A DNA stretch of 27,086 nt. Origin: a virus. Location: IMG/VR virus record IMGVR_UViG_3300035698_003366, positions 1 to 27,086 of that record; one strand, given 5' to 3'. The position numbers were made by a program, and so were the translations under genes. The notes under the pieces were generated by a model. It worked only from the letters and a program-made list of their open reading frames with translations. It made no database searches and was not told the origin of the DNA. Shown here piece after piece: positions 1-27,086 of the stretch (position 1 is the first letter of the stretch; the number at the start of each line of letters is the position of its first letter).

Positions 1-1
1 A

Positions 2-1864
2 CTAAATAATGTTGCTATGTATGAAATAAATGAAGGCAAATTAGATTTTGAAGGTGAGATAAATCAGATATATAAAACTGATTGGAATTTATTTGTTGAA
101 TATAATGTTCAAGACGTGAGGGTGACAAAAGGTATTGAAGATAAAAAGAAATTTATCCATCTTATTGTTAGTTTTTGTTATGAAGCATTGATTCCATTTG
201 AAAGAGTGTATTCAACTATTGCATTGGTGACAGGATATTTTACTCATTATTTCCATAGAAAGAACATCATGTTTCCCGACCCACCAGATGTTCATAAAGA
301 ATCATATCCGGGAGGATATGTTTATGCGTTGCCGGGATTGTTTAAGTATCTTTTGTCATATGATATTGAGTCTGAGTACCCTCGAATGATTATAATGTAT
401 AATATCAGTCCTGAGACACTTGTGTATAACCCTGAAAACACTGAAGGTCTTATCAAAACACCAGCAAGTGAAGTTTATGAGTGTGACACACCACAGGGTC
501 ATTTTCAAATATCTGGAATTTATTATCGTAAAGATATTAAAGGTGTGCTCCCAGAAATTGTTGAAACAATATTTAATGAAAGAAAACGCCTAAAGCAAAA
601 ATCAAAAGTTGCTGACGGAATGGAAAAGAATAATACTTTAGAAATGATATCTAAAAATACATTTTTACCAATTGAGTTTGTCGAACGCCTAATGGGTGAA
701 ATATCCGAAGAAGGGCATTCCGCAGCATATTATGACAGTCAACAGCTTATAAGAAAGATTCTTATCAATTCAATGTACGGTGTTTTGGGTAATCCACACT
801 TTGCATTTTATAATGCTAAGAATGCTTCAGCTATTACAGTTGGTGGAAGGCATTTAATTAAATATCTATCTGATGAAATAAATATGTACATGAAGAACAA
901 TTGGCATAAGACTGCGTGGAAATATTTACCCGAGTTAGCAAAGGATAAAATCATACCACAAATCAAAGATGATGTCGTAGTTCTTATCGATACAGATTCA
1001 AACTATATCTGTCTTGATGAAGTAATAAAAGGACTTAAAATTAAGTTCAAAGATAATGAACAGTTTAGACAATTTGCAAATATATTTGACAAGAGATTTT
1101 TAAAACCTTTCTTTGAAAAGAAACTTGACAAATATGCAAAAAAATTTGATGTGCCTCAAATGATTAATTTCAAAAGAGAAAAAATAATTCTCAAAAAGTT
1201 AACAATCAAGAAGAAAAAATATGCAGACTTGGTACTTGATGATGAAGGAAAAACACAATACAAAGATGGCACTCTTTATACGGATAAGCCTAAACTTTCT
1301 AAAACTGGAATTGAAACTGTACGAACTACAACTCCACTATTTTGTGTAGAACATCTGGATAAACTAATGAGAAGTATCATGGAGATTACTGACCTTGGTG
1401 CTATCACTGAACAATTGGGTGATATCTATGATGAATTTTATGAGGATAGCATTGAAAGAATTTCAAAATGTAGTTCGGTAAGAAATTATAGTAAGTATGG
1501 GTTCGATATGGATTCATTCTTAGAAAATGAAAAGATAATATATCCAAAAAGTTTACCGCAACACGTTAGAGCATCAGTTAATTATAATTATCTGGTTGCT
1601 AAATACGATTTGAGTTTGGAAACTGTTGGTGATGGTTCTGATATAAAGCTGGTATTTGTTCATCCTAATAATGAGTTGGATACAAATGTCATTGGGTATA
1701 TTGGTAAATTCCCCAAACAGTTTAAAAATATATTTAAAATTGATAAAGAAGAACAGTGGAAAAAACAGTTTGAGTCTATATTACAAAGATTCTATGATGT
1801 TGTTGGATGGGGAAAGGTCAATGTCGATACTACATGTGCAAGCGATTTTATAAACTTTTCTTAA
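2..1864 (+). CDS. 43: Family B DNA polymerase, gp43-like (5'-partial)
   Basis: Replicative DNA polymerase. The reading frame is open from base 2, so the start and most of the 3'-5' exonuclease domain lie outside the window; the ATG at 17 is an internal Met. A Y-x-x-x-D element just after it (YNVQDV) fits exonuclease motif III. Polymerase motif A is SYDIESEYP (about residue 114 counted from the ATG at 17), motif B is KILINSMYG (about 247), motif C is DTDS (325), and the family KKxY element is KKKYADL. The C-terminus contains GWGKVNVDTTCASDF. The gene is followed after 13 bases by the recombinase, with AAGGAG at the junction. It works with the gp45 clamp and gp44/gp62 loader encoded further on. 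Function is certain at family level; the gp43 name rests on the T4-like neighbourhood. Confidence 0.96.
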   Translation, partial: LNNVAMYEINEGKLDFEGEINQIYKTDWNLFVEYNVQDVRVTKGIEDKKKFIHLIVSFCYEALIPFERVYSTIALVTGYFTHYFHRKNIMFPDPPDVHKESYPGGYVYALPGLFKYLLSYDIESEYPRMIIMYNISPETLVYNPENTEGLIKTPASEVYECDTPQGHFQISGIYYRKDIKGVLPEIVETIFNERKRLKQKSKVADGMEKNNTLEMISKNTFLPIEFVERLMGEISEEGHSAAYYDSQQLIRKILINSMYGVLGNPHFAFYNAKNASAITVGGRHLIKYLSDEINMYMKNNWHKTAWKYLPELAKDKIIPQIKDDVVVLIDTDSNYICLDEVIKGLKIKFKDNEQFRQFANIFDKRFLKPFFEKKLDKYAKKFDVPQMINFKREKIILKKLTIKKKKYADLVLDDEGKTQYKDGTLYTDKPKLSKTGIETVRTTTPLFCVEHLDKLMRSIMEITDLGAITEQLGDIYDEFYEDSIERISKCSSVRNYSKYGFDMDSFLENEKIIYPKSLPQHVRASVNYNYLVAKYDLSLETVGDGSDIKLVFVHPNNELDTNVIGYIGKFPKQFKNIFKIDKEEQWKKQFESILQRFYDVVGWGKVNVDTTCASDFINFS

Positions 1865-1877
1865 GGAGAATGGACAA

Positions 1878-2975
1878 ATGGCACGTAAGAGCATTTTTGA
1901 ACTGGCAAGCAAAGACAAAGCAATCAAAGATATGATGGATGAGTGTTATCTCGATTTGGAAAAAGACGATGGAACACCGGAATTTTTATCTACAAATGTT
2001 GTAACACTTAATATTTTGTTGAGTGGAAAAGTTAATGGTGGAATACCGATTGGTAAGATGTCAATGATATCTGCTCCATCAATGTTAGGTAAAACATTTG
2101 TTGCGATGTCTGCGATTAAAAATGCACAGAAAAGAGGAATGCAAGTTGTAATTATCGATACTGAAAGAGCGTTCAGCATTCAAATGGCAAAGTCATTAGG
2201 TATTGACACAAGCAAGTCTAAACTTTATGTCTTCCAAGACAGCAGTATTGAGAAGTTAACCAAATTCATTCTTAGTATTTTTGAAGGAATGACACGAGAA
2301 GAGAAAAAAGAAACATTTGTTGTTATGGATTCGTGGGGAACGCTGTTAACATCTAAAACATTACAAGATGGATTGTCTGGTAAAGATGTGATGGATATGA
2401 CAGACCCCAAGAAAAAGAACAAGTTAGCAAATATTATTCTTAATACAAAAGCAACATGGTTTATTGTCAACCACGTGTATGATAACATTGGTGGGTTTGG
2501 TGATGCACTTGCAATTCCGGGTGGACGTAAAATTATGTTTAATTGTGATTGTGTATTACTTGGTATGACAAGAGCAAAAGATAAAGAAGTCGATAAAAAT
2601 GATAGTTCAAAGAAGGTGATAACTGGACATATAATTTCAATACGAAATCAAAAGTCTCGTTATTGTAAAGAATTAACAAAATTGAAATTTAGAATTAAAC
2701 ATAATGGTGGTCTTGACCCTTATTATGGAATGCTTGATGATGCGATTAAAGGTGGTTACGTCATTGAAGGTAAAGCTGGTAGAGGTACTGGATTTGCCAG
2801 GACACACATCAAAGATGATAAATTCGTAAAAGAACTTGATATTTATAATGCAGCTTTTTGGAAACCAATATTTATGGATACAGATATCAAACAATATTTG
2901 GAGAAGGTGTACGCCTTTGATGCTTATACTGACATATTGAATGAACAAGAAGAAATTGACGAAATGATTGGATAA
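1878..2975 (+). CDS. uvsX: UvsX-like RecA-family recombinase
   Basis: ATP-dependent strand-exchange protein for recombination-dependent replication and repair. It has 365 aa, close to the length of T4 UvsX. Walker A is SAPSMLGKT (about residues 64-72), followed by the RecA-type segment VVIIDTERAF. The Walker B region is TFVVMDSWGTL. The ATG at 1878 is preceded by AAGGAG with good spacing. It sits between DNA polymerase and the replicative helicase. No UvsY candidate is recognised in the window. The call rests on the P-loop and RecA core pattern, the length and the context. Confidence 0.93.
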   Translation: MARKSIFELASKDKAIKDMMDECYLDLEKDDGTPEFLSTNVVTLNILLSGKVNGGIPIGKMSMISAPSMLGKTFVAMSAIKNAQKRGMQVVIIDTERAFSIQMAKSLGIDTSKSKLYVFQDSSIEKLTKFILSIFEGMTREEKKETFVVMDSWGTLLTSKTLQDGLSGKDVMDMTDPKKKNKLANIILNTKATWFIVNHVYDNIGGFGDALAIPGGRKIMFNCDCVLLGMTRAKDKEVDKNDSSKKVITGHIISIRNQKSRYCKELTKLKFRIKHNGGLDPYYGMLDDAIKGGYVIEGKAGRGTGFARTHIKDDKFVKELDIYNAAFWKPIFMDTDIKQYLEKVYAFDAYTDILNEQEEIDEMIG

Positions 2976-2991
2976 GGAGTCCGTTGATAAA

Positions 2992-4401
2992 ATGCCCAAT
3001 GACACAAATTTTTATGAAGATTTATTAATAAAATTTCTATATATAAAGAAATCAGTGAGAGAAAAAATACTACCTTATCTCAATCCTGAACTTTTTGATA
3101 GAGATGAAAATAGAGAAATTGTAAAACAGATGCTTGCTCATCTTGATAAGTATGAGAAGTTCCCTAAAGCACATGAATCTATATTAAAATTGTCTGAAAC
3201 CAATCGTATACATTTGAAAGATACCGTAATGGCAATCGATTCAGATAAATACGATGATGAAATGTTACTTGACGAATTAGAGAAGTTTATTAGAGAGAAA
3301 ATGGTTTCTAATGTTTGTTATGGGACAATAATGTCATTGGGTGATGAAGAAGGCTTAGAAGGAAATGTAGATGCACCCAATAAATTACGGGATGCATTTG
3401 CATTCTCTTTCGACCAGAAGATTGGATTAGATTTATTTGCATCCGAAGATAGGATGTATGAACATTTACACGAACAGAAACATATAGTACCAACGAATAT
3501 CAAAAGACTAAATGAGTTAATTGACGGAGGGGTACACACTAAAGCACTCCATCTATTTATGGCTGAAACTAATATGGGTAAATCATTAGTGATGTCATCA
3601 TTGGCTTGTGGTGATGTGTTGAACAATAAAAATGTGTTATACATTTCATGTGAATTGTCAGAAAATTCTACCGGTGAAAGAATGTTGGCAAATTTCTTTG
3701 ACATTGCTATGGATGATTTAAAAGCGATACCAAAGGATAGGTTCCATAAACGATATAAAGAAATGCAAGACAATTTCGAGAATAGAATTGTCATTAGAGA
3801 ATATGCTCCCAAAGCAATGAACGCTAATACAATTAGAAATCTATTGAAGGGATTAGAATTAAGACATTTCATACCCGATGTAATTTATCTTGATCAAATT
3901 GGAAATATGAATTCAATGTATCGTGTTAAATCTGATAGTACATACACTGAAATGGGAAGGGTGACACAAGAGGTACGTGGTGTCGCTATTGAATTTGATG
4001 TCCCAATCATCTCTGCTATTCAAACAAACAGAGATGGTTTTGGTTCATCGGAAATTGATTTAAAAAATACTGGAGATTCTCTTGGATTTGTGCAAACCGC
4101 TGATGTTGTAATCGCCATCACACAATCAGAAGAATTCCGATCGCAGGGGAAATTTATTTGGTCAATTCTTAAAAATAGATTTGGGGTTAACAAAATGAAA
4201 CTCACTGTTAATGTTAATTATGAAAAAATGAGAGTTAGTGAAGATGAAGATACTATTGCCGAAATTCAATATAGTGGTGCAAAAACCCCTGCAACAACTA
4301 AAGAAAAAAAACAAAAGGCTAAGAGTGCGATATCAATGATTAATGATATTAAAATTAATGATGAAATTAAAAAAGAAAAAGAAATTGTTGATTGGGAATA
4401 G
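2992..4401 (+). CDS. 41: Replicative DNA helicase, gp41/DnaB-like
   Basis: Hexameric 5'-3' helicase that unwinds the fork and partners the primase encoded at 6420. I place the start at the ATG at 2992 (469 aa; T4 gp41 is about 475). A TTG at 2968 is possible, but it would put the AAGGAG at 2974-2979 inside the gene. The C-terminal RecA-like domain carries Walker A AETNMGKS (about residue 190) and Walker B VIYLDQIGNM (about 296). Before it is an N-terminal domain of about 180 residues typical of DnaB-like helicases. The C-terminus is Lys/Glu rich. The stop is TAG. The next gene starts 9 bases later with GGAG as its ribosome site. Confidence 0.94.
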   Translation: MPNDTNFYEDLLIKFLYIKKSVREKILPYLNPELFDRDENREIVKQMLAHLDKYEKFPKAHESILKLSETNRIHLKDTVMAIDSDKYDDEMLLDELEKFIREKMVSNVCYGTIMSLGDEEGLEGNVDAPNKLRDAFAFSFDQKIGLDLFASEDRMYEHLHEQKHIVPTNIKRLNELIDGGVHTKALHLFMAETNMGKSLVMSSLACGDVLNNKNVLYISCELSENSTGERMLANFFDIAMDDLKAIPKDRFHKRYKEMQDNFENRIVIREYAPKAMNANTIRNLLKGLELRHFIPDVIYLDQIGNMNSMYRVKSDSTYTEMGRVTQEVRGVAIEFDVPIISAIQTNRDGFGSSEIDLKNTGDSLGFVQTADVVIAITQSEEFRSQGKFIWSILKNRFGVNKMKLTVNVNYEKMRVSEDEDTIAEIQYSGAKTPATTKEKKQKAKSAISMINDIKINDEIKKEKEIVDWE

Positions 4402-4410
4402 GAGATTAAA

Positions 4411-4794
4411 ATGTCAGAAAGATTGGATATGATATCAAAAGAAGTACTGAGTGTGTCAAAATCCGAGGAAATAATTATTAATGATATACAGAAGGGTAGC
4501 TTCTATGATATATTAGAAAAATATGGGTTTACTTATGCAAAATTGCAAGTGATATTTGAAAGTGAAATTTATACCAATGATACACAAAATAACTTAAATG
4601 TTATTTTAAGAAAAATCAAAAAAACTCATGGAATAAATATGTCTGATTCGGTTGTATTTCTTGATGAGTTTACCAGAATTAAAAAGATTTTATATTTTCT
4701 TGACGGTGAATCTAAATGGATAATCAAAAATGAACTTGCAGAAAAATACAATATCGATTTTGAAACAAATGAATTATTAAAAATGTTAGGATAA
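4411..4794 (+). CDS. Small protein in gp33 position (function unproven)
   Basis: A 127-aa protein of unknown function, Glu/Lys/Ile rich, with no membrane segment or cysteine cluster. It lies directly before the gp59-like and gp32 genes. In T4 the order is 33-59-32, so by position it could be the late-transcription co-activator gp33, which bridges RNA polymerase and the gp45 clamp. The stretch DILEKYGFTYAKLQVIFESE loosely resembles the helix-turn-helix-like part of gp33 (IVEEFGMSYLEA-type pattern), but this is weak. GGAG lies 8 bases before the ATG. I am confident that it is a gene and unsure of the role. Confidence 0.8.
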   Translation: MSERLDMISKEVLSVSKSEEIIINDIQKGSFYDILEKYGFTYAKLQVIFESEIYTNDTQNNLNVILRKIKKTHGINMSDSVVFLDEFTRIKKILYFLDGESKWIIKNELAEKYNIDFETNELLKMLG

Positions 4795-4796
4795 AT

Positions 4797-5492
4797 ATGA
4801 AAAATTCATCATTATTAATATTTTCTATTATGAAGAATTTAGAAAAATATACATTTAAAGGGTTAAAAATTGTTACTGAAATTGAGAATGCAACTAAACG
4901 ATTAGAAACATTTAATAAAGGAACAGTTAGATGGATTGATTGTTCATCAACCATCAACAGATTAAATAAAAAATTTGATGATGTTATGGATGTTAAAGAT
5001 GCAAAGAAAGTTATATTCGAAGTTTATACATCTTTTGCATACCAACGGACAACAGAGTACAATGTCCGTCATTGTTCAAGAATTTATAACGACATCGAAA
5101 ACAATTACTATACTCATGACGATTTTGTGATTGCTTATTTGTATGAATCTCTATTTGTGAAAAAAAGAATATTAATCAAATCATTAAATAAAAAAAGAAT
5201 TAAAGAAATTAGAAAGTTATTTACAAAGAAACAATTTGATGTTGATAAAGAATTTGTGTTGAATATCCAAAAAGAGGTCGAGTCTACTAATATTTTGGAT
5301 AATTTTGAAATAAAATCTGATGGGGAAAGTATAGTTTATAATTTAATTAAGAATAATTTCATAACACCTATTTTTTATTTGTTTTATTACAGAAAGTACT
5401 TGACAAACCCATCAGAAAATATTAGGTTTAAGAGTAAAGAATATCTCCATTTTGAGAGATTAAATAATATAATTTTTAAATTTTTAAAATAA
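4797..5492 (+). CDS. 59: Probable helicase loader, gp59-like
   Basis: A 231-aa protein, close to the length of T4 gp59 (217). It starts 2 bases after the stop of the upstream gene and ends 17 bases before the ssDNA-binding protein, which is the T4 position of gene 59. The central region has a helical segment (about YESLFVKKRILIKSLNKKR). Near the C-terminus a segment of the form LIKNNFITPIFYLFYYRKYL echoes the gp59 pattern LLQSNIISFETFILLDSFL. The protein is strongly basic, as expected for a fork-DNA-binding loader that recruits gp41 onto gp32-coated DNA. Identity is inferred from synteny plus weak sequence likeness. A second ATG at 4830 is a possible start. Confidence 0.7.
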   Translation: MKNSSLLIFSIMKNLEKYTFKGLKIVTEIENATKRLETFNKGTVRWIDCSSTINRLNKKFDDVMDVKDAKKVIFEVYTSFAYQRTTEYNVRHCSRIYNDIENNYYTHDDFVIAYLYESLFVKKRILIKSLNKKRIKEIRKLFTKKQFDVDKEFVLNIQKEVESTNILDNFEIKSDGESIVYNLIKNNFITPIFYLFYYRKYLTNPSENIRFKSKEYLHFERLNNIIFKFLK

Positions 5493-5509
5493 ACTATTGG
5501 AGGACAGAA

Positions 5510-6370
5510 ATGCCTAAGTTTAAAAAAGATTGGTCAGCAACTATCGAAAAAATGAAGAAACAAAACAAAGGTGGTAGCTATAAAGATGAACGTATTTATA
5601 TGCCAGAATACAAAGATGACGGAACAGCAAAAGCAACACTCCGTTTTCTTCCTGCGCCTGATGTTGACATTCCTTTTGTAAGTAAGTACAATCACTATTT
5701 TAGAGGTATTGGTGGATGGTACATTGACAATTGCCCAACAACAATAAATGGACAATGCCCTGTATGTGAAGACAATAACAGACTTTGGGACGAGCATGAA
5801 CAAGTTGTAAGAGACAGAAGAAGTCTTAGACAACTATCTTATTACTCAAACGTTCTTGTTGTTGAAGACAAAAAGAATCGTTCAAATGAAGGTAAAGTAT
5901 TTCTCTTCAAATTTGGTAAGAAAATCCATGATAAAATCTTGGAAGCTATTGGAGAAGGTGCAATCCCATTTGATGAAGATGCTGGTGTTAATTTCTTCTT
6001 GAAAATCAAGAAGACTAAAGTTGGTAAAGACTTGATGCCTAATTATGATGCGTCTGTATTCTCAGAAACTGAAACGAGCCTTGTTGAAATATGTAAAGGT
6101 GAAGATAAAGCTAAAGCTGTAATGGCTAAAGTACTCCCATTGAGTGAATTTAATGAAAAAGCTCAATTCAAATCTTATAATGAACTTGTTGTTAAGTTTA
6201 ATAAAGTTATGGGTGAAACATCCACACCAAGAAATGCCGTTTCAGATTATGCTCAAGCACAACCCCAAGCAAAAGCAGAAACCACAACTAAAGAAGATTT
6301 CAATGAAGATGAAGTTTTTGCAGAAGAGGCAGACAAAGACTTCTTCGATAATATGACAGTGGAAGAATAA
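5510..6370 (+). CDS. 32: Single-stranded DNA-binding protein, gp32-like
   Basis: Coats single-stranded DNA at the fork and organises the replisome. It has 286 aa (T4 gp32 is 301). The zinc site is visible as H62-x12-C75-x7-C83-x2-C86, close to the T4 arrangement H64-C77-C87-C90. The N-terminus is basic (PKFKKDW). The C-terminus is very acidic (EDFNEDEVFAEEADKDFF), the tail expected for contacts with helicase loader, polymerase and primase. GGAGG precedes the ATG. A good intrinsic terminator follows directly, so this abundant protein probably ends a transcript. Confidence 0.95.
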   Translation: MPKFKKDWSATIEKMKKQNKGGSYKDERIYMPEYKDDGTAKATLRFLPAPDVDIPFVSKYNHYFRGIGGWYIDNCPTTINGQCPVCEDNNRLWDEHEQVVRDRRSLRQLSYYSNVLVVEDKKNRSNEGKVFLFKFGKKIHDKILEAIGEGAIPFDEDAGVNFFLKIKKTKVGKDLMPNYDASVFSETETSLVEICKGEDKAKAVMAKVLPLSEFNEKAQFKSYNELVVKFNKVMGETSTPRNAVSDYAQAQPQAKAETTTKEDFNEDEVFAEEADKDFFDNMTVEE

Positions 6371-6378
6371 TTGACATT

Positions 6379-6404
6379 GGGGGAGATTAAATCTCCCCTT
6401 TATT
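6379..6404 (+). terminator. Intrinsic terminator after gene 32
   Basis: An 8-bp perfect stem GGGGAGAT/ATCTCCCC with a 3-base loop (TAA), followed by TTTATTAT. It lies between the gp32 stop (6368-6370) and the primase ribosome site. Confidence 0.75.
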
Positions 6405-6419
6405 ATCTTAAGGGGACTG

Positions 6420-7430
6420 ATGAATAATTTCGATTTAGAAAAACAATTATTGATTGAACTCGAAGTGAAGAATATATTACACACACAATTTCCTGATGCA
6501 ATTTTTTCAGGCTCATCATATAGTTTTAGATGTCCGATATGTGGTGATAGTAAAAAAAGTAGCACAAAAAAGAGAGGGCACATTTATACAGCATACACTC
6601 CGTGGATATACAAATGTTATAATGGAGATTGTAATACTCATATGTCAGTTGAACGGTGGTTAAGAACATACTTCAATTTTGAATATCAAAGACTCATGAA
6701 AGAATTGTCTAAATTAAAAATGTCAAATAGAGAAGAAATGAGTATTAAAAACCTCAAACAAAAAATTGACAGAATAAAAATAAAAAGGTCACACAAGAAA
6801 TTTAATGAAAAGAAAGATGTTAGTTTTTTTAAAAGTATTAAAAAATACCCAAAGTTAATTGAATATTGTAAAGAAAGATTAATCCCAGAATCAGTTCACT
6901 CTAAATGGTTTTATGCTGATGGTGGATTTTATAAAAATAGATTGATTATTCCTTTCTATGATGATAAAGATAAAATTTATTATTATCAAGGAAGAGATTT
7001 AAAACCTGACAGTGATTGCAAATATTTGTCTCGTATGGGCCAAAAGTTGATTCCAATTTATAATTACTATCTTGTTGACAGAACAAAACCAGTTATTGTC
7101 CTTGAAGGTCCAATTGATTCCATATTTATTATTAATAGTATTGGGATGACAGGACTGAAAGATAAAGTTGAAGAGTTGGAAGTGTTTCCTTTTAAATATT
7201 ATCTACTCGATAATGATAAAAGTGGACGTAAAAAATCATTAGAATTATTGAAACAAGGTAAATATGTTTTCAATTGGAAATTATTTTTAAAAGAATATTC
7301 ATGTAAAAGGAATATCAAAGATGTTAATGACTTTATAAAGTACAACAATACACACATTACGGAACTGTCATACGATATTATTAAACAGTACTTTACAAAT
7401 AATAGTCACCACAAATTGTTTTTTATATAG
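6420..7430 (+). CDS. 61: DNA primase, gp61-like
   Basis: Synthesises RNA primers for lagging-strand replication together with the gp41 helicase. It has 336 aa (T4 gp61 is 342). The N-terminal zinc-binding domain shows C38-x2-C41 (CPICGDSKK) and C66/C71 with a nearby His (YKCYNGDCNTHMS). A TOPRIM-type core follows: the catalytic Glu in VIVLEGPIDS and the acidic pair in LLDNDKSG. The segment IPFYDDKDKIYYYQGRDL between them is typical of the primase core. AAGGGG precedes the ATG at 6420. The gene directly follows the gp32 terminator, so it may rely on read-through or an unseen promoter. Confidence 0.93.
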   Translation: MNNFDLEKQLLIELEVKNILHTQFPDAIFSGSSYSFRCPICGDSKKSSTKKRGHIYTAYTPWIYKCYNGDCNTHMSVERWLRTYFNFEYQRLMKELSKLKMSNREEMSIKNLKQKIDRIKIKRSHKKFNEKKDVSFFKSIKKYPKLIEYCKERLIPESVHSKWFYADGGFYKNRLIIPFYDDKDKIYYYQGRDLKPDSDCKYLSRMGQKLIPIYNYYLVDRTKPVIVLEGPIDSIFIINSIGMTGLKDKVEELEVFPFKYYLLDNDKSGRKKSLELLKQGKYVFNWKLFLKEYSCKRNIKDVNDFIKYNNTHITELSYDIIKQYFTNNSHHKLFFI

Positions 7431-7438
7431 GAGTAGGG

Positions 7439-8116
7439 ATGTTTATTATTGGTGTAGATTATAGTAAGAATTCTCCCGGAATAATGATATCAGAATTAGA
7501 TGATAATCTCGATATTATAAAAACACAATATAGAGGATTCACGAGCGTCAAGAAGACAGCAAAATTGGATGACAATTTAATATTTTATCATAAAAAGCAA
7601 TTTGCAAATGATATGGAAAAAGCAATTTGGATGAGAGAGCAAACACTTGATTTTATTAATTCAAATAATGCATATCTTATGAATAATACATACTGTGCAT
7701 TTGAAGGTTATGCTTTTGCTGCACACGGTAGGGTGTTTGATATTGCAGAATTTACTATGTGTGCTAAATTAGGAATATACGACATTTCAATCCCATTAAG
7801 AATATATGAACCAACCACTATTAAAAAATTTGCAGTTAACGGAAATGCTGGAAAAGTTGAAATGGGTGATGAATATATTAAAATAGAAGATAAAACAAAA
7901 CCCGATTTGAGCCATTTAAAACCATACAAATCACCATCAGAAGATTTGGTTGATGCTTATTTTTGTATGAAACTTTTACAAACAGAAATGAAATTGCGAT
8001 ATGGAATAATTGAACTTAAAGATTTTCCATTAAGAATAATTGAAATATTCAATAAAATAACCAAACATTCAAAAACTAACATTTTATCAACAAATTTTAT
8101 AAAAAATGAAAAATAA
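7439..8116 (+). CDS. RuvC-like Holliday junction resolvase
   Basis: Probable branched-DNA endonuclease with an RNase H-like fold, expected to resolve recombination or replication junctions before packaging. It has 225 aa. Acidic active-site candidates are D7 in IIGVDYSKNSPG, E89 in CAFEGYAF, and D169/D172 in SEDLVDAYF, the order and spacing of phage RuvC proteins. T4 uses endonuclease VII (gp49) for this job; none is seen here. GGAG precedes the ATG, 8 bases after the primase stop. The C-terminal 40 residues are basic and low in complexity. Confidence 0.82.
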   Translation: MFIIGVDYSKNSPGIMISELDDNLDIIKTQYRGFTSVKKTAKLDDNLIFYHKKQFANDMEKAIWMREQTLDFINSNNAYLMNNTYCAFEGYAFAAHGRVFDIAEFTMCAKLGIYDISIPLRIYEPTTIKKFAVNGNAGKVEMGDEYIKIEDKTKPDLSHLKPYKSPSEDLVDAYFCMKLLQTEMKLRYGIIELKDFPLRIIEIFNKITKHSKTNILSTNFIKNEK

Positions 8117-8179
8117 ATAATAATAAACTTCATAAAAAATATAAAATAAAAATATTAAATTTGAAAAGAGAAAATATCA

Positions 8180-9256
8180 ATGAATGAATTTAGTCATATA
8201 TTTGGTAACGATGAAAATGATGCCGTTGACAAAGAAAAGACTGTACTGATTATTGATGGTCATAACATTGCTTATAGATGTTTATATTCTACAATATTTC
8301 ATAATCCTGATGATGGTATAAATTTCTATCTATGGAGACATGCTGTATTGAATAATATATTCAGTGTTGTTACAAAATTTAATCCTGACAAATTGGTACT
8401 TGCCTTTGACGAAAAGGGAAGCTGGAGATATGATTTCTATGACCTATACAAGGTGCATCGTAAAGGTGCAAGAGAGAAAAATAAAATTCAAATCGATTGG
8501 GTTAGATTCTTTGAAGTATTTGAAGAATTCATTAATGATATAAAAGAAACATTCAAAAATATTTATGTTATAAAATTACCAAGAACTGAAGGTGATGACA
8601 TCATTGGTATTCTTTCAAATGAGATTTTCAAAACCGAAAAGGTGATAATCGTATCTAATGATGGTGATATGCATCAGTTGCTTGCTCACAAGAATGTGCA
8701 TCAGTATGACCCAAAATCAATGAGTTTAGTAGAATGCCTTAACCCTGAAATTGAATTGGAAATGAAAATACTTCAAGGTGATAATTCAGATAACATCGCT
8801 GGTGTTAGGCGTGGTGTTGGCCCTGTAACAGCAGAGAAGATTTTCAAATTGGGTATTGAAGAGTATATTGACACATTTAAAATTAAAGTCAACAGGAAAA
8901 TGAGAAAAAGTGAATGGATGGATAATGATGATGTTGATGTGTATTGTCCATTAGGAACTGATATGGATGGTAAATTAATTCCCGACACAAGAGAGCCATT
9001 GACTGATGAAGAAGTAGAAAATTATATAGTTAAAGAAAAGAAAATGATTAGAGATAATTATAAAAGAAATACAATTTTAATCAATCTTAATTATATACCA
9101 AATGAGATAAAAAATCCAATCATGGATACATATAAACAATATGATATTAATGAGATGACTGCTAAAGATATTATTCAATTCTTTAAAAGAAATAAAATGT
9201 TGAGGCATTTATCTGATTGGAACAGTGTGTCAGAGTACTTTAAAAAATTGAGTTAA
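8180..9256 (+). CDS. rnh: 5'-3' nuclease, T4 RNase H/FEN-like
   Basis: Removes RNA primers and 5' flaps from the lagging strand. It has 358 aa (T4 RNase H is 305). FEN-family metal ligands are visible in order: VLIIDGHN (D26), LVLAFDEKGSWR, RTEGDDIIG, SNDGDMHQL and LQGDNSDNI, followed by a helix-hairpin-helix element GVGPVTAEKI. A 63-base AT-rich gap precedes the gene, with the weak ribosome site AAAAGAGAAAA. The gene is followed directly by a decayed homing-endonuclease fragment. Confidence 0.92.
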   Translation: MNEFSHIFGNDENDAVDKEKTVLIIDGHNIAYRCLYSTIFHNPDDGINFYLWRHAVLNNIFSVVTKFNPDKLVLAFDEKGSWRYDFYDLYKVHRKGAREKNKIQIDWVRFFEVFEEFINDIKETFKNIYVIKLPRTEGDDIIGILSNEIFKTEKVIIVSNDGDMHQLLAHKNVHQYDPKSMSLVECLNPEIELEMKILQGDNSDNIAGVRRGVGPVTAEKIFKLGIEEYIDTFKIKVNRKMRKSEWMDNDDVDVYCPLGTDMDGKLIPDTREPLTDEEVENYIVKEKKMIRDNYKRNTILINLNYIPNEIKNPIMDTYKQYDINEMTAKDIIQFFKRNKMLRHLSDWNSVSEYFKKLS

Positions 9257-9258
9257 TA

Positions 9259-9606
9259 TATTTTTGGTGGACAGATGATTTTCATAAATGTGTGTCCAAT
9301 GTCATGAAAGAGAAATGGAATGGTGATAATTATAGAAAACACCAATTAAAAAAATCATTAAATACAAAAGAAGTTAAAGAAAAACGCAAATTACAATCAA
9401 CTGGTATTAATAATAATAATTTTAATTGGATATATGAATTTATAAATATAAAAACAAATGAAAAATTAACATCAAAAATAAAACATTAAGAGAATTTTGT
9501 GGAATTGATAACAGATTTAATTATAATAGTATTCAAGTTTTGTTTAATAAGAAAAAATCAAACAATAATATTTATAAAAAACAATGGGATATAAATAGAA
9601 ATGAAA
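9259..9606 (+). pseudogene. Homing endonuclease C-terminal remnant
   Basis: The first part reads in one frame through 9489 (including FHKCVSNVMKEKWNGDNY and KEVKEKRKLQ). After one lost base near the A-run at about 9475, the other frame continues as KTLREFCGID...NNNIYKKQWDI. This is the pattern of the NUMOD-type DNA-binding tail of phage GIY-YIG or HNH homing endonucleases. No nuclease domain remains. It fills the whole rnh to gene 4 gap, as expected for a homing endonuclease that once inserted there. Confidence 0.6.
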
Positions 9607-10065
9607 AGTGGTGGTGGATATAGTCAAGGTTATTATAATCCTAAATATAAATCAAAGTATGTTGGGAAAGGTAAACCATTTTATCGCTCCTCGTGGGAAT
9701 CTCGTGTGATGTATTGGTGCGACCATAATAAAAATATACTTGAATGGAGCGTTGAATCGATAGCAATACCATATCTATTTGAAATTGACAAAAAAGTCCA
9801 TAGATATTATCCAGATGTGATCGCTAAAATGCAAACAAAAGATGGGATTAGAACATTTATAATAGAAATTAAACCATTCAAACAGACAACACCACCAGAT
9901 AAACCAAAGAATAAAAATAAAAAAAGAGAAGAAAGATACAGATACGAAATGATAAGATGGATAAAGAATTCTAATAAATGGACTGCCACCATTCAATATT
10001 GTAAAAAATATGGATATGAATTCAAAATTATAACTGAAAAACATTTATGGAAAGGAAGAAGATAA
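9601..10065 (+). CDS. 4: Head completion nuclease, gp4-like
   Basis: A 154-aa protein (T4 gp4 is 150) that acts on packaged heads before tail joining. It has a TnsA/PD-(D/E)xK-type nuclease pattern: E33 in SSWESRVMYW, D72 in YYPDV, and E89-x-K91 in FIIEIKPF. The N-terminus, rich in Gly, Tyr and Lys (SGGGYSQGYYNPKYKSKY), is usual for the family. It is a late-type structural gene set between replication genes. A TATAAATA box matching the T4 late promoter core lies only a few bases before the ATG, and no clear Shine-Dalgarno is seen. The ribonucleotide reductase gene starts 1 base after its stop. Confidence 0.88.
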   Translation: MKSGGGYSQGYYNPKYKSKYVGKGKPFYRSSWESRVMYWCDHNKNILEWSVESIAIPYLFEIDKKVHRYYPDVIAKMQTKDGIRTFIIEIKPFKQTTPPDKPKNKNKKREERYRYEMIRWIKNSNKWTATIQYCKKYGYEFKIITEKHLWKGRR

Positions 10066-10066
10066 A

Positions 10067-13048
10067 ATGCAAGAAAACTTTTTTAGAACTACAATTGCAT
10101 ATAACAATTGGGAAAATAAATATCAATACAAAAATGAAACACCATTAGGAACATTCCAAAGAATTGCAAGAGAATTAGCTTCAAATGAAAAGAACCCGGA
10201 AAAATGGTATGATGTGTTTTTAAACACAATGATTAGATTTGACAAAGAGGGAAATCCCATTGGAATCAAATGCTCACCTGGTGGTAGAATAACAACTAAC
10301 ATTGGAACAGATTACCATAACGCAACCTTGATGAATTGTTTCATTAATGGACCTGTTCAAAATGCTAAGATATCATACATCAGAAAAAATGAACACTTTG
10401 AAAATAAAATTGAAATAAAAACTAAAGATACACCTGATGACCTTGTTAATATATTCTTGACAATACTGGAACAAGCAAAGACTCTTGCTTCTGAAGGTGG
10501 TTATGGATTAAACTTTGATTTCATACGTCCACGAGGCTCTATAATCAAAGGTACTGGTATTAGACATCCAGGTGTAATCGCTTACATGGAAGTCTGGGAT
10601 AAGGTCGCAAGCTGTATTGTCAATGGTGATAACGATGGATACCTTGACACATTGAAAGACCATACAACTAAAGAAGAACGTCTCAATTTCTTTGGTATCG
10701 TTGACAAAGAAACACGCAAAGGTGCAATGATGGGATGTCTCTCTATTGATCATCCTGATATTGAAGAATTCATTCGCGCAAAACAAGAATCTGGTAAGTT
10801 GACAAAATTCAATATGAGTGTTGCTGTAACAGATACATTCATGGTAGCTGTAGAAAAGAATGAAATGTGGGAATTAGTATGGGAAGGCAAAGTAGTAAAA
10901 AGAGTCAAGGCAAGACATCTCTATGACCTTATCATGAAATCTACATACCACCGTGCAGAACCCGGAATCCTTTTTGTTGACAACATGAATAAGAACAACC
11001 CTATATCATATCTTGGTGAATGCAACGCAACCAATCCATGTTTTTCAAAAGATATGTATTTATTTACAAAAGATGGTTGTCAAACATTTGAATATTATAA
11101 TAAACAAAACACACAATTGACATTATTACAAGATGGTCGTGTCGTTCTTCTTGATAATGAAAAAGAAATATTTGATCATCATGGGATTGAAACTGCCAAT
11201 TATATTGAATCAACATCTCCGGTTGAATTAACACAAGAGAATGTCGAAACATTAAAAATAACACTAAAATCCCATTTTATGCCTATAGTCGCAACACAAA
11301 ACCATAGATTTTTTACAGTTGATGGAGCAAAAAAGGCTAAAGATTTATTTGTAGGTGATAAAATATTATACACATTACAAGATTATCCAGAATTTATAAA
11401 TGATGAATTGGATGATTTGGCATTTTTATTAGGATTGATTGATGGTGATGGTTGTGTTGTAAACCAAATCAGTAATAAATATCTTGTGTGTATTGATTTG
11501 TGGGGTAATGATGTTGATAATATGCAAAATAAAATTATTAATATTATTGATACTTTATATAATAAATACGGAAAAAGTATATCTGAACACCAAAATAGAA
11601 AAATATCACCATATTATATAACAAAATATAAAAATAAAATACGTATTGGATCGTCATTTATTTATAGATTACTTGAATATGAATTTGGTTGGGAAAAAAG
11701 AAAAAAACACATACCAAATATATTTTTTGAAAACTCAAGAAAAAATAAATATGCCAAAAATTACATTGCTGGTTTATTTTTTGCTGATGGGCATGTAACT
11801 AAGCATAAACCATCAATCAGAATATCACAATCAGATGAATCATATTTAAAACAAATTGGTGTGTTGTTATCATCTATAGGTATTAAATCATCAATATTAA
11901 AAAGACGTGGTGCTGGAAAAAGAAAACTCCCGGATGGTGTTGGTGGTTATAAATATCACAATTGTAAATCGGATTATGAATTGGTTATGTATATGTCGGA
12001 ATTCAAATATTTTTATAATATAGTATCAGATATGTTTAAAAACCACAAAACTGATAGAATGGAATTAAATTTAAATACCAAGTCTAAAAGAAAAAATTAC
12101 ATTGTTGTTAAAAATATAGAAAAAGATGAAATTCAAAACGTTTACTGTATCAAAGAACCACAAAATAAAAATATTGTTGTTAATGGGTGTTCTGTTGCTC
12201 GGTGTGGTGAGATACCGGGCAATCCTGTGATGTCAACAGTATGTCTTCTTGGTTCTATTAACTTGACACAATATATTGAAATTTGTGATGGTGTTCCCTG
12301 TTTTAATTGGGAAATGTATAAAACTGACATTATGATGTTTTCAAGAATGCTTGACAGTGTCTGTGATCTTACAGAACTTCCTCTTCCATCGTATGCATGG
12401 GCTGTAAAGAATCTTAGACAGTTTGGTATGGGTGTAAATGGATTAGGTTCTGCATTGATTATGTTGGGTATTAAATACAATTCACCTGAAGCTGTTGAGT
12501 TTACAAAAAGAATAAAAGAATTAAAAGAAAATATCACAATGCAAACATCTGCATTACTTGCAAAAGAAAAGGGCGCTTTTCCTTTATTCAATTATGATGA
12601 GTTATCTAAAACTGAATATTTCAAATCAGAAAGATTAAATCCACAAACAAAAGAAATAATCAAAACATATGGTTTACGTAATGCTAAGACATCCACTAAT
12701 CCCCCTTTGGGAAATTGCGTTTCTCATAATACAATTATTCATACTGATAATGGAAATAAATCTTTAAAGGTGTTATTTGAAGAAAATTCTATTGATTATA
12801 AAAAATATGAAAATCAGTGGTTTGTTCCAATATCAAATTCTCAGGTATTAACACACACAAATAACTTTAAATATATAACAGGTTTGTTTGTTAAAGGAAA
12901 AACTAAAGGATTAGAAATCAAAACTGAAAGTGATATGATTATTGGTAAAAAAGACCACAAAATATTAGTTAAAATTGATGATGATAATGCAGAGTGGAAA
13001 TGTCTACATGAAGTGATGATTGGAGATATAATTTTATCAAATAAATAA
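10067..13048 (+). CDS. nrdJ: Class II ribonucleotide reductase, part 1 (two intein pieces)
   Basis: Encodes the N-terminal and central parts of an adenosylcobalamin-type ribonucleotide reductase, which makes deoxynucleotides. Class II features are GGRITTNIGT, ASEGGYGLNFDFIRPRGS, RKGAMMGCLSIDHPDIEEF and the catalytic NPCGEI motif (Asn, thiyl Cys, Glu). A 388-aa intein (residues 325-712) interrupts it exactly before the catalytic Cys. The C-terminal 110 residues are the N-half of a second, split intein that starts at Cys884. The host protein is completed by the gene at 13095. Without both splicing events the active site is not assembled. AAGGAAG precedes the ATG. Only Part 1 plus Part 2 without inteins has the length of a normal class II enzyme. 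Confidence 0.93.
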   Translation: MQENFFRTTIAYNNWENKYQYKNETPLGTFQRIARELASNEKNPEKWYDVFLNTMIRFDKEGNPIGIKCSPGGRITTNIGTDYHNATLMNCFINGPVQNAKISYIRKNEHFENKIEIKTKDTPDDLVNIFLTILEQAKTLASEGGYGLNFDFIRPRGSIIKGTGIRHPGVIAYMEVWDKVASCIVNGDNDGYLDTLKDHTTKEERLNFFGIVDKETRKGAMMGCLSIDHPDIEEFIRAKQESGKLTKFNMSVAVTDTFMVAVEKNEMWELVWEGKVVKRVKARHLYDLIMKSTYHRAEPGILFVDNMNKNNPISYLGECNATNPCFSKDMYLFTKDGCQTFEYYNKQNTQLTLLQDGRVVLLDNEKEIFDHHGIETANYIESTSPVELTQENVETLKITLKSHFMPIVATQNHRFFTVDGAKKAKDLFVGDKILYTLQDYPEFINDELDDLAFLLGLIDGDGCVVNQISNKYLVCIDLWGNDVDNMQNKIINIIDTLYNKYGKSISEHQNRKISPYYITKYKNKIRIGSSFIYRLLEYEFGWEKRKKHIPNIFFENSRKNKYAKNYIAGLFFADGHVTKHKPSIRISQSDESYLKQIGVLLSSIGIKSSILKRRGAGKRKLPDGVGGYKYHNCKSDYELVMYMSEFKYFYNIVSDMFKNHKTDRMELNLNTKSKRKNYIVVKNIEKDEIQNVYCIKEPQNKNIVVNGCSVARCGEIPGNPVMSTVCLLGSINLTQYIEICDGVPCFNWEMYKTDIMMFSRMLDSVCDLTELPLPSYAWAVKNLRQFGMGVNGLGSALIMLGIKYNSPEAVEFTKRIKELKENITMQTSALLAKEKGAFPLFNYDELSKTEYFKSERLNPQTKEIIKTYGLRNAKTSTNPPLGNCVSHNTIIHTDNGNKSLKVLFEENSIDYKKYENQWFVPISNSQVLTHTNNFKYITGLFVKGKTKGLEIKTESDMIIGKKDHKILVKIDDDNAEWKCLHEVMIGDIILSNK
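11039..12202 (+). other. Intein 1: LAGLIDADG intein with abnormal C-terminus
   Basis: In-frame 388-codon intein at NP|C of the NPCGEI motif. It starts with Cys (CFSKDMYLFTKDG, block A). Block B has TQNHRFFTVDG and VGDKIL. Two LAGLIDADG motifs are present (LLGLIDGDG near 11430 and IAGLFFADG near 11767), so it encodes a homing endonuclease. Block F is present (VYCIKEPQNKNIVVNG). The last residues are CSVAR before the extein Cys, where a functional intein should end in His-Asn. The Asn needed for C-terminal cleavage is therefore missing. Confidence 0.9.
12716..13045 (+). other. Split intein 2, N-terminal half (IntN)
   Basis: 110 codons starting with Cys (CVSHNTIIHTDNGNKSL, block A) directly after the extein sequence TSTNPPLGN. 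Block B is seen as KKDHKILVKID, followed by LHEVMIGDIIL. The reading frame then stops (TAA 13046-13048). There is no endonuclease domain. The partner half is at 13095-13226. Confidence 0.92.
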
Positions 13049-13094
13049 ACAAGATATTGTAAATAAATGTGTTGATTTTTTAAAGGGGATATAA

Positions 13095-13226
13095 ATGAAA
13101 ATAAATATAAATGATTATAAATGTGAACCCGTTGTTGGTATAAATATTGTTGACGATTTTATGTTGGATATTGAAGTTGCAGATGACCACTCATATATTG
13201 TTAATAATGGTATAATATCTCATAAT
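13095..13226 (+). other. Split intein 2, C-terminal half (IntC)
   Basis: 44 codons: a short basic/acidic lead, then block F (VVDDFMLDIEVADDHSYIV is the recognisable pattern, with small differences) and block G NNGIISHN, followed by extein Ser as the +1 nucleophile. All catalytic positions expected of a working C-intein are present. Confidence 0.93.
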
Positions 13227-14291
13227 TCTTCTGTTGTTTGTGATAATGTAAGTAATGGTATTGAGCCAGTATTTGATTTAGAATCCACACGCAAAGTTAT
13301 CTGTCCATTTCCTGAAGGATTGAATTCAGAAAATGTAAAAGAAATACTCAAAGAAAAAAAGAAAAAAGATTTTACATATTGGGAAGGTGAATATGGAAGT
13401 ACGAAATATTATTACGAACCTCATAATAGAGGTCTCTGTGAGGTATACACTCTTCGTGATTATGGTTATCAGTGGATTCTTGACAATTTCCCTGAAAATA
13501 AAAAAGCTGATTTCTTGGTTACTACATCTGATTTAGATATCCAAGACCATCTTAACATTCAGGAAGTTGTACAATTCTATTGTAATCAATCTGTAAGTAA
13601 AACAATAAATCTTCCAAATAAATATTCATTTGAAAAATTCAAAGAACTTTATGTTGAAGCATGGAAACGTGGATTGATTGGCGTTACTACTTATCGCACA
13701 GGGTCAATGGAAGCAGTTATGGAAAAACTTGAGAATGCTGATGAGAAGAATGAAATTATAAAGAAGGGTGTTAAATTACCAGACACATTTGTAAATGGCC
13801 CAACAAAAACTATCAAACGTGAAGGTATGAAATTCTATATTCATTTTAGTTTTCTTCCTGAAGATATAGAAATGAAATACCCAATTGCTATGTGGATAAA
13901 TACAAACAATAAAACTGACGTGAGAGTATCAACAAAGGCATGTAAGAAACTTAGTAAACTTGCAGTTGACTGTGGTTTATCATTGAAAATTGTTGAAGAT
14001 ACGTGGGATAAATGTCTTGGTGATAGTGCTTCGAATAGACTTGCGAGAATGGTTAGTTTGTGTCTAAGACACAACATCCCATGTCAAGATATTCTTGTTG
14101 CGTTGAGAGATATCAATGGTGACAATGTTAGTACATTGTTGACCGCAGTTAGAAAATTTATTGGAGAAACCATCGACAATGGTACACAAATCGTTGGTGT
14201 GCAATGTCCAGAATGTCAAAGCGATAGCCTTGAAATGCAATCTGGATGTTTCGTATGTAAAGATTGTGGTCATTCAGGATGTGGTGCTTAA
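13095..14291 (+). CDS. nrdJ: Class II ribonucleotide reductase, part 2 (IntC + C-terminal extein)
   Basis: Separate cistron with its own ribosome site (AAAGGGGATATAAATG), 46 bases after the stop of part 1. It has 398 aa. The first 44 residues are the C-half of a split intein, ending in the canonical His-Asn before Ser. The extein continues SSVVCDNVSNGIEPVF, which joins the upstream TSTNPPLGN to rebuild the substrate phosphate-binding loop of ribonucleotide reductase. The extein C-terminus carries the class II redox-Cys/zinc-ribbon region (CPECQSDSL...GCFVCKDCGHSGCG). Protein trans-splicing with the product of 10067-13048 should give the full enzyme. The extein supply (dNTPs) fits thyX, dut and the dNMP kinase nearby. 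Confidence 0.93.
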   Translation: MKININDYKCEPVVGINIVDDFMLDIEVADDHSYIVNNGIISHNSSVVCDNVSNGIEPVFDLESTRKVICPFPEGLNSENVKEILKEKKKKDFTYWEGEYGSTKYYYEPHNRGLCEVYTLRDYGYQWILDNFPENKKADFLVTTSDLDIQDHLNIQEVVQFYCNQSVSKTINLPNKYSFEKFKELYVEAWKRGLIGVTTYRTGSMEAVMEKLENADEKNEIIKKGVKLPDTFVNGPTKTIKREGMKFYIHFSFLPEDIEMKYPIAMWINTNNKTDVRVSTKACKKLSKLAVDCGLSLKIVEDTWDKCLGDSASNRLARMVSLCLRHNIPCQDILVALRDINGDNVSTLLTAVRKFIGETIDNGTQIVGVQCPECQSDSLEMQSGCFVCKDCGHSGCGA

Positions 14292-14350
14292 TATGAAAAA
14301 GAATGTTTGGATGAAGAAAAATTTATTAATTAACGTAAGGAGTTTTTAAA

Positions 14351-15100
14351 ATGTATAAGTTTATTAAAACAAAAGATGAAACAAATCAATATGATTTTAC
14401 CGATGTGGTAATTCAAACAAAACACAATGAAGTAACACTCGAAGAGTTGTGTACGATGTTCAAATCATTTTTACAAGCATGTAATTTTTCGATTGATTCA
14501 AGTGATACTATTGATTTGGTTACGTCAGATGAATATTGTGATGAAAAGAACACCGAAGAAATTGAATTGGATTTGACAGATGCTCAATTCAATACACTTG
14601 CTGTTATGGCACATGAACAAAACATAACGTTCAATGAATTGGTGAATAATGTTTTAAGAGATATGGTTGGAATGATGGAATCTGAAGAAGAGTTTTCTTC
14701 TTTTGTTGACAAATTAAAAGAACAAGATGAACCCATCTCTAACCTTGAACAAAATTGTGATGGGGTTATTGATGAAGATGCTGAAAATGAATTTGATTCT
14801 GTTGTTACAAAATTAAAAGAATATGAAAAAGAACATATTGATTGTGAACAATTAAATTTATTTGACCAACCGGAACAGGTTGACAAAAAAGTATACGAAA
14901 AACAATTCAACACTTCTCCTGATTCAGTAGAAAAAGATGACACAATTATTGACCAATCGGATTCAGTAGAAATGGGTGTTGTAGTAAATAACCCAAAATC
15001 TAAAACATGGGAAAATGTAGTTAAAGCTAAAGTTGTTATAGACCAAGTAAAATCACAAAAAGATATTAGTGATAATTCAGAAGATACACCAAGACCATAA
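14351..15100 (+). CDS. Acidic protein with possible RHH-like segment, unknown
   Basis: A 249-aa protein that I do not recognise. It is strongly acidic throughout. Residues about 75-107 (ELDLTDAQFNTLAVMAHEQN followed by ITFNELVNNVLRDMV) have the strand-helix-helix look of ribbon-helix-helix or Arc-like phage proteins. The remainder is low in complexity, with D/E/S/V-rich repeats (two copies of a D-S-V-E element near the C-terminus) and is probably disordered. AAGGAG precedes the ATG. The next tiny gene overlaps its stop (TAATG), so translation is probably coupled. No enzyme motif is visible. Confidence 0.8.
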   Translation: MYKFIKTKDETNQYDFTDVVIQTKHNEVTLEELCTMFKSFLQACNFSIDSSDTIDLVTSDEYCDEKNTEEIELDLTDAQFNTLAVMAHEQNITFNELVNNVLRDMVGMMESEEEFSSFVDKLKEQDEPISNLEQNCDGVIDEDAENEFDSVVTKLKEYEKEHIDCEQLNLFDQPEQVDKKVYEKQFNTSPDSVEKDDTIIDQSDSVEMGVVVNNPKSKTWENVVKAKVVIDQVKSQKDISDNSEDTPRP

Positions 15101-15198
15101 TGGAAGAAAAAATTTACACAGGAACAGTAACGGTTAGAGATGGTGTAGTTCAAGATGATTATACACTAATCGCAATTGATATTTATCCAAAGGAATAA
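15100..15198 (+). CDS. Hypothetical 32-aa protein
   Basis: Short open frame MEEKIYTGTVTVRDGVVQDD..., starting on the stop of the upstream gene (TAATG). Its beta-strand-like pattern, coupling and tight fit between genes support it being translated. Function unknown. Confidence 0.5.
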   Translation: MEEKIYTGTVTVRDGVVQDDYTLIAIDIYPKE

Positions 15199-15200
15199 TT

Positions 15201-15574
15201 ATGAGTGAACAAATTAAATATATGGACATTAAAGAATTCAGAGAGAGGGATATTTACAAGAGTTAAATAGAACTTTTCTTCACCCATTGGGATTAGCGTT
15301 ACAAATTAATATTGACGAAATAGGAAAAGAGTCATTGGGTGGTGTTTGGGATTACAGAAAAGATGGTGAAGGTATTCATTATAATTTAATTGAATCTAAC
15401 AAAGACCGTCAAAAAGAATTTTTTAAGAAAGCGCAAAATATTAAAGAAGAATTAGATGTGCGTATTCCCAAGCGTCAAACTTTATTGGGTTATATTATTG
15501 AACCCATCCCTATTGATGAAGAAGAAATGAAAAAATTAGGAATTGTAAATGAAAAGAACACTACGACTGAATAA
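15201..15574 (+). pseudogene. HPLGLAL-type small phage protein, frameshifted
   Basis: The gene starts at ATG 15201 (MSEQIKYMDIKEFRERD...) and stops at 15264-15266. The next frame continues the same protein as GYLQELNRTFLHPLGLALQI, GGVWDYRKDGEG and LGYIIEPIPI to 15574. This is a common short phage family of unknown function with an EFRERGYLQE...HPLGLAL core (I believe DUF7415; number not checked). One base is missing in the run AGAGAGAGGG at 15240-15249. The rest looks intact, so the change is recent, a sequencing error, or a site of programmed frameshifting. Confidence 0.75.
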
Positions 15575-15746
15575 AAAAGATGGAACATATGTTGATTTAA
15601 ATATTGTCAAGGCAACTGCCATCAAAAGCGGTGTTGGTATATTCCATCTTGATAAAGTTAATAACGGTTATAGATTGATAGTGTCAGAAGACATTATCGA
15701 TGATATGACAGAATTTAATAATCTAACAATGATTAGAGAGGATTGA
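15549..15746 (+). CDS. Hypothetical 65-aa protein
   Basis: Small protein overlapping the end of the HPLGLAL-type gene by 26 bases, stopping (TGA) 1 base before thyX. Sequence pattern LRLNKKDGTYVDLNIVKATA and YRLIVSEDIIDDM suggests a compact alpha/beta fold. No motif is recognised. No strong Shine-Dalgarno is seen, and coupling to the upstream frame is likely. Confidence 0.6.
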   Translation: MKRTLRLNKKDGTYVDLNIVKATAIKSGVGIFHLDKVNNGYRLIVSEDIIDDMTEFNNLTMIRED

Positions 15747-15747
15747 A

Positions 15748-16530
15748 ATGAAAATGTTTAAGAATGAGGGTAAATTTGAAGTGCTCTCAAAGACAGATGA
15801 TGTAATCTGGCAAATAGCATCGGCTGCACGTATATGTTATAAATCATTTGATAAACAAACACCAGAAAATGATTTGAAACTTGTAGCAAATTTACTGAAT
15901 CGTAATCATTATGCAATGATTGAGTTTGCTGATATGACAGTTAAATTTACACAGGTATCTCGTGGTGTGACTCATGAGCTTGTGCGTCATCGCTTGGCAT
16001 CATTTGCTCAAGAATCAACAAGGTATGTAAATGAATCTGATTTGCATGTTGTTGTTCCACCTCATAAGGATGAAGATGATTGTGTGATAAATAAAAATAG
16101 TGAGATTGGATTTATAGAACATTCAATAACAAATCATTTTGAATTTGTTGAATTGGCATACCGTGAACTATTAAAAGCTGGATACAAACCTGAAGATGCA
16201 CGTCAAGTACTTCCTATTGCAACAGAAGCACCTATTGTAATAAAAGCAAATCTCAGAGAATGGAGGCAAATTTTCAAAATGAGATGTGATGTGTTTGCAC
16301 ATTGGGAAATTCGTGCGGTGATGCTTGACTTACTCAAGCAATGCCAAAAGGACATCCCGTTGATATTTGATGACTACCATTTCTTCACAACAGAAAGTGG
16401 TCAGGAATATGCAAGACCTGTTATGCCAACAAATGTATTGAAAGATGAAATCAACCATTTACTTATGGCAAGACCTGAAGAAAAAGAAAATATATTGAAA
16501 GTTTGTAAGAAGATATATAAATATAAGTAG
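15748..16530 (+). CDS. thyX: Flavin-dependent thymidylate synthase ThyX
   Basis: Makes dTMP from dUMP using FAD and methylene-tetrahydrofolate. It has 260 aa, typical for ThyX. The signature RHR-x7-S is present at residues 80-90 (RHRLASFAQES, then TR). The segment ARQVLPIATEAPIVIKANLREWRQ contains the conserved substrate-binding region, and the following FKMRCDVFAHWEIRAV is also family-typical. It pairs with the dUTPase downstream, which supplies dUMP. GAGAGGATTGAA precedes the start. A second Met two codons in is an equally possible start. The stop is TAG, followed by a weak terminator. Confidence 0.95.
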   Translation: MKMFKNEGKFEVLSKTDDVIWQIASAARICYKSFDKQTPENDLKLVANLLNRNHYAMIEFADMTVKFTQVSRGVTHELVRHRLASFAQESTRYVNESDLHVVVPPHKDEDDCVINKNSEIGFIEHSITNHFEFVELAYRELLKAGYKPEDARQVLPIATEAPIVIKANLREWRQIFKMRCDVFAHWEIRAVMLDLLKQCQKDIPLIFDDYHFFTTESGQEYARPVMPTNVLKDEINHLLMARPEEKENILKVCKKIYKYK

Positions 16531-16542
16531 AGTGTGTGGGAC

Positions 16543-16563
16543 AGAGGATCGCTTCCTTTTTCT
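16543..16563 (+). terminator. Weak terminator after thyX
   Basis: Stem AGAGGA/TCCTTT (one G-U pair) with loop TCGCT, followed by TTTCTT. Only six base pairs, so tentative. Confidence 0.4.
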
Positions 16564-16625
16564 TGCCTAATCAAGAATCACCTATCACTCCTCACTTAAA
16601 TTTATATCTATTAGGGGGTCTTCTT

Positions 16626-17169
16626 ATGTCAAGATGTATAATAACTCAAGATTTCATTAAAAAAAGCAAAAGCCGTTCATGGTAATAAATACGATTATTC
16701 TAAAATTGATTATAATAATATTAGTGATAAAGTAATAATCACATGTAATAAGCATGATCATAAATTTAAACAATCACCAAATAACCATCTAAGAGGTAAA
16801 GGTTGTCCAAAATGCAATACATCAAAATATGAAGAATATATTAAAAAATTTTTAATATATAATAATATTAATTTTATTTCAGAAAAAACATTTGATGATT
16901 GTAAAAATATACTATTGTTACCATTTGATTTTTATTTACCAAACTATAATACATGTATTGAATTCGATGGATAACATCATTTTAAACCTATAAATTGGTC
17001 TGGTAAATTAAATGATGAACAATTAAAAGAACAGTTTAGACGATGTAAAGAAAATGATAAAATAAAAACTGACTATTGTAAACAAAATAATATCACATTA
17101 ATTAGAATATCTTATAAAGATAATGTTGAACAAAAACTTAAGGAGTTTTTAAATGAAAATCAAGTTTAA
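16626..17169 (+). pseudogene. Vsr/EDxHD-type homing endonuclease, broken
   Basis: After AGGGGGT and an ATG at 16626 the frame breaks in an A7 run (16659-16665). In the next frame the protein reads KKAKAVHGNKYDYSKIDY, GKGCPKCNTSKYEEYIKKFL, LLPFDFYLPNYNTCIEFDG, stop (TAA 16972-16974), HHFKPINWSG, then LIRISYKDNVEQKLKEFLNE to 17169. This is the repeat-plus-Vsr-like nuclease layout of the free-standing EDxHD homing endonucleases. The nonsense codon lies inside the active-site segment IEFDGxHHF, and there is one frameshift, so it is inactive as written. Its end overlaps the dut start by 17 bases. The 95 bases before it hold the weak terminator and nothing else recognised. Confidence 0.8.
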
Positions 17170-17662
17170 AAAAATGAACGAAAAAGCGATTTTGCCATCA
17201 TATGCAAAAGATGGTGATGCTGGATTAGATTTGTATCCAATAGAAGGTCCAGTATTAACAGAGAACTACATTGAATATGATTTTGGGATATCAGTTGAAA
17301 TACCAGAGGGATTTGCTGGTTTTTTATTTCCAAGGAGTTCGATTTCAAAAACAGATTTAGAATTGTGTAATTCTGTTGGGATTATTGATTGTGGATATAG
17401 GGGTTCTATAAAAGCACGTTTCAATTACAATCAATTCACACTTGATTTTTTGCAGACATTCAATATTGCTGTTGATGGTGCAACACACAATCAACGTGAA
17501 GAACTTATAAAACAATATATGAGTTCTTTATCACACTTCAAAGAAGGTGCAGCAATACTACAGATGGTCATCATGCCTGTTCCAAAAATTGAACCAGAAT
17601 GGTCTGATGAGTTGTCAGACACATCAAGGGGATCTGGTGGATTTGGAAGTACAGACAAATAA
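17153..17662 (+). CDS. dut: dUTP diphosphatase (dUTPase)
   Basis: Hydrolyses dUTP to dUMP and pyrophosphate, keeping uracil out of DNA and feeding ThyX. It has 169 aa, a little longer than the usual trimeric enzyme because of an insertion before motif IV. Motif I is DAGLDLY (about 23-29), motif II PRSS, motif III GIIDCGYRGSIKARF with the catalytic Asp, and C-terminal motif V RGSGGFGST. AAGGAG precedes the ATG at 17153 and lies inside the end of the broken endonuclease gene. The last four codons take part in an RNA hairpin with the 3' region. Confidence 0.94.
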   Translation: MKIKFKKMNEKAILPSYAKDGDAGLDLYPIEGPVLTENYIEYDFGISVEIPEGFAGFLFPRSSISKTDLELCNSVGIIDCGYRGSIKARFNYNQFTLDFLQTFNIAVDGATHNQREELIKQYMSSLSHFKEGAAILQMVIMPVPKIEPEWSDELSDTSRGSGGFGSTDK

Positions 17663-17701
17663 TAATTTTTACGGGTCTGTACTTTTTATACAGGCCCGTA
17701 G
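17648..17701 (+). terminator. Overlapping alternative hairpins after dut
   Basis: Two mutually exclusive stems share one strand. Stem A: AGTACAGAC (17648-17656, end of dut) with GTCTGTACT (17675-17683), 9 bp, followed by TTTT. Stem B: TACGGGTCTGTA (17670-17681) with TACAGGCCCGTA (17689-17700), 12 bp with one G-U. Stem A ends in a U-tract and looks like the terminator form. Confidence 0.65.
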
Positions 17702-17729
17702 AAAGTTTACAAAATAATAAAAATAACTA

Positions 17730-17757
17730 TTGACTTTTGTGTAGAATTTATTATATT
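17730..17757 (+). promoter_or_regulatory. Sigma70-type promoter before gene 45
   Basis: -35 TTGACT (17730-17735), 16-base spacer, -10 TATATT (17752-17757). The 14 bases GAATTTATTATATT are identical in the promoter at 25410. It starts the clamp/clamp-loader unit. Confidence 0.75.
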
Positions 17758-17807
17758 ATAAGGTATACTTTATATCTGTATAAAAATTGAAATAGGAGTT
17801 TAATTAT

Positions 17808-18524
17808 ATGGAATCGATTTCGTATAAACATGAATTTTTTGACTTAGTTAGTCAACTAACACCATTCAATGATAAAATTGTTATTGAATACGATGAACAG
17901 AATGGTAAAATTAAAATTAGAAGACAGGATGCAGAAAAAACTGCTGCTTATATTTTATCAGCACCACATGATTTTTTTGGTCTTGAAGAAAAGATTGGTT
18001 TCTATAAATACACAGAATTTTATAGATTCCTAAAAACATTAAACAACCCAGAAATTAAAATCGATCAGAATAAATTGATGCTCTCTACTGATGCGAGTAA
18101 ATTTACTTACATCCTTTCAGACACATCAAGAATGAAAACTGGACCAGACGATTTTAGTATGGATTCTCCAGATTTTAAATTTGATTTAGATTCTGAATCA
18201 TTAATGGAAATTGTTAAGATGAGTACGTTGATTAAAAATTCCAAACACTCAGTCATCACTTGTGCTGAAGGTAAAATCAATATCAAAATTTGTATGGTAG
18301 AGGGAGATAACTCATTTGAAAAATCATTTGAAGCGACAGTTTCGAATAAAAAACTCGAACCATTAGAATTTAAAATATTTTCTGACTTCTTTACAAAATT
18401 ACCATCAAGACACGATTACGTGGTTTCTATAAAAGAACCCGGCCATTTGATTTTCGAAATGAAAGGGAAAGACATCCAATTAAAACTTTACACTGCGTTA
18501 CTTAGAAACAGAAAACGCGCATAA
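17808..18524 (+). CDS. 45: DNA polymerase sliding clamp, gp45-like
   Basis: Trimeric processivity clamp for DNA polymerase; in T4 it also activates late transcription. It has 238 aa (T4 gp45 is 228). No catalytic motif is expected. The identification uses length, the two-domain beta-rich pattern (start SYKHEFFDLVSQL, later YILSDTSRMKTGPDDF and HDYVVSIKEPGHLIFEMKG) and the adjacent gp44- and gp62-type loader genes, which is the T4 45-44-62 order. TAGGAG precedes the ATG. The strong promoter at 17730 lies directly upstream, fitting a protein needed in quantity. Confidence 0.93.
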   Translation: MESISYKHEFFDLVSQLTPFNDKIVIEYDEQNGKIKIRRQDAEKTAAYILSAPHDFFGLEEKIGFYKYTEFYRFLKTLNNPEIKIDQNKLMLSTDASKFTYILSDTSRMKTGPDDFSMDSPDFKFDLDSESLMEIVKMSTLIKNSKHSVITCAEGKINIKICMVEGDNSFEKSFEATVSNKKLEPLEFKIFSDFFTKLPSRHDYVVSIKEPGHLIFEMKGKDIQLKLYTALLRNRKRA

Positions 18525-18537
18525 ACAGGACAATAAC

Positions 18538-18951
18538 ATGGAAGATAATAATTTATTGGGACAACAGTACGACCTCCCTGAGAACAGAGATGAGTTCATT
18601 GACACAAAAAGTGGTGAGATTGTAGAGCAAGAGAAAATCAACCCTATGGATGTCATACGTAAGATTGCGGAGAAAATTGGTACAAAGATTCAAGACCCTA
18701 AAGTGAATTGTAAACATTGTTGGGGTAGAGGTTATGTTGGTAGAGATGCAAGAAACAAAGCACCTATCCCATGTCAATGTATTTATCCTAAAGCGGAGGA
18801 TGAAGAACAGATATTAGCACAACAGGTTGCTCAAGAAGGGATGCGTAAGTTGACAAGAAAACAACGTAGACAGCTTGAAGCCCACACCGAAAAGGAAAAG
18901 AAGAAAAAGAGTAAACGAGAATGGCAAAATAAACACAAGAAAAAGAAATAG
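18538..18951 (+). CDS. Zinc-finger protein with Lys-rich tail, unknown
   Basis: A 137-aa protein between the clamp and clamp-loader genes. Cysteines C58, C61, C79 and C81 (CKHCWGRGYVG and PCQC) form one zinc-binding unit of the DnaJ-like C-x-x-C-x-G-x-G kind. The C-terminus from about 105 is an extremely basic helix (KKKKSKREWQNKHKKKK), suggesting nucleic-acid contact. The position between genes 45 and 44 suggests a replication or transcription accessory role. T4 rpbA lies near gene 45, but I see no likeness to it. Confidence 0.8.
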   Translation: MEDNNLLGQQYDLPENRDEFIDTKSGEIVEQEKINPMDVIRKIAEKIGTKIQDPKVNCKHCWGRGYVGRDARNKAPIPCQCIYPKAEDEEQILAQQVAQEGMRKLTRKQRRQLEAHTEKEKKKKSKREWQNKHKKKK

Positions 18952-18961
18952 GAGTTTGTAA

Positions 18962-19918
18962 ATGAGTGAGATATATTGTAATCCTGATTTTACTTTGTTT
19001 CATGAAAAATATAGACCGATTCGTATTAAAGATATATTACTTCCACCAAATTTAAGACGTAAATTTGAACAGATAGTAGAATCAAACGACATTCCTAATA
19101 TGTTATTTTATTCTGTATCTCCGGGTGTTGGTAAAACGACTACGGCAAAGGCATTGGTTGAAGAATGTGATGTCGATTATATTTACATTAACACATCATT
19201 AGAACGTGGTATTGACGTATTGAGAAGTAAAATTTCCCGTTATGCTGAGTCTATGACATTCGATGATAAAAATAAAGTAGTTATATTGGATGAGTTTGAT
19301 GGTGCAACACCAGAACTTCAGGATGCATTGAGAGCTTCTATTGAAGAGTATCATGATGTGTGTAGGTTCATTTGTACTTGTAATGATACCAGTAAAATTA
19401 AAAATGCTCTTCAGTCAAGACTTGACCCTGTTGATTTTAATTTTAAAGATTTGGCAACTAAAAAAGTATTAATGCCTGAAATTGGAAAGCATCTTAGGAA
19501 GATTTTGAAAAATGAAGGTATTGCGCTTGATAGTCCTCAAACACTTCTTGAATTAATGAAAGCCTGTTATCCTGACATCAGAACAATGATTAAATTGCTT
19601 CGTGATTGTAATGAGCAATATGGTGTGATTAATAAAGAAATATTCAAAATTAAAAATCTTAATGATGAATTTTACAAAATGATTCTGACTAAGAAAATCA
19701 CAAAAGCACGTAAGTACATGTCGGATAATAGTGTCGAATATGGTGGGATATATTCATTGGTAAAAAAGAATATGCTCGATAATGGGATGGTTGAAGACAT
19801 GGGTGTGAGAGCACAACTATATATCATGCTAAATGAGTTTGATTTTAGACATGCATTTGTAAATGATAAAGAATTAAATTTCGCGGCGTGTTTATTTGAA
19901 ATGCGTAAAGTGATGTAA
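18962..19918 (+). CDS. 44: Clamp loader ATPase subunit, gp44-like
   Basis: AAA+ ATPase that opens the gp45 ring and loads it on primer-template DNA. It has 318 aa (T4 gp44 is 319). Walker A is SPGVGKTTTAKAL (residues 53-65). Walker B is KVVILDEFDGA. Sensor 1 is FICTCND, and the arginine-finger motif is LQSRLDPVDF. The start FHEKYRPIRIKDILLP is typical of replication factor C small subunits. TAGGAG precedes the ATG. Its partner subunit gp62 is separated from it by an inserted glycosyltransferase gene. Confidence 0.95.
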   Translation: MSEIYCNPDFTLFHEKYRPIRIKDILLPPNLRRKFEQIVESNDIPNMLFYSVSPGVGKTTTAKALVEECDVDYIYINTSLERGIDVLRSKISRYAESMTFDDKNKVVILDEFDGATPELQDALRASIEEYHDVCRFICTCNDTSKIKNALQSRLDPVDFNFKDLATKKVLMPEIGKHLRKILKNEGIALDSPQTLLELMKACYPDIRTMIKLLRDCNEQYGVINKEIFKIKNLNDEFYKMILTKKITKARKYMSDNSVEYGGIYSLVKKNMLDNGMVEDMGVRAQLYIMLNEFDFRHAFVNDKELNFAACLFEMRKVM

Positions 19919-19927
19919 GGAGATATA

Positions 19928-20701
19928 ATGGTTCCCAATATAGTAGTTGCAAGATATAGTGATGAAACATTCAATACATATTTTGTTCCATCAGCTAAAA
20001 GATTTCCAGTTCCATGTTTTCAAATTGGTGACAAACCAGATACTGATGGAAACTTGATAAGACAACAAATAAATAATAAGTATTTCATGATAACACAAAT
20101 GTTAATGGGGAATAAAGCTATTACAGATGAAACAATCGTTATATTTATTCACGAAGATGTGAATATAATGGACAATCACTTTATTGACAAAATAAATATG
20201 TTGTTCACCGAAAAACCAGAAATTGGTGTGATGGGTGTTGCGGGTGTAAAACAAATACACAAAGAAGGGTGGTGGTTTGATGGAAAAAATGAACCAGTGG
20301 GTCACATCGTTGAAGGTGTTGATGGTAAGAATATTACAGAAGGGAAACACACAGTATATGGTGCAGTTGGTTACTTTGATGACTGCGTTGCTGTTGAAGG
20401 TTGCGTCTTAGCAATACGTGGTTCTCTTCTTAAAGCTGGAATGGCATTCGATATACAAACTTATAAAAATGATAAAGATATGTATGCAATGGATATATGC
20501 ATTCAAGCGTTACAACGTGGATACAAAGTTGCTGTTGCTGACATATTGGTTTACCACAAATCTTGCAGAACAAGAACAGCATCAGAAAGTTGGACAAAGG
20601 GGAAATCTTTATTCAATGAAAAATATAAAGATTTGAATTTCCCAATTAAATCATCCGATTTTGATTTCAAACGAAATGAAGTAATGGAAGTGGAGATATA
20701 A
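19928..20701 (+). CDS. Family 2-like glycosyltransferase (StrF-like domain)
   Basis: A 257-aa probable nucleotide-sugar glycosyltransferase. Features are IVIFIHEDVNIMD (a His-Glu-Asp acidic metal/sugar site like the H-D-D of the StrF-type GT-A domain), PEIGVMGVAGVKQIH, VEGCVLAIRGSLL, and late DICIQALQRGYKVAVADI...YHKS. It lies between gp44 and gp62, genes that act as one complex and are adjacent in T4, so it is an insertion. AAGGAG precedes the ATG, and its stop overlaps the gp62 start (TAATG). The acceptor is unknown: modified phage DNA bases or host surface are both possible. Confidence 0.78.
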   Translation: MVPNIVVARYSDETFNTYFVPSAKRFPVPCFQIGDKPDTDGNLIRQQINNKYFMITQMLMGNKAITDETIVIFIHEDVNIMDNHFIDKINMLFTEKPEIGVMGVAGVKQIHKEGWWFDGKNEPVGHIVEGVDGKNITEGKHTVYGAVGYFDDCVAVEGCVLAIRGSLLKAGMAFDIQTYKNDKDMYAMDICIQALQRGYKVAVADILVYHKSCRTRTASESWTKGKSLFNEKYKDLNFPIKSSDFDFKRNEVMEVEI

Positions 20702-21114
20702 TGGACAAGCCCTGGGACTATATTGATGCAATGACTGTGGATAAAAAAGATTTAGATATGTCAGACCCTGATATATCTAAAAATTATAATCCATATATGG
20801 TTAACAGGTGGTTATCATCGGTTGATATATTCATTCCTATTGTAAATGAAATAAATCAACATGGTCATTTGATGTCAAAGCAATCACATTATAATTTTTT
20901 AAAAGGTGTGTTACCTAAACAGAAAGTATTCATTGATTATAAAAGTGTTAAGATACATAAAGATTTAGATTTGGATAATATAAAATATATCGCATCATAT
21001 TTCCAAGTGGGAATTAAAGAAGCAAAGATGTATATTGCTACGATGACTGCTGAAGAAATTAAAAAAATCTTAAAATCTTTTAAATATGGCATGAATGATA
21101 TGGCAGAAATATAA
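20701..21114 (+). CDS. 62: Clamp loader small subunit, gp62-like
   Basis: Non-ATPase subunit that joins gp44 in the clamp-loading complex. It has 137 aa, shorter than T4 gp62 (187) but like the short form in other T4-like phages. The pattern DYIDAMTVDKKDL...YNPYMVNRWLS, then NEINQHGHLMSKQSHYNFLKGVLPKQK fits that family (Y-x-P-x-x-x-N-R-x-L-S, then the Y-x-F-L core). The start codon overlaps the stop of the glycosyltransferase gene, so translation is coupled. Confidence 0.85.
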   Translation: MDKPWDYIDAMTVDKKDLDMSDPDISKNYNPYMVNRWLSSVDIFIPIVNEINQHGHLMSKQSHYNFLKGVLPKQKVFIDYKSVKIHKDLDLDNIKYIASYFQVGIKEAKMYIATMTAEEIKKILKSFKYGMNDMAEI

Positions 21115-21117
21115 ATA
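21110..21117 (+). promoter_or_regulatory. Possible T4-type late promoter box
   Basis: TATAAATA at the end of gene 62, 21 bases before the next ATG. It matches the T4 late core, but in AT-rich DNA this 8-mer is expected by chance. Confidence 0.25.
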
Positions 21118-21137
21118 CTTAATGGAGAAGTGGTTAC

Positions 21138-21662
21138 ATGGATAAGATTAAGGAGATTAACATGCGATATAGACCACCATTGAGAGAAAATAAACCATAT
21201 TGGATTCCTATTGTGTGTAAAAATAGAGATTATTTGATTGGTTATTTGAATGGGATAGGTTTAGTTGAATTTACATTGATGGACGTTTTAAAACAAATGA
21301 AGATAAATTTCAATTTTAACGATTTGGATTTATTTTTAGATTCGTCTCGATTCAATGATGTGATGGAAGATGGAAGACGTGAACATGAAATAGGTGAAAA
21401 AGAAAAGAAGGCTCTCTTTTTAACATTATTTAAAAATAAACTTAAATCGATGAGCAATAATAACCATATAGAAAATATTACCAGCTATGATGATGTGCTG
21501 AGAGTAGAATGTCTTTGTGGTTTAGGGTTTTATTCTTGGAATAGTTTTGATAGCATCCCGGCAGAACAATTTAGTTGTTCAGAATGTGGGAGAGTGTTGA
21601 TTGACTACACAGGAAATGACGATTATATATATGAATTCGATGGGGGAAAAAATGAAAATTAA
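21138..21662 (+). CDS. Zinc-ribbon protein of unknown function
   Basis: A 174-aa protein that I do not recognise. The N-terminal 110 residues are alpha/beta (IPIVCKNRDYLIGYLNGIGLVEF; a very acidic stretch FNFNDLDLFLDSS; a charged helix EDGRREHEIGEKEKKAL). The C-terminal part has a zinc-ribbon-like set: VECLCGLGFYSW followed about 20 residues later by FSCSECGRVLIDY. A second ATG at 21162 (MRYRPPL) has the better Shine-Dalgarno (AAGGAG, 6 bases upstream) and may be the true start. Its end overlaps the next gene by 11 bases. Confidence 0.75.
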   Translation: MDKIKEINMRYRPPLRENKPYWIPIVCKNRDYLIGYLNGIGLVEFTLMDVLKQMKINFNFNDLDLFLDSSRFNDVMEDGRREHEIGEKEKKALFLTLFKNKLKSMSNNNHIENITSYDDVLRVECLCGLGFYSWNSFDSIPAEQFSCSECGRVLIDYTGNDDYIYEFDGGKNEN

Positions 21663-21828
21663 CAAAAAAGTTAAATGTTTACATTGCGGACAAACAATTA
21701 CATGCAATGAACTTGCATGTGTGCGAAAATGTGGTTGTGGTAAAGTTGGTATCAATGGTGAATTGATTACTGAAGGTGTTGCCGGAATTGATTATATAGA
21801 TGTATCACCAAAATTGCTAAATGAATAA
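21652..21828 (+). CDS. Small Cys-rich zinc-binding protein
   Basis: 58 aa from the ATG at 21652, which follows GGGGGAAAA. An upstream in-frame TTG would extend it but lacks a ribosome site. Pattern CLHCGQTI...CGCGKVGINGEL is the short phage zinc-knuckle family in which CxxCG and CxCG surround a conserved V-x-G-G/E element. Function unknown. It overlaps the upstream gene by 11 bases. Confidence 0.7.
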   Translation: MKINKKVKCLHCGQTITCNELACVRKCGCGKVGINGELITEGVAGIDYIDVSPKLLNE

Positions 21829-21841
21829 TAGGAGTTGGGAT

Positions 21842-23071
21842 ATGATAGTTTGTAAAAAATGTGGTCATGATGAATTCGTAAGAAAGGGTGTAGACCCTGC
21901 GAGCGGTAGAAAAAGACACAAATGTAAAAACTGCGGTTCACAAGCATGGCCTGTTGAAGTTGAAGTTGATGCTGATAAGGAAGTTGTAGAACATAATATC
22001 AAACTTGCTAAACAGAAACAAAAACTTCAAGATAAAAATAGAATCGAAAACAAATCATTCAGAAAAGTAGCAAGAGCCGAAAATGCTTTTGAGGAATACA
22101 TCAAGAGTTTGTGTGACCTTCTTGACAAAAAAACATTCCCGTTAGCCAGCAAACATGAAGAAACCGATTCTGCCACAACAATGATTATACAATTATCTGA
22201 TACTCATTTCAACGAACTTGTTGATTTGGGAGACAATGCTAATAAGTATGATTTTAAAATTGCAAGTAAACGTATGTATAATTTCTCTGGAAGAATCATC
22301 AAGCATATAGAATTACACAATATAAGCACAGTATTTCTTGTAATGACAGGTGATTTGATTAACAGTGATAGAAGACCAGACGAACTTATGAACATGGCCA
22401 CAAACAGAGGTAAAGCTACTCTCCTTGGATTAGATTTGATACGCAATTTTATATCAGATATAAGTGGTGTCGCAAATATAAACATAATTTCTGTAAGTGG
22501 GAATGAATCACGAATCAGAGAAGAATTTACTATGGGCAAATTTTTCGCAACTGACAATTTTGATTTCATGATTTACGAAATGCTAAAAAGATTATTCAAA
22601 AAAGATAGACGTGTGAATTTCATTGATGGTTCTAATCAAGAATTTGTTTTAGGATTAAATGGTAACAACTTTTTAATCACTCATGGTAATTTCTTGGGTA
22701 GACAAATGAAGTCTGTTGATGTTGCTAAAACTGTAACTCGATTTATTCAAGGTAGAAACATCAAAATCGATTATATAGTGTGTGGGCATCTACATGAAAC
22801 AAAAATTAAAGATTCGTTGATGAGAAGCGGTAGTCTTGTTGGTGCTAATGACTATTCTGATAAAGGATTAAACCTCACAAGTAAAGCAAGTCAAAATATG
22901 TATTTGGTGTATAGTGATGGTTATGTTGATTCAATTAGAGTTGATTTACAAAAAGTAAATGATAGTGATATTATGTATGATATTGATGAAACATTAGAAG
23001 AGTATAACGCAAAAAGTCTCGACAAAATCAAAGATGTTGAGAATGTATTAATTTATAAAACAATCATTTAA
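21842..23071 (+). CDS. Zinc-ribbon + metallophosphoesterase
   Basis: 409 aa from the ATG at 21842, which sits 7 bases after AGGAG. N-terminal zinc ribbon C4-x2-C7...C28-x2-C31 (CKKCGHDEF, KCKNCGSQ), like those of transposases. Then a charged linker (about 45-110) and a calcineurin-like phosphoesterase domain with D-x-H in QLSDTHFNEL, GD in VMTGDLINSD, GNE in SVSGNESR, H in LITHGNFLG and GHxH in VCGHLHE. The usual GNH has become GNE, as in several phage and Mre11-like branches. Ribbon plus nuclease-type phosphoesterase suggests action on nucleic acid, possibly a gp47-like repair nuclease, although no gp46-type partner is seen here. Confidence 0.85.
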   Translation: MIVCKKCGHDEFVRKGVDPASGRKRHKCKNCGSQAWPVEVEVDADKEVVEHNIKLAKQKQKLQDKNRIENKSFRKVARAENAFEEYIKSLCDLLDKKTFPLASKHEETDSATTMIIQLSDTHFNELVDLGDNANKYDFKIASKRMYNFSGRIIKHIELHNISTVFLVMTGDLINSDRRPDELMNMATNRGKATLLGLDLIRNFISDISGVANINIISVSGNESRIREEFTMGKFFATDNFDFMIYEMLKRLFKKDRRVNFIDGSNQEFVLGLNGNNFLITHGNFLGRQMKSVDVAKTVTRFIQGRNIKIDYIVCGHLHETKIKDSLMRSGSLVGANDYSDKGLNLTSKASQNMYLVYSDGYVDSIRVDLQKVNDSDIMYDIDETLEEYNAKSLDKIKDVENVLIYKTII

Positions 23072-23087
23072 CGAAAGGAAGATTGAG

Positions 23088-23402
23088 ATGAGTGGTGTTA
23101 AAAGTGAAGAAGTAACATTTGAGCCTTTGTATGATAATGTGTTGGTGATAATGGAGGACGGTGGAGAAACAGAAACACCGGGCGGTCTTATCATCGTTGA
23201 TAACCCAGTATCCAAATCATATTCAAAAGCTACAGTAATTAAAGCTGGAAATGGTTTTAGAGTTCAAAATGGTACATTGAGACCATTGAAAGTTAAAGCT
23301 GGTGATAAAATTATTTTCAGAAAAATGACAGAAATTTCTATCACGCTTGAAGGTGTAGATTATTTTGTAGTTTCTGAAGCAAATATCATTGGTATAATGT
23401 AA
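23088..23402 (+). CDS. GroES-like co-chaperonin (gp31 role)
   Basis: A 104-aa Cpn10 protein. The family pattern is clear: FEPLYDNVLVIME at the start, ETPGGLIIVD for the mobile-loop end, a conserved G-x-V/A region (ATVIKAGNGF), LKVKAGDKIIFRKM, and the C-terminal VVSEANIIGIM. In T4, gp31 replaces host GroES so that GroEL can fold the large capsid protein. A phage GroES in a T4-like genome suggests the same role, but gene order cannot prove it. GAAAGGAAG precedes the ATG. The length is normal, with no insertion. Confidence 0.92.
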   Translation: MSGVKSEEVTFEPLYDNVLVIMEDGGETETPGGLIIVDNPVSKSYSKATVIKAGNGFRVQNGTLRPLKVKAGDKIIFRKMTEISITLEGVDYFVVSEANIIGIM

Positions 23403-23409
23403 GAGGTGT

Positions 23410-23499
23410 GTGGCTTCTGAATCATTATGTAGAGATTACGTCCCGATCAGTGAAGCTGATATGGATGAAGATTTTAAAGTTGATACACAATCAAATTAA
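23410..23499 (+). CDS. Hypothetical 29-aa peptide
   Basis: GTG start 7 bases after the co-chaperonin stop, preceded by AGAGG. Frame MASESLCRDYVPISEADMDEDF..., acidic. Supported only by position, ribosome site and lack of other content. A TATAAT (23507-23512) follows, but I see no matching -35. Confidence 0.35.
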   Translation: MASESLCRDYVPISEADMDEDFKVDTQSN

Positions 23500-23535
23500 A
23501 ACGTAGTATAATTAATAGAAATAATAATTCATAAA

Positions 23536-23563
23536 TGAGTGGGGGGTGAAAGCCCCCATCTCA
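23536..23563 (+). promoter_or_regulatory. Strong stem-loop before small gene
   Basis: TGAG-TGGGGG pairs with CCCCCA-T-CTCA (one bulged T, loop GTGAAAG). There is no U-tract, so it is more likely a cis element or RNA 5'/3' end structure than a classic terminator. A GTG start candidate (23546) lies in the loop. Confidence 0.6.
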
Positions 23564-23572
23564 GTAAAAGAT

Positions 23573-23737
23573 ATGTATATGAAAAAATGTAAAATATTTA
23601 ATTTATCAACAGAAAATTGTAGTGACCTACACAAAAAGAATTTGGATGATATAAATGAATTCATTGCAGATAAATGTGATGTGGATATATGTATTAAGGA
23701 ACGATCTGAAATTGCTATTGTTTACTATGAAATTTAA
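23573..23737 (+). CDS. Hypothetical 54-aa protein
   Basis: Small protein MYMKKCKIFNLSTENCSDLH... ending IVYYEI. A GTG at 23546 in the same frame is possible but lies inside the hairpin loop, so I use the ATG at 23573. It has four cysteines and mixed charge. Function unknown. Confidence 0.5.
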   Translation: MYMKKCKIFNLSTENCSDLHKKNLDDINEFIADKCDVDICIKERSEIAIVYYEI

Positions 23738-23753
23738 AAATTAGGAGAGTAAA

Positions 23754-23966
23754 ATGAAAAAGTGGTTACTCAGTATGTTGAAGCCGTTTATCAAGAAACA
23801 AATGATTAAAGTTCTTGGTAATGAAGAATATCAAAAAGAATTGATCACAAAATTAAACGATAGAGTTGACATCCCTAAGATTGATGAAGCTGCTGAAGCT
23901 AAAGCATTGAATCAAATTTATGATGCATTGCAAACATTGTCACTTGAAATCGTGGACAAAATATAA
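23754..23966 (+). CDS. Small helical protein, 70 aa
   Basis: Unknown function; recognisable as a recurrent type of small phage protein with a basic, amphipathic N-terminal helix (KKWLLSMLKPFIKKQMIKVL) and a second half rich in Ala and Glu (KLNDRVDIPKIDEAAEAKAL). It might contact a membrane through the first helix. GGAGA precedes the ATG with good spacing. Its stop overlaps the next start (TAATG). Confidence 0.7.
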   Translation: MKKWLLSMLKPFIKKQMIKVLGNEEYQKELITKLNDRVDIPKIDEAAEAKALNQIYDALQTLSLEIVDKI

Positions 23967-24234
23967 TGAATTTAATATTATTTAAAAATCATGTTGAGTT
24001 TGAAACATATAGTAATGATTCAATATTTATAGTTGGATTCTCAAAAACCAAAAAAATAAAATAAAAGGATTATATTTTATATTCAATTCACCAATCAAAT
24101 ACAACTCACAATATATTGATTGCGATACATTCCTTGTCAAATATGGTGAATGTAATAATAAATATGGATTTTGGTTAAAAAGAGATTCATTAAATAGAAT
24201 CTTAGCATTTAATAATTGCAAGGGAATAAAATGA
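23966..24234 (+). pseudogene. Hypothetical protein, frameshifted in an A-run
   Basis: ATG 23966 overlaps the upstream stop. The frame MNLILFKNHVEFETYSNDSI... ends at 24062-24064, after an A7 run. The -1 frame then continues without break (IKGLYFIFNSPIKYNSQYI... to FNNCKGIK) and ends next to the kinase start. Read together it is about 88 aa and would fill the gap exactly. The product is unrecognised. The missing base may be decay, a sequence error, or -1 frameshifting on the A-run. Confidence 0.5.
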
Positions 24235-25013
24235 AATATGTGATACTATTAAGTGGAAAAATGCAAGTCGGGAAAAATGTGGCAGCGGATTTCTTAATTG
24301 AAAAGTTTAAAGATAAGAAGTTGACAGTTGAAACTGATTTATTTGCACATGATTTAAAAAATAATTGTAAAGACGATTTTAAAAAATTAGCAACATATCT
24401 TAATGGGTATGCTGAAGGTTTAAAATCATTAGTCAATACATTTGTATCTGTCATGACTAAAAATGAAATGCTTGAATCTCTTATTAATGCAATTGATGAA
24501 ATCAAAGTAAAAGATGAAAATTTCTTTGAAAATAAAAATGGCGTGACCCGTGCATTACTTCAAATCTATGGAACTGAAATCTTTAGAGATAGAGTTGATT
24601 CAGATTTTTGGGCAAAACAAGTACGTAATAGAGCAATCAAATCTGATGCTGATGTTATCATTGTGACTGATGCAAGATTTCCAAATGAAATTAATGCATT
24701 TGGTGATGTCAATAGTGACGATATTAAGGTCATTTCTATCAGAGTTGAAAGAAATACTGATGTAAGAGATGAGCACGAGTCTGAGACCGCACTGGGTGGT
24801 TATAATGAATGGAACTACATTATAGATAACAATGGTAGCCTTGAAGATTTAAAGGGTGCTACGAGCCTTATAATAGAAGATATACTGAACCATGATGAAT
24901 CTGGTGATGCACCTGTAGAGGTATTCTTAAATGATGAATATAAAGCTGTATGGGAAAATGCCAAAGCCGAAGAGAAGAAACAGAAAGAAGTCGAAAATAT
25001 ATTAAGGCATTAA
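24231..25013 (+). CDS. Deoxynucleoside monophosphate kinase, gp1-like
   Basis: Phosphorylates dNMPs to dNDPs for phage DNA synthesis. 260 aa from the ATG at 24231 (AAGGGA just upstream); an in-frame TTG at 24216 is a poorer start. P-loop LLSGKMQVGKN (about 6-16). Later segments fit the phage dNMP kinase fold: LLQIYGTEIFRDRVDSDFWA, VIIVTDARFPNEINAF, and ISIRVERN. The C-terminal helix is highly charged. T4 gp1 is 241 aa. Together with NrdJ, ThyX and dUTPase it completes a phage nucleotide supply. Confidence 0.88.
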   Translation: MKYVILLSGKMQVGKNVAADFLIEKFKDKKLTVETDLFAHDLKNNCKDDFKKLATYLNGYAEGLKSLVNTFVSVMTKNEMLESLINAIDEIKVKDENFFENKNGVTRALLQIYGTEIFRDRVDSDFWAKQVRNRAIKSDADVIIVTDARFPNEINAFGDVNSDDIKVISIRVERNTDVRDEHESETALGGYNEWNYIIDNNGSLEDLKGATSLIIEDILNHDESGDAPVEVFLNDEYKAVWENAKAEEKKQKEVENILRH

Positions 25014-25073
25014 TGAAAAAATACAGAAAGAGAATTAAACCAGAAATTTCCGATATTAATTGAGGACTTTATT

Positions 25074-25256
25074 ATGTCATGTAAATGTCAGAATTGTGGT
25101 GAACAATATTGCGTTGATGTTATTGTACAAGACGAAATTTGGATACACATTAAACCATCAGATAAAGAGGATGTTGGTGGTTTACTTTGCGGTTCATGTA
25201 TCATGAAACGTATCGAAGAACTTGGTGAGTATGGAGCATATCACCTTGTGCAATAA
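25074..25256 (+). CDS. Small zinc-binding phage protein, 60 aa
   Basis: Common short phage protein of unknown function. Two Cys pairs (CQNCGEQY and LLCGSCIMKRIE) flank the conserved middle VIVQDEIWIHIKP. The pattern V-x-D-E-x-W...I-K-P...G-L-L-C-x-x-C-I is very typical of the family. GAGGA precedes the ATG. A 16-codon frame at 25013-25063, overlapping the kinase stop, is too short to call. This is the last ordinary gene before the RNA region. Confidence 0.8.
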   Translation: MSCKCQNCGEQYCVDVIVQDEIWIHIKPSDKEDVGGLLCGSCIMKRIEELGEYGAYHLVQ

Positions 25257-25329
25257 AATAAATAAACCTTGCGTATAAAAATGGCGGTAATTATATTAGT
25301 ATTGTTCTTTTAAAGAGATAGAAAAGATA

Positions 25330-25390
25330 GTGCAGTATAGCGGGTTCACTGCCGTACAAGAAAATAATGGTCTTGTAATTGTACTCTCCA
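25330..25390 (+). ncRNA. Two stem-loops, possible RNA element
   Basis: GCAGT/ACTGC (25332-25352) and TACAAGA/TCTTGTA (25355-25377) stand side by side upstream of the 25410 promoter. The rest of 25257-25409 is AT-rich with nothing recognised. They may be the 3' end structure of the preceding transcript. Confidence 0.3.
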
Positions 25391-25409
25391 TAAAAATAAA
25401 AATTAAAAC

Positions 25410-25438
25410 TTGACTTTTTCAATGGAATTTATTATATT
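25410..25438 (+). promoter_or_regulatory. Sigma70-type promoter for the RNA region
   Basis: -35 TTGACT, 17-base spacer, -10 TATATT. Shares GAATTTATTATATT with the promoter at 17730. Transcription would start near 25446 and run through the tRNA array. Confidence 0.75.
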
Positions 25439-25477
25439 GGTTAGAATCTTAAAATGATAGTAAATTATTAAATAGAA

Positions 25478-25488
25478 GTTCTTTGACA
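25478..25488 (+). promoter_or_regulatory. boxA-like antitermination element
   Basis: GTTCTTTGACA resembles the rRNA boxA (GCTCTTTAACA type) and lies in the expected leader of a stable-RNA transcript. It could instead be the -35 (TTGACA) of a second promoter with TAAATT at 25505-25510. Confidence 0.4.
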
Positions 25489-25516
25489 TCTTAGAAATAG
25501 TTATTAAATTTGATAA

Positions 25517-25535
25517 TTCCAGAATATTTCTGGAA
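25517..25535 (+). repeat. 8-bp inverted repeat
   Basis: TTCCAGAA/TTCTGGAA with a 3-base TAT loop; perfect hairpin in the leader of the RNA transcript. Confidence 0.6.
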
Positions 25536-25554
25536 AGACTCAAGTATAATATAA

Positions 25555-25594
25555 GTGATACTTAAGTAATGTTATTACGGCACTTAAGTATCAC
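25555..25594 (+). repeat. 13-bp perfect inverted repeat
   Basis: GTGATACTTAAGT/ACTTAAGTATCAC with a 14-base loop, just upstream of the first tRNA-like unit. No U-tract follows. Confidence 0.65.
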
Positions 25595-25610
25595 ACCAAT
25601 TTAAACTGCA

Positions 25611-25640
25611 ATTGAAGATTAATTTCAGCAAACAACCAAA
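25611..25640 (+). repeat. Leader motif copy 1
   Basis: TTGAAGATTAATTTCAGC then AAACAACCAAA, directly before tRNA-like unit 1. AGATTAAT (25616-25623) is perfectly complementary to ATTAATCT at 25698-25705. Confidence 0.65.
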
Positions 25641-25702
25641 TGCTAATGGTTAGCAATCAATCTACGAAATTGACCTTTCCGGTTCAAATCCGGGTATATT
25701 AA
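25641..25702 (+). tRNA. tRNA-Arg(ACG)-like unit without matched 5' acceptor
   Basis: D-arm TGCT/AGCA with loop AATGGTT. Anticodon arm TCAAT/ATTGA with loop CTACGAA (anticodon ACG, Arg). T-arm TCCGG/CCGGG with loop TTCAAAT. The 3' acceptor strand TATATTA follows, but the bases where the 5' acceptor strand should be belong to leader motif 1 and do not pair with it. The unit is flanked by leader copy 1 and trailer copy a like the permuted genes. Either its 5' acceptor strand is supplied from elsewhere, or it is a damaged gene. No CCA is encoded. Confidence 0.55.
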
Positions 25703-25706
25703 TCTG
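25698..25706 (+). repeat. Trailer motif copy a
   Basis: ATTAATCTG, complementary over 8 bases to leader copy 1. Confidence 0.6.
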
Positions 25707-25720
25707 TATTGTAATTATTT

Positions 25721-25832
25721 TATGGGGCATAACAATCAAGGGCGGTGCAGCTTTGCAAGCAGTTTTTTGTGTGGTTAACCTAATGTGTCATTAAAGCTAA
25801 ATGCAACTCTTTGTCCGTGGGATTGTTTATCC
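25721..25832 (+). ncRNA. Structured RNA of unknown family
   Basis: About 110 bases with nested complementarity: AACAATC (25731-25737) with GATTGTT (25821-25827). GCA-GCTTT (25747-25754) with AAAGC-(bulge)-TGC (25793-25804). An inner hairpin TAATG/CATTA (25781-25793). No T-loop, no group I core motif and no start codon with a ribosome site are seen. It lies between tRNA-like unit 1 and permuted unit 2. Confidence 0.35.
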
Positions 25833-25878
25833 GATTAAAATCTAATCTCCCCTTTATTTGTAAACTATATTGAATGAT

Positions 25879-25904
25879 TTTGAAGATTGTCTACAGCAAC
25901 CAAA
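25879..25904 (+). repeat. Leader motif copy 2
   Basis: TTTGAAGATTGTCTACAGC then AACCAAA. AGATTGT (25884-25890) pairs with ACAATCT at 26000-26006. Confidence 0.7.
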
Positions 25905-25988
25905 AACTAATTCGAGCAATGTGTCATGGGTTCGAATCCCGTCTCTCGCTTTATTGTGCGGGAGTAGCTCAGTTGGCAGAGCAATCGC
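25905..25988 (+). tRNA. Circularly permuted tRNA, Gly-like
   Basis: Order is 3' half, then 5' half. 3' half: candidate anticodon-stem strand GCAAT (25916-25920), variable GTGTC, T-arm ATGGG/CCCGT with loop TTCGAAT, acceptor strand CTCTCGC (25943-25949), discriminator T. A 7-base linker TTATTGT follows. 5' half: acceptor GCGGGAG (25958-25964), TA, D-arm GCTC/GAGC with loop AGTTGGCA, A, then ATCGC. The acceptor pairs in all seven positions (one G-U). The halves resemble tRNA-Gly. The anticodon is uncertain: ATCGC with GCAAT has one C-A mismatch, and joining within the shared CTAA gives an odd loop. No CCA is encoded. Confidence 0.72.
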
Positions 25989-25999
25989 TAAAAGTATGT

Positions 26000-26008
26000 A
26001 CAATCTGT
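26000..26008 (+). repeat. Trailer motif copy b
   Basis: ACAATCTGT, pairs with leader copy 2; the changed bases relative to other copies keep the pairing. Preceded by TAAAAGTA after the 5' half. Confidence 0.7.
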
Positions 26009-26072
26009 AAATCATTCTATTTAGTTTATTAATCAACAGAAGTTTATAACTTAATTGAAAGGTATCGTAATA

Positions 26073-26138
26073 ATGGGTGAATCTATTACAACACCAGTAG
26101 GACAAACAAAAAACTCAATCTGGAACGGATGTGCTTAA
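26073..26138 (+). CDS. Possible 21-aa peptide
   Basis: MGESITTPVGQTKNSIWNGCA (21 residues with the Met), preceded by AAAGG at a fair distance. Its end overlaps the tRNA 5'-half-like sequence at 26122, so it may be chance. No bacteriocin or tag family is recognised. Confidence 0.25.
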   Translation: MGESITTPVGQTKNSIWNGCA

Positions 26139-26152
26139 TGGTTGAGCAAACC
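26122..26152 (+). tRNA. tRNA 5'-half-like fragment
   Basis: GGAACGGATG followed by a D-arm (TGCT/AGCA or GCTT/GAGC, loop containing ATGG), AAACC, then trailer copy c. It resembles a tRNA 5' half, but no 3' half with a matching acceptor strand is found nearby. Confidence 0.45.
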
Positions 26153-26162
26153 ATTTAATCTG
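26153..26162 (+). repeat. Trailer motif copy c
   Basis: ATTTAATCTG. Nine bases (26153-26161) are perfectly complementary to leader copy 3 (AGATTAAAT, 26198-26206), with about 36 bases between them. Confidence 0.65.
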
Positions 26163-26192
26163 TAAACTATTTTTATAAAATCATAAAGAGAT

Positions 26193-26222
26193 TCTGAAGA
26201 TTAAATTCAGCAATCAAAAAAA
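26193..26222 (+). repeat. Leader motif copy 3
   Basis: TTCTGAAGATTAAATTCAGC then AATCAAAAAAA, directly before the 3' half of the permuted tRNA-Ile. Pairs with trailer copy d (7 bp) or copy c (9 bp). Confidence 0.7.
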
Positions 26223-26326
26223 GCACTGATAATGCCGTGGTTGGGGGTTCGAGTCCCTCTCTCCCTGCTCTGGTGTCTTTCGGGGTGTCAAAGCAGGGAG
26301 ATAGCTCAACTGAATGGCAGAGCACG
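26223..26326 (+). tRNA. Circularly permuted tRNA-Ile(GAT)
   Basis: 3' half first: GCA, anticodon loop CTGATAA (anticodon GAT), TGCCG, variable TGGTT, T-arm GGGGG/CCCTC with loop TTCGAGT, acceptor strand TCTCCCT (26260-26266), G. After a linker of about 28 bases comes the 5' half: acceptor AGGGAGA (26295-26301), TA, D-arm GCTC/GAGC with loop AACTGAATGGCA, A, CG (26325-26326). The acceptor stem is seven perfect pairs and extends three more (AGC/GCT) into the linker. Joining CG to GCA rebuilds a perfect five-pair anticodon stem (CGGCA/TGCCG), placing the break between positions 28 and 29. No CCA is encoded. Confidence 0.82.
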
Positions 26327-26333
26327 TAAAGTA

Positions 26334-26342
26334 TTAATCTGT
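26334..26342 (+). repeat. Trailer motif copy d
   Basis: TTAATCTGT after TAAAGTA at the end of the permuted tRNA-Ile 5' half. TTAATCT pairs with AGATTAA of leader copy 3. Confidence 0.7.
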
Positions 26343-26354
26343 GAATCTCTTTTA

Positions 26355-26399
26355 TATGGACAGGTAACTTAATTGGTAGAGTACCACATATGCTACCAA
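26355..26399 (+). other. tRNA 5'-half-like fragment and hairpin
   Basis: ATGGACAGG, TA, ACTT/GAGT D-arm with loop AATTGGTA, then ACC: a tRNA 5' half in form. The same bases also make a 7-bp hairpin TTGGTAG/CTACCAA (26373-26399). ATGGACAGG is complementary over 9 bases to CCTGTCCAT at 26890-26898. Confidence 0.45.
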
Positions 26400-26416
26400 A
26401 AGTAAATAAGAATTTT

Positions 26417-26424
26417 TATAAATA
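26417..26424 (+). promoter_or_regulatory. Possible T4-type late promoter box
   Basis: TATAAATA 16 bases before the ATG at 26441, leaving room for a short leader with AAAGGAA. Matches the T4 late core; chance occurrence in AT-rich DNA is not excluded. Confidence 0.35.
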
Positions 26425-26440
26425 TATAAAGGAATTGAAA

Positions 26441-26785
26441 ATGTTAACAGACAATGAAAAGAAGATTGTAAATGATGCTTTTAATATTTACGTTCAAGTT
26501 GTATCACAACAAGTATCACAAGAACAACAACAAGCACTTGTAACAGTGATTGGAAGAATCGTTCAGAAAATTAACAATGCAGGAGAGGTCAAACCAGATG
26601 CTCCAGTGATGCCTACAGGTATAATCGAGGATTGGTTCAATAATGTATGTAAGAAGGGCTGTAGCCAGCTCGATGGTACTGTGTGCATTGATAAGATAAC
26701 TGAGAAGTTTCCCGGTAAATGTGATCCCATCTTAAAATATGAGCAACAAAAACTCATTGGCAGTAAGAACAGTGAGGATGTGTAA
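26441..26785 (+). CDS. Hypothetical protein with Cys-containing C-terminal half
   Basis: 114 aa from the ATG at 26441, chosen because AAAGGAATTGAAA precedes it; the ATG at 26390 in the same frame lies in the tRNA-like hairpin and has no ribosome site. The N-terminal half is helical and Gln-rich (YVQVVSQQVSQEQQQALVTV). The C-terminal half has four cysteines (NVCKKGCSQLDGTVC ... GKCDP) that could bind metal. No family is recognised. The stop overlaps a 14-codon frame (TAATG) that I do not call. Confidence 0.65.
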   Translation: MLTDNEKKIVNDAFNIYVQVVSQQVSQEQQQALVTVIGRIVQKINNAGEVKPDAPVMPTGIIEDWFNNVCKKGCSQLDGTVCIDKITEKFPGKCDPILKYEQQKLIGSKNSEDV

Positions 26786-26837
26786 TGAAAAGTGATTTCA
26801 CATATAAACATTTGATGGCTGACATTTAAACATTACG

Positions 26838-26901
26838 CTTCGGTGGCACAGTCGGATACCTACTCATATCAACATTGCAGGTATCAAATCCTGTCCATTC
26901 A
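26838..26901 (+). other. tRNA-like remnant
   Basis: GGTGGCACAGTCGG resembles a D-arm. GATACC (26855-26860) pairs with GGTATC (26880-26885). CAGG/CCTG around TATCAAAT resembles a T-arm with an 8-base loop. The 3' strand CCTGTCCAT is complementary to 26355-26363. No canonical tRNA can be built from it alone. Confidence 0.35.
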
Positions 26902-26946
26902 TTTTTAAATTCATTGACTATGAATACTCAAAGTGACTCAAAAGGT

Positions 26947-26989
26947 CGGTGCGAACCGTTGCGAGATGGAGGCAACGCTGGAAAGTTGC
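26947..26989 (+). promoter_or_regulatory. RNA element with alternative hairpins
   Basis: CGGT/ACCG with a GCGA (GNRA) tetraloop. CGTTGC (26957-26962) pairs with GCAACG (26972-26977). The same GCAAC can instead pair with GTTGC at 26985-26989, which would enclose the GGAAA ribosome site of the next gene. Confidence 0.45.
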
Positions 26990-26991
26990 AT

Positions 26992-27086
26992 GTGAAAGTT
27001 TTTAATGGAAAACCAAGAGAAATTGAAAATGAAATAACAAACTTGATTAATACAGCACCAATCAAAATTGAGAAGGTTCTACAGTC
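26992..27086 (+). CDS. Small protein, Cse60-like pattern (3'-partial)
   Basis: Open to the window end. From GTG 26992 it reads VKVFNGKPREIENEITNLIN then TAPIKIEKVLQ. The pattern (short strand, E-x-E-I helix, P-I-x-I-x-x-V-x-Q) is that of small phage proteins related to sporulation protein Cse60; their function is unknown. GGAAAG lies 7 bases upstream. An ATG at 26920 in the same frame would add 24 residues, but it has no ribosome site and the added segment lies over the hairpin element. Confidence 0.6.
   Translation, partial: MKVFNGKPREIENEITNLINTAPIKIEKVLQ

What the first reader, a model, noticed from the sequence alone, without database searches (positions are those of the whole stretch)
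25611..26342. Conserved, co-varying leader/trailer pair around every permuted unit: a candidate new tRNA-joining system
Seen: three leaders share GAAGATT....CAGCAA-x-CAAA just before the 3' half; four trailers share AATCTGT 0-18 bases after the unit. Leader and trailer of each unit are complementary, and the variable bases change together: AGATTAAT/ATTAATCT (unit 1), AGATTGT/ACAATCT (unit 2), AGATTAA/TTAATCT (unit 3). Inference: the paired ends bring the anticodon break together and mark it for cutting and ligation. The space between units (about 60 bases between copy c and unit 3) is too small for group I intron halves, so the catalyst could be a protein or a new small RNA. This is the best candidate in the window for an undescribed system.
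Basis: partly seen in the sequence, partly recalled or inferred. Interest (0 to 1): 0.93.

Follow-up and report, generated by a model that had tools for sequence, protein, structure and literature searches.

The report
Phage RNA core grafted onto tRNAs
The paired flanks around these phage 'split tRNAs' form a small conserved RNA core, closely resembling a non-coding RNA reported only from social amoebae, and many phages attach it to whole or partial tRNAs, most likely to make tRNA look-alikes rather than to splice tRNA halves together.

Summary
Each window unit is an RNA: variable outer stem P1, UGA/GU internal loop, 7-bp stem P2 (AGAUUNN), then UNCAGCAA, then a cargo. Over 27 units from six phage contigs 96% of pair cells are kept, with changes on both sides at 14 of 16 pairs (0/500 shuffles). 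The invariant residues AAG...CUGU plus UNCAGCAA on a variable stem match the published core of Dictyostelium Class I RNAs, described as unique to social amoebae. Rfam RF01414 hits the units below its curated cut-off, but at E down to 1e-7. The same core, without P1, occurs in many other phages, cultured KVP40-like Vibrio phages included. There it also sits inside the anticodon arm of tRNAs that KVP40's record calls pseudogenes. Cargo is always tRNA-like: anticodon stem-loops, T-acceptor-D 'elbows' (like YrlA Y RNAs), or whole tRNAs, in normal or permuted order. Cutting the core out restores a canonical tRNA in about ten units, including window unit 3, so a mini-intron remains possible. But most units lack an anticodon or lack everything else, and orthologues differ in the anticodon. 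I favour a modular tRNA-mimic RNA family, with decoy function inferred. The joining hypothesis is partly supported.

The parts
25604..25716 (+). Unit 1: core (P1 5' strand 25607-25612, UGA 25613-25615, P2 25616-25623, CAGCAA 25626-25631, P2' 25698-25705, GU 25706-25707, P1' from 25708) with a normal-order tRNA-like cargo lacking an acceptor stem
   Evidence: Covariance model R1 53.9 bits, E 1.9e-10 (a sequence used to build the model); scans; sequence
25641..25694 (+). Unit 1 cargo: D arm 25641-25655, anticodon arm TCAAT CTACGAA ATTGA 25657-25673 (anticodon ACG), T arm 25678-25694
   Evidence: Direct reading of the sequence; anticodon-arm scan
25872..26017 (+). Unit 2: core (P1 25872-25880, UGA 25881-25883, P2 25884-25890, CAGCAA 25894-25899, P2' 26000-26006, GU 26007-26008, P1' 26009-26017) with a permuted T arm - acceptor - D arm cargo
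   Evidence: YrlA sub-threshold match 31.3 bits; three orthologues in L049, L312 and L050
25926..25982 (+). Unit 2 cargo: T arm 25926-25942, acceptor CTCTCGC 25943-25949 / GCGGGAG 25958-25964, D arm 25967-25982; no usable anticodon
26132..26172 (+). Copy c: remnant (D arm 26132-26148, P2' + GU 26155-26163, P1' strand); the leader half is lost by fusion to an upstream ORF
   Evidence: Compare the intact homologues L049:5290 and L312:1125
26186..26351 (+). Unit 3: core (P1 26186-26194, UGA 26195-26197, P2 26198-26204, CAGCAA 26208-26213, P2' 26334-26340, GU 26341-26342, P1' 26343-26351) with a permuted tRNA-Ile(GAU)-like cargo
   Evidence: fold z-score -3.22, 0/200 shuffles as stable; YrlA sub-threshold match 34.2 bits
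26223..26326 (+). Unit 3 cargo: GCA CTGATAA TGCCG 26223-26237, T arm 26243-26259, acceptor/linker 26260-26301, D arm 26304-26323, ACG 26324-26326; joining 26326 to 26223 gives a canonical tRNA-Ile(GAU)

Best explanation
The flanks are the conserved core of a phage non-coding RNA family. The core is a stem with the fixed ends AAG...CUGU and a single-stranded UNCAGCAA next to its 5' strand. It carries a cargo made of tRNA parts: an anticodon stem-loop, an anticodon-less T-acceptor-D elbow, or a whole tRNA, in normal or circularly permuted order. In the window's phage group an extra outer stem P1 closes the core. Shown: structure, conservation, covariation, restriction to tRNA arrays in the searched members of this group, tRNA-like cargo, and sequence and structure agreement of the core with Dictyostelium Class I RNAs. 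Inferred: the RNA is co-transcribed with the tRNA array; P1 helps release it near the AAG/CUGU ends; the core is a handle (for a protein or for stability); the cargo imitates tRNAs, most plausibly as a decoy or tether for tRNA-recognising host enzymes such as anticodon nucleases. The exact target is not known.
For: Covariation of the core. Invariant UGAAG, UNCAGCAA and (C/U)UGU equal the reported Class I features: 5' AAG, 3' CUGU, variable stem with fixed G-C, 11-nt motif, length about 60 (PMC7919456). RF01414 matches at units, E 1.3e-7, 2.5e-6, 4.2e-6, 9.5e-6 per record, in further phages and in cultured Vibrio phages. Hairpin-type core lengths have median 60 nt. Anticodon-like loops: 7 of 11 in the first set against 0.69 expected (0/2000), and 7 of 14 in a second set chosen without looking at the cargo against 0.41 (0/3000). 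Permuted elbow cargo matches YrlA sub-threshold in six units. Orthologues of unit 2 keep acceptor and P1 pairing by compensatory change but lose the anticodon. Orthologous Vibrio units keep the anticodon-arm frame while the anticodon changes, e.g. UUC/UCU and AGG/UAG.
Against: No expression data for phage units. About ten units restore canonical tRNAs when the core is removed, which a pure mimic need not do. No partner protein was identified: no Ro60 and no RRM protein in these contigs. RF01414 scores stay under its curated cut-off. The decoy role is inference only.
Confidence: 0.55

Rival explanations
1. Mini-intron: the core is a 40-50-nt intron of phage tRNA genes, inserted in the anticodon arm (often between positions 28 and 29) in normal order or circularly permuted, removed and joined by the RNA itself or by proteins such as RtcB.
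For: Excision restores tRNA-Pro, Glu, Ala, Tyr, Asn (Vibrio phage V05), Met (L155) and, permuted, Ile (window unit 3), Gly, Val and Leu; ARAGORN sees all ten joined, and none of the six normal-order ones unjoined. The Vibrio genes are conserved in about 50 phages although annotated as pseudo-tRNAs in KVP40. The G002 phage encodes RtcB.
Against: Many core units contain no tRNA to restore: hairpin-only units, elbows without anticodon (L049:3207, L049:5290, L132:8792, L480:3183), unit 2. Orthologues change the anticodon. The core is too small for known self-splicing introns and no Rfam intron matches. Dictyostelium keeps the core in the mature RNA.
Confidence: 0.25
2. Bacterial Y RNA (YrlA) in the strict sense: the stem binds a Ro60/Rsr protein and the elbow mimics tRNA.
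For: The permuted T-acceptor-D cargo matches YrlA sub-threshold at 31-43 bits, and a Streptomyces phage with a Ro60 gene carries a comparably scoring RNA in its tRNA array.
Against: No TROVE gene in any contig, including the 224-kb G002. By my reading the lower stem lacks the CGA/UUGA motif seen in the Ro60 phage RNA. Model R1 finds nothing in that phage or in RcXuper. Most units in other phages carry no elbow.
Confidence: 0.08
3. Decaying tRNA genes: the units are pseudogenes left by recombination in the array, with chance flanks.
For: The window's own array is rearranged: no intact tRNA found, copy c is a fusion, and anticodons are damaged.
Against: The core covaries strongly over many phages, 25:0 forward to control, and the interrupted genes are conserved in about 50 Vibrio phages.
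Confidence: 0.05
4. The agreement with Dictyostelium Class I RNA is convergence: a short stem with AAG/CUGU and CAGCAA arose twice, and the phage RNA has an unrelated role.
For: Only about 14 conserved residues are shared; RF01414 stays under its cut-off; no DUSE promoter known here, no RRM partner and a different domain of life.
Against: The agreement covers both ends, the motif, the stem and the length at once, in many independent phages. This rival concerns ancestry and is compatible with the best explanation.
Confidence: 0.35

Closest known systems
Dictyostelid Class I RNA (Rfam RF01414, Dicty_Class_I_RNA)
   Same: 5' AAG, 3' CUGU, short variable stem joining the ends with a fixed G-C pair, conserved motif ending CAGCAA next to the 5' strand, variable rest, about 60 nt, many copies per genome
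   Different: In phage tRNA arrays, not in amoebae; usually 3-nt instead of 4-nt spacer before CAGCAA; tRNA-like cargo; outer stem P1 in one phage group; also found circularly permuted inside tRNAs; below the RF01414 gathering score
YrlA, bacterial Y RNA with tRNA mimic (RF02553)
   Same: Long stem closing a permuted T arm - acceptor - D arm domain; found in phage tRNA arrays
   Different: No Ro60 gene, no Ro-binding motif by eye, a different conserved core, and many units per phage with other cargo
Permuted and intron-bearing tRNA genes (Cyanidioschyzon type; phage group I introns)
   Same: tRNA halves in reversed order with pairing flanks; anticodon-arm insertion
   Different: No bulge-helix-bulge substrate, no group I core, insertion often at 28/29 rather than in the loop, and many units cannot give a tRNA (comparison partly from general knowledge)
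KVP40 'tRNA-Pseudo' genes
   Same: Probable normal-order members of the family
   Different: Annotated only as pseudogenes; the inserted core was not noted in the record

Membership tests
Dictyostelid Class I RNA | Conserved ends AAG (5') and CUGU (3') with G-C closing pair | tested here: met
   AAG and UG invariant in 27/27, final U in 26/27, C in 23/27 (U, pairing as G-U, in 4)
Dictyostelid Class I RNA | Short stem whose sequence varies but pairing is kept | tested here: met
   P2: 5 of 7 pairs with changes on both sides, 98.9% of cells paired
Dictyostelid Class I RNA | 11-nt motif CCUUACAGCAA next to the 5' stem strand | tested here: inconclusive
   CAGCAA and one U invariant; CUUACAGCAA complete only in a few units such as G003; spacer usually one base shorter
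Dictyostelid Class I RNA | Score above the RF01414 gathering cut-off (41.5 bits) | tested here: not met
   Best 38.2 bits, E 1.3e-7 per record
Dictyostelid Class I RNA | Length about 60 nt | tested here: met
   Hairpin-type units median 60 nt; tRNA-bearing units are longer
Dictyostelid Class I RNA | Lies in a dictyostelid genome | tested here: not met
   Units lie in phage tRNA arrays with T4-like genes
Dictyostelid Class I RNA | DUSE promoter about 60 nt upstream | not tested
   Not searched for
Dictyostelid Class I RNA | Bound by RRM protein Rnp1A | not testable with these tools
   No RRM gene in the phage contigs; host unknown
YrlA / bacterial Y RNA | tRNA-like T-acceptor-D domain closed by a long stem | tested here: met
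   Units 2 and 3 and relatives
YrlA / bacterial Y RNA | Ro60/Rsr gene nearby | tested here: not met
   No TROVE match in seven records
YrlA / bacterial Y RNA | Score above the RF02553 gathering cut-off (69 bits) | tested here: not met
   31-43 bits
Group I intron | Conserved catalytic core | tested here: not met
   No Rfam match on the window; 40-50 nt is too short
tRNA mini-intron (new) | Excision restores a canonical tRNA | tested here: inconclusive
   Met for about ten units, not for unit 2, hairpin-only or elbow-only units
tRNA mini-intron (new) | Excision and joining occur in cells | not testable with these tools
   Needs RNA data

The most novel reading that the evidence does not exclude
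The AAG/CUGU + CAGCAA core is a tiny splicing element, possibly an RNA catalyst, that excises itself from normal or permuted phage tRNAs and joins the anticodon arm. Dictyostelium Class I RNAs would then belong to the same RNA class.
Probability: 0.13. Interest if true: 0.97.

Novelty: new variant of a known kind. Interest (0 to 1): 0.85.

Why it matters
Class I RNAs were reported as unique to dictyostelid amoebae and tied to the origin of their multicellularity. Finding the same core, with the same fixed ends, in many bacteriophages, attached to tRNA parts, would change that picture and suggest a function related to tRNA. It also gives a concrete reading of the 'pseudo-tRNAs' of KVP40, a phage that can be grown in the laboratory, so the question of whether phages splice these tRNAs or use them as mimics (for example against anticodon nucleases) can be tested directly.

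Tried and rejected
Group I or II intron: no Rfam match. Known small self-cleaving ribozymes: no Rfam match, and my comparison of the UGA/GU loop with hammerhead, twister, hairpin and pistol layouts was from memory only. Ro60-binding Y RNA: no TROVE gene. RRM partner as in Dictyostelium: none. Trans-assembly (anticodon hairpin of one unit completing the elbow of another): unit numbers do not match, dropped. Cellular genomes: two exact pattern hits, both without the trailer and so chance. Cultured phages by leader BLAST: only chance 17-mers; they were reached later through relatives. The search for related loci with one phage protein gave a single close relative without units. Anticodon assignment of Vibrio T3 and some D479 and F86 genes stays ambiguous.

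Full report
WHAT IS IN THE WINDOW. The window is a whole 27-kb virus contig with T4-like genes: DNA polymerase B, RecA, clamp loader, head closure, ribonucleotide reductase with intein, ThyX. ARAGORN finds no tRNA in it. Near its right end lie three units and one remnant. Each unit reads P1 - UGA - AGAUUNN - nUn - CAGCAA - cargo - NNAAUCU - GU - P1'. Unit 1 carries a tRNA body in normal order (D arm, anticodon arm with anticodon ACG, T arm, no acceptor), so it is not permuted. Units 2 and 3 carry T arm - acceptor - D arm, that is, permuted tRNA.

IT IS A REAL RNA FAMILY. A pattern scan of IMG/VR found seven more copies in one 30-kb contig (G001) and others in a 224-kb phage (G002); further scans added L117, L132 and L312. 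In seven records the pattern TGAAGNNTNNNNNCAGCAA matches 25 times forward and never as the reversed control. All 24 matches not cut by a contig end have the pairing trailer. On 27 units, 96.1% of cells pair, 14 of 16 pairs have changes on both sides, the covariation score is 0.80 against 0.19 in shuffles, and every slid register collapses. Most aligned units were chosen with a pairing filter, so the pattern-only count is the less biased one. Over the whole of G002 the covariance model R1 hits only inside the tRNA array (not all first-look candidates were scored in that record). Flank swapping confirms P1 in this group (7.96 Watson-Crick pairs against 2.85) and shows that P1 is absent from the other phages found later (3.06 against 2.84).

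CARGO IS ALWAYS tRNA-LIKE. (a) Permuted elbow without anticodon: L049:3207, L049:5290, L132:8792, L312:1125. (b) Permuted tRNA whose joined anticodon arm is canonical: window unit 3 Ile-GAU, G002 Gly-UCC, L132 Val-AAC, L018:4768 Leu-UAA. (c) Normal-order tRNA: window unit 1, L018:3391, L005:3940. (d) One small hairpin. In the first set of 11 hairpin-type units, 7 have at least 4 bp and a canonical anticodon-type 7-nt loop (U33, R37, A38) against 0.69 expected (0/2000 shuffles). In a second set of 14, found by core structure without regard to cargo, 7 do, against 0.41 expected (0/3000). Loops such as CUUUUAA, CUGUAAA, CUUGUAA and CUGAUAA recur.

UNIT 2 SPEAKS AGAINST JOINING AS THE GENERAL PURPOSE. 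Window unit 2, L049:4083, L312:3864 and G002 L050:15773 are orthologues. In three of them the same ITTPVGQTKN gene follows; in G002 this rests on the conserved P1 and cargo. P1 and the acceptor stem change in compensatory fashion (GAATGATTT/AAATCATTC against GAGTGATTT/AAATCACTC; GCGGGAG/CTCTCGC against GCAGGGG/CCCCTGC against ACGGGGA/TCCTTGT), but a Gly anticodon survives only in G002. Joining the other three gives an unassigned or altered anticodon.

FIRST LEAD: Y RNA. Rfam gives sub-threshold YrlA hits to the permuted units (31-43 bits, gathering 69). YrlA RNAs are tRNA mimics with D, T and acceptor arms on a stem that binds Rsr (PMC8394870). BLAST of unit 2 led to an unannotated RNA of this kind in Streptomyces phage SparkleGoddess, next to a Ro-like gene. 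But none of our contigs has a TROVE gene, the lower-stem motif differs by eye, and R1 does not match that phage.

SECOND LEAD: DICTYOSTELIUM CLASS I RNA. Hairpin-type units match Rfam RF01414 (38.2 bits, E 1.1e-5 for the 611 bases and all families). Kjellin et al. (PMC7919456) define Class I RNAs by start AAG, end CUGU, a 6-bp stem variable in sequence with a fixed G-C, an 11-nt motif (CCUUACAGCAA in D. discoideum) beside the 5' strand, a variable remainder and about 60 nt, and report none outside Dictyostelia. The phage core has the same features: AAG and UG invariant, CAGCAA invariant, covarying stem, median 60 nt in hairpin-type units. AA before the G and the final U lie outside the Rfam model, so they are additional agreement. 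A scan for this core without P1 found it in further phages; RF01414 then hit 6 of the 10 candidate records (E down to 4e-6) and 1 of 10 comparison records at E 0.01. Four hits lie in a 735-kb phage (E 5.9e-6) and one each in cultured Vibrio phages V05 (E 3.8e-4) and VH7D (E 4.3e-5); in V05 the hit directly follows the annotated tRNA-Trp. All scores stay under the curated cut-off, so formal membership is not claimed; common ancestry and convergence are both open.

THE CORE INSIDE tRNAs. In KVP40-like phages the same core appears turned inside out: stem-C-UG(U/A)NAA-G-stem followed by C(A/U)GCA(A), that is, CUGU joined directly to AAG, inserted in the anticodon arm of normal-order tRNAs. KVP40's record labels three of these tRNA-Pseudo-3, -4 and -5. 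Homologues of the region are present in 55 records, nearly all Vibrio phages. Excision gives Pro, Glu, Ala, Tyr and Asn tRNAs; ARAGORN finds all joined and none unjoined; a further case is tRNA-Met in L155. The 28/29 position recurs (ACG^ATC, ACG^TGC; window unit 3 ACG^GCA). This is the best evidence for a mini-intron. Against it: L480:3183 has D arm - core - T arm with no anticodon arm, and orthologues carry different anticodons on nearly the same body (AGG/UAG, UUC/UCU), which is odd for decoding tRNAs.

INTERPRETATION. One hypothesis covers all forms: a core that is grafted onto tRNA parts, with chain ends placed either at the core (window type, Class I type) or at the acceptor (Vibrio type). 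Such RNAs would be tRNA or anticodon-arm mimics. Known biology makes an anti-nuclease role plausible: phage tRNAs evade anticodon nucleases such as AriB of PARIS (PMC11455837), but a decoy function here is my inference. The mini-intron hypothesis covers only the subset with intact anticodon arms; it could be true for that subset in addition. RtcB, an RNA ligase, is encoded by G002, which is compatible with joining but proves nothing.

LIMITS. No RNA data; hosts of the metagenomic phages unknown; literature search limited to open-access papers; some unit classifications rest on reading by eye supported by scripts.

Noticed in passing
G002:C1:114404-115531 (L315, L316): The 224-kb phage with several units encodes an RtcB-type RNA ligase (E 6e-86).
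   Followed up: partly
L513:5540-6340, L513:7878-7993; KVP40 L521, L529: KVP40 'pseudo-tRNAs' are conserved in about 50 Vibrio phages and become canonical tRNAs when a 39-49-nt core is removed.
   Followed up: yes
L319:2473-2587 (Streptomyces phage SparkleGoddess): Unannotated YrlA-like RNA in the tRNA array about 2 kb upstream of a Ro60-like gene.
   Followed up: partly
window 26050-26165: The start of the ITTPVGQTKN gene is fused by deletion to the 3' part of a unit (copy c); other array tRNAs are also broken (26358-26400, 26880-26900).
   Followed up: partly
L044:6794-6960 and L312 (same gene): The ITTPVGQTKN gene has in-frame TGA/TAA codons at different places in two relatives: decay or stop-codon recoding.
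   Followed up: no
window 10067-14291: Ribonucleotide reductase large subunit interrupted by intein sequence with a LAGLIDADG domain, continuing in a second ORF at 13095.
   Followed up: no
L018:551 and L005 minus strand 5430: Long unit with a conserved insert (TTTACTTGGTTCAA..GACAAATAGC..GGAG..GCTTAAATAACT..GACTTTAAATC) shared by two distant phages; class II tRNA-like but not resolved.
   Followed up: partly
L320:2035-2451 (Rhodobacter phage RcXuper); L117:884-1258: Phage-encoded tmRNA in the tRNA array: permuted/alpha type in RcXuper, standard type in L117.
   Followed up: no
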